43,445 nucleotides of DNA. Source: Nitrospirota bacterium (GTDB lineage Bacteria; Nitrospirota; Thermodesulfovibrionia; Thermodesulfovibrionales; JdFR-88). The notes below the pieces were generated by a model. That model saw only the letters and a program-made list of their open reading frames with translations, did not search any database and was not told where the DNA came from. Positions 1 to 43,445 of this stretch are shown piece by piece. The stretch is from the NCBI GenBank assembly GCA_021789935.1, contig JAJYIR010000021.1, forward strand, positions 1 through 43,445, read 5' to 3'. Every line of letters begins with the position of its first letter. The stretch's first letter is position 1. Both the position numbers and the translations under genes were made by a program.

Positions 1-13
1 TCAAGGAGAAAGT

Positions 14-92
<79 letters not shown>

Positions 93-180
93 TACCAGAT
101 AGTTTAAGGGGTTTTAAGATGCCAAGTCAAGAAACATTAAAGAAAAAAGAAGGCAGAGAAAAAGGGAAAGGGCGGCACGG

Positions 181-1341
181 CTAAAGCCTTCTTTTAAGCA
201 GAAAAAAAAGCTGCTCCTTGCATTTATCGGCAAACGGCCTTTGCCTCCACTGCTCAAGGGTGATCTCCTGTGCGTTTGCGAGGTCTTCGTGAAAGACGTC
301 CCTGAGCATCCCGGCAAAGCCTTCATCCAGTATGCCCACATTGCCCTCATCGTTCCATCTGAGGGACTGGAAATCCAGGTTGGCTGAACCCACTATGCTC
401 CAGGCCAGGTCGAAAACATAAGTCTTTGCGTGCAAGACCTGCCCCATATAATGGTATATCTCTATGCCGGCCTTCAAAAGCCTCTCGTAACAGGCCATGC
501 CAGCGTATTTTGCAATGGGCACGTCGGTGTGGCCCTGGAGAAGGAGTTTTACATCTACGCCGCGGCGCGAGGCCGCCTCCAGCGTCTCTATCATCCTCCT
601 TGAGGGGACGAAATAAGCGGTGGTCAGCAGGATGCTTTTTTTTGCGTGGTTGATACTGTAATAGAGCAGCCTCCTTAGCCTTCTTCTTCCTTTTCCGGAA
701 CCCGCGAAAATCGGGATAACGGGAAGCCTGCCCTTAAGTGGACAGCGCGGAGGGGCCACCTTCAGAGGTCCTTTCCCCCATACGTTCCAGGATTTCCTGA
801 ATTTCTCCATAAGGACATGGGCGGCAGGGCCTGTTATGAGCACGCCCGTGTCCCTCCAGCCCTTTTTGTGCCTCAAGTGAAGCCCCATGTACTCATTTGC
901 GATATTCAGCCCCCCGGTGAATGCCGTGTCCCCATCTATGATGAGGAGTTTACGGTGGTCCCGGTGTGCGTACCTGAGCGGGGCGTAAAACTTAAAAACA
1001 TAGGAGGACCCCACCCGTACGCCGGCCTCTCTCATCTCGCGCCAGAAGCTGCGGGGAGTGCCGATAGAGCCGAAGTGGTCATAAAGCATATAGACTTTCA
1101 CTCCCTTGCGGGCCTTCTCTTTCAGTATCGCCGAAAGCTCCATGCCGGTGTCGTCATTACGGTAGATGTAAAATTCCAGGCATATGAAGGAACGGGCGCT
1201 CTTTACGCTCTCAAGTATCCGCTTGAAGGCTTCCTGCCCGCGCCAGAGCAGCTCTACATGGTTGCCGGCAGCGAACCTGTCCCTGTAGATATGCTCTATA
1301 TCAGCTCCGGCAAAGCCGTCTTTTACCAGATAACTGCCCAT
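181..1341 (-). CDS. phospholipase D family protein, cardiolipin synthase B-like
   Basis: Two PLD catalytic motifs are visible: HRDHRKLLIIDG, followed by FTGGLNIANEY, and HAKTYVFD, followed by GSANLDFQS. This two-HKD architecture without N-terminal membrane helices is that of ClsB/ClsC-type cardiolipin synthases, which join phospholipids at the inner membrane. The reading frame stays open to a GTG at 1470, but those 43 extra codons are T-rich low-complexity sequence and a poor match to the family. I therefore take the ATG at 1341 (product begins MGSYLVKDG), giving about 386 residues. No good Shine-Dalgarno precedes either start. The gene is divergent from malic enzyme. Substrate is inferred from family only. 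Confidence 0.85.
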   Translation of the reverse strand: MGSYLVKDGFAGADIEHIYRDRFAAGNHVELLWRGQEAFKRILESVKSARSFICLEFYIYRNDDTGMELSAILKEKARKGVKVYMLYDHFGSIGTPRSFWREMREAGVRVGSSYVFKFYAPLRYAHRDHRKLLIIDGDTAFTGGLNIANEYMGLHLRHKKGWRDTGVLITGPAAHVLMEKFRKSWNVWGKGPLKVAPPRCPLKGRLPVIPIFAGSGKGRRRLRRLLYYSINHAKKSILLTTAYFVPSRRMIETLEAASRRGVDVKLLLQGHTDVPIAKYAGMACYERLLKAGIEIYHYMGQVLHAKTYVFDLAWSIVGSANLDFQSLRWNDEGNVGILDEGFAGMLRDVFHEDLANAQEITLEQWRQRPFADKCKEQLFFLLKRRL

Positions 1342-1370
1342 TACAGGGATTATAACAAAGGGATTTCCGT

Positions 1371-1500
1371 GCCGCAAAAAAGCAAAAAAAGCAAAAAAAC
1401 GGCAAACCGGCGCTGTTTTAAGCAATTTTGCCTTTTTTTTGTTAAAATGAATCCGCAGATCTCCAATCACGGTTTTTTTGTTTTTTGTTTTTTGTTTTGG
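1371..1500. repeat. low-complexity A/T-run tract between divergent genes
   Basis: Runs of six to eight A residues separated by GC or G (1376-1400), and runs of six to seven T residues separated by G (1472-1498), lie between the phospholipase D gene and malic enzyme. Similar (T6-7 G) tracts recur at 17570-17600 and 33331-33350. They lie in the 5' regions of both divergent genes and blur their start sites. Confidence 0.6.
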
Positions 1501-1505
1501 GAAAA

Positions 1506-2936
1506 ATGGAAAGCGGCAAACATCAGACGGCGCATGCGCCCAGTCCAGGCTACAGCATCACAATGACGTGCGAGCTGGAAAACAGGATCGGCATGTTCGC
1601 CAGGCTGGCGCAGGCCATAAGCGGCACCGGCGGCGACCTGGGTTCCGTCGATATCGTCCGTGTTGAAAAAGGCAAGGTAATCAGGGACATCACCGTAAAC
1701 GCACGGGATGAGGCCCACGAAAAAGAGATAGTAAAGGCAGTAAAGGCAGTAGAGGGGCTGAAGGTACTGCGTGTCCTCGACAAGACCTTTTCCTCCCACG
1801 TCGGGGGGAAGATAGAGATACACAACAGGTTCCCCGTAAAAGACAGAGACGACCTCTCGAAGGTTTATACGCCCGGCGTGGCAAGAGTGTGCAATGACAT
1901 CCGGGAAAACAGGGAGCACGCCTGGCGCTACACCATAAAGGGCAACTCGGTCGCGGTGATAACCGACGGCACCGCTGTGCTGGGCCTTGGCAACATCGGA
2001 CCCGAGGCCGCCATGCCGGTAATGGAAGGCAAGGCGATGCTTTTCAAGGAATTTGGCGGAGTTGACGCCTTCCCGTTTGCCCTTGCCACCACGGACCCGG
2101 ACGAGATAGTGAACACGGTCAAAAACGTGGCTGTCGCCTTCGGCGGCATCAACCTGGAGGACATCTCGGCCCCAAGATGTTTCGAGATAGAGACCAGGCT
2201 GAGGCAGGCCCTGGACATCCCGGTCTTCCACGACGACCAGCACGGTACGGCCGTCATCATAACCGCCGCCCTCATGAACGTGGCAAGGCTTTTGAAAAAG
2301 GACATGAAAAAAATGAGGACGGTCATCTCCGGGGCGGGCGCTGCCGGTATGGCCACCGCCAAAATGCTGTTATCCTGCGGCCTGAAAGACATAACCGTTT
2401 GTGACAGGGCGGGCGCTATCTACGCAGGCAGGCGAAAGGACATGAACCCATATAAAAGAGGACTGGCAAAGCTCACGAACCCGGGGAACATAAAGGGGGC
2501 CATCGGGGACGCCATGCGCGGGGCGGACGTCTTCATAGGGCTTTCAGCCCCGAACGTCATTAACGCGGAAGACATAAAAAAGATGTCAAATGGCCCTGTG
2601 ATATTTGCCCTTGCAAACCCGGAGCCGGAGATATCCCCGGAGGAGGCGCTTCCGCTGGCCAGGGTGCTTGCCACGGGCAGGTCGGATTACCCCAACCAGA
2701 TAAACAATATGCTGGCCTTCCCCGGCATCTTCCGGGGCCTGCTGGACACAAGGGCCACAGGCGTGAACGAGCAGGTAAAGTTTGCCGCGGCCCGCGCGAT
2801 TGCCGAAACGGTAAAAGAAGATGAGCTCCACGAGGACTACATACTTCCAAGCATCTTTGACAGGAAGGTGACCGCCTCGGTGGCCCGCGCTGTTTCGGAG
2901 GCCGCCAGAAAGACGGGGCTGGCGAGGCATTTTTGA
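1506..2936 (+). CDS. NAD-dependent malic enzyme with N-terminal ACT domain
   Basis: Oxidatively decarboxylates malate to pyruvate in the cytoplasm. Residues about 15-95 ([18 protein letters not shown] onward) form an ACT-type regulatory domain, suggesting allosteric control by a small ligand. The rest is the malic enzyme core: [11 protein letters not shown] near the substrate site, [10 protein letters not shown] in the metal- and substrate-binding region, a Rossmann GAGAAGMA, and ALANPEPEI. An upstream TTG at 1485 lies inside the T-rich tract, so the ATG at 1506 preceded by GGGA is preferred (about 477 residues). ACT-malic enzyme fusions are a known architecture, so function is secure; the effector is unknown. 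Confidence 0.93.
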
Positions 2937-2996
2937 TCCGGCTGGATTTGCCGCGATTTGTTCATTCCGCTCAAATAAAAAAGGGGGTTTTGAAAG

Positions 2997-3773
2997 TTGC
3001 CTGAAACTATCGAGGGGCCCAGGCTTAATGGTCTTGCGCCAGAGATAAGGGAAAAGGTCGCACCGTTTCTAAACGGGGTAGTCAAAGGTTTTTCCGCCGG
3101 CGGGCAGCTGCATTCGATATATATAGTGGGCAGCGTCCTCACCCCGGATTATCATCCGAAGACCTCGGACATAAACTCGGTCGTTCTTCTGGACCACGTG
3201 GGCCTGGAGGCGCTAAGGAAGCTCGCGGCCATAGGGAAGCCGTTTGCCAAAAAAAAGGTGAACATCTCTCCGCCCCTTGTCATGACGCCCAGTCACATAA
3301 GAAATTCCATGGATGTCTTTCCTGTCGAGTATCTGAACTTCAAACTGGTGCACGAGACTGTTTGGGGAGAGGATATCTTCTGCGGGCTGGAGATAGACAG
3401 GAAGGCCCTGAAGCTCCAGTGCGAGCGTGAGCTTGAAATAATGCTCGTCGGGCTCAGGCAGGGCTATCTTAAAATGGTGGAGGACGATAAAAAACTGACC
3501 GGGGCCTTTTTCAGCTCCATTAAATCATACGTGCCGCTATTCAGGGGCCTTATATATCTGCTGGGCGGCCAAAAAAACCCGCCGGTTGCCGCCCGGGACG
3601 TGATCGAACAGTTGTCGGACATTACCGGGGTGAACACTTACGCCTTCGCCAAGGTCCATGAAAGGAAAAGGCTTGGGACCAGGCTCTCCTCGGAGGAACT
3701 GGGCACCGCATTCGAACAGTATTACGAGGCTGCCGGAAGGCTTGGGGAATTAACGGATGAAGCTAAAGTATAG
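2997..3773 (+). CDS. nucleotidyltransferase-fold protein of unknown function
   Basis: A 258-residue protein starting at TTG 2997, with a clear AAGGGGG ribosome-binding site ten bases upstream. Near the N-terminus, IYIVGSVLTPDY followed by KTSDINSVVLL resembles the GS...D-x-D/N core of polymerase-beta-type nucleotidyltransferases. The second acidic residue is replaced by Asn (SDIN), so catalysis is uncertain. A helical C-terminal half follows. It overlaps the next gene (TPM-domain protein) by 17 bases, implying co-translation with the TPM/LemA cluster. I do not recognise a named family. Confidence 0.7.
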   Translation: MPETIEGPRLNGLAPEIREKVAPFLNGVVKGFSAGGQLHSIYIVGSVLTPDYHPKTSDINSVVLLDHVGLEALRKLAAIGKPFAKKKVNISPPLVMTPSHIRNSMDVFPVEYLNFKLVHETVWGEDIFCGLEIDRKALKLQCERELEIMLVGLRQGYLKMVEDDKKLTGAFFSSIKSYVPLFRGLIYLLGGQKNPPVAARDVIEQLSDITGVNTYAFAKVHERKRLGTRLSSEELGTAFEQYYEAAGRLGELTDEAKV

Positions 3774-4572
3774 GGCCCCGCGTTTAGCGGCGCTCCTTCT
3801 GCTGGCGTTTTTTATCTTCCTTTCAGGCCCTCTCATGTCTTCCCATCGCGCGTTCGGCGAGGTGGCAAACCTGCCCCCCATGCCAAGTGATTATGTTACG
3901 GACCTTGCGGGGATAATAGATCCGGGGGTCAGGCAGCAGCTGAACGGATATTTGCAGGAGCTTGAAAGAAAGACGTCCGCACAGATGCTTGTGCTTACGG
4001 TGCCAAGTCTCAATGGGCAGGATATAGATGATTATTCCATGTCGGTGGTCCAAAAGTGGAAGCCCGGGCAGAAGGGAAAAGACAACGGGGTGCTTTTGCT
4101 GGTGTCGCTTAAAGACCGCCGTTACAGGTTCGAGGTGGGCTACGGGCTTGAGGGGGCGCTGCCGGACAGCTTCGTCGGCACCCTGGGGCGAGAATACCTG
4201 GTCCCCAACTTTAAAAAGGGAGACTATTCGACGGGCATCTCCATGGCCGTCCAGGCGGTGGCCTTTCAGATAGCACAGGATGCAGGCGTCCGGATAACCG
4301 GATTGTCCAACGCCCCGGCCCCGATGGATACGGCCGGACAGCAGCAGGGGCAGGCAAGCCCTTTCAACCTCATTGTTGCCGGCATATTTTTTGTTATCGT
4401 CTTTTTGCTTTTTATAAGGCACCCCGGGCTGTTTTTGTTTTTCCTGCTCGGCGCAGGCGGAGGGGGCGGCTTTGGAGGTTTTGGCGGAGGCGGCGGTGGT
4501 TTTGGCGGCGGAAGTTTTGGCGGCGGAGGCGGCGGCGGATTCGGAGGCGGCGGCGCAAGCGGCGGATGGTAG
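3757..4572 (+). CDS. TPM-domain membrane protein (YgcG-like)
   Basis: Residues 1-35 are a signal peptide or signal anchor. Residues about 45-170 are a TPM domain (VTDLAGIIDPGVRQQLN... GKDNGVLLLVSLKDRRYRF... GYGLEGALPD), a fold placed outside the membrane and linked in other systems to photosystem or membrane-protein maintenance. One or two membrane helices follow (about 205-235). The C-terminus is an extreme Gly-rich tail (about 240-271) ending GGASGGW. TPM proteins next to LemA are a recurrent pairing, as here. The ATG lies inside the preceding gene, and the Gly-rich tail is normal for the family. Confidence 0.88.
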   Translation: MKLKYRAPRLAALLLLAFFIFLSGPLMSSHRAFGEVANLPPMPSDYVTDLAGIIDPGVRQQLNGYLQELERKTSAQMLVLTVPSLNGQDIDDYSMSVVQKWKPGQKGKDNGVLLLVSLKDRRYRFEVGYGLEGALPDSFVGTLGREYLVPNFKKGDYSTGISMAVQAVAFQIAQDAGVRITGLSNAPAPMDTAGQQQGQASPFNLIVAGIFFVIVFLLFIRHPGLFLFFLLGAGGGGGFGGFGGGGGGFGGGSFGGGGGGGFGGGGASGGW

Positions 4573-4643
4573 CACAAGATCAAAATCAAAAATATAAAAA
4601 ATAAAAAAGACAAATTAAGACGCGAGGAGGTATCTTTTAAAAA

Positions 4644-5219
4644 ATGTCCAATGGTATAAAAGCGGCTCTGGTGGCGGTAGCGGCGGTCGTCCTGGCGGGT
4701 GTTATTATTGCCTCGACCGCTATCTCGGGTTATAACAGGGTGGTAAGGATGGATGAGAACGTCAAAAACGGATGGGCCCAGGTCGAAAACCAGCTCAAAA
4801 GGAGATATGACCTCATCCCGAACCTGGTGGAGACGGTCAAAGGCTATGCGGCCCATGAAAAGGGCCTGTTCGAGGACATAGCGGCCGCAAGGACGAAATA
4901 TTTCCAGGCCAGCACGACCAAAGACAAGATAAATGCCGCAAACCAGATGGAAGGCCCCCTTTCAAGGCTTCTTCTTTTGCAGGAGCGCTACCCGGATCTT
5001 AAGGCAAATGAAAACTTTTTGAAACTGCAGGACAGCCTGGAAGGGACCGAAAACAGGATAGCCGTGGCGCGCAAGAGATACAACGATGACGTCCTGGCGC
5101 TAAATTCCTATATAAGGACATTCATGGGCAGGTTCTATGCGGGGCTGGCGGGTGTGGGCCCGGCCCAGTACTATCAAATCCCGGCTGGGCAGTCCGAGGC
5201 ACCAAAAGTGAAGTTTTAA
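4644..5219 (+). CDS. LemA family protein
   Basis: 191 residues. One N-terminal membrane helix (about 5-28) is followed by the LemA helical domain: VVRMDENVKNGWAQVENQLK, RRYDLIPNLVETVKGY, and C-terminal YNDDVLALNSYIRTFMGRFY. LemA proteins are membrane-anchored with a long extracytoplasmic helical bundle; their biochemical role is not established. The gene has an AGGAGG ribosome-binding site and sits between a TPM-domain gene and ftsH, suggesting a shared envelope-maintenance role, which is inference. Confidence 0.93.
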   Translation: MSNGIKAALVAVAAVVLAGVIIASTAISGYNRVVRMDENVKNGWAQVENQLKRRYDLIPNLVETVKGYAAHEKGLFEDIAAARTKYFQASTTKDKINAANQMEGPLSRLLLLQERYPDLKANENFLKLQDSLEGTENRIAVARKRYNDDVLALNSYIRTFMGRFYAGLAGVGPAQYYQIPAGQSEAPKVKF

Positions 5220-5271
5220 AAGAAAATCTTCAGGCAAAAGGCTTGCCACGGGGGATTTACAATACTACAAT

Positions 5272-7218
5272 GTGAAGCAGGCCATGGTTAAAAAACAAAG
5301 ACCTACTGAAGATAAGACTGATCAGAAAGACAACCTCAGCCAGTGGCGATGGGTCATAGCCCTCGCCCTTTTTTTCCTTTTTTTGTTCCTCTGGCAAAAT
5401 TACAGCTACAAGACCACGCAGGAGCAGCAGACTTATACAATTTCCTATAGCACGTTCTTAAGCCAGTTGGACTCCGGCAACATTCAATCCGTCGTCATAC
5501 AGGGGCTTGCCGTGACGGGGCAGTTAAAGCAGGAGGCCCAAATTACGCCGGCCGCGGGCGGCAAACCGGTAAAAGTAAAGGAGTTCAAGACATTCCTGCC
5601 CGAGTTCCAGGGGCAGGGGCTTATGGACAGGCTAAGTGCAAAGAACGTCGCGATAGACGTAAAGCCCAAGAAAAAGAGCTCCCCTGTTTTGGATCTCCTG
5701 ATGGGTATACTCCCCTGGGTCCTCATAATAGGGATATGGATGCTTTTGATGAGGCGCACCGCAAGGCAGATAAGCGGCGGGCCCGGCGGGCTTTTTTCCT
5801 TCGGGGAGAGCAAGGCAAGACTCTTTGAAGTGGGCAAGACCCCTGGGGTAACTTTCAAGGACGTTGCCGGAATGGAAAATGCCAAGAAGGAGCTTCGGGA
5901 GATAATAGAGTTCCTCAAAGATCCCATGAAGTACCAGGAGATAGGGGCAAAGGTGCCCAAGGGCTTGCTGCTGGTCGGACCTCCGGGGACGGGCAAAACG
6001 CTCCTTGCGCGTGCCGTTGCCGGGGAGGCCGGGACCCCTTTTTACAGCATAAGCGCCTCAGAGTTCATAGAGATGTTCGTGGGCGTGGGGGCGGCCCGTG
6101 TACGGGACCTTTTCAAGAAAGCCAAGGCCACACAGCCCAGCATAATCTTTATCGACGAGATAGATGCCGTAGGACGCACAAGGGGGGCGGGGTTTGGCGG
6201 AGGGCATGACGAAAGGGAGCAGACCCTGAACCAGCTTTTGGGGGAGATGGACGGGTTCGAGCCCCATGAGGCGGTGATAATCATGGCTGCGACAAACAGA
6301 CCCGATGTCCTGGATCCCGCACTCCTCAGGCCGGGCCGGTTCGACAGGCATATAGTGATAGACAGGCCGGGGCTGAAGGAGAGAAAGGCCATCCTGGATA
6401 TACACGTAAGTGGCAAGTCGCTGGCCCCGGACGTGGACCTTGAAAAGGTGGCCAGAGGGACCCCCGGGATGACGGGGGCAGACCTTGAGAACCTGGCAAA
6501 CGAGGCCGCGCTTATAGCCATCAGGAAGGGCAAAAAACGGTTGGAAATGGGAGACTTCGATGAGGCCAGGGACATATTGCTTATGGGGTCTGTACGCGAA
6601 GAGACTATAAGCGATCTTGAAAAACGCATTACCGCGTATCATGAATCCGGCCACACCATTGTGGCCTCGGAGCTTCCGGGAGCAGACCCCATCCACAAGG
6701 TAAGCATCGTGCCGCGGGGCATGGCGATGGGCGTTACCCAGCTTCTTCCGGAGGAAGACAGGCACTATTATCCGCGAACTTATCTTTTGGACAAGCTTGC
6801 CGTGGCCCTGGGAGGCAGGGTTGCGGAAAAGATAGTCTTCAATGATGTAAGCACCGGAGCGCAGAACGACCTTAAGGAGGCAACGGCCCTGGCCGAGAAG
6901 ATGGTTGCCCAATGGGGGATGAGCGACAGGGTGGGCCCGATAAACCTTGGAAGGGGAGAGGAGCACCCGTTTCTGGGACGGGAGCTTGCGCAGCCAAAGC
7001 GCTACAGCGAGGGCATGGCCTGGCTTATGGACCGGGAGATCAGAAAGTTTATCGAGGAGGCCCAGGCCAGGGCCGAAGCGATACTGAGCGGTAAAAGAGA
7101 CGCTCTGGACAGGCTGGCCGGGGAACTCATAAAGGAAGAATCGCTGGACAGGGAGCAGATAGAAAAGATAATAGGCCCGCCAAGAAAGAGGCGGGAACCG
7201 GGGCCGCCTCTCCCATGA
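5272..7218 (+). CDS. ftsH: ATP-dependent zinc metalloprotease FtsH
   Basis: A 648-residue membrane-bound AAA+ protease that degrades misfolded membrane and regulatory proteins. Order of parts: TM1 (about 27-43), a small periplasmic domain, TM2 (about 140-160), Walker A GPPGTGKT, Walker [10 protein letters not shown], second region of homology [19 protein letters not shown], and zinc-protease motif HESGH (more commonly HEAGH). All catalytic elements are intact. GTG 5272 is taken as start; ATG 5284, four codons on, is an alternative. The C-terminus is Pro/Arg-rich ([13 protein letters not shown]). Confidence 0.97.
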
Positions 7219-7243
7219 TTTTCTGTTTTCCAGCGGCGGCCGG

Positions 7244-7590
7244 CTATATCAGCCTCAGTGCCATAAACCTTGGCTCCGTCATTTCCTCCATTGCGTATCT
7301 TACGCCTTCTCTTCCCGAGCCAGACTGTTTTGTGGTCCACCCTGTAGGCAGGGACGCCGTTTATTATCACGCCGCCTACATGAAAAGCGTCTCGAATGCC
7401 GTAAAGGCTCGCTTGAGGTTTCCTGTAAAGACCCCTGCCTGGAGCCCGTAGACCGAATCATTTATCGCACGCAAGCCTCTTCAAACCCCAACCCACGGTG
7501 GCGCTTCCGGTAAAGGAAAGCACCTTTAAGCGCGGGTCTGTTACGGCAGACTCTACATCTTTTCCGCTTGCGGGGAAGTTTTCAAGCGCC
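7244..7590 (-). pseudogene. aldehyde dehydrogenase remnant with internal deletion and frameshifts
   Basis: The reverse strand encodes, in pieces, an aldehyde dehydrogenase. The right part gives FPASGKDVESAVTDPRLK then LSFTGSATVGWGLKRLA. At about 7460 it jumps straight to the family's C-terminal segment NDSVYGLQAGVFTGNLKRAF. The remaining C-terminal blocks sit in shifted frames: VGGVIINGVPAYRVDH, then GSGREGVRYAMEEMTEP and FMALRLI plus stop at 7244. Roughly 200-250 residues including the catalytic Cys region are missing, and at least two frameshifts are present, so it cannot make an active enzyme. It lies directly behind sdhD and is partly read in frame with it. Confidence 0.85.
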
Positions 7591-8051
7591 CTTTCCGTCT
7601 GCGCCCCCTGCCAAGGCCTGTGAAGTCCAAAAAACCTCATCGCGCGATAACTCGGGATGCTTCCCCTTGCATGGCATTTATAGCAGAGGGCGGGCGGGTT
7701 TGCAAGGAGCATCTGCGAATTGGCAAGTATGAATATGCCGGAGGCCCAGAGCGCCAGAGAGACCGCAACCAGGCAGGCCCTTATCGCGGCAAGAAGGCTA
7801 ACCCGCCTTACATATTCCACCGCAATGCCCCATAGTCCGTAAAAACCATGATAGAGGAGAACGGAAAGAAAAATAATATAGAACACCAGCCAGAGCGGAC
7901 TGGACAGTCTTAAAAATATCGCGCCATGGGACCAGGCGTCTTCCCCGGCGCCCTGGAAATGGATAACGATAAAATGGGCCGCAAGCAGAAAAACAAGTAA
8001 GATGGCGCTTGCCCTCTCAAGAAAAAAACCCGTCGCCCCGAGGTTCCTCAT
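7458..8051 (-). CDS. sdhD: succinate dehydrogenase/fumarate reductase membrane anchor, C-terminally fused to aldehyde dehydrogenase remnant
   Basis: Last gene of the sdhABCD operon. Three membrane helices are predicted at about 10-30, 52-75 and 88-112, with possible haem-ligand histidines (AHFIVIHF and YHGFYG). This is the small hydrophobic anchor of complex II. After helix 3 comes PALCYKCHARGSIP, which contains a CXXCH haem-c motif; with three helices and a cytoplasmic N-terminus this tail would face the periplasm. From about residue 150 the frame reads into aldehyde dehydrogenase sequence (FPASGKDVESAV, FTGSATVGW) and stops at 7458. The native C-terminus is probably replaced by read-in from the adjacent pseudogene. 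Confidence 0.75.
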   Translation of the reverse strand: MRNLGATGFFLERASAILLVFLLAAHFIVIHFQGAGEDAWSHGAIFLRLSSPLWLVFYIIFLSVLLYHGFYGLWGIAVEYVRRVSLLAAIRACLVAVSLALWASGIFILANSQMLLANPPALCYKCHARGSIPSYRAMRFFGLHRPWQGAQTERALENFPASGKDVESAVTDPRLKVLSFTGSATVGWGLKRLACDK

Positions 8052-8081
8052 TTTATTGCCCGTGCGCTTTTCATTATTCGT

Positions 8082-8450
8082 TCATGCCGCTATCATCAGG
8101 CGGGCCCCCGCGGCAAGCAGCAGAAGGCCAATGATCAGGGCCGTCACGAAGAGGGCCTTTTGAAGACGGCTTGGCGCCCCTGCCTCCAGCAGCATTACCC
8201 TTGCTCCGTTTAAACCGTGGGCAAGGACGAGGGCCAGAAGACCCGCTCCGGCCAGCCTTACCGCCATGCGGTTGATAAAAACCCCTCTTATGGCCTCGTA
8301 TCTGGCAGGGTCTTTCAGGAAATAAAGCATATAGAGATGGGGCAGGATGAAAAACGCAAGTATGATGCCCGAGCCGCGGTGCAGAATGAACGCCAAAAAG
8401 CCCGTGCCCGGCCGTCGCCTCACCTGTGCCCCTTTCTGTCCGTATCTCAC
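8082..8450 (-). CDS. sdhC: succinate dehydrogenase/fumarate reductase cytochrome b subunit
   Basis: A 122-residue protein with three hydrophobic helices. The family signature LHRGSGI lies near the start of helix 1, and AHGLNGARVMLLE lies in helix 2; their His residues are candidate haem b ligands. It anchors the SdhAB head and handles quinone exchange. Its start overlaps the sdhB stop by four bases, so the two are translationally coupled. With sdhD as a second small subunit the arrangement resembles two-anchor complex II types. Whether one or two haems are bound cannot be settled here. Confidence 0.87.
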   Translation of the reverse strand: MRYGQKGAQVRRRPGTGFLAFILHRGSGIILAFFILPHLYMLYFLKDPARYEAIRGVFINRMAVRLAGAGLLALVLAHGLNGARVMLLEAGAPSRLQKALFVTALIIGLLLLAAGARLMIAA

Positions 8451-9181
8451 CCGGGTCTCCGTGGGGGTAAAAGCATTTTTTTAACGGACATCCTTTTAAG
8501 CCTGGATATGATGCCTGTAACATCTATGGACCTTGGGCAGACTTCATAGCAGTTGTAAATGGAATGGCACCTCCATATCCCGTTTTTTCCTGAAACCATT
8601 TCCAGCCTTTCCTCCCATCCGGCGTCCCTGGAATCGAATATAAAGCGTGCGGCCTTTACCAGTGAGGCGGGGCCCAGGTAAAGATCCTTGCCCGCCCGGT
8701 AGACAGGGCAGGCGCTTGTGCAGCACCCGCACATGATGCACTTTATGGCATCAAGGATCTTTTTCATTTCTTCCGGGCTTTGGGTCCTTTCCCGTTCCGG
8801 GGGCGGCCCGTCTTCCAGAAGCCAGGGCATTATGCGGCCTATCTTCTCAAAAAAAGGGTCCATGTCCACTACCAGGTCTTTTATCACCGGGAAGGCTGGA
8901 AGCGGCTCCAGCACCACGACTTCCGGCGTGTTTTTGGCAAGCGTCTGGCAGGCCAGCGCATTTTTGCCGTTTATCTTCATGGCGCAGGAACCGCACATGC
9001 CATGCGCGCAGGAGCTCCTGAACGTAAGGCTCCCGTCCAGGTTGTCCTTTATTCTTATAAGCCCGTCCAGCAGTCTTTCAAAGGGGTCCAGGCTTACGGT
9101 GAACTCTTCCCACCGCGGTTTTGAAGCCCTTTCCGGGTCCCATCTCTTTATCCTGAATTTCTTTACCCTGTCTTTTTCCAT
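8447..9181 (-). CDS. sdhB: succinate dehydrogenase/fumarate reductase iron-sulfur subunit
   Basis: A 244-residue electron-transfer subunit. The [2Fe-2S] ligands are in SSCAHGMCGSC plus ALAC. The [4Fe-4S] and third-cluster ligands are in CIMCGCCTSACP and CHSIYNCYEVCP. All expected cysteines are present. It lies two bases downstream of sdhA and overlaps sdhC. It passes electrons between the SdhA flavin and the membrane quinone site. Confidence 0.95.
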   Translation of the reverse strand: MEKDRVKKFRIKRWDPERASKPRWEEFTVSLDPFERLLDGLIRIKDNLDGSLTFRSSCAHGMCGSCAMKINGKNALACQTLAKNTPEVVVLEPLPAFPVIKDLVVDMDPFFEKIGRIMPWLLEDGPPPERERTQSPEEMKKILDAIKCIMCGCCTSACPVYRAGKDLYLGPASLVKAARFIFDSRDAGWEERLEMVSGKNGIWRCHSIYNCYEVCPRSIDVTGIISRLKRMSVKKMLLPPRRPG

Positions 9182-9183
9182 CT

Positions 9184-10932
9184 TCAGTATTCGCGTTTGC
9201 GGAGAGGGAAACCCGCTATGGAGACCGGCCTGTAACTGAACTCTATATTGCCCTCCGTTTTGAAGGCACCCGCCTTTTTGAAGGCAAACGTATGTTTCAG
9301 CCAGTTTTTGTCATCTCTTTCCGGATAGTCCTCACGGCTGTGCGCCCCCCTTGATTCCTTTCTCTGAACGGCGCTGCTTACTATAACCTCTGCCAGGTCT
9401 ATGAGGCGGCCAAGCTCAATAGCCTCAAGGACTTCGGTATTGAACCTTTTGCCTCTGTCCGTAATCGCGATATGCTTTGCCCTCTCCTTTAATTCCTTTA
9501 TGCCTTCGAGGGCCGCCTTCAGCCCGGCCTCGTTTCTGAACACTGAGCACCTGCCCATCATCAGCTCCTGAAGGTCCTTTCTCACGGCCCCGGTCTTTTC
9601 ATCTCCCCGTCTTCTCAATATTTCGGAGACCGTATTTTTTGCGGGCCCCAGGACCTCTTCGCTTTCAGCCGCGGCTTCCACCATGAAAATATCCTTCATT
9701 TTCCCGGCAGCCTCTCCCGCCCTTCTGCCGAACACAACGGTGTCCAGAAGGGAGTTGCATCCGAGCCTGTTTGCCCCGTGCACGGAAACGCAGGCACACT
9801 CCCCTGCGGCGAAAAGCCCAAGTGTTGTCTCGCCTGCTTCATTTTTCATCACCCTTCCACCCTGGTCCGTGGGTATGCCTCCCATGGCATAATGGGCGGT
9901 GGGGACAACGGGGATGGGCGCAACGGAGGGGTCCACCCCCATATATATCCTGCAAAAATTCATTATCTCAGGGAGCCTTTCGGACAGGGTTTTTTCAGGT
10001 ATGGCCCTCAAGTCCAGGTATACAAAATCCCTTTCTCCCACACCCCTGCCTTCCCTTATCTCGGTGGTTATCGCCCTGGATACCATGTCTCTCGGGGCCA
10101 GGTCCTTTATGTGCGGGGCGTACCGCTCCATGAACCGCTCTCCCTTGCCGTTTACAAGCACCCCGCCTTCCCCTCTTGCGCCTTCGGTAACGAGTATACC
10201 GAGCCCGTAGAGGCCCGTGGGATGGAACTGGAAAAATTCCATGTCCTCAAGTGGAAGGCCTTTCTCAAGGAGGATGCCGGGCAGGTCGCCCGTGCTTTGT
10301 ATGGCATTGGATGTCGTCCTGAAGACCCTTCCGTAGCCGCCGGTTGCAAGGATGGTCGCGCAGGCACTGAAGGCGCATATCTCCCCTGTCCTTATCTCCA
10401 TGGCGGCGGCGCCAAGGCACCTGTCCCCCTCCATCATGATATCGAGAACATGGAACTCCGGGAAAAATTTTATGCCCCGCCTCTGGCTTTGCTCATAAAG
10501 TGTGGTGACTATGGCCAGGCCTGTCCTGTCCGCGCAGTAGCAGGCCCTTCTCACCGGGGCCGCGCCGAATTCTTTTGTATGCCCGCCGAAACGTCTTTGC
10601 GCTATCTTTCCCCCGGGCGTCCGGGAAAAAGGCACGCCCATGTGTTCAAGCCCGATAACGGTCTTTACGGCAGCCTCGCACATGGTCCTTACGGCATCCT
10701 GGTCCGCCAGGTAGTCGCTGCCTTTTATGGTGTCGTAGACGTGCCATTCGGGCGAGTCCGGATCTTCGTTGCCCAGTGCGGCGGCTATTCCGCCCTGGGC
10801 GGCGGAGGAGTGGCATCTGGTGGGATAGAGTTTCGCGATGACGGCCACGCTTCCGTGTCTGGAAGCCTCAATGGCCGCCGACAGGCCCGCAAGCCCGGAG
10901 CCGATTACCAGAGTGTCAAAACGGTGGAGCAT
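9184..10932 (-). CDS. sdhA: succinate dehydrogenase/fumarate reductase flavoprotein subunit
   Basis: A 582-residue catalytic subunit. The N-terminal FAD site reads GSGLAGLSAAIEA. The His in TRCHSSAAQGGIAAA is at the position that covalently binds FAD. HPTG, RMVSRAI-like REMVSRAITTEI context (here RDMVSRAI), and the capping and C-terminal regions VPTAHYAMGG and VHGANRLGCNSLLD are also seen. It interconverts succinate and fumarate; the direction in vivo is not decidable from sequence. It is the first gene of the minus-strand sdhABCD operon, separated from the cobamide operon by an intrinsic terminator. Confidence 0.96.
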   Translation of the reverse strand: MLHRFDTLVIGSGLAGLSAAIEASRHGSVAVIAKLYPTRCHSSAAQGGIAAALGNEDPDSPEWHVYDTIKGSDYLADQDAVRTMCEAAVKTVIGLEHMGVPFSRTPGGKIAQRRFGGHTKEFGAAPVRRACYCADRTGLAIVTTLYEQSQRRGIKFFPEFHVLDIMMEGDRCLGAAAMEIRTGEICAFSACATILATGGYGRVFRTTSNAIQSTGDLPGILLEKGLPLEDMEFFQFHPTGLYGLGILVTEGARGEGGVLVNGKGERFMERYAPHIKDLAPRDMVSRAITTEIREGRGVGERDFVYLDLRAIPEKTLSERLPEIMNFCRIYMGVDPSVAPIPVVPTAHYAMGGIPTDQGGRVMKNEAGETTLGLFAAGECACVSVHGANRLGCNSLLDTVVFGRRAGEAAGKMKDIFMVEAAAESEEVLGPAKNTVSEILRRRGDEKTGAVRKDLQELMMGRCSVFRNEAGLKAALEGIKELKERAKHIAITDRGKRFNTEVLEAIELGRLIDLAEVIVSSAVQRKESRGAHSREDYPERDDKNWLKHTFAFKKAGAFKTEGNIEFSYRPVSIAGFPLRKREY

Positions 10933-11005
10933 TTGGACTATTTTACATGAAAAATAAAATCCCTTAGTTTTATTGAAATTAACGGATTTTACGCCAGATG
11001 TCCGT

Positions 11006-11039
11006 AAAAAAAGCCCTCTACAGGCCGGACATGGAGGGC
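11006..11039 (-). terminator. intrinsic terminator at the end of the cobamide lower-ligand operon
   Basis: On the minus strand a 6-bp stem (GCCCTC 11039-11034 with GAGGGC 11018-11013) is followed at once by seven T residues (11012-11006). The stem overlaps the cobS stop codon. It should end the bza-cobT-cobS transcript and make sdhABCD an independent unit. Confidence 0.7.
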
Positions 11040-11869
11040 AGCAGACGGAGCCACAAAAGGGCGGTAATCAAAAACGCTATCTCGGCCGCTTCCGTTATAG
11101 CGCCCAGATGGTCTCCCGTAAGCCCGCCAAAATTTCTGGTCAAAACCCTAAGGGCGGCCCGGACCGCCGCATAGAGGAAGGCAAGGAGGAACAGGAACAG
11201 GTAAACCCGTGAAGCATTAAGGGCCGGCCCGCCATGCGCAAGCGAAAGCAGGCCGAAAACGGTTAAATAGAGGCATGCCAGCAAAAAAGAGGCAAACGCA
11301 ACATCCCCGCCCCCCGTGTTACCTATGAATATCCGGCCCAGCCCGTCTTTCCTGGCTGGCTTTCCATGGAACATTGCGGGTACAGTCGCCCATTTGGAAA
11401 AGGCGGGCATCATGAAAAGCAGGGCGAAGGCAGCCCATCCGGCAAGATGGCCGGCCATCCCGATCAGGCCGCTTACAAGAACGAACTTAAGCAGAATGGA
11501 CACTGTGATCGCTATTGCCCCCATCGCGCCCACATGGCTGTCTTTCATTATTTGAAGCCTCTTTTCCCTGTCCGCTTCCGGGTCTCCGCAGGACTTGACG
11601 GATAGGGCGTCCACCGTGTCCGCCAGACCGTCCAGGTCAAACCCCCCGCTTGCAATTATATAAACGGCAAGCGCGAGGGCGCCCGCGGTATGGCGGTCAA
11701 AAAAATGCGCAAAAACAATCGCGGGCAAGGCAAGTAAAAATCCTTGCGCCGCTCCCGCCAGGGGGAAAAAAGGAACGCTCCCGGCCATGTCTTTTTCAGA
11801 GACGCCGCTGCTTATTTTTACCGGCAATACCGTGTGAAACTGGACCGCGAGCAGTATCCGTTTAAGCAA
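11018..11869 (-). CDS. cobS: adenosylcobinamide-GDP ribazoletransferase (cobalamin synthase)
   Basis: A 283-residue polytopic membrane enzyme that joins adenosylcobinamide-GDP to alpha-ribazole or its phosphate, the last step of nucleotide-loop assembly. The signature GGFDLDGLADTVDAL is present with its metal-binding Asp residues, followed by MKDSHVGAMGAI. About seven hydrophobic helices are visible. The gene lies 12 bases downstream of cobT as the last member of the riboswitch-controlled operon, so it acts on whatever benzimidazole the upstream genes make. Confidence 0.95.
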   Translation of the reverse strand: MLKRILLAVQFHTVLPVKISSGVSEKDMAGSVPFFPLAGAAQGFLLALPAIVFAHFFDRHTAGALALAVYIIASGGFDLDGLADTVDALSVKSCGDPEADREKRLQIMKDSHVGAMGAIAITVSILLKFVLVSGLIGMAGHLAGWAAFALLFMMPAFSKWATVPAMFHGKPARKDGLGRIFIGNTGGGDVAFASFLLACLYLTVFGLLSLAHGGPALNASRVYLFLFLLAFLYAAVRAALRVLTRNFGGLTGDHLGAITEAAEIAFLITALLWLRLLPSMSGL

Positions 11870-11881
11870 AAAATCCGCCTC

Positions 11882-12943
11882 CTAATTTAATATCTCATCA
11901 GAGACGCCGGCCTCTTTGAAGGTCGCCATTTCCAGGTATATCTTGAGCCCGGCCTCTATAAGCCCCATTCCAAGCGCCGCGCCCGTCCCTTCGCCAAGGC
12001 GCAGCCCCAGGTCCATGACCGGGACAAGCCCCATTTTTTCAAGCATTGCGCGATGGCCCGCCTCTACCGAGTTGTGGGAGGCGAACATATAGTCCGCCGT
12101 GGCAGGCTGCAGGGTGTAGGCAATGAGCGCCCCCGCCGTGGATATGAACCCGTCTATCACCACGGGCACCCTGTTTGACGCAGCTCCAAGCACCAGCCCG
12201 GCAATGCCGCCTATCTCCGCACCGCCCACCTTTGAAAGCACATCGAGCGCGTCCCTCGCATCGGGGGCGTTCAGCCTTATCGCCTCCTCGATTACCTTTA
12301 TTTTTCTTTCCAGTGAACTGTCCGTAATGCCTGTGCCCTTCCCTGTGACCCTGGAGACTTCCCTGCCCGTCAGTACAGCCGCTATGGCGCTTGAGGGGGT
12401 TGTATTGCCTATGCCCATATCGCCCGTGCCAAAAAGCCCGTACCCTTTTTTGGCAAACCTGTCTGCAAGCCTGATGCCGGCCTCGATGCTTTTAACCGCC
12501 TCGGAGCGCGTCATCGCGGGGCCCTTGGTGAAATTCCTGGTCCCCTTTACCACCTTGGCATCCACCAGGCCCTTCTTTTTCCCGAAATCATGGTTTACGC
12601 CCATGTCTATAACCACAACCTTTGCCCCCGCGTGGCGGGCAAGCACGTTTATCCCGGCCCCGCCCTCAAGGAAGTTATGGACCATCTGCACCGTCACTTC
12701 ACCAGGATATGCGGAAACGCCTTCATCCACCACGCCGTGGTCCCCAGCGAAGGTGAATATCACCTTTTTGCCTGGGGCAGGCGAAGCGTCTTCCGCTATG
12801 GCGACAAGCCTTTCCGCGAACTCTTCCAGCCTGCCAAGGCTTCCTGGCGGCTTTGTGAGGTTGTCCAGGCGCTTCTTTGCGATCAGGAACCATCGCCGGT
12901 CTAAGGGTTTTATCTTTTCCAGCGTTGCCTTAAGCAATTTCAT
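11882..12943 (-). CDS. cobT: nicotinate-nucleotide:benzimidazole phosphoribosyltransferase
   Basis: A 353-residue enzyme of normal family length. It transfers phosphoribose from nicotinate mononucleotide to the lower-ligand base. Visible motifs are [66 protein letters not shown], and [11 protein letters not shown] with the presumed catalytic Glu. Start and stop overlap the radical SAM gene by four bases (ATGA). Its position directly after the benzimidazole-modifying genes indicates that it activates their product. Confidence 0.96.
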
Positions 12944-14490
12944 TTATGGCCTTCTCCTTTCATTTTCAAAAATATTCCCTCGTACGCCTCCGGCAAAAGT
13001 CTTAGTATCTCATTTTCTGCCTGGGCGGCAAGTTCCTCCGCCTTCTCAGTGCCCAGCCTTTCGCCGGACATGAGTCTTGCAAGGGAAGATTCAAAAAGCC
13101 CCACAAAAAACCCGTTTATCTCCCTGTATTTCTCCTCCGCCCCGGGCGGCGCAAAAACCCTTCCGCTCCATATGCCGTCCATCCGCGCAAAAAGGAAGTT
13201 TGCAGCTCTCCGCATAAGAAAAGCCAGATCTCCGACTTCAGGCATGCTGAAGTGTGTTACCGCCTCATATGGCTGCGTTTCGCCTTTCCGCTCACCGGAG
13301 GCATTAGCTGCGTATGCCTTTGTGCCTTTTAGCAGTATCTGGTGGTGGTTGAGCACGTTTGCCGTGACCGGAAGGTTTTCAAGGAGCCTGTTTCTTTTCA
13401 GGAACTCGAAATTTGCCCTCAGGTCTTCGAGCGTGGAGCCGGGCTCGAACATAATGAAGCCGATGTTGGGCTCAATGCCGTGCCGCCTCAGGACCTTAAT
13501 GGCTTCTTCGCCTTCCCTCACGGTAGTCATCTTTCCCATTCGTTTGAGGGATTCGTCCCTGCCGCTTTCAAGTCCCACAAGTATTTGCCTCAACCCGGCC
13601 CCGGCCAGTGCGCTGATGGAGGCCTCCTTAATATCGTTTACACGGGCCTCAATACCGAAACGAATATTTCGCTGCCCCATCAGGGAGGCCAGGCGCAGTG
13701 CCCGGTCCTGTCCGCCGGCCCCGGGGCCAAAGAAATTGGGGTCCGTAAAATAGAAATCCCGGGTAAAAACCTCGTTTTCAGCGATTATGCAGTCTATCTC
13801 CTCTACTATGTTTTCGGGGCTTCTGCCGCGCCATCTGCCGCCAAAGGAGCTTAGATGGCAGAAGGTGCAATGCCCGTAGCACCCGCGGCTTCCAAGCAGG
13901 TTCACCTCCGGAAGCCGCCGCATTGCGGAGGTGCGGAGGGGGAATGGAAGCGTGTCAAGGTCTTCTGCTGTCTCCGGCTTTAAAAAGCTTCCGTCCGGGC
14001 ACCCGCCGTCCCCGGCCATTGCGAGCCCCGGAATGTCTTTGTTTTTAATGTGCCGCCCGGAGGAAATCGCCCGCGCCAGGCTTTTGAACGTAAGCTCCGG
14101 TTCGCCAAGAAGGACGCCATCCACTGACGGGAAAATAACAGGGATGTCCATGAAGGCAAACGTGGGGTAGTACCCGTAGGCCGCTATAAAGCGAGGCCGG
14201 CATTCCTCTTTTATCTCCGAGAGAAATTGGGCAAGTGCCCTGTCTTCTCCCCAGTGATATACCATGTGCGCGCCGATGATGTCCGGCGCGAATGCCCGCA
14301 CCCTGTTTTTGATGTCCTCGTAAGACAGCCCCTCCAGATACCCCTCTACTATCTCCACCTCATGCCCTTCTTTTAAAAGCAGGGCGGCCACACAGCCCGA
14401 AAGAAGGCATGAGGAAAGGGGGGTGTTCGCGATGTCGTTGCACCGCTCGGGCATCCTGGCCCTCGGGTGCTCAAGGAGGAGTATCTTCAT
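12940..14490 (-). CDS. B12-binding radical SAM protein, BzaD/BzaE-type candidate
   Basis: Product begins [18 protein letters not shown]. Residues about 1-135 form a cobalamin-binding-type Rossmann domain. The radical SAM cluster motif follows as [13 protein letters not shown] (CX3CX2C), and [15 protein letters not shown] is typical of the barrel. About 516 residues from the ATG at 14490, which has AAGG upstream; an ATG at 14520 is possible but has no ribosome-binding site. Cobalamin-dependent radical SAM enzymes BzaD and BzaE methylate or remodel the benzimidazole ring in anaerobic lower-ligand synthesis. Position between a BzaC-like gene and cobT supports that role, but D versus E cannot be told apart here. 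Confidence 0.8.
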
Positions 14491-14529
14491 TGGACAGGAC
14501 CTTTTTTTTAACGCACGCATGCCGCTGAT

Positions 14530-16233
14530 TTAATCCAGAAGGAGCAGGGCGAAATATTTCACATATTCTCCGTAAGGGTCCCTGCCGCTTAGTGTTTTTA
14601 ATCTGATGCCGGCCCTTTTTGCGGTCTCGAAGACATCAATGCCGGCCCCTTCCATCGAGGGACGGATGTTTTCACGCTTTTTTCCGCATTTTTTCCGGCA
14701 TGAGGGGCAAAGGGAGCAGGGCCCCGCCCAGTATGAAAACGCCTTGTAAAAACCGGAGAGGAATGCCTCTTTTTCCGCCTGGAGGACTTTTAGCTGGAAC
14801 TCCCTTGCCGGCGGCTCCCCTTCAAGAAGCAAAGCCGTCTTGCAGTCCCTTATAAGGTTTTTTGTCTCTTCGTGCAGGGGGGCATGGGGCGGGCAGAGGG
14901 GTTTTTCCCCGTAATGGCCGCACCCGTGACGGCATTTTAATTGCGTCCATCCCGGCACGTGGATATCGTTTGCGCTTATGGGGACGGCCCTTCTGAAACC
15001 AAGGGCAAGGAGCCTGCCTGCGAGGGCCGCCGTTTTGTCCAGGCAGAGCTTTTGCAGCGTCTCCGGTTTTTTTGAGGCCATCAGGAGAGCCGTGTCCGAT
15101 TCCAGGGGGGCGAGTTCAGAAAAATAAAACCCCGCCTCCTTCATCTCCTTTTTAAGAGCGGAGCAGGAGAAGACCCTGCCGTTAAAGGTGTTTATGAACA
15201 TGTTGAGATCAAAGAGGGCGGCCTTTTCCGGACGGTGCTCAAGGAAGAAATCATGGACAAGCAACAGGCCGTCAGCGGAGAGGCACCGCGAGGCGTTTTC
15301 AAGGATGTGCGCCAGTTCCTTTTGGGAATAGACATGTATGATATTTGAGAGGACTATGAGGTTGAACCGTCCACCCTCATACGGCCATGGTTCAAGCATG
15401 TTGGCTGGGCACAGGTTTTTGGTTTTTGTACCTGCTTCTTTTTGTCCTGCCCCTTTTTTCCCTTTCTCAGACATTCCCTCCCGGGCCTTTGACATCTTCT
15501 TCCGGGCGATATCTATCACCTCTGGCAGGTCCATAAGCGTTGCCTTTAATGACGGAGCGTGCTCCAAAAAACCCTCGGCGATCGCACCGGAGCCGCATCC
15601 GGCATCGAGCATTTCCCCTTCAAGCGGGAAGGAACCCAGAAAAGGGAGGATCTCTTTTGCCTTTGCCCTGGCAACCCCGTCCATCGCATTTATATATTTC
15701 CGCCTTCGGCCCTCCAGCTTTTTTTCTTCGCAGGGGGGTAGAAAATCCTTCCTGCCCCCTTTTTTAAGGCAGCCCTTGAGGCCGGCCCAAGGTCCGCATA
15801 GCTCTTTCCGCCACAAGACGGAGTCCCCGAGATAACCCTCCTTCCCGGAAACCAGGTAGCGGCCGGATGCCTTCGAATTAAAATAAAATGCACCTCCGTC
15901 CGGGCCATCCGCCTTGTTGACCAGTCCTGTCCGGCATAGCGCCCTTAAAAATCTCTCCAGCGCCGCTTTTTTTATGAGCAATCTCCGGGATAAATTCTCC
16001 AGGGACATGCCTTGCGGGTCCAGCAAAGAAAACACGCCAAGCTCCACCGCGGCAAACAGCGTCTCCGAATACCAGTAAGCGGTTGCAAGGTCCTCAATGT
16101 GCTGGAAACCGGCATCCTGGGGGTCGTGTTCCGCCACGGGGATGGTTTTCCTCACGGGCGGCGGGACGCCGTTTGCCTGCCGCTTGGCCCGCCCCGTTGC
16201 GCCTGCCATGGAGGTTTTTGCCGGAAAAGTCAT
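14530..16233 (-). CDS. BzaC-like O-methyltransferase fused to a DUF2284 metal-binding domain
   Basis: 567 residues. Residues about 45-120 are a winged-helix dimerisation domain (YWYSETLFAAVELGVFSLL). Residues about 180-385 are a SAM methyltransferase of the Methyltransf_2 type, with LDAGCGSGAIAEGFL, LMDLPEVIDIA, LSNIIHVYS and LLVHDFFLE. Residues about 400-567 match DUF2284: KCRHGCGHYGEKPLCPPHAP, then GPCSLCPSCRKKCG and RPSMEGAGIDVFETAKRAG, many cysteines suggesting a metal or Fe-S site. BzaC O-methylates 5-hydroxybenzimidazole in known pathways. The gene starts 3 bases after bzaF, supporting the same role. The function of the DUF2284 half is unknown. Confidence 0.82.
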   Translation of the reverse strand: MTFPAKTSMAGATGRAKRQANGVPPPVRKTIPVAEHDPQDAGFQHIEDLATAYWYSETLFAAVELGVFSLLDPQGMSLENLSRRLLIKKAALERFLRALCRTGLVNKADGPDGGAFYFNSKASGRYLVSGKEGYLGDSVLWRKELCGPWAGLKGCLKKGGRKDFLPPCEEKKLEGRRRKYINAMDGVARAKAKEILPFLGSFPLEGEMLDAGCGSGAIAEGFLEHAPSLKATLMDLPEVIDIARKKMSKAREGMSEKGKKGAGQKEAGTKTKNLCPANMLEPWPYEGGRFNLIVLSNIIHVYSQKELAHILENASRCLSADGLLLVHDFFLEHRPEKAALFDLNMFINTFNGRVFSCSALKKEMKEAGFYFSELAPLESDTALLMASKKPETLQKLCLDKTAALAGRLLALGFRRAVPISANDIHVPGWTQLKCRHGCGHYGEKPLCPPHAPLHEETKNLIRDCKTALLLEGEPPAREFQLKVLQAEKEAFLSGFYKAFSYWAGPCSLCPSCRKKCGKKRENIRPSMEGAGIDVFETAKRAGIRLKTLSGRDPYGEYVKYFALLLLD

Positions 16234-16236
16234 GTT

Positions 16237-17538
16237 TTATTTTTTATCGGAGTCCGCCATGTTTTTTTCAAACATGCCCCTCAGCATCTCGTTTGCGCAA
16301 AACCGGCCGCACATGGTGCAGGAGTGTTCGTCCCCGTCGCCCCTTTTTTTCTTTATCTCCAGCGCGCGTTCCGGGTCTATGGCCAGCCGGAACTGTGCAT
16401 CCCATTTCATGTCCCTTCTTGCCTTGGACATCTCTTTGTCCGCGTCCATCTTTTTGTGCTTTATCATGTCGCCAACATGGGCGGCAATCCTGGCCGCTAT
16501 CACGCCCTCCCGCACATCCTCCGGATAGGGCAGCCCAAGGTGTTCACTGGGGGTCACATAACAGATGAAGTCCGCCCCGTAGGAGGAGGAAAGCGCCGCC
16601 CCTATGGCGGCGGTTATGTGGTCGTAGCCCGGGGCGATGTCGGTAGTTATCGGGCCCAGCATGTAAAAAGGCGCCCCTCCGCTCATCTTCTTCTCCATTA
16701 TGATGTTGGCCTCTATCTCGTTTATCGGGATGTGCCCCGGGCCCTCCACCATCGTCTGGCAGCCTGCCTGTCTTCCCGTTTCGGCCAGTTCGCAGTTTAT
16801 GAGCAGTTCCTGTATCTGCACCCTGTCCGTGGAGTCATGGATGGCCCCGGCGCGGAACCCGTTTCCGAGACTAAGGACGGTGTCGTGCTTTTTAAGTATC
16901 TCCACCACGCGGTCAAAGTGCTCGTACAGGGGGTTTTCCATGTTGTTATGCTCCATCCATGCGACCATATAGGAACCTCCTTTTGAGACCAGACCTCCGT
17001 AGCGGTAGTGCTGGCGCCGCAGCATCTCGACCGTTTTCCTGTTGATGCCGCAATGGATGGCCATGAAGCCCACGCCTTCCTCGCACTGTTTTTCCGTGAT
17101 CTCGAACAGCAGCTCGGCCGGCATCTTGACCGCCGCGCCGTACTTTTCAATGGCGGCGGCAAAGGCCTCATAGAGCGGCACCGTGCCGATAGGCAGGGCC
17201 ACGGAGTCCATCACGGCCCGCCTTATGGTGGCTATGTCTCCGCCCACGCTCAGGTCCATAAGGGTATCGGCACCGTATTTTTCGGCAACCCGCGCCTTTT
17301 CCACCTCCATCTGCGCGTCCGCGATAGATGTGGATGTGCCTATGGAGGCGTTTACCTTTGTCCTGAGCCCCCTGCCAATCCCTGTTATTTTGCCCTTCCT
17401 GTGCAGGTTTGCCGGGACAACAGCCTGGCCCGCCGCCACGCGCTCTCTCAGTGTCTCCGCATCGATCCCCTCATCCTTCGCGACCGTCTTTATTTCCTCT
17501 GTCACCTCGCCCGTCAGGGCGCGTTCAAGCTGTGTCAT
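16237..17538 (-). CDS. bzaF: 5-hydroxybenzimidazole synthase, ThiC paralogue
   Basis: A 433-residue ThiC-superfamily radical SAM enzyme: GRGLRTKVNASIGTS, DLSVGGD, SKGGSYMVAWMEHNNMENPL, MVEGPGHIPINEIEANI, GPITTDIAPGYDHIT, YVTPSEHLGLP. The C-terminal cluster motif CTMCGRFC has CX2CX3C spacing, whereas the E. coli ThiC motif has CX2CX4C. ThiC proper makes thiamine pyrimidine; the BzaF branch converts aminoimidazole ribotide to 5-hydroxybenzimidazole. First gene behind a cobalamin riboswitch (not a TPP one) and followed by methyltransferase, radical SAM, cobT and cobS, it is very probably BzaF. AAGGAGGT provides a strong ribosome-binding site. Confidence 0.87.
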   Translation of the reverse strand: MTQLERALTGEVTEEIKTVAKDEGIDAETLRERVAAGQAVVPANLHRKGKITGIGRGLRTKVNASIGTSTSIADAQMEVEKARVAEKYGADTLMDLSVGGDIATIRRAVMDSVALPIGTVPLYEAFAAAIEKYGAAVKMPAELLFEITEKQCEEGVGFMAIHCGINRKTVEMLRRQHYRYGGLVSKGGSYMVAWMEHNNMENPLYEHFDRVVEILKKHDTVLSLGNGFRAGAIHDSTDRVQIQELLINCELAETGRQAGCQTMVEGPGHIPINEIEANIIMEKKMSGGAPFYMLGPITTDIAPGYDHITAAIGAALSSSYGADFICYVTPSEHLGLPYPEDVREGVIAARIAAHVGDMIKHKKMDADKEMSKARRDMKWDAQFRLAIDPERALEIKKKRGDGDEHSCTMCGRFCANEMLRGMFEKNMADSDKK

Positions 17539-17611
17539 TTCAAAAGACCTCCTTCCGAATGGAAAACGGATTTGTTTTTATTTTTTGCTTTTTGCTTTTT
17601 CAAAATAATAA

Positions 17612-17655
17612 AAGGTCCCCAAGGCGAAATCCTTTGCCTTCGCCTTGGGGACCTT
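17612..17655 (-). terminator. leader terminator between cobalamin riboswitch and bzaF
   Basis: A near-perfect inverted repeat: 17614-17628 pairs with 17639-17653 over 15 bp around a 10-nt loop. On the minus strand it is followed by TTTTATTATTTT. It lies about 75 nt downstream of the aptamer and about 75 nt before bzaF, the right place for a transcriptional expression platform. Confidence 0.85.
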
Positions 17656-17730
17656 CGTATTTTACCGTTTTTGACTTTGACTTCAAAAAAATTTCCTCCG
17701 CGGGAAACGGGCATAGCCCTTTTTTGGGTC

Positions 17731-17910
17731 CAGGCAGGTCTTCTGACTCAGGTTCTCCCTACTTGCCGGGCCTTCCCGGGGTCTTTTTCATGCCCCAGTG
17801 GCCAAAAGAATCGGCTTTCGTCCCCTTTACAGCGGCGGGACCGCTCCCGGTTTGGATCTCAAACGAGAAAAAATCCTTACGGGATTCCCTTTTAAGCCTT
17901 GCGGCGCCTG
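17731..17910 (-). ncRNA. cobalamin riboswitch
   Basis: On the minus strand the conserved blocks appear in order: P1 half CAGGC (17910-17906), AAAAGGGAAT, CCGGGAGCGGTCCCGCCGCT, GGGACGAAAGCC, GCCACTG, and the terminal GAACCTGAGTCAGAAGACC followed by P1' GCCTG (17735-17731). This is the textbook B12-box aptamer. It should repress the bza-cobT-cobS operon when an adenosylcobamide is abundant, together with the downstream leader terminator. Confidence 0.97.
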
Positions 17911-17934
17911 AACAACAACATATTTTCCACTTAC

Positions 17935-17964
17935 GTTATATACTTTGAACGCGGTTTTTGTCAA
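17935..17964 (-). promoter_or_regulatory. sigma70-type promoter of the cobamide operon
   Basis: On the minus strand TTGACA (17964-17959) is followed by overlapping -10 candidates TATATA (17942-17937, 16-nt spacer) and TATAAC (17940-17935, 18-nt spacer). The predicted transcript would start around 17928, just before the riboswitch. Confidence 0.75.
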
Positions 17965-18157
17965 TGGGACCGATTTTCAACTTTAAAGTTTTTCAACTCG
18001 CCTTCAGTCCCGAATCCGGTAGAGGACTGCTTTATGGGGCCTGCCCCCATGGGCATGGAGGTTTCTTTTTCTGTACCTTGCTGTGCGGATTTTCAGTGCC
18101 AGTCAAGAGCCTTTTGTTGCGGTCTATTTCTCTTTGTCAAAAAATGCTTAAAAACAA

Positions 18158-19063
18158 TTAGTTGCTGGAGCGTTGAACCATGGAGTAGTTGGCCTCATTG
18201 GCCAGAAATATATCCACGTTCTCCTGTGTGATAACGTCAATGCCTGTATCAATAGCGTGAGGCAGTTGAACGCCCAATGAGGCTTGCCACAACATCAGGA
18301 CTGACATCGAGCCTTGCATTCTCGGAATGGTTGCCGAGGAGGAATCGATTACACCTTCTTTAATTGCTTCGAGTATGGGCTTGATCCCGTCCATGCTTAC
18401 TACTTTCACCTTACCGGCCTTCCCGGCATTTTTGATGGCGGTTGCTATGCCTGCAGGACCGGAAGCATCGCAGCACAAATAACCACTTAGATCGGGATGC
18501 GATCCGAGAACAGCCTTTGCCTGTTGGCGAGCAGTCTCAATGTCGTCATTGTCAATGCCGCCGTCAACAACGGTTATGCCGGGATACTTCCTTAATACAG
18601 CTATCTGCGCTTCGAATCGTTCTTTATGGTTTGGTGCCGTGGGATATCCCTGCATTACAGCCACTTTGCCAGTGTATCCAATAAGCTTGACGAGGCGCTC
18701 GGCCGCAATAATCCCCTGCTGCGCAAAGTTGTTGCCAATGCTGGTGATGCTGGCATCTGGTGATGGTGAATCGAAAAGGACCACCGGAATAGCCAGCTCC
18801 CTGATGAGGTTTATTGCCGTCATGTGGCCTACCGCATCAACTGGATCTACGGCAATGCCACTCGGGCGGCTTCTGGCGGTCTTTTCCAGAATCGCGTTCT
18901 GTTGGTCTGCGTCGCAAATTGATGGTGGCATATAGTCGACTACGATCTCGGCGCCAAGTTCGCGGCTTAAGATTTCGGCCTGGACCTGTGCACCCTTATT
19001 TACCTGGTCGAACCAGGGATGAGCGACTTTAGGGACGATGACGAATCTAAGGGCTGTTGCCAT
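18158..19063 (-). CDS. orphan sugar-type solute-binding protein without signal peptide
   Basis: A 301-residue type-I periplasmic-binding-fold protein (Peripla_BP_4-like): FVIVPKVAHPWFDQVNKGA at the first strand and ligand lip, GIAVDPVDAVGH, GNNFAQQGIIAAERLVK, KVAVMQGYP, YLCCDASGPAGIATAI. Family members are normally exported and feed an ABC importer. Here no signal peptide precedes the fold, and no permease or ATPase gene is nearby. The start at 19063 has GGAGG upstream; an ATG at 19078 has none. It may have been truncated during transfer, or may act in the cytoplasm as a sensor. Ligand unknown. Confidence 0.8.
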   Translation of the reverse strand: MATALRFVIVPKVAHPWFDQVNKGAQVQAEILSRELGAEIVVDYMPPSICDADQQNAILEKTARSRPSGIAVDPVDAVGHMTAINLIRELAIPVVLFDSPSPDASITSIGNNFAQQGIIAAERLVKLIGYTGKVAVMQGYPTAPNHKERFEAQIAVLRKYPGITVVDGGIDNDDIETARQQAKAVLGSHPDLSGYLCCDASGPAGIATAIKNAGKAGKVKVVSMDGIKPILEAIKEGVIDSSSATIPRMQGSMSVLMLWQASLGVQLPHAIDTGIDVITQENVDIFLANEANYSMVQRSSN

Positions 19064-19220
19064 TTTCAAGTCCTCCATGAAGTAAGATATAGCCTTGAAA
19101 GCTATCTTTACAGTTGCATAAATTTAATATCCTGAAGTCTTCAAAACGTTGCTGGCAGCCGATTCACATCCCGCTTCCAAGGCAAAAGAGGAATTCACTG
19201 CCAGTGAACTACTCGTATTT

Positions 19221-19291
19221 GTCATTCCTGCAAGCGAAGCGCGCCGGGAATCCTTCCGAAGAGCCCAAGAAAAAATTCTGGCCGGAATGAC
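19221..19291. repeat. REP-like repeat bounded by GTCATTCC / GGAATGAC
   Basis: GTCATTCC (19221-19228) and its reverse complement (19284-19291) bracket 71 bases with an internal CCGGGAATCC half. The same ends bracket 22934-23087, and a half-element lies at 23180-23206, so it is a small dispersed family in this genome. Confidence 0.6.
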
Positions 19292-19448
19292 AACTTTTTA
19301 TGCAACGAAAGGGTTTCTATACCAGGACACCAGCAAATGGCTTGACCTGCTTACAACTTATCGCAAGGAATAAAGACTGTCAATCATGCTTGCAATTGAG
19401 TTGAAGAAATAAGAAGAAGGCGGATGGGAATGGTCGAACGGTAACAGA

Positions 19449-19478
19449 GCGAAAGCCGGGGGATTTCCCGGCCTTCGC
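19449..19478 (-). terminator. GC-rich hairpin downstream of the ClC gene
   Basis: GCGAAAGCCGGG pairs with CCCGGCCTTCGC across a short loop, with one mismatch-type wobble. It lies about 55 bases after the ClC stop codon on the minus strand. No long T-run follows, so it may be a factor-assisted terminator or only a transcript-end stabiliser. Confidence 0.45.
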
Positions 19479-19534
19479 TGACCGATTGGCTGCGTTGCGG
19501 ATGAAGGGGTATCGCGAAATTATTGACGTTTTTT

Positions 19535-20962
19535 CTAAGCTACCCTTGTGTCGTCGTCGTTCGCCTCGACGGCAGAAGACCTCAGGTGAAATGGCGTGGA
19601 GCCGGGCAATATCGTCCGGCGCACGGCGGCGGATGCGGCAGAGCCGTGTTCCCCCAACCCCAGGGCCTCCGTATAGACAGAATGGTGCCTGAGCAGGCTG
19701 CCCACAACGGAGGCGATAACGCATGCTGGCAGCGCTGCGAGTACTACATGATAGTTGTGCGTGGTCTCGAAAACCATGATGGCGGACATCGCTGGGGCAT
19801 GTGTGGTTGCCGCCAGCAGGCTGCCCGCACCGACCAGCATCCAGAGCGTCTGGGAATGGTCGGCCCAGGGTGTCAGCATCGTGTAACCGATGATCAGTCC
19901 CAGGGAGGCGCCGGTCACGAGGGTCGGAGTCAGAACGCCGCCGGGTATGCCTGCAGCGCTGGCAATCGTGACGGCGGCCAGCCGCAGCAGGAACACTGCC
20001 ACTATCGCGCTTAATGCCCAATGAGTGGACAGGAAGGACTGCATCACGCTGAAACCGTTGCCCCAGACCTCGGGCCGCGCAACTGACAGCAACCCGATGG
20101 CAAGTCCCGCCAGGCCCATGCGCAAGGGCAAAAAGGTGAACAGCGACTGGTAGCGGCGGTTTGACGTTTGGAGCAGCCACAGAAACACGGGACCGAACAG
20201 GCCAGCAGCCAAGCCCACGAGGGACGCGTCAAAGAGGTCGTTAAACCCTACCCGGGGCAAGACGTGCGCAATATAGAGCGGACCGGTAGAGAAGAGCGCC
20301 TCAGTGGTAAGCTCGGCGATCACGGCCGACACCAGGACAGCGCTTATTTCGCGGAGGGCCAGTCCGCCCAGAATGATTTCCGCGACGAACAGGGTGCCCG
20401 CTATCGGGGCATGATACGCACCCGCAAAGCCGGCTGCGGCGCCGCACGCGACGATCAGCCTGCGGTGGGATTCATCGGCACGAAAGATCCGCCCGAGGAG
20501 TGAGGAGGCCAGGGACGCAAACTGGATCATCGTCCCTTCGCGGCCGATCGTAATGCCCCCGCTAACGCCGATGAGCGAGGAACCCGTCCGGACGAGGTTC
20601 GGGCCCAGCGGCAGCACGCCGTCCGCCACATGCACCGCCTCCATGTATTCCGGCCCGCGCGGGCGCTTGATCCAGCGACGGCCCGCCCACATGGCCAGTC
20701 CGCTTGCGGTGCCGGCGATCGCCGGCACCGCAACGCGTGCCCATAACGGCAACGAGCGTGCGGCCGCAACCAGATGGTCATGCGAGGAATAGAAGCGGAC
20801 GATCGCGTACATCGTCGTGCGGAACAATTCAACGGCAAGGGAACCGACGAAGCCGACCGCTGCTGCGACGAGAAGCATCGGGACCATCGGATCAAGCCCC
20901 GGACTTAAAGGGGTTTCAGGGTGTTCCAGCCGGGGGAACTTTTTTGCGATCTTAAAAGTCAT
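19535..20962 (-). CDS. ClC-family chloride channel or H+/anion antiporter
   Basis: 475 residues with many membrane helices. The ClC filter segments are recognisable: GSSLIGVSGGITIGREGT (GREGP variant carrying the gating Glu), AAGFAGAYHAPIAGTLFVAEI, and GIPGGVLTPTLVTGASLG. The long charged C-terminal tail (about 430-475) is not a CBS pair. GAGGAG precedes the ATG. Very GC-rich codon choice and an accessory-gene setting beside the tRNA-Leu element suggest acquisition by transfer. Transported anion and channel versus antiporter mode are not determinable. Confidence 0.9.
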   Translation of the reverse strand: MTFKIAKKFPRLEHPETPLSPGLDPMVPMLLVAAAVGFVGSLAVELFRTTMYAIVRFYSSHDHLVAAARSLPLWARVAVPAIAGTASGLAMWAGRRWIKRPRGPEYMEAVHVADGVLPLGPNLVRTGSSLIGVSGGITIGREGTMIQFASLASSLLGRIFRADESHRRLIVACGAAAGFAGAYHAPIAGTLFVAEIILGGLALREISAVLVSAVIAELTTEALFSTGPLYIAHVLPRVGFNDLFDASLVGLAAGLFGPVFLWLLQTSNRRYQSLFTFLPLRMGLAGLAIGLLSVARPEVWGNGFSVMQSFLSTHWALSAIVAVFLLRLAAVTIASAAGIPGGVLTPTLVTGASLGLIIGYTMLTPWADHSQTLWMLVGAGSLLAATTHAPAMSAIMVFETTHNYHVVLAALPACVIASVVGSLLRHHSVYTEALGLGEHGSAASAAVRRTILPGSTPFHLRSSAVEANDDDTRVA

Positions 20963-21244
20963 GGCTTTCTCCTCAGCCCGCCGGCCGGAAGCGACTTCTC
21001 CCGCGCGGGTTTCTTCCTTAAACTCTAAAAAATATGCGATTTCCTAATCGTTACCGTGATGCAGCGAATGCCCGGTTGAACATTGGTCCAACTGCAATGC
21101 CAAAGTTCTTTTTCAACTAAACGTTCATTATACTTTTTGCGCCTTCCAAATTGCAACGGTTGATGGTCAGGTTTGTCAAGGTCTTCCTCCTGGGGATGAA
21201 GCGCGCCCAGAGCGCCATATTTCGAGGTGACTTTGATTTTATTG

Positions 21245-21298
21245 GTGCCGGTGGGGGGAGTCGAACCCCCACGAGGTTGCCCTCACCGGATTTTGAGT
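21245..21298. repeat. left copy of a 54-bp tRNA-Leu direct repeat (attachment-site scar)
   Basis: These 54 bases are identical to 24246-24299 and correspond to the 3' part of tRNA-Leu(CAA) from its 3' end through the anticodon loop. Sequence diverges immediately outside on both sides. It is the expected product of site-specific integration at a tRNA 3' end. Confidence 0.93.
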
Positions 21299-21468
21299 AC
21301 GAAAAAATTCTTGTTAGGCTGATTGTTAAGCCCTTGGAATTTAAGGGATTTACTTATCTTTCAACGGCTTTTCTTTTTTTCTAAGTTGGCGGGAGTTGGC
21401 CGGGATTGGGCCAGTTTTCAGGCCCGTGGGCACAAAACGGGCACAATTTAAGGCGGTTACGAGGGAGA

Positions 21469-21603
21469 TTAGGATTTTGGGGATTTAGAGACCGGTTTTT
21501 TCTCTACTTTTTTCTCCAAATCTTTTTTAACGGCCGCTTTTAGGGGCGCATAAAAATTTTTTTGTGCATAGGTCACTTCCTCAGCTCTATTAATTGTGCG
21601 CCC
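21469..21603 (-). pseudogene. short C-terminal gene fragment, unidentified
   Basis: The minus strand reads an open 44-codon Lys-rich stretch (INRAEEVTYAQKNFYAPL, then KKDLEKKVEKKPV) to a TAA at 21469-21471. It is preceded in frame by a stop at 21604-21606, so any gene is truncated at its 5' end. It lies just inside the left end of the tRNA-Leu element and might be a remnant of an element gene. I do not recognise the family. Confidence 0.3.
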
Positions 21604-21728
21604 TTAACAGGTGCACCTGATAACAGTTAAAAAAGACCTTGTAATGCAATGTGAAATTCTGGTAGAAATATAGCGGCTGGTTAGCGAGCCAATCAAGAAA
21701 AAATAAGAGATTGTCCCTCAATTTCTAT

Positions 21729-22217
21729 TTATATTGCCTTGAGCCAATCTGCTATTGCCTTTCTTTTTTCTATAGAAAAATCTCTATGCACATGATCGTA
21801 CAACCAACGGAGGGTCTTTTTTCGCAACTGGCTTCTCATTAATTCCTCTGCTTCCTGTATGACTACTTTTATTAGGCAAGGACATTTATCTGTAAATATA
21901 CTGGGATCATAAACAAAGATGTTTTTCTTACGAATTTCTGCACATCGAAAAAAAAAGGAAGGCCCTTCAATTGCCTCAATAATATCCCAAAAAGAGATAT
22001 CTTCCGCCCTTCGTGCCAACTTGTAGCCTCCCTTGACTCCGGCAATGGACCGGACTATTCCTGCTTTTTGTAGTTTTGTAAAAACCTTGGAAAGATACGT
22101 CTCTGTAATTCCATGCAATTTAGCTATTTCCCTGATTCCTATAGTTTTGTGGTCAGGTAGATCGACCATATAAAACAGTGAATGAAATGCATACTCAATT
22201 CCAACGCTAAATTGCAT
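21729..22217 (-). CDS. Rrf2 family transcriptional regulator
   Basis: 162 residues. The N-terminal winged helix-turn-helix (GIREIAKLHGITETYLSKVFTKLQKAGIVRSIAGVKGGY, residues about 26-66) is typical of Rrf2. The later segment has Cys residues at FRCAEI and DKCPCLI, giving C-X(about 19-20)-C-X-C, longer than the usual Rrf2 iron-sulfur spacing, so a cluster is possible but unproven. It is divergent from the FMN-binding protein gene across 139 bases that carry a palindrome, and probably regulates that gene and itself. The AT-rich composition differs from the flanking core genes. Confidence 0.93.
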   Translation of the reverse strand: MQFSVGIEYAFHSLFYMVDLPDHKTIGIREIAKLHGITETYLSKVFTKLQKAGIVRSIAGVKGGYKLARRAEDISFWDIIEAIEGPSFFFRCAEIRKKNIFVYDPSIFTDKCPCLIKVVIQEAEELMRSQLRKKTLRWLYDHVHRDFSIEKRKAIADWLKAI

Positions 22218-22277
22218 CGTAATATTCTCCCTTATACTCTCAAAGAATCGTAATAGCTTCCTCTGTCAATCAGTGCC

Positions 22278-22306
22278 TTGACTTTTATCTTACCATGCGC
22301 TATTAT
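22278..22306 (+). promoter_or_regulatory. sigma70-type promoter of the FMN-binding protein gene
   Basis: TTGACT (22278-22283), a 17-nt spacer and TATTAT (22301-22306) give a near-consensus promoter. The expected start is about 22313, 44 bases before the ATG, which has a strong AGGAGG. Confidence 0.75.
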
Positions 22307-22314
22307 GGATATCA

Positions 22315-22331
22315 AAGATATACGGTATCTT
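22315..22331. promoter_or_regulatory. palindromic operator candidate for the Rrf2 regulator
   Basis: AAGATA-TACGG-TATCTT is a perfect 6-5-6 inverted repeat at about +2 to +18 of the predicted transcript. A second, overlapping palindrome ATATC-AAA-GATAT lies at 22309-22321. The AAGAT half-site resembles the known half-sites of the Rrf2 member NsrR. Position predicts repression. Confidence 0.6.
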
Positions 22332-22356
22332 ATTTTGTTGAGCAGGAGGATCAGTT

Positions 22357-22731
22357 ATGTTCACTGACAAGTTTCTTGAAGTAATTGGCAAAGAAGGTGT
22401 TGTTTCCATTGTTTCATGTTCTGATAATGCTGCACATGTTGTAAACACCTGGAACAGTTATCTTGTAAGCCCAAACGATGGAAAGCTTTTAATTCCTGCT
22501 TATGCAATGCGAAAAACAGAGAAGAAAACACTTCAAAATAACAAAGTCTTGCTCACCGTCGGGAGTAAGGAAGTAAATGGCCTCAGAGGATGCCCTGGTG
22601 CCGGTTTTCTAATCGAAGGGACAGCAAAATTTATCTCCTCAGGTTCGGAGTTTGATTTGATGAAGGCTAAATTCTCCTTCTTAACTCGCGTTCTTGAAGT
22701 TACAGTAACTTCGATCAAACAAACGCTTTAA
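22357..22731 (+). CDS. FMN-binding split-barrel flavoprotein (Desulfovibrio FMN-bp-like)
   Basis: 124 residues of the pyridoxamine 5'-phosphate oxidase-like FMN-binding split barrel. Segments GVVSIVSC, HVVNTWNSYL, MRKTEKKTL, GCPGAGFLIEGTAKF and VTVTSIKQTL follow closely, from memory, the small FMN-binding protein of Desulfovibrio vulgaris, a homodimeric FMN carrier of about 122 residues. The role is redox or flavin-related; the substrate is unknown. Adjacency to an Rrf2 regulator suggests induction by a redox, nitrosative or iron-sulfur stress signal, which is inference. Confidence 0.88.
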   Translation: MFTDKFLEVIGKEGVVSIVSCSDNAAHVVNTWNSYLVSPNDGKLLIPAYAMRKTEKKTLQNNKVLLTVGSKEVNGLRGCPGAGFLIEGTAKFISSGSEFDLMKAKFSFLTRVLEVTVTSIKQTL

Positions 22732-22741
22732 ATCAAGAAGA

Positions 22742-22777
22742 CGAGACACGATTTTATGCCCAGCGTCTCGATTTTTT
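22742..22777 (+). terminator. intrinsic terminator after the FMN-binding protein gene
   Basis: CGAGAC (22742-22747) pairs with GTCTCG (22765-22770), followed by six T residues and a second T8 run. It begins ten bases after the stop codon. Confidence 0.7.
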
Positions 22778-22814
22778 AATTTTTTTTGCGGGACCGAAAA
22801 TAGGGGACAACCCC

Positions 22815-23149
22815 TAATGGCGCTAGTTTAAGGTTATTTGCATGAAAATCAGGTATGGAAAAGTTCTTCGGGGATTTCTGCGGGACCATCTCCTGGTAAG
22901 CATCTTTTTTCGGCTAAAATGCCTTTCAAGGCCGTCATTCCCGAGGACATTAATCGGGAATCCAGGGCCTTTTTTAATTTTTAAATCAATGGCAAACGAC
23001 GCTGGCCGGACTTGATTTTTTTACGGATAAAATCGGGCGCTTAAGCCTGCCCCCGAGCGCCTAAATCGGGGGACATGCGGGAATGACGAATAAAGGATGG
23101 AAACAAATACAATTCGATTATTGCCAGGCTGCTTAAACTAGCGCCATTC
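22815..23149. mobile_element. MITE-like element with terminal inverted repeats
   Basis: A perfect 17-bp inverted repeat (22816-22832 and 23132-23148, AATGGCGCTAGTTTAAG and complement) bounds 335 bases with no coding capacity. The direct repeat GGGACAACCCC abuts both ends (22804-22814 and 23150-23160), like a target-site duplication. Nested inside is a 154-bp unit bounded by GTCATTCCCG / CGGGAATGAC (22934-23087). Confidence 0.7.
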
Positions 23150-23607
23150 GGGACAACCCCCGAATTATTAAAAGTCGCTGGATTCCGCGTCGGGTCACGG
23201 AATGACGAAAAAAAGGCAAAAGGAGGGCGGGGCTACCTCGCCCCTATAACCCACCCCGGCCATTTGGCCACCCCTCCCCATAGGGGATTTTTAAGGAAAC
23301 GACGTAATTATTTCCATTTATAACCCTCACGATTTTGCCACCTTTGTTCCTCTCACTTTCTGTGAGAACTAATTTTTACTGTCTTACGGTTACTGCCTAA
23401 TAATAACGAAATCCAATGGCCATTTCCTTGCGGATAATAGGGGGCAGCCTTATCGACCCCAGGAATTGCTTCAAATGCTTCAGGCCTCGAACGTTTTCCT
23501 AAACTGCTTGCATGAACTCTTTAGATGGACAGCTCCACGGCCCGGCAGTTTATTATGAGGCTGGAGGGTTTTTTTTTAAAAAAAGAAGCCGGGAAGGGGG
23601 TTTTTAA
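23150..23607. other. gene-free interval inside the tRNA-Leu element
   Basis: About 460 bases. Contains a half REP-like sequence (23180-23206) and a GC-rich inverted stretch around 23224-23247 (GGCGGGGCTA ... CGCCCC). No frame with a start, ribosome-binding site and coding character was found before 23608. Confidence 0.5.
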
Positions 23608-24048
23608 ATGGCGTTTGATCATCTTGTCCCGCTGCTTGAAAAAAGTGAAAAAGTCCGGGAAAAAGACAGAAAAAAAGAGGCAAGGATCGAAGCGGAAAAA
23701 AGAGAACTGGCGAGGGCGCTCCTGGTTGCCGGACGCCCGTACAGGGAGGTGGCAGAGGCCCTGGACATAAGCGTGGGCAGCGTGCACAACATTATGAAGG
23801 AGTCCCGCGAGGGCCTGACGGGGCTTTTGAAAGAAACGAGGGCGCGGCTCGCCACTAAGTATCTTCTGCTTTCCGACCACATACTGGGCAGGATATCGGA
23901 CGCCGACATACTAAAGGCCTCACTGAAAGAGAAGGCCCTGGCATCGGCCATACTGGCGGACAAAGCGGTAAAACTCGAGTCGATGACCGCTTCGGCGGAG
24001 CAAGCGTCAGTCGCCGGCAATGACGGCAAGAGCGCGGGCGGGTCTTAA
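23608..24048 (+). CDS. HTH-domain protein, possibly phage terminase-small-subunit-like
   Basis: 146 residues. A charged N-terminal helix (about 8-35) is followed by a helix-turn-helix, GRPYREVAEALDISVGSVHNIMKES (about 43-67), then Leu/Lys-rich helices and a low-complexity Ala/Ser/Gly tail. AAGGGGG lies at a good distance before the ATG. The layout resembles small DNA-binding proteins of phages or plasmids (terminase small subunit or resolvase HTH), but no catalytic domain is attached. It sits near the tRNA-proximal end of the element, where an integrase would be expected. Exact family not recognised. Confidence 0.6.
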   Translation: MAFDHLVPLLEKSEKVREKDRKKEARIEAEKRELARALLVAGRPYREVAEALDISVGSVHNIMKESREGLTGLLKETRARLATKYLLLSDHILGRISDADILKASLKEKALASAILADKAVKLESMTASAEQASVAGNDGKSAGGS

Positions 24049-24146
24049 TCTCCATGGGACCGGGTGTTCAATGGTATTTGAACAAATTGGCTTAAAAAAG
24101 CGTTTAAAAACAGGAGGTTGGAATTTTCTATTTGAACAAAAACGTA

Positions 24147-24228
24147 AAATGGGCAGCGAGCGTCAAGCGAGCGAATCATGATAAATCAAAAAAATCCTAA
24201 CATTCGATGCCTAAAAGGCATAAAAAAG
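24147..24228 (+). repeat. dispersed 77-nt-class intergenic repeat, copy A
   Basis: Begins AAAATGGGCAGCGAGCG, continues AAGCGAGCGAAT and an A-rich middle, and ends in the small hairpin TGCCTAAAAGGCA. Matches copy B (25757-25815) and, on the opposite strand, the tandem copies at 39198-39350. Confidence 0.8.
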
Positions 24229-24245
24229 GGATGCGGTTTTCAAGA

Positions 24246-24299
24246 GTGCCGGTGGGGGGAGTCGAACCCCCACGAGGTTGCCCTCACCGGATTTTGAGT
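24246..24299. repeat. right copy of the 54-bp tRNA-Leu direct repeat
   Basis: Identical to 21245-21298. It forms the 3' portion of the intact tRNA-Leu(CAA), so integration preserved a functional tRNA gene. Confidence 0.93.
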
Positions 24300-24330
24300 C
24301 CGGCGCGTCTGCCAGTTCCACCACACCGGC
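24247..24330 (-). tRNA. tRNA-Leu (anticodon CAA)
   Basis: Complete type-II tRNA on the minus strand. The 7-bp acceptor stem pairs 24324-24330 with 24248-24254. The anticodon loop is CTCAAAA (anticodon CAA, codon UUG), and a long variable arm is present (TGAGGGCAACCTCG). CCA is not encoded. It serves as the integration site for the 3.0-kb element to its left. Confidence 0.95.
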
Positions 24331-24687
24331 TTGTGTGGATTTAAAGGATTTTTCCCTGTCCGGTCAAATCCCGTAAGCCTTCATTCTAGCAGAATTGTAG
24401 CACGAATCCAAAATCAGATATGAGAAAAAAGCCATGCCTTGCAACCTGATTTTATTTGCAATATTTTCTTCCCATCCCGTGGGTGCGTGCTCCTTTCTTC
24501 ACTGAGTTATTTTCTCACTCCATACCGGAGCACCCAATAAGGAGTTTTGGCTCCCAATTTGACAACCACGGGGGTATCTGATAACTAAAAAGTAGAAAAC
24601 CTTAAAAAAATAATTGCCGGGTTCCGGATGCACATCGGCGGATTAACTCATGCTGCAAAAAAGAACCTGACAGGGAGACCTTTTTAT
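24331..24687. other. gene-free interval upstream of the glycosyltransferase gene
   Basis: About 357 AT-rich bases. The only structure seen is an imperfect inverted repeat: GGGTGC..GTGCTCC (24481-24493) with GGAGCACCC (24527-24535) and a 33-nt loop. No gene, and no convincing riboswitch match. Confidence 0.5.
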
Positions 24688-25770
24688 ATGCCATTAAGGA
24701 TTGCCCTGCTTTCCCCCTTGTATGAAAGCGTACCGCCAAGGCTCTACGGAGGGACCGAGAGGGTAGTCTCCTACCTTGCGGAAGCCCTGGTGGAGGCTGG
24801 GGAGGATGTAACACTTTTTGCCTCCGGAGATTCCGTTACTACCGCCAGGCTTGTCCCGGTGACAGCCAAATCACTCAGGCTTAACCCCGAATGCAAGGAT
24901 CCGATTGCGCGCCACTTCCTGCTTATGGAGGAGGTCCTCAAGCGAGAGGGAGAGTTTGACATAATACATTCAAACGTGGACTATTTAGGCCTCGCTTTCG
25001 CAAGGAGGTCCAGGACCCCGTTCATCACCACTTTGCACGGAAGGCTTGACATACCGGAGATAACCTCCATATTCAGGGAATACGGGGAATTCCCGCTCGT
25101 ATCCATCTCGGACGCCCAAAGGAGGCCCCTGCCGCGGGCCAACTGGCTAAGGACGGTCTACCACGGAATACCGCCCGGCCTTTACTCCTATAACGAGGTA
25201 CCGGAGGAGTACCTCGTGTTTGTGGGGCGGATATCACCCGAAAAAAAAATAGACTCGCTCATCCGCATAGCACTGAAGGCCCAAATCCCCCTGAAGATAG
25301 CCGCGAAGGTGGACAAGGCGGACATTGAATATTATGGAACGGTCGTCCGGCCGCTCCTGGAAAATTCGCTTGTGGAGTTCATAGGCGAAGTCGGCGACAG
25401 GGAGAAAAACGAACTCCTTGGCAAGGCCCTGGCGTGCCTGCATCCGGCGGACTGGCCGGAACCCTTCGGCCTTGCTCTCATAGAGGCGATGGGTTGCGGC
25501 ACTCCGGTGATAGCCAGGAAAAGGGGCTCGATACCGGAAGTCGTGGACCACGGCATAACGGGCCTGATTTTCGAGAAGGACGAAGAGGCGGTCTTCCATA
25601 TCAAAAACCGTCTCTCCTCGATTTCGAGGGCCGGGTGCAGAAGACGATTCGAGGAGCGCTTCAGTTCCAGGCGCATGTCGGCCGATTACCTGGCCGCATA
25701 CGGGGCGGTCCTGTCCGGGCAGAGTGAAATGGCTCCGGGCATACCCCTGAAAGGGTTAGCGAGCGAATGA
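24688..25770 (+). CDS. GT4-family glycosyltransferase
   Basis: About 360 residues from the ATG at 24688, which has AGGGAG ten bases upstream (the frame is open from 24628). GT-B fold: N-terminal LLSPLYESVPPRLYGGTERVV, a central TLHGRLDIPE, the C-terminal nucleotide-sugar domain starting YLVFVGRISPEKKID, and the donor motif EPFGLALIEAMGCGTPVIA. It transfers a sugar from an activated donor. The next gene is a glycogen debranching enzyme, so a role in glycogen/trehalose or related glucan metabolism is plausible, but the substrate is unknown. Its last codons (GLASE-stop) are contributed by a dispersed repeat. Confidence 0.88.
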   Translation: MPLRIALLSPLYESVPPRLYGGTERVVSYLAEALVEAGEDVTLFASGDSVTTARLVPVTAKSLRLNPECKDPIARHFLLMEEVLKREGEFDIIHSNVDYLGLAFARRSRTPFITTLHGRLDIPEITSIFREYGEFPLVSISDAQRRPLPRANWLRTVYHGIPPGLYSYNEVPEEYLVFVGRISPEKKIDSLIRIALKAQIPLKIAAKVDKADIEYYGTVVRPLLENSLVEFIGEVGDREKNELLGKALACLHPADWPEPFGLALIEAMGCGTPVIARKRGSIPEVVDHGITGLIFEKDEEAVFHIKNRLSSISRAGCRRRFEERFSSRRMSADYLAAYGAVLSGQSEMAPGIPLKGLASE

Positions 25771-25815
25771 GATGAATCAAAAAAATTTTACATCCCGATG
25801 TCCAAAAGGCATAAG
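25757..25815 (+). repeat. dispersed intergenic repeat, copy B (5'-shortened)
   Basis: AGCGAGCGAAT, an A-rich middle and the hairpin half AAAAGGCATAA align with copy A. It overlaps the stop codon of the glycosyltransferase gene and lies just before the debranching enzyme start. Confidence 0.75.
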
Positions 25816-25834
25816 AAAAGGGGCGCAATAAAAA

Positions 25835-28021
25835 GTGCACGAGGTTAGCAGGCTAAACGACAAGTTCTACATCGTGGGCACCTCATCCATGCTTGACCCC
25901 CACAGGCTTGTCACCAAGCAGGGAGAGACATTCGGCGTCTTCAGCCGGTTCGGGGATATTCTGCCATTCGGCAAGGGGGAACAGGGATTATATCACGGGG
26001 GAACGCGGTTTCTTTCCAAGTACCTGCTTGAGGTAAACGGCTTGAGGCCGCTTTTCCTGAGTTCCAATGTGGATGAGGACAATATCCTTATCACAGTCGA
26101 CCTGTCAAACCCGGACCTCTACAAGAAAGGGGGAGGGGAACAGCTCAAGCGCGACATCGTTCATATCATGCGCTCAAGGGTGATTTTCGACGGCTGCTGC
26201 CTCGAATACATCAGGCTCAGGAACTTCGGAAGTGAGGCCACGGCCAGGCTGGATATAGCGCTTGAGTTCGATGCCGACTTTGCCGACATCTTCGAGGTGC
26301 GGGGAATGAAGAGAAAGCGCCGGGGCCGGGTTCTTCCGCCGGAGACGGGCCGGGACGAAATAAATTTATCATACGAGGGGCTTGACGGAGCGGCCCGCGG
26401 TACGAACATAAAATTTTTCCCCCCGCCGGACGAGATAAAGGGGGGGAGGCTGGCTGTGTTCAAAAAGGAGTTGGCCCCGGGGCAGACCGACACCTTTTTC
26501 CTGACAATCTCTTATTCCGGCGGCTCTTCTTCAAAGGGAAAACGGAAGCGCCCAATGACATATAAGCAGGCGTGCGGCAAGGCCCGGCAGAGGGCCCTGG
26601 ATTTCAAGGAAACGGCAACTGAAATATATACCTCAAACGACCTGTTTAACGAGTCCATAAAAAAAGCCATATCGGACATAATGATGATGCTCACCAGCAC
26701 GCCTAACGGCTCATATCCGTACGGCGGGATACCATGGTACGCCACCGTCTTTGGAAGGGACGGCATAATAACCGCACTTCAGTGCCTGTGGATAAAGCCG
26801 GAGATAGCCGGGGACGTATTGAAATACCTTGCCGCAACCCAGGCGCACGAGGTGGACAGGAAAAGGGCTGCGGAGCCCGGGAAGATCATCCACGAATCCA
26901 GGAAGGGAGAGATGGCAGCTCTGGGTGAGATACCCTTCGGTGCATATTACGGGAGCGTGGATTCAACGCCCCTCTTTCTGATGCTTGCCGGGGCCTACCT
27001 TAAAAGGACCGGGGACATGGAACTTATCAGGGGAATATGGGAGAGCATAGAGCTTGCCGTTTCCTGGATGGGAGATTACGGCGATAACGATGGTGACGGT
27101 TTTCTTGAATATACTCCGCACAGGGACGGGCTTATCAACCAGGGCTGGAAGGACTCCTCCGATTCAGTGTTTCACAAGGACGGGACCTTTCCGCAGGGCC
27201 CGATTGCGCTTTGCGAGGTGCAGGGATATGCTTACGCGGCAAAAAAGGAAATAGCGGAGATAGCCGCGGCCCTCGGAAAAGGCGGTCTTGCCCGTAAGCT
27301 CTCCGTTGATGCGGACAATCTTAAGGGAAAATTCGACCGCGCCTTCTGGGACCCCGGGCTTGGCAGCTATGCTCTTGCCCTTGACGCGGACAAAAAGCCC
27401 TGCCGCGTGATGGCCTCAAACGCGGGCCACGCGCTCTTTACGTCCATAGCGCGCCATGATCGGGCAGGCATGGTCGCAAGGAAATTGACGTCCGGCCCCA
27501 TGTTCTCAGGCTGGGGCATCAGGACGCTCTCGTCAAGGGAACTGCGTTACAATCCGATGTCCTACCATAACGGGTCCGTGTGGCCCCACGACAACTCGAT
27601 TGCCGCAGCCGGGTTTGCCCGGTATGCCCTCAAGGAGTATTTCGTTAAAGTTTTTACCGGAATTTACGAGGCCTCGCTTTTTATGGAGTTTCAGCGGCTG
27701 CCGGAGCTTTTCTGCGGCTTTCACAGGCGGATGGGGCAGCCCCCTACGCACTATCCGGTTGCCTGCGCCCCGCAAACGTGGGCCTCCGGTTCGCTTCTTC
27801 TGATGCTGCAGACGGCTCTCGGGCTTGAGTTTGAGCCAAAAAACGAGAGGCTTCTCATGAAGGGGCCCGTGTTGCCCGGGTTCCTGGAGTGGGTACGCCT
27901 TAAAAATCTCGAGGTGGCGCCTGGCAAACGGATAGACCTGAATATACGACGGCATAAGGAAAGCGTATCGGTGGAGGTGGAAAAAAGGGCGCCCGGCGTA
28001 AGCATAATTGTTTATAAATGA
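25835..28021 (+). CDS. glycogen debranching enzyme, amylo-alpha-1,6-glucosidase type
   Basis: 728 residues from GTG 25835. The N-terminal beta domain (about 1-230) has GETFGVFSRFGDI and LYHGGTRFLSKYLL, as in bacterial GDE-N proteins. The C-terminal (alpha/alpha)6 glucosidase domain (about 260-700) has PYGGIPWYATVFGRDGIITA, INQGWKDSSDS, YNPMSYHNGSVWPHDN and ALCEVQGYAY. It removes alpha-1,6 branches of glycogen-like glucans in the cytoplasm. Probably co-transcribed with the glycosyltransferase (64-base gap holding a repeat). Confidence 0.92.
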   Translation: MHEVSRLNDKFYIVGTSSMLDPHRLVTKQGETFGVFSRFGDILPFGKGEQGLYHGGTRFLSKYLLEVNGLRPLFLSSNVDEDNILITVDLSNPDLYKKGGGEQLKRDIVHIMRSRVIFDGCCLEYIRLRNFGSEATARLDIALEFDADFADIFEVRGMKRKRRGRVLPPETGRDEINLSYEGLDGAARGTNIKFFPPPDEIKGGRLAVFKKELAPGQTDTFFLTISYSGGSSSKGKRKRPMTYKQACGKARQRALDFKETATEIYTSNDLFNESIKKAISDIMMMLTSTPNGSYPYGGIPWYATVFGRDGIITALQCLWIKPEIAGDVLKYLAATQAHEVDRKRAAEPGKIIHESRKGEMAALGEIPFGAYYGSVDSTPLFLMLAGAYLKRTGDMELIRGIWESIELAVSWMGDYGDNDGDGFLEYTPHRDGLINQGWKDSSDSVFHKDGTFPQGPIALCEVQGYAYAAKKEIAEIAAALGKGGLARKLSVDADNLKGKFDRAFWDPGLGSYALALDADKKPCRVMASNAGHALFTSIARHDRAGMVARKLTSGPMFSGWGIRTLSSRELRYNPMSYHNGSVWPHDNSIAAAGFARYALKEYFVKVFTGIYEASLFMEFQRLPELFCGFHRRMGQPPTHYPVACAPQTWASGSLLLMLQTALGLEFEPKNERLLMKGPVLPGFLEWVRLKNLEVAPGKRIDLNIRRHKESVSVEVEKRAPGVSIIVYK

Positions 28022-28129
28022 ACTTGTAAAAACGGCAGCCTGATTGGTTGAAATTGACATTACCGGATGCAAAATCAACCAAAGCATGAGGCCGCTGCAA
28101 ACGAAGTCTATATAACAAGGAGCCAAGCC

Positions 28130-28705
28130 ATGAGCACCCGTCCGGTGAAATCAGTTTCCTTGAAATCCGTTTTGGCCGCCATCCTTGGCATCTGTCTTCT
28201 TGGTTTTTCCTCTCACAGTTTCGCATTAAAAATCCTTAATGGCAGACCAAAAAATAAAACCTCAGTGCTGGAGTATCACAACGGCCCAAGGCGGGACGGC
28301 GTCTATGTGGACAAAACCCTGACCAGGGCCTCCGCCCGGTTGTTTCATCTGGACCGCTCGTTCAAGGCGCAAATAAAAGGCGAGGTTTACGCCCAACTTC
28401 TCTATGTGGCCAAAGGCGGCAGGAAAGGCGTAATAATCGCGGCAAGCGAGGGAAACAATGTGGCCGCCTTCGATGCCGTTACCGGCAAAACGCTGTGGGA
28501 GCGCAAGCTTGGCTCCCCTGTTCCCCTGTCTTACCTGCCCTGCGGCAACATAGACCCCCTGGGCATCACGGGCACGCCTGTCATAGACAAGTCTTCAGGA
28601 ACGCTCTATGTGGATGCGATGACAACCCCTGACGGCGGCGCCACAAAAAGGCACCTGGTCTACGCCCTTTCATTTTCATCTGCCTTTGATCCCCTTCATC
28701 CTTAG
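28130..28705 (+). pseudogene. truncated exported PQQ-type beta-propeller protein
   Basis: ATG 28130 follows AAGGAG. A signal peptide (about 1-33, ending SHSFA) is followed by about 145 residues of propeller-like sequence: YVAKGGRKGVIIAASEGNNV, AFDAVTGKTLWERKLG, DPLGITGTPVID, GTLYVDAMTT, HLVYALS. Such proteins normally continue for several more blades. Here the frame reaches the reverse complement of the DUF6485 gene and stops at once (FSSAFDPLHP), so the 3' part has been lost. It would be exported but probably not fold as a full propeller. Confidence 0.7.
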
Positions 28706-28876
28706 GTAATTTTCGATACTGCGGTCGCAAGTCCGCTCATATTCGGCGTTGAAATAGCAGGCCGGCAACTCGCCATTGTCCCTGTGGTGGGCCAGGCAGA
28801 GGCAGCATTTCCCCTTTCTTTCGCAGGAATAGGTGCAGTTGCAGTGCGCCTTGTTTTTCTGGGCTGTACATTCCAT
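28676..28876 (-). CDS. DUF6485 small Cys-rich protein
   Basis: 66 residues with seven or more Cys in a metal-binding-like pattern: CTAQKNKAHCNCTYSC, KGKCCLCLAHH, ELPACYFNAEYE, RTCDRSIENYLRM. This matches the DUF6485 family pattern as I remember it. Function is unknown; a zinc or iron-sulfur site is likely. It lies 63 bases downstream of mnmE on the same strand, and its 3' end overlaps the truncated propeller gene on the other strand by 30 bases. Confidence 0.82.
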   Translation of the reverse strand: MECTAQKNKAHCNCTYSCERKGKCCLCLAHHRDNGELPACYFNAEYERTCDRSIENYLRMKGIKGR

Positions 28877-28939
28877 ATTGTCTGCCTCCGGTTAAGCTTG
28901 AAAGATCCTGAATGGCAAAAATCAAAAAACTAAAAAAAT

Positions 28940-30343
28940 CTACTTGCCTATGCAGAACTCACTGAATATTATGGCAAGTATATCATCTGTGCCTACCTCT
29001 CCTGTAATGCTGCCAAGCTCTCGCAAGGCCTCGGAAAGGTCCAGTGAGACTATCTCTGCGGGCAAGCCCTCGCCGATTGTTCCAAGCGCTCTGTCCAGTG
29101 CCAGGCGGGCCTTGTCCAGCGCCGTTTTATGGCGGAGGCTGGTTATAAGGACACCTGTTTCCGCTCCGGCCTGGTTTTTTTGCCTGAAGATTTCAGTTAT
29201 GGACACCTTCAACTCCTCAAGGCCCGCACCCGTTTTCGCGGACACGCATATTTCCGGCCAGTCTTCTGCAAAAAGACCCTCCGGTTTTTTATTCATAAAC
29301 AGGTCTTTTTTATTAATCACGAGGATGGCCCTTTTGCACCGCTCTTTTATCCGGCTGATGACGCGCATGTCCTCTTCGTCAAACTCTGCGCTGCCGTCAA
29401 GGACACAGAGGACCAGGTCCGCCTCGTCCATGGCTGCCAGGCTTTTTTTTATTCCTTCAGCCTCGGGCCTGTCCGCGGCCTCCCTGATGCCCGCCGTGTC
29501 CATTATTTTAAGGGCATGGCCGCCCAGGTTCATATATTCGGCTATTACGTCCCTGGTGGTGCCCGGTATGTCCGTCACTATGGCGCGTTCCTGGCTAAGC
29601 AGGGCGTTCAGGAGAGAGGATTTCCCCACGTTGGGCTTGCCCAGGATGGCCGTTTTAATGCCGTCCCTGAGCAGCTTTCCTTCCTCATAGCTGCCTGAAA
29701 GCGATTTCAGGTTGCCGGATATGTTCTTAATGCCGGCCGTGATTGCCGCCATCTCATCTGGTTCGATCTCCTCTTCCGGGAAATCGATGGAGGCCTCCAG
29801 ATGGGCGCAGATGCGGGCAAGACGTGCGGTTTCCTGCCTTATCCTGCCGCCGAGCCCGCCGCTCAGCTGCGCGAGCGCCGCTTTGCCCGCCGCGTCTGAT
29901 TTGGCCTGGATAAGAGAAAGGACGGCCTCGGCCTGGGTGAGATCGATGCGTCCTCCAAGAAAGGCCCTTTTAGTGAACTCTCCGGGCAAGGCAAGCCGGG
30001 CGCCTTCCCTCAGGACAAGCTCCATCGTCCGCGCAAGGGGATGTGCGCCGCCATGGCAGTTAATCTCCACCATGTCCTCGCGGGTGTATGTGCCCGGGGC
30101 TCGCATGACGGCAACAAGGACCTCGTCCACCTGCTCCCCGGTTTCAGGGTCGGTTATGAAACCGTAGAGCATACGGTGCGATTTAACGCGGCAGAGGTTT
30201 TTTTCTTTTTCTTTTTGCCTGCCCCCGGGAGAAAATATCCGTGAGGCTATGGATAATGCGTCAGGACCGCTGAGGCGGACAATGCCTATGCCGCCTTCCC
30301 CGGGCGGGGTGGATATGGCCGCTATTGTTTCATGTTCAGGCAT
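28940..30343 (-). CDS. mnmE: tRNA modification GTPase MnmE
   Basis: 467 residues, full length. The N-terminal tetrahydrofolate-binding domain has AAISTPPGEGGIGIVRLSG and VEINCHGG. The G domain has GKPNVGKSSLLNALL, DIPGTTRD, DTAGIR and NKKD. The C-terminal CIGK carries the essential Cys. With MnmG it installs the carboxymethylaminomethyl group on U34 of certain tRNAs. Divergent from rsmA. Confidence 0.97.
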   Translation of the reverse strand: MPEHETIAAISTPPGEGGIGIVRLSGPDALSIASRIFSPGGRQKEKEKNLCRVKSHRMLYGFITDPETGEQVDEVLVAVMRAPGTYTREDMVEINCHGGAHPLARTMELVLREGARLALPGEFTKRAFLGGRIDLTQAEAVLSLIQAKSDAAGKAALAQLSGGLGGRIRQETARLARICAHLEASIDFPEEEIEPDEMAAITAGIKNISGNLKSLSGSYEEGKLLRDGIKTAILGKPNVGKSSLLNALLSQERAIVTDIPGTTRDVIAEYMNLGGHALKIMDTAGIREAADRPEAEGIKKSLAAMDEADLVLCVLDGSAEFDEEDMRVISRIKERCKRAILVINKKDLFMNKKPEGLFAEDWPEICVSAKTGAGLEELKVSITEIFRQKNQAGAETGVLITSLRHKTALDKARLALDRALGTIGEGLPAEIVSLDLSEALRELGSITGEVGTDDILAIIFSEFCIGK

Positions 30344-30371
30344 AGTATAAAATTAATCGATTATTGGCCGG

Positions 30372-30410
30372 ATTGTCCAATGGGCCTGATTGTGATGAAA
30401 TTGTCCAATG
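30372..30410. repeat. two direct ATTGTCCAATG repeats between divergent genes
   Basis: ATTGTCCAATG occurs at 30372-30382 and 30400-30410, 28 bases apart, between the starts of mnmE and rsmA. Each is nearly self-complementary (ATTG..CAAT), so they could be operator half-sites. No regulator can be named. Confidence 0.5.
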
Positions 30411-30456
30411 CGGAAGGAGAGGAGATTTTTGTTTTTTAAAATAAAAATCCTGACCA

Positions 30457-31230
30457 GTGAAACCGAGACTCAGCCAAAACTTCCTTTTTGACCCCTCTAT
30501 TCTAAGGCGCATAGCCGATGCCGCGGGCATCTCATCAGAGGACACTGTTGTGGAGATCGGGCCCGGTCTTGGGACGCTCACAAAAGAGCTGCTTCAAAGG
30601 GCGGCAAAGGTCATAGCGATAGAGCTGGATGTAAAGCTCTACAATAACCTGAAAGGGAAAATAGACTCGGACAGGTTCGAGGTCTTCCATGCCGACGCCC
30701 TCAAGTTTCCATATAAGGAGCTGGGACGGTTCAAGGTAGTCTCGAACATCCCCTATCACATAACAACGCCGGTAATATTTCGCCTGCTTGAGGAAAAAGG
30801 GCTTAAGTCCATGACGCTCACCATACAGAAGGAAGTAGCCCGGAGAATAGCGGCCAGGCCCGGCGGCAAGGATTACGGCGTCCTGTCGCTTGCCGTTCAG
30901 TACAGGGGAAACCCCCGCATTGCCTTCACGATCCCCAGAGGGGCCTTCAGGCCCGTTCCAAAGGTGGATTCCGCCTGCATACATATAGATGTATATGACA
31001 GACCCGCCGTCAATATCGAGGACGGAAGTGAAAAACAAAAACTCCTTTTCGCTCTCATACGGGGGGCCTTTACGCAAAGGAGAAAGACCATTGAAAACGG
31101 CATAAAGAAGATCTGCCCGCAAAACCCGGCGGAAGCCCTTAAGAATGCCGGCATAGACCCTAAAAGGAGGCCGGAGACCTTAAGCCTTGAGGAGTTTGCT
31201 AGGCTGACGGAAGAGGTAGCCAGGTTTTAA
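30457..31230 (+). CDS. rsmA: 16S rRNA dimethyladenosine transferase RsmA (KsgA)
   Basis: 257 residues from GTG 30457. It dimethylates two adjacent adenosines near the 3' end of 16S rRNA during ribosome assembly. Motifs: LSQNFLFDPSILRRI, SAM loop VEIGPGLGTLTKELL, IELD, and catalytic NIPYHITTPV. The C-terminal helical domain is complete. Convergent with the HD-domain gene, only 22 bases apart. Confidence 0.95.
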   Translation: MKPRLSQNFLFDPSILRRIADAAGISSEDTVVEIGPGLGTLTKELLQRAAKVIAIELDVKLYNNLKGKIDSDRFEVFHADALKFPYKELGRFKVVSNIPYHITTPVIFRLLEEKGLKSMTLTIQKEVARRIAARPGGKDYGVLSLAVQYRGNPRIAFTIPRGAFRPVPKVDSACIHIDVYDRPAVNIEDGSEKQKLLFALIRGAFTQRRKTIENGIKKICPQNPAEALKNAGIDPKRRPETLSLEEFARLTEEVARF

Positions 31231-31252
31231 ATTCCCATGAGGCCCAAAATTT

Positions 31253-31807
31253 TCAGAAGTTGAAGCCGAACATCCTTAGCCATTCGTCAAATATCACGAG
31301 CTTTTCCTCCCCGTAGCGTCTTATGGAGTCCCTCACCTCATCCACCGGCTTTTCCCTTAGAGGGTCTTGCCCCTTGGAGTAGAATTTGTCCGCGAAGCAT
31401 ACGGTTATCTCCTCGATGCTCCGGGGGGTCATGTCCCTCTCCGGGACGGGAAGCCGCTGCTCTCTTATATCATTTACACTAAGACCCACCCCCACATGCC
31501 TTTCGGCCACAAGGGCATGCCCCGGCAGCCCTTCATTTTCAAGTATTTCCCTTCCCAGGTATCCATGGCATATGTACGCCCGTTCCCCGAAACAGCCGAT
31601 TTTTGGGGCGTTGGTGAGATAGATGCCTATATCATGGAGCATGGCCGCATCACGTATGAAAGTTTCATCAGCCGGGGCGCCGTTTTTTGCGATCGCCCGG
31701 GCCGCCTGCAGCGCCTTCTCCGCCACTTTTTCAGAATGGGCGATGAGCAGGCTGTGGACAAGCGAGCCCGGCCTGTAAAATTTTTCAATTATTTTTAGCG
31801 GGTCCAT
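31253..31807 (-). CDS. HD-domain phosphohydrolase-like protein
   Basis: 184 residues. Metal ligands of the HD superfamily are visible: HSLLIAHSEKVAEKA, AMLHDIGIY (HD doublet), CHGYLGREIL and ERHVGVGLS. Close relatives are small HDIG proteins of unknown substrate. The gene is divergent from the HesB-like selenoprotein gene. Product is cytoplasmic with no signal peptide. Confidence 0.83.
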   Translation of the reverse strand: MDPLKIIEKFYRPGSLVHSLLIAHSEKVAEKALQAARAIAKNGAPADETFIRDAAMLHDIGIYLTNAPKIGCFGERAYICHGYLGREILENEGLPGHALVAERHVGVGLSVNDIREQRLPVPERDMTPRSIEEITVCFADKFYSKGQDPLREKPVDEVRDSIRRYGEEKLVIFDEWLRMFGFNF

Positions 31808-31872
31808 GACAATTTAGTCTAGCATGCATAAAAGAGATTGGAGATGCTTCCTGAAAAGCGGGGGTTGGCAAA

Positions 31873-31901
31873 TTGAAATTATCATGCTTTTCAGGTATCC
31901 T
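31873..31901 (+). promoter_or_regulatory. sigma70-type promoter of the selenoprotein - hemB unit
   Basis: TTGAAA (31873-31878), a 17-nt spacer and TATCCT (31896-31901). Start expected at about 31908, with GGAGGT at 31925-31930 before the ATG. Confidence 0.6.
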
Positions 31902-31935
31902 AAATCTATATCGAAACAGGCTTCGGAGGTACTGA

Positions 31936-32262
31936 ATGTTCACTATAACGGATGCCGCCGCGAACAAGGCGAAGGAGATGTTAAAGGCTGAGGGTAAAGA
32001 GGCCTTTGGCCTCAGGGTTTACGCTGTGCAAGGTGGTGGCTGAGGCTGCGGACCTTCCTATGGAATAGGAATAGAAGAGCAGGCTGGCCACGATGATGAG
32101 GTTGTGGAGAAAAACGGGCTGAAGGTCTTTATCGACGCCAAGACCTCCGGCGGTTTAAGCGGTATGCAGATGGATTTTGTGGAGGAGAAGGAAGGCTCGG
32201 GTTTCGTGCTCAAGGGCCAATCGGCCGGACCCGCGCACGACTGTTCAAGTTGCGGGCATTAA
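31936..32262 (+). CDS. HesB-like selenoprotein (in-frame UGA at codon 36)
   Basis: 109 codons with a perfect ribosome-binding site (GGAGGT, five bases before ATG). The frame continues through TGA at 32041-32043. Before it: [17 protein letters not shown] and [12 protein letters not shown]; after it: [33 protein letters not shown] and C-terminal HDCSSCGH. This is the HesB/IscA A-type scaffold, with UGA at the position of the first conserved cluster Cys (GG-C-SG). A HesB-like selenoprotein family is known, so Sec insertion is the natural reading; a SECIS-like hairpin follows. The C-terminal pair is CX2C rather than the IscA CXC. It ends 10 bases before hemB, so the two are probably co-transcribed. 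Specific function of Sec forms is unknown. Confidence 0.88.
32046..32082 (+). promoter_or_regulatory. bacterial SECIS-like hairpin
   Basis: Directly downstream of the UGA, TTCCTA (32055-32060) pairs with TAGGAA (32066-32071) around the 5-nt loop TGGAA. A lower CTGC/GCAG stem (32046-32049 with 32079-32082) extends it. The apical loop starts 17 nt after the UGA and has G as its second base, which fits the loose bacterial SECIS model. Confidence 0.7.
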
Positions 32263-32272
32263 TGAACGGCTG

Positions 32273-33250
32273 ATGTTCCCCTACCAAAGACCAAGAAGAC
32301 TAAGGGCGAACGAAACGATCCGGAGGATGCTGAGGGAGACATCCCTCAGCCCTTCGGATTTTATTTATCCCCTGTTCGTCGTGGAAGGCAAGGGCGTGAG
32401 AAAAGAGATATCTTCCATGCCCGGATGCTACCAGGAATCCCTGGATAAGGCCACCGAAAATGCCAGGGAGGCGGTGTCTCTGGGAGTCCCCGCCGTCATT
32501 CTCTTTGGCATACCGGAGCACAAGGACGAAAAGGGCTCGGGGGCCTATGACGATAACGGCATAATACAGCGGGCCATAAAAGAGCTTAAAAATGCCATTC
32601 CCGAACTCTACGTCGTTACCGACGTGTGCCTCTGCGAGTACACTGACCATGGGCATTGCGGTGTTATCAGGAACGGCGATGTCGTAAACGATGAGACTGT
32701 GGGCTTCCTGGTGAAGGAGGCCATTTCGCACGCCCGCTCCGGGGCCGATATGGTGGCCCCTTCGGACATGATGGACGGAAGGGTGGGCGCGATAAGGGAA
32801 GCCCTGGACGATGAGGGTTTCAGCAACGTCCCGGTTATGAGCTATGCGGCCAAGTACGCCTCCGCGTTTTACGGCCCTTTCAGGGAGGCTGCGGAATCTA
32901 CTCCCCAGTTCGGGGACAGGCGGTCCTATCAGATGGACCCTCCCAACAGGAGAGAGGCCATGAGGGAGGTTGCCCTGGACATAGAGGAGGGCGCCGACAT
33001 CATCATGGTGAAGCCGGCTCTTGCTTACCTGGATATAATTGCAGACATCAGAGGTGCTTTTGACGTGCCGGTTGCGGCCTATAGCGTAAGCGGCGAATAC
33101 AGCCTCATAAAGGCGGCAGGCCGGTTGGGATGGATAGATGAAAAGCGCGTCATGATGGAGTCCCTCACCGCGATAAAGCGCGCCGGGGCCGATCTCATTC
33201 TCACGTATTTCGCAAAAGACGCGGCAAAGCTCCTGAACGGTCAGAGATAG
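32273..33250 (+). CDS. hemB: delta-aminolevulinic acid dehydratase (porphobilinogen synthase)
   Basis: 325 residues from ATG 32273; the open frame further upstream overlaps the selenoprotein gene and is not used. It condenses two aminolevulinate molecules to porphobilinogen in tetrapyrrole synthesis, feeding haem and cobamide. Metal-site Cys in [14 protein letters not shown], catalytic Lys in [14 protein letters not shown] and [10 protein letters not shown], and [12 protein letters not shown] are all present. Immediate upstream neighbour is the HesB-like selenoprotein. Confidence 0.97.
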
Positions 33251-33301
33251 AGCAGAACAAAAACAAAAAAACAAAAAGACAGGAATAGTTAAAAGAATAA
33301 A

Positions 33302-33338
33302 AATCCCGGCTTGGCACTGCCCCGCCGGGATTTTTTGT
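33302..33338. terminator. bidirectional intrinsic terminator between hemB and the CHRD gene
   Basis: AATCCCGGC (33302-33310) pairs with GCCGGGATT (33324-33332). T6 then GT7 follows on the plus strand, and an A-rich stretch precedes it, giving Ts on the minus strand. The two flanking genes converge on it. Confidence 0.85.
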
Positions 33339-33364
33339 TTTTTTGTTTTGTTCCGGTTCCCTGA

Positions 33365-33865
33365 TCACTTCCTCCGCTCTATCTGCCCACGGAGTTCGCC
33401 TCCCGGGTTTGCTTTCGTATGGATGTTCACATAAGTGCCGCCCGTTTCCATCTCATGAGCCAGGTCTTTGACGGTTTTACCTTTTAGCCGTCCCATCAGG
33501 TCTTTTTTGGTGATGGTCCCCCTGGCCAGAATGCCGCTGAACACGCCTTTTTTTTCGGGGCCCATAAAGAGCATCGCCACTGGAGGCCCGCTTTCCCCCT
33601 TTGCGCCAAGGTGTATATGTGCCATGGTCACATCCTTGAGGTCTTTGACGTGCAGGACATACCGGATTTCACCTGTCTTCGTGTTTATGAAGAACCTGGC
33701 ATTTCCGGTGGCGCTGGTCGTCACGGGGGGCTCCTCCGAAGCGCCCGAAAGCTTTGCAGACAAGGACATCTTTCCCTTGGCAAACGCGATGGCAGAAAAC
33801 ACCAGGAGCACGGCTGCCGCGTACACGGCCACTACCCGAATTCGCGAAAACTTTCCTTTTTCCAT
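33365..33865 (-). CDS. exported CHRD-domain protein
   Basis: Start at ATG 33865, six bases after GGAGGGA (the frame is open to 33886). A signal peptide (about 1-29, ending AIAFA) is followed by one CHRD domain: MSLSAKLSGASEEPPVTTSATG, GEIRYVLHVKDLKDVTMAHIH, and C-terminal YVNIHTKANPGGELRGQI. CHRD domains are extracytoplasmic; in bacteria their function is not known. The gene stands alone. Confidence 0.9.
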   Translation of the reverse strand: MEKGKFSRIRVVAVYAAAVLLVFSAIAFAKGKMSLSAKLSGASEEPPVTTSATGNARFFINTKTGEIRYVLHVKDLKDVTMAHIHLGAKGESGPPVAMLFMGPEKKGVFSGILARGTITKKDLMGRLKGKTVKDLAHEMETGGTYVNIHTKANPGGELRGQIERRK

Positions 33866-33955
33866 CTTTTTCCCTCCGTTATTCACGCCGGTTTTTCTAA
33901 CTATCTTTTAGTATAGATTCCGGATAGTGTCAACAGAAGAGCCCTTGGGATGCTT

Positions 33956-34648
33956 TTAGATGAGCCCTCTTTCCAGGAAGCTGTAATAGCCTTTTCTTGA
34001 TATTATCAGGTGGTCATGGACCTTCAGCTGAAGGCTCTTGGCGGCCATCTTCAGGGCTTCAGTGAGCAAAATGTCCTCTTTGGAGGGGTTGAAGCTTCCG
34101 CTTGGATGATTATGGACGAATATCATGGCGGTGGCCTTGTAGTGGAGCGCCCGCTCCATGACCTTCCGCGGATAAACGACCGCCTGATCGACGGTGCCTT
34201 CCTGAATGACCTCGTCCCCTACCATCTCGTTTCTGGAATTGAGGAATATGGCCCTGAACTGCTCGTCCTTCAGCCCTTTCATCTCGGCCATGCAGTAATC
34301 TATGAGAGCCGTGGTGCTGGATATGGTTTTTTTCTTGACCAGGCTCCGCTTCAGGTAAAGACTTGTGCAGGCCTTCAGTAGGGTCAGGAAGGTTGCGGAG
34401 TTTTCTCCCATGCCCTTAACTTTTATGAGCTCCGAGAAGGGGGCGTCCAAAACCCCCTCGAACCCTCCGAACCTGGCTATCAGTTCTTTGGCGAGGGGTT
34501 TTACGTCTTTTCTTGGGATTGCGTATGTAAGCAGAAGTTCAAGGGCCTCGTATTCATTGAAGCCCGCAAAGAAAGTCTTTCTGAACCTCTCTCTGAGTCT
34601 TTTTCTGTGCAGGATATAGTGGGCCTGGGTCTCGCTCTGGTCATGCAT
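33956..34648 (-). CDS. radC: RadC family JAB/MPN-domain protein
   Basis: 230 residues. The N-terminal helix-hairpin-helix-like part is FGGFEGVLDAPFSELIKVKGMGENSATFL. The C-terminal RadC JAB domain has a zinc motif EVIQEGTVDQ, FVHNHPSGSFNPSKED and VHDHLIIS. It is called a DNA-repair protein by name only; the biochemical role is unsettled. It sits 80 bases downstream of comEC on the same strand. Confidence 0.95.
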   Translation of the reverse strand: MHDQSETQAHYILHRKRLRERFRKTFFAGFNEYEALELLLTYAIPRKDVKPLAKELIARFGGFEGVLDAPFSELIKVKGMGENSATFLTLLKACTSLYLKRSLVKKKTISSTTALIDYCMAEMKGLKDEQFRAIFLNSRNEMVGDEVIQEGTVDQAVVYPRKVMERALHYKATAMIFVHNHPSGSFNPSKEDILLTEALKMAAKSLQLKVHDHLIISRKGYYSFLERGLI

Positions 34649-34728
34649 TGGTTCTTTATCTTCCTCCGCTCTTTGCAGAAAATTCAGGGTCCTTCTTGCG
34701 CCCTTGGGACGGAAGTATTATAGAAGGT

Positions 34729-37125
34729 TTACCAGGAGGAAAAAAGCACCCGCAGGTTGTGCAGCTCTTCGGGAAAATCCGCAGGGTTTTCCATGAGTTC
34801 CATGTCTTTCCATGTCTTTATATGGATGCCGTTTTCATCGAATTTGGCTTTTACCGCGCCGTCCGTGTCTGTCCTTAAGACACTGGCACCGCAGTCCGAA
34901 AGCGCCCGGAGGGTTTTTGGCCTGGGAAAGCCAAAATGGTTCCCGTCCCCGGGAGAGATCACGGCAAATGCCGGATGCACTGCGTTGATGAACGGGCGCC
35001 AGGAAGCCGAATCCGATCCGTGGTGCGGCACCTTGTAGATGTCGCAATGCAAAAGGGCACCAAGGCGCAGCAGGTCCTCCTGCGCCCCCCTCTCGATGTC
35101 CCCGTCAAACAGGACGCTCTTCCCCCAGCGGTCTTCTATTTTGATCACGAGGGAACTGTTGTTTACAGCCCGGGAGAGCGGCCCGCGCAGGGGGAAAAAG
35201 GCGGCGTAGGGATGGAGCACGGTTATCCTGTATGAACCCGCGCCTTCCCGGCCTTCAATATATTCCCCGCGCGAAAGTTTTTCCTCCGGGATCCCGCCAA
35301 AGGCCCCCTTGTCCAGTATGAGCATGCCGTTGTCCCATATCTCGCCAACCCTGTAATGGCTTGCAAGGAAGGCGGCCCCGCCTGTGTGGTCGCGGTGGGC
35401 ATGGCTCAAAACAAGATAATCTATCCGGTCCTTGCCCATGTATTGAAGGCAAGCGGAGGTTTCCCGGCCGTTTACTCCGGTGTCTATGACGGCTGTTTTT
35501 CCGTCCGGGAGCTCAGCGACGGCGGATTCCCCGGCCCCGTCATCCAGAAACGTGATGTCGAGCCCCCGTCCCTTGAACAGATAAATCCCGTTGAATAAAT
35601 GAAGCCCCGTCCATACCGCAAAAGGCAAAACTGCAAGGGCAATATAGCCCCTTTTTTTGCTATATAGCCAAGCGGCCAGAAAACCATAGAATACCAGCAG
35701 GAAACCGGCAGGGAAGGCGGCAACGCGCGGGCAGACATAAGGGAGGGAAGAAAAAAAACCGGCAAGGCGTATCGAGACGGATGCCAGAAGGCCCGAAAGG
35801 AAAGGCAAGGGGTACCATCCGGAAACCAGGTACATAAAACCGGACAGTACGGCAACGGGTATAAGCAGGAACCCCGCGACCGGCACTACGGCCAGATTGG
35901 CCGCGGGAGATATGAGCTGTACCCGGTGAAAATAAAACGCGATCAGGGGCATAAGCCCGGCCGTAACCCAAAGGCTCATAACGAGTATCCTGACGATATA
36001 TTTTTTAATAAATCGGAAAGAAAAAACGGAAACCTCCGATTCCCCGCCCACGGCCCCGCTTTCTTCTTTTTGTCCAGAGGCAAAAAGCCCGATGAGCAGC
36101 ACCGAAAGGAAAGACAGCTGAAAGGACAACTCGAAGATAACATAGGGCTGCCACAATACAAACAAAAAGGCCGCAAAGGCAAGTGTTGTCTGCCAGGCCC
36201 TCTTTCTGCCTATAAGAATGCCAAATAAAAAGAAACTTATCATTATGAAAGCCCGCATCGCGGGCACCCTCATTCCGGAAAGAAGAAGATAGCCGGAGAG
36301 CAGCGGGAAGCTGGCAAGCGCGGCCATCTGGTTTGGGCTTATGTGCAATGTCACCCGCTCCAGCCACTTGAGAGGGACAAAAAACCGCAGCAGTACTCTT
36401 ACCAGGAAAAAAATGGAGAGGCTGAAGATGCCGAAATGCATGCCGGCTATGCTGATCAGGTGGGCAAGGCCGCAGTGGCTGAAACTGCGGCGTGTCTGCC
36501 AGTCCAGCATGGAGCGTTCGCCGGTCGTTATGGACATAAGAAGGCCTGCCTCCTGCGCGGGGAAATTTTCCCTGTAATAGCTGTCGAGCCTGCCTCTTAG
36601 GAGTTCAGGCAATGGGGGGGACCCGCAGGAAGCGATGCGCTGCACCTCGGCCCTGGGTATTGAAGCGAAATTTGAATACCCCGGGTCCAGCCTTGGGGTC
36701 GGGACGGAAAGTCTCGCCTGGAGCCTGTAGAGTCTTTCCGTCGAGAGGGGAATTTGCGTATAAATGCGGACCTCTTTAAGGGAAGGGACCTCCTTTGGGT
36801 CTTCAGTCTTGGGCAGAAAAAGCTTTGTTACCCGGAAGGACTGGGAAAAATCGTACCGGGTTTTGACCGCCGGGGACGCATAACCCGTTATGACAGCCTC
36901 GATATTTTTTTCACCGCTGAAGGCCGGGGGCTGGTGCCATGCGCCATAGTACCATGCGGCATAAAGGGCACCTGCGATAATGAGCGGTATGAATATGATT
37001 TTTTTTTTGTGCCAAAGGACAGCAAAAAGGCAGAGGGCAAACAGGGCGGTGAGATAGGGCAGGTATTGCGCGCTTTTGTAAAAGGCCACCCCTCCTGTGA
37101 ACGAGACAAAAGCTGCCCATAACAT
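34729..37125 (-). CDS. comEC: ComEC/Rec2 family DNA-uptake channel
   Basis: 798 residues. N-terminal helices and an OB-type DUF4131 region (about 1-180) lead to the Competence membrane domain (LMSITTGERSMLDW, HLISIAGMHFGIFSL, RVPAMRAFIMI). The C-terminal metallo-beta-lactamase domain (about 535-798) has LVLSHAHRDHTGG and HHGSDSASW. ComEC moves single-stranded DNA across the inner membrane during transformation. Length is normal. Pilus and ComEA genes are not in the window. Confidence 0.94.
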   Translation of the reverse strand: MLWAAFVSFTGGVAFYKSAQYLPYLTALFALCLFAVLWHKKKIIFIPLIIAGALYAAWYYGAWHQPPAFSGEKNIEAVITGYASPAVKTRYDFSQSFRVTKLFLPKTEDPKEVPSLKEVRIYTQIPLSTERLYRLQARLSVPTPRLDPGYSNFASIPRAEVQRIASCGSPPLPELLRGRLDSYYRENFPAQEAGLLMSITTGERSMLDWQTRRSFSHCGLAHLISIAGMHFGIFSLSIFFLVRVLLRFFVPLKWLERVTLHISPNQMAALASFPLLSGYLLLSGMRVPAMRAFIMISFFLFGILIGRKRAWQTTLAFAAFLFVLWQPYVIFELSFQLSFLSVLLIGLFASGQKEESGAVGGESEVSVFSFRFIKKYIVRILVMSLWVTAGLMPLIAFYFHRVQLISPAANLAVVPVAGFLLIPVAVLSGFMYLVSGWYPLPFLSGLLASVSIRLAGFFSSLPYVCPRVAAFPAGFLLVFYGFLAAWLYSKKRGYIALAVLPFAVWTGLHLFNGIYLFKGRGLDITFLDDGAGESAVAELPDGKTAVIDTGVNGRETSACLQYMGKDRIDYLVLSHAHRDHTGGAAFLASHYRVGEIWDNGMLILDKGAFGGIPEEKLSRGEYIEGREGAGSYRITVLHPYAAFFPLRGPLSRAVNNSSLVIKIEDRWGKSVLFDGDIERGAQEDLLRLGALLHCDIYKVPHHGSDSASWRPFINAVHPAFAVISPGDGNHFGFPRPKTLRALSDCGASVLRTDTDGAVKAKFDENGIHIKTWKDMELMENPADFPEELHNLRVLFSSW

Positions 37126-37195
37126 AGGGGCTATTATATCAGGCTGGCGGCCGGCAAGTGGGGCAGGAGGCAGCTAAATCGACTTGGAATTTATT

Positions 37196-38545
37196 TTAAC
37201 CGGTCTTTTCTTTTATGTAAGAGGAAATCTGCCGGACCAGCCTTTTTACCATCTTTCCGTCCTTTCCTTCAACCATCACCCTTATCTTGGGCTCGGTGCC
37301 GGAGGGGCGCACGAGGACCCTGCCGTTTTCAGCGAGTTCCCTTTCAGCTTTTTTTATTAAATCGTCAAGGCCCGGTATGTTTGAAGGGTTTATCCTGGTT
37401 TGCACTGTCACATTTTCAAGAACTTGGGGATAGACCGGTATGGGGGCCTTGAGCTCGGAGAGGGGAAGCCCCAGTTTCTTGACCAGGTAGACCATATGAA
37501 GGGCCGTTATGGGGCCGTCGCCCGTGCTGTTTAAATGAAGGTTCACGATATGTCCGGATTGCTCTCCTCCAAGGGCGAAACCGCCCTTGAGCATCTGCTC
37601 CGTAACGAACCTGTCTCCGACGTTTGCCCTTAAGAGTTTTATCCCATGGCCTTCCAAAAAGCGCTCAACCCCAAGATTGCTCATGATCGTGGCCACCACG
37701 GTTTCGCCAGGAAGCCTTCCATCGTTTTTAAGCTCGAGAGCCCAGATGCCAAGCATATGGTCGCCGTCCACCGTTTCACCTTTTTCATCCACCAGTATCG
37801 TCCTGTCGGCGTCGCCGTCATGGGCCACTCCTATGTCCGCCTTGTGGGACAGAACAGCTTCTCTCAAGCCATCCGTGTGCAGTGAGCCGCAGCAGGCATT
37901 TATGTTCGTGCCGTCCGGTTTCCCGTTTATGGTGATGACTTCCGCTCCCAGCTCTTCAAGCACCCAGGGGGTTATCTTGTAGGCCGCCCCGTTGGCGCAG
38001 TCCACCACTATCTTAAGCCCCTCAAGAGTGATGTTTTTCGGGATCGTGGATTTTATGTACTCTATGTAACGTCCCTTGGCGTCTTCGAGCCTGAAGGCCT
38101 TGCCTATCTCATGCCCCACGGGCCTCTTCCTGAAAAAACTTTCATCCATCGCCATCTCTTCGATTTGTCTTTCCACTTCGTCGGGGAGCTTGAACCCCTG
38201 GGAGCCGAAGAATTTGATGCCGTTGTCATCGAAGGGGTTATGAGAGGCCGAGATGACGACCCCGGCATCCAGCCGCAGTGTCTTGGTGAGGAACGCCACG
38301 CCGGGGGTGGGAAGGGGGCCGACCAGTATTACGTTCATGCCCATCGAGCAGATGCCGGAAGTAAGTGCGCTTTCGATCATATAGCCCGAAAGACGGGTGT
38401 CCTTGCCTAGCAGGATCATATTCCTGCCATGCTTCTTTTTAAGCGCCAGCGCGGCAGCCATGCCTATTTTGATGACGGTCTCCGGGGACATTGGAAAATG
38501 ATTGACCTTGCCCCGTATACCGTCAGTTCCAAAGAGCTTCTTCAT
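37196..38545 (-). CDS. glmM: phosphoglucosamine mutase
   Basis: 449 residues. Converts glucosamine-6-P to glucosamine-1-P for peptidoglycan and LPS precursors. Motifs: FGTDGIRG, catalytic Ser in VISASHNPFDDNGIKFF, metal-binding DGDADRT, sugar-binding GGEQSGH, and RPSGTEPKIRVM. Last gene of the dCMP deaminase - cdaA - cdaR - glmM operon, overlapping cdaR by four bases. The cdaA-cdaR-glmM trio is a known conserved arrangement in which GlmM modulates CdaA. Confidence 0.97.
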   Translation of the reverse strand: MKKLFGTDGIRGKVNHFPMSPETVIKIGMAAALALKKKHGRNMILLGKDTRLSGYMIESALTSGICSMGMNVILVGPLPTPGVAFLTKTLRLDAGVVISASHNPFDDNGIKFFGSQGFKLPDEVERQIEEMAMDESFFRKRPVGHEIGKAFRLEDAKGRYIEYIKSTIPKNITLEGLKIVVDCANGAAYKITPWVLEELGAEVITINGKPDGTNINACCGSLHTDGLREAVLSHKADIGVAHDGDADRTILVDEKGETVDGDHMLGIWALELKNDGRLPGETVVATIMSNLGVERFLEGHGIKLLRANVGDRFVTEQMLKGGFALGGEQSGHIVNLHLNSTGDGPITALHMVYLVKKLGLPLSELKAPIPVYPQVLENVTVQTRINPSNIPGLDDLIKKAERELAENGRVLVRPSGTEPKIRVMVEGKDGKMVKRLVRQISSYIKEKTG

Positions 38546-39192
38546 TTTTTTCTCCTTATCGATATCTTCACGCGCACTTCCCCGGGTATTACCCTCTCTG
38601 CATCCTCCGGCACCTTGATCGCGATGTCCTTTTCCAAGGTATCATTTGCGCCGTTAATGTCAATAGGCTCGGTCCTTAAAGTATCAAGCTTGTCCAGCGT
38701 GTCCTTGGGGCCGCGCACCTCCGCCTTATCCGGGGCAGTCGTAATCCCGGACACGATAAAGCCCCTGGCCGGCCGTCCGGCGATATCCGGTTTTACCGGA
38801 AGCATGGCGCTTACCCTTTTCTCCAGGTAAACCCAAATCCCATCCGGCGAGACGCTCAGGGCTGCGACGTGCGGCACCGTCCGAACGTCCTGGCTGCCCA
38901 CGTGGATGAAATATCTCCCTGCCTCCGTCTCGGTAAGCTTAAGGGGGATACTTACGTCTGAAGGTTTCAGCCTTTTAAGCACGAACTCGTTCCCCTTGAG
39001 CAACACGTTCAGGGTGTCCGGTCTTTTTTCGGCGACGATGAGGTCCGCCGGCAGGTTCCTGAACTGGGGCTCCACGTCCATGGAGACCTCGGACTGTCCC
39101 TTGAAGAGCACGAAGAACCAGAGGAACACCGCCATAAGAAGCGCGGCCCCTTTAAGCCATATGTTTGAGAGTATAGCTTCCTTTATTTTCAC
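38542..39192 (-). CDS. cdaR: YbbR-domain protein, CdaA regulator
   Basis: 216 residues from GTG 39192. One N-terminal membrane helix (about 12-30, GAALLMAVFLWFFVLF) is followed by YbbR-type beta repeats outside the membrane. Position between the diadenylate cyclase and glmM identifies it as CdaR-like. The region before the GTG (GAAGGGAATGACAG) lies within a dispersed repeat, which may supply its ribosome-binding site. Confidence 0.85.
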   Translation of the reverse strand: MKIKEAILSNIWLKGAALLMAVFLWFFVLFKGQSEVSMDVEPQFRNLPADLIVAEKRPDTLNVLLKGNEFVLKRLKPSDVSIPLKLTETEAGRYFIHVGSQDVRTVPHVAALSVSPDGIWVYLEKRVSAMLPVKPDIAGRPARGFIVSGITTAPDKAEVRGPKDTLDKLDTLRTEPIDINGANDTLEKDIAIKVPEDAERVIPGEVRVKISIRRKK

Positions 39193-39197
39193 CTGTC

Positions 39198-39350
39198 ATT
39201 CCCTTCGGGAATCGAATGTAGGGAGTTTTTGAATTTAATCACATTCGCTCGCTTTACGCTCGCTATCCATTTTTATTCCCTTTGGGAATCGAATGTAGGG
39301 AGTTTTTGGATTTAATCACATTCGCTCGCTTTACGCTCGCTATCCATTTT
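39198..39350 (-). repeat. tandem pair of the dispersed intergenic repeat, copies C1 and C2
   Basis: Two copies with a 77-bp period (39198-39274 and 39275-39350), nearly identical to each other and clearly related to copies A and B on the other strand. Each has the hairpin ATTCCC-n-GGGAAT and the AGCGAGCG..AAGCGAGCGAAT block. They fill the whole cdaA-cdaR gap, overlap the cdaA stop codon and abut the cdaR start. Confidence 0.9.
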
Positions 39351-40113
39351 CAGCCTTTTTGGCAGTGAACGCCTCGGTCAGAAGCTGACGGAGAGTTGTC
39401 ATGTCCAGATGTTCAGTGAGAGTGCCGTTCATGCTGACGGATATGGAGCCCGTCTCCTCGGAAACGACAATGGATACCGCATCCGTTTCCTCTGTAATTC
39501 CCAGGGCGGCCCGGTGCCTTGTACCCAGCGCCTTCCTTAGGCCGGTTGTAAGCGTTATAGGCAGGAAGCAGCCTGCGGCCGCTATCCTGTTACCCCTGAT
39601 AATCGCGGCCCCGTCGTGGATGGGCGAGGTCGGATGGAATATGCTGAGCAATATCTCCCTGGAGACCTTTGCATCAAGCGGCACGCCTATTTCGATGAAG
39701 TCCTTCAGCTCCGTCTCCCGTTCTATTACGATAAGACCGCCGATCTTCCTGTTCGCCAGCGAGACCGCCGCCCTTACTATCTCTTCTATTGACTTCAGCT
39801 CCTCCGCGGTGGTGAACTTCTGCAAAAGCGAGGTCTCGCCCATTTTGGCGAGGGTCCTCCTTATTTCCGGCTGGAAAATAATTATTAGCGCGATGACTAT
39901 GTAGGACCAGAAGCTCTGTAGAAGCCAATCCAGGGTAAGCAGGTTCAAGTACCTGGCCACTATGGAGACGGCCAGCAGCACCACCAGGCCTATGATCATC
40001 TGGGCCGCCTTTGTCCCTTTTATTATCAAAAGCAGCCGGTAAAGGACTATCGCGACCAGCACGATGTCCAGTGCATCATAGAAGCCGAACTGGCGCAGTA
40101 TGTAGCTCATCAT
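39340..40113 (-). CDS. cdaA: diadenylate cyclase CdaA (DacA)
   Basis: 257 residues. About three N-terminal membrane helices (about 10-85) precede a DAC domain carrying HDGAAIIRG (DGA motif) and LGTRHRAALG (RHR motif). Makes c-di-AMP from two ATP at the membrane. Its start overlaps the dCMP deaminase gene by four bases. Its final codons and TAG come from a dispersed repeat, so the extreme C-terminus (ENG) may differ from relatives. Confidence 0.96.
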   Translation of the reverse strand: MMSYILRQFGFYDALDIVLVAIVLYRLLLIIKGTKAAQMIIGLVVLLAVSIVARYLNLLTLDWLLQSFWSYIVIALIIIFQPEIRRTLAKMGETSLLQKFTTAEELKSIEEIVRAAVSLANRKIGGLIVIERETELKDFIEIGVPLDAKVSREILLSIFHPTSPIHDGAAIIRGNRIAAAGCFLPITLTTGLRKALGTRHRAALGITEETDAVSIVVSEETGSISVSMNGTLTEHLDMTTLRQLLTEAFTAKKAENG

Positions 40114-40583
40114 ATCCTGTCTTTAAGCCATTCAGGGGGATGGACTTTTATGAGCCCCCCGGAGCCGTCCGAATAGACCACTACGTTTATCCCCGCATTC
40201 AATATCATGCGTTTGCACATCATGCAGGGTTCGGAGGAGCACTCTGTTGCCTGCTGGCACTCGATTCCGGAGATGTAAATGGCCGCCCCGGTGAGTTCCT
40301 CCAGAGATGCCCTTATTATGGCATTGGCCTCGGCGTGGACGCTGTGGCAAAGTTCGTACCGCTGGCCGTGAGGTATTTTAAGTATCTGCCTTGTGCACTG
40401 GCCTGCTTCCAGGCAGTCCGTCACGCCCCGCGCGGCCCCGTTGAACCCTGTGCTGACTATGGTTTTGTCCTTTGTTATGACGGCGCCGTATTTTCTTCTC
40501 AAACAGGTGGCGCGCAGGGCCACCGCCCTTGCGATGTTTATGAAATATTCGTCCCAGCCGGGTCTGTGAATATCGGGTTTCAA
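40110..40583 (-). CDS. deoxycytidylate deaminase, ComEB-like
   Basis: 157 residues. Zinc-dependent cytidine-deaminase fold: CHSVHAEANAI with catalytic Glu, and SSEPCMMCKRMI with zinc Cys. An N-terminal RPGWDEYFINIARAVALRA is typical of dCMP deaminases. Deaminates dCMP to dUMP for thymidylate supply. First gene of the operon leading to cdaA, cdaR and glmM. Confidence 0.93.
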   Translation of the reverse strand: MKPDIHRPGWDEYFINIARAVALRATCLRRKYGAVITKDKTIVSTGFNGAARGVTDCLEAGQCTRQILKIPHGQRYELCHSVHAEANAIIRASLEELTGAAIYISGIECQQATECSSEPCMMCKRMILNAGINVVVYSDGSGGLIKVHPPEWLKDRI

Positions 40584-40685
40584 GCACTTATTTTATCATA
40601 AAGACCGGGCCTGTTTGGATGATTTGTGGATGGTTTTTGGATGGTCAGGGGCCTGTTGCGCCCGATTAAGTTATAATTCAGCTTC

Positions 40686-42272
40686 GTGAGCGCAAAACTC
40701 AAAATAGCCAGGGCCGCCGGCGCAATGTCCGTTGCCACCCTCATAAGCAGGTTGCTTGGGTTTGTGAGGGACATGGTATTGGCTTTTTACATGGGGGCCA
40801 ACGGCCTTTCGGATGCCTTTTACGTCTCCTTCAGGATACCCAATCTGCTCAGGGAAATCTTCGCTGAGGGGACGATGTCCTCCGCGTTCATACCGGTATT
40901 GAGCGAGCACCAGTGGAAAGAAGGGGACGAGGGGGCCCGAAGCCTCGTAAGGGCCGTCTTTACGTTCATTCTTGTTGTGGTCGGGGGGATTTCCCTCCTG
41001 GGCATTTTTTTTGCTCCGTATATAGTGGGGGTTGTAGCTCCCGGTTTTCTGGCCTTCCCTGAAAAGTTCCGGCTCACGGTGCTTTTGACCCGGATAATGT
41101 TTCCTTTCCTTCTTTTTATCAGTCTTGGCGCGCTTTCCATGGGGGCGCTCAATGTGAAAAACATTTTTTTCCTGCCTGCCCTGTCCAGCGCGGTGTTGAA
41201 CCTGGCAATGATAGTAACGGTTGTTTCTCTCTCCGTGGCTTTCGGCAATCCCGTGGTAGCCGCTGCCATCGGCATTACGGTGGGGGGGATTGCCCAATTT
41301 TTCTATCAATTGCCGGCCCTGAGGGGCGCGGGGTTCGACCTGAAGGCGGTAAGGGGGTTTTGGGGCCACCCCGGGTTGAAGAAAATGGGCGTTCTTGTGC
41401 TTCCGGCCATACTTGCCATGTCGGTTTCGCCATTGAACATCGTGATAAGCAATATACTTGCCTCGTTTCTTCCGGCCGGAAGCATAACCTACCTCTTCTA
41501 CGGGATGAGGCTCATGCACTTTCCCGTGGGGGTCTTTGGGGCTGCCATGGGGATAGCGGTGTTGCCTGCGCTTTCGGCGCATGCGGTTAAAGGGGATTTT
41601 GACAGCCTGAGGGATGATTTTTCCTTTGCCTTGAGGATCCTTTTTTTTATAAGCCTTCCGGCGATGGCCGGTCTTATCGCCCTCAGGGTGCCCATAATAA
41701 GCACGCTTTTTTTCCGCGGACGGTTTTCATACAAGGCAGTGGAGGGCACCGCCGGGGCGCTTTTTTTCTACTCGTTGGGAATATGGGCGATGGTTGGCGC
41801 ACGGGTACTAACAGCCACGTTTTACTCCATGAAGGACACGAAAAGACCGGTAAAATCGGCTGTGCTGGCCTTGGGCAGCAATCTTGTCCTCAGCGTGATC
41901 CTCATGAGGCCACTTAAGCACGAGGGGCTCGCGCTTGCGAACGCTATTGCCGCCATGATCAATTTTGGGAGCCTCTCTTATATGTTGAGAAGGAAGCTGG
42001 GCAGGGTGGATGCTAGGCGCATCGTAAAATCCTTTGTGAAATCCGCTCTCGCAGCGGCCGCAATGGGGGCGGTATGCGCCCTGATGTTTCATGGGACGCT
42101 TTGGCAGCAGAGCGGCCATACGGCCAGGAAGGCGTTCTGGCTTGCCTGGGCCATCGTCCTTTCGCTTGGGATTTATGGCCTTTTGAGTTATCTTTTTAAA
42201 AACGAGGAGCTGCATATGCTGGCTGATCTTTTAAGAAGGAGGTTTTTTGAAAAAAAATCCGATGCGCTTTAA
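40686..42272 (+). CDS. murJ: lipid II flippase MurJ
   Basis: 528 residues from GTG 40686, polytopic (about 14 helices). Signature segments: ISRLLGFVRDMVLAFYMGAN, SDAFYVSFRIPNLLREIFAEG, SSAFIPVLSE, and later ARVLTATFYSMKDTKRPV. Flips lipid-linked peptidoglycan precursor across the inner membrane. Divergent from the dCMP deaminase gene and overlapping the following hydrolase gene by 26 bases. Confidence 0.95.
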   Translation: MSAKLKIARAAGAMSVATLISRLLGFVRDMVLAFYMGANGLSDAFYVSFRIPNLLREIFAEGTMSSAFIPVLSEHQWKEGDEGARSLVRAVFTFILVVVGGISLLGIFFAPYIVGVVAPGFLAFPEKFRLTVLLTRIMFPFLLFISLGALSMGALNVKNIFFLPALSSAVLNLAMIVTVVSLSVAFGNPVVAAAIGITVGGIAQFFYQLPALRGAGFDLKAVRGFWGHPGLKKMGVLVLPAILAMSVSPLNIVISNILASFLPAGSITYLFYGMRLMHFPVGVFGAAMGIAVLPALSAHAVKGDFDSLRDDFSFALRILFFISLPAMAGLIALRVPIISTLFFRGRFSYKAVEGTAGALFFYSLGIWAMVGARVLTATFYSMKDTKRPVKSAVLALGSNLVLSVILMRPLKHEGLALANAIAAMINFGSLSYMLRRKLGRVDARRIVKSFVKSALAAAAMGAVCALMFHGTLWQQSGHTARKAFWLAWAIVLSLGIYGLLSYLFKNEELHMLADLLRRRFFEKKSDAL

Positions 42273-42894
42273 CGTGATGCCCGTCGGCCCTCTGGCCGCA
42301 AACTGCATTGTCGTTTGGGACTCCGGTTCAAAGGAAGGTATGGTCATAGATCCGGGCGGCGAGCCTGAAACCATAATGGATTTCATAGAAAAAGAAGACA
42401 TTTCCGTAAAGATCATAATCTGCACCCATGCTCATTTTGATCATGTCGGGGCTGTCCCGGAGATTAAAGAGAGAACCGGCGCCCCCGTTGCTGTCCATAA
42501 AGATGAGATGGAGCTCTATGAGGGCGTCAAGGACCAGGCTGCCCTTTGGGGTTACACTCTGGCTCCGCTGCCGCCTGCCGACATGCTCCTTGAAGACGGC
42601 GATTGCCTGGAGGCCGGTCAGCTGCGGTTCAGGGTGCTGCATACTCCGGGGCACAGTCCAGGGGGCATCTGCCTTTATGGGGATGGGGTTTTGATAACGG
42701 GAGACACCCTTTTTCTTGGTTCCATAGGCAGAACCGATTTTTATGGAGGCAATTACGGGCTTATAATGAAATCCCTTGCCAAACTTGCAGCCTTTCCGCC
42801 CCAAACAGTGATTCTTCCGGGTCACGGACCCTCTTCTACCATCGGGAATGAATTGAAAAACAACCCTTTTTGTCAAGATATAGAGTTTGGATAA
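42247..42894 (+). CDS. metallo-beta-lactamase-fold hydrolase (glyoxalase II-like)
   Basis: 215 residues from TTG 42247, placed by an AGGAGG five bases upstream; an ATG at 42262 is possible. Metal-binding motifs: THAHFDHVGAV (HxHxDH), HTPGHSPG, GDTLFLGSIGRTDF and LPGHGP. Relatives hydrolyse thioesters such as S-lactoylglutathione, or have unknown substrates. The start lies inside murJ, so translation is coupled. Confidence 0.9.
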   Translation: MKKNPMRFNVMPVGPLAANCIVVWDSGSKEGMVIDPGGEPETIMDFIEKEDISVKIIICTHAHFDHVGAVPEIKERTGAPVAVHKDEMELYEGVKDQAALWGYTLAPLPPADMLLEDGDCLEAGQLRFRVLHTPGHSPGGICLYGDGVLITGDTLFLGSIGRTDFYGGNYGLIMKSLAKLAAFPPQTVILPGHGPSSTIGNELKNNPFCQDIEFG

Positions 42895-43091
42895 GAAAAA
42901 CAGCTTTTTCCGTATTTATAATGGTAAAAAAGCCCGGATGCTCTTGGTATATGCTCCAAAAAACCGCTTTCACTTTTCAATATGAAGTGTTAGAATAAAA
43001 TTGAAGAGGGAGAAAGAAACCCTCTTCGGTGAAGTTCTTTGATAGGGTCTTAAAACAGCTATGCGAAGTAAGGCATAGAATAATTATACTA
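42895..43091 (+). other. upstream region of the rRNA operon with hairpins and promoter-like boxes
   Basis: No gene. A -10-like TAGAAT at 42991-42996 precedes a perfect hairpin GAAGAGGG / CCCTCTTC (43003-43027). A second hairpin CTATGC / GCATAG spans 43059-43078. A further -10-like TATACT lies at 43085-43090, just before the structured RNA. GTTCTTTGAT at 43034-43043 resembles the later boxA. Promoter assignment is weak because no good -35 is seen. Confidence 0.4.
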
Positions 43092-43267
43092 TTCTCTGCG
43101 GCACTCTTGGGGTGTACGAGCCGAGGGAACACTTTAAGGGATGGGAGCCTAAGTGCGGAATGTAGTGTGATATCCGTCCCCGAAAGGGGAGGATGACCTA
43201 AGCATCCGCCGGGGCACCCACTTAAAAAAGAGCCTCCGGCTCAGCAGCCTCAAGGTGCTGTGGAGAA
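43092..43267 (+). ncRNA. structured RNA, 6S RNA candidate
   Basis: The ends 43092-43104 and 43255-43267 form a continuous 13-bp closing stem (with G-U pairs). Inside, CTTG/CAAG and GAGCCGAGG / CCT-C-CGGCTC extend the rod. A large asymmetric open region follows (GAACACTTTAAGGG side against CCACTTAAAAAAGA side), then a branched tip with TCCCC-GAAA-GGGGA. A T-rich run (43272-43288) follows. Closing stem, central bubble and terminal arm at about 176 nt is the 6S RNA plan. It could instead be an unusual rrn leader fold. Confidence 0.45.
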
Positions 43268-43289
43268 CAGCTTTTTGTCGTCTTTTTTT

Positions 43290-43304
43290 GTTCTTTGAAA
43301 ACTG
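43290..43304 (+). promoter_or_regulatory. boxA-like antitermination element of the rRNA leader
   Basis: GTTCTTTGAAAACTG about 37-50 bases before the 16S 5' end matches the boxA-type sequence common in bacterial rRNA leaders, where Nus factors bind. Confidence 0.65.
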
Positions 43305-43340
43305 TAAGCAGGCCCCAAAATTCGAAAGTTTAAATGAGTT

Positions 43341-43445
<105 letters not shown>

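Follow-up and report, generated by a model that had tools for sequence, protein, structure and literature searches.

A hemB-linked A-type iron-sulfur carrier gene of Nitrospirota with a predicted selenocysteine at the loop-cysteine position

INTRODUCTION

Does an in-frame UGA in a short gene of a Nitrospirota bacterium mark a broken gene, or is it read as selenocysteine (Sec)? The question was raised by an initial annotation, made from the sequence, of positions 31936-32262 of contig JAJYIR010000021.1 (GenBank assembly GCA_021789935.1) as a HesB-like selenoprotein gene; the window referred to below is the whole stretch of 43,445 nucleotides that was analysed. Sec in IscA-like proteins has already been published (PMC1794560; PMC13188914), and the accessible part of the 2026 inventory lists HesB-like proteins with the motif UxGP (PMC13188914).

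RESULTS

Reading frame and neighbourhood

The frame at 31936-32262 on the forward strand comprises 108 codons, is interrupted solely by the TGA at codon 36 and terminates in TAA (32260-32262); translation gives a read-through protein that ends in ...DCSSCGH. A standard open-frame search did not return the gene in one piece. Ten of the 27 genes taken in the window end in TGA, so the standard code is in use and UGA is not globally reassigned. The features of the locus are as follows.

31873..31901, forward strand: sigma-70-like promoter TTGAAA-N17-TATCCT (pattern match only; similar boxes seen by eye upstream in several relatives)
31925..31929, forward strand: Shine-Dalgarno sequence GGAGG, 6 nt before the ATG (sequence; a GGAGG-like site is also present in relatives)
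31936..32262, forward strand: sec-hesB gene, for a 108-residue IscA/ErpA-like A-type carrier with predicted Sec at residue 36 (translation, profile matches, alignment, synteny, fold match)
32041..32043, forward strand: in-frame TGA (predicted Sec36) in the column of the first cluster-ligand Cys (sequence and alignment; retained in ten same-family genomes including that of the window)
32055..32071, forward strand: candidate bSECIS hairpin UUCCUAU-GGA-AUAGGAA of 7 bp, loop at 32062-32064, 18 nt past the UGA (geometry search, codon conservation)
32242..32253, forward strand: C-terminal CSSC (Cys103, Cys106), candidate further cluster ligands (translation, alignment)
32273..33250, forward strand: hemB (porphobilinogen synthase), start codon 10 nt after the TAA, probable operon partner (526 bits against a cut-off of 297; synteny)

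The ribosome-binding site is the one that the initial annotation had described, and the sec-hesB gene and hemB are probably co-transcribed.

Elsewhere in the window (11018-17926, reverse strand) a Cobalamin riboswitch (17716-17926) lies upstream of a ThiC-family gene, after which come genes for a methyltransferase/DUF2284-like protein and a B12-binding radical SAM protein, cobT and a cobS-like gene. Although the encoded protein passes the ThiC cut-offs and does not reach that of BzaB, the riboswitch and its neighbours hint at anaerobic lower-ligand synthesis. The C-terminal part encoded by 14530-16233 (reverse strand), an open frame containing no UGA, matches the double-selenoprotein families MbdU and ArsM_DUF2284_UU far below cut-off.

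Protein family and predicted fold

The sequence on both sides of the TGA belongs to the HesB/IscA family, as had been proposed: Pfam Fe-S_biosyn matches residues 2-103 of the read-through protein at 7.2e-16, spanning the UGA, and the score against the A-type carrier model TIGR00049 is 73.3, above its cut-off of 58.8. The label 'HesB-like' needs refining. The protein is an A-type carrier of the ErpA/IscA kind, linked to hemB, but it falls below the cut-offs of both the curated HesB selenoprotein model TIGR01911 (34.1 versus 66.35) and NF038090 (IscA_HesB_Se; 47.7 versus 85), as do its relatives; it also lies under the ErpA, IscA and SufA equivalog cut-offs.

The predicted structure has the IscA fold (mean pLDDT 78) and is weak near residue 36, with residues 34-36 below 50. 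Its top PDB match in Foldseek is E. coli IscA 1r94 (E 2.6e-7, TM 0.76/0.84), other solved structures matched being E. coli IscA 1s98, SufA 2d2a, HI1723 2apn, 1x0g (IscA with a [2Fe-2S] cluster) and Aquifex AQ_1857. In A-type carriers the loop Cys is a cluster ligand, and the usual C-terminal form is CxC (CGC). The UGA had been placed at the first cluster-ligand Cys of IscA, and two alignments agree with this: in MAFFT codon 36 shares a column with the first Cys of the GGCCGPSYG orthologues, and in a profile alignment that column is the loop Cys of HI1723, AQ_1857 and E. coli IscA. With Sec as the predicted loop residue and CSSC (CxxC) at the C terminus, the signature of a loop Cys plus CxC is absent; the motif around the UGA is U-G-C-G-P (UxCGP), not the UxGP given for HesB-like selenoproteins in the accessible part of the inventory.

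The window protein thus resembles two known groups and differs from each. With the curated HesB-like selenoproteins (TIGR01911/NF038090; PMC1794560, PMC13188914) it shares the IscA/HesB family, a predicted Sec in the region of the first ligand Cys and a downstream SECIS-like element, but it is set apart by its scores, by UGCGP in place of the listed UxGP and by the hemB linkage. With the A-type carriers (TIGR00049; ErpA, IscA, SufA) it shares the family-level score and the predicted fold, but it has a putative Sec for the loop Cys, a two-residue insertion at that point and CxxC instead of CxC.

Sec/Cys exchange and synteny among relatives

Homologues were found in 123 of 149 genomes of the same order; most of the named relatives are MAGs of Nitrospirota, several of them carrying the label Thermodesulfovibrionales. 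Nine genomes of the window's family, including the window itself, have a single TGA at codon 36 in the motif GGUGCGPSYG, and in a tenth (G006) the UGA at codon 36 stands in the variant GGUGGGGYSYG, so that the codon is retained in all nine close relatives found and across six genera, counting the window's. A phylum-wide search of 396 genomes at a strict threshold returned matches from this family only. Most other families of the order have Cys (GGCCGPSYGMD). Another family, f6, has the predicted Sec in eleven genomes (GGGUSTSYGLD; loci L045, L046 and L048-L056), whereas six genomes of its genus g32 have Cys (GGGCSPSYGLD or GGGCAPSYGLD); as judged from these alignments, the two form a clean Sec/Cys pair. 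Comparison with Cys homologues, which had been seen as a check on the initial reading, therefore reveals an exchange at codon 36 and not a lone mutation.

The gene next downstream is hemB at every Sec locus of both families and at nearly every Cys locus tested that had enough flank, which puts the Sec and Cys forms at the same operon position; among the Cys loci tested for a flanking hemB, none was detected beside L026, L099, L104 and L107. Also common to this neighbourhood in the window's family are mnmE, ksgA, an HD-domain gene, a CHRD-like gene, radC and comEC. The CHRD-like protein gene (33365-33886, reverse strand, in the window), conserved beside hemB in this family, matched nothing in NCBIfam at the threshold applied. 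Downstream of the UGA, with the hairpin set aside, unsaturated pairs give a dN/dS of about 0.1-0.36; the downstream half of the gene is thus under purifying selection.

The hairpin downstream of the UGA

When the last A-U pair is counted (7 bp), the hairpin begins 11 nt after the UGA and its apical loop GGA lies 18 nt after it; counted as in the initial annotation it has 6 bp and a loop UGGAA at 17 nt, and by either count a hairpin fitting a bacterial SECIS is present. The published bSECIS model (PMC13188914) specifies a loop of 3-9 nt with G in its first two positions, a stem of 4-16 bp, a distance of 16-37 nt and an MFE of -7.5 or lower. The window hairpin lies within these limits in geometry and energy alike, with its GGA loop, 7 bp, 18 nt and -13.5 kcal/mol for a 45-nt stretch. 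This 45-nt fold is only mildly better than that of shuffles (z -1.7), the isolated 17-nt hairpin reaches only -4.8 kcal/mol, and the 45-nt folds of two relatives, at -7.2 and -7.3, narrowly miss the limit of -7.5 set by the model. Rfam at a permissive threshold gave chance hits only and no SECIS family at the locus.

Codon usage is more telling. A 7-bp stem of such geometry appeared in 0.65% of 20,000 synonymous recodings. Across eight distinct sequences all eight hairpin-encoding codons (40-47) are identical, as against only 1 of the 37 other conserved-residue codons outside codons 37-48 (Fisher P = 3.0e-7, taking codons 40-48 as the element and so counting the variable codon 48 inside it); codons 37-39, ahead of the stem, are variable. 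Outside the element pS ranges from roughly 0.35 to 1 between pairs, and these large synonymous differences mean that the hairpin was not frozen for lack of time. It is invariant within the close clade, and the diverged relative G006 has a shifted 8-bp hairpin with the G-containing loop CGGGU. Cys orthologues have varied codons at the hairpin site and, under the same rule, stems of 2-5 bp with energies of -2 kcal/mol or weaker, that is, no comparable hairpin.

Sec machinery

Three genes for Sec synthesis and decoding are present in the genome above cut-off: selA (contig C23, 594 bits), selB (C22, 367.8 bits) and selD (C40; L066, G000:C40; 356 bits). The selD gene itself has an in-frame UGA at the active site (SSCSGUAAK), with a SECIS-like 9-bp stem and loop GGU at 33 nt. 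The fourth gene whose presence had been proposed as a check, selC, did not turn up in the contigs, whether sought with a covariance model, with patterns, by DNA search or by running ARAGORN on candidate loci. Hits to RF01852 proved to be tRNA-Ser, -Leu, -Arg and -Trp by ARAGORN (150 of 277 candidates scored); anticodon/T-arm patterns and same-genus selC as a DNA query gave nothing convincing in these contigs, and no tRNA lies in the regions that match the sequences flanking selC in relatives. ARAGORN did find tRNA-Sec (tca) in eight of the 11 other genomes of the family, two of them of the window's genus. Since G008 has tRNA-Sec and G010, encoding an identical protein, shows none, an assembly gap is the likely reason for the missing selC, and loss in assembly is the simplest reading. 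The initial annotation would have been overturned by the absence of all Sec machinery or by alignments marking the UGA as a pseudogene mutation; the presence of selA, selB and selD and the Sec/Cys exchange speak the other way.

Other Sec genes of the order

Further predicted Sec genes of the order, together with the selD of this genome, served as controls for the hairpin, and they agree with it. The f6 carriers resemble the window gene in having the predicted Sec at the same site, hemB downstream and a loop UGGAA or UGGAG. They differ in their hairpin, which is GC-rich (UCCCC-UGGAA-GGGGA) and lies 37 nt after the UGA; ten of the 11 genes have a stem of 5-7 bp, and the Cys sister genus g32 has no such hairpin. 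An earlier placement near GGCC was dropped when the search by bSECIS geometry gave the hairpin above. In G038 (L056) the sequence yields no more than CCCC-UGGAA-GGGG, a different 4-bp stem ranking first in the search.

The order also contains LAMD-type paralogues with predicted Sec (e.g. L062 and L058, GGUGPSLAMD), which are IscA-like too. Their hairpin, UGGCUAU-GGAC-AUAGCCA at a spacing of 17, has the apical CUAU-GGA...AUAG in common with that of the window, but it is encoded by different codons and the proteins occupy a separate branch of the tree; hemB was not found beside them in about 0.5 kb of flank. They are not readily identified with the published family of HesB-like proteins, since the ones tested score below its cut-offs too. 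At L063 (G083:C143), Sec and Cys copies of LAMD type lie about 2 kb apart, and the Cys copy still has a SECIS-like hairpin in degenerate form, UGGCUAU-GGAU-AUAGUCG.

In the tree the window, f6 Sec, f6 Cys and LAMD groups each lie to one side of a well-supported branch. AU tests, on 106 columns only, gave p-AU 0.198 for the window and LAMD groups as one clade, 0.087 for window, f6 and g32 together and 0.077 for window and f6 Sec alone; with no joined Sec group rejected (p-AU 0.08-0.20), the tree is compatible with one origin of Sec or with several.

DISCUSSION

The best explanation as a whole, to which we give a probability of about 0.92, is that UGA36 is decoded as Sec through SelB and the hairpin and that the product is an A-type Fe-S carrier with Sec for the loop Cys. 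SelB with Sec-tRNA would bind the hairpin after the UGA, the ribosome would insert Sec at codon 36, and Sec36 would take the place of the loop Cys that, with two C-terminal Cys, holds the cluster or iron. The gene very probably encodes a selenoprotein, a call that draws on homology, Sec/Cys exchange, nucleotide constraint on the hairpin, Sec machinery and fold prediction, and the initial annotation of a HesB-like selenoprotein gene with an in-frame UGA thus appears right in substance. We infer insertion of Sec at codon 36 of the window gene, and a role for Sec36 as a cluster ligand or as the cluster's redox or transfer ligand. The hemB linkage suggests a client of the carrier in tetrapyrrole synthesis, linkage being a different thing from function.

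The UxC motif of nine of the ten family members would also suit a selenoprotein in which Sec36 takes part in thiol/selenol redox chemistry, for example through a Sec36-Cys38 selenenylsulfide, and does not ligate an Fe-S cluster; the inventory adds that a redox role is supposed for many selenoproteins whose function is unknown (PMC13188914). Such a role is unlikely in our view, given that G006 has no Cys38, that the f6 members have U-S-T with no Cys following and that Sec36 stands where A-type carriers of known structure have their loop Cys. The failure to find selC in the assembly could be taken to favour programmed read-through, or decoding of the UGA as another residue (Trp, Gly or Cys), with no part for selenium. 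This is very improbable beside the Cys of the orthologues, Cys being the usual exchange partner of Sec, the SECIS geometry, SelA, SelB and a UGA-containing SelD, and the tRNA-Sec of same-genus genomes. That the UGA is a true stop, produced by recent pseudogene formation or sequencing error and leaving hemB alone functional, is hardly credible, for although the gene is not one piece in a standard open-frame search and TGA is a normal stop in the genome, genomes of six genera, each assembled separately, have the same TGA at this codon, with purifying selection downstream, a hairpin frozen at synonymous sites and Sec machinery in the genome.

Decoding of UGA36 as Sec may also account for the shape of the active-site loop. 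The window group (Y-x-x-Q-G-G-U-G-C-G-P class) has two residues more than the Cys orthologues in the stretch that runs from the Tyr of the strand before the loop to GP, and the insertion surrounds the Sec, G-U-G-C-G-P corresponding to G-C-C-G-P, with one further residue before the Sec. Without those 6 nt the spacing from UGA to loop would be 12, under the model's 16-37 nt, so the insertion probably serves decoding by keeping the UGA far enough from the hairpin. A broader scenario, in which the hemB-linked carrier of Nitrospirota acquired Sec two or more times at one ligand position (in the window's family and in f6), on each occasion with a separate SECIS differently spaced from the UGA, and in which two residues were added to the loop in the window's lineage to set the UGA clear of the hairpin, we regard as evenly poised.

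Set against the accessible portions of the open-access literature, what is new here is a hemB-linked UxCGP group with predicted Sec that lies below both curated models and has a motif unlike that listed for HesB-like proteins. It would add to the A-type carriers a Sec sub-group beyond the reach of the two curated selenoprotein models, and for that reason automatic annotation will probably truncate the gene or drop it. The natural pairs of Sec and Cys orthologues at the same operon position would offer a direct way to ask what selenium does as a candidate Fe-S ligand.
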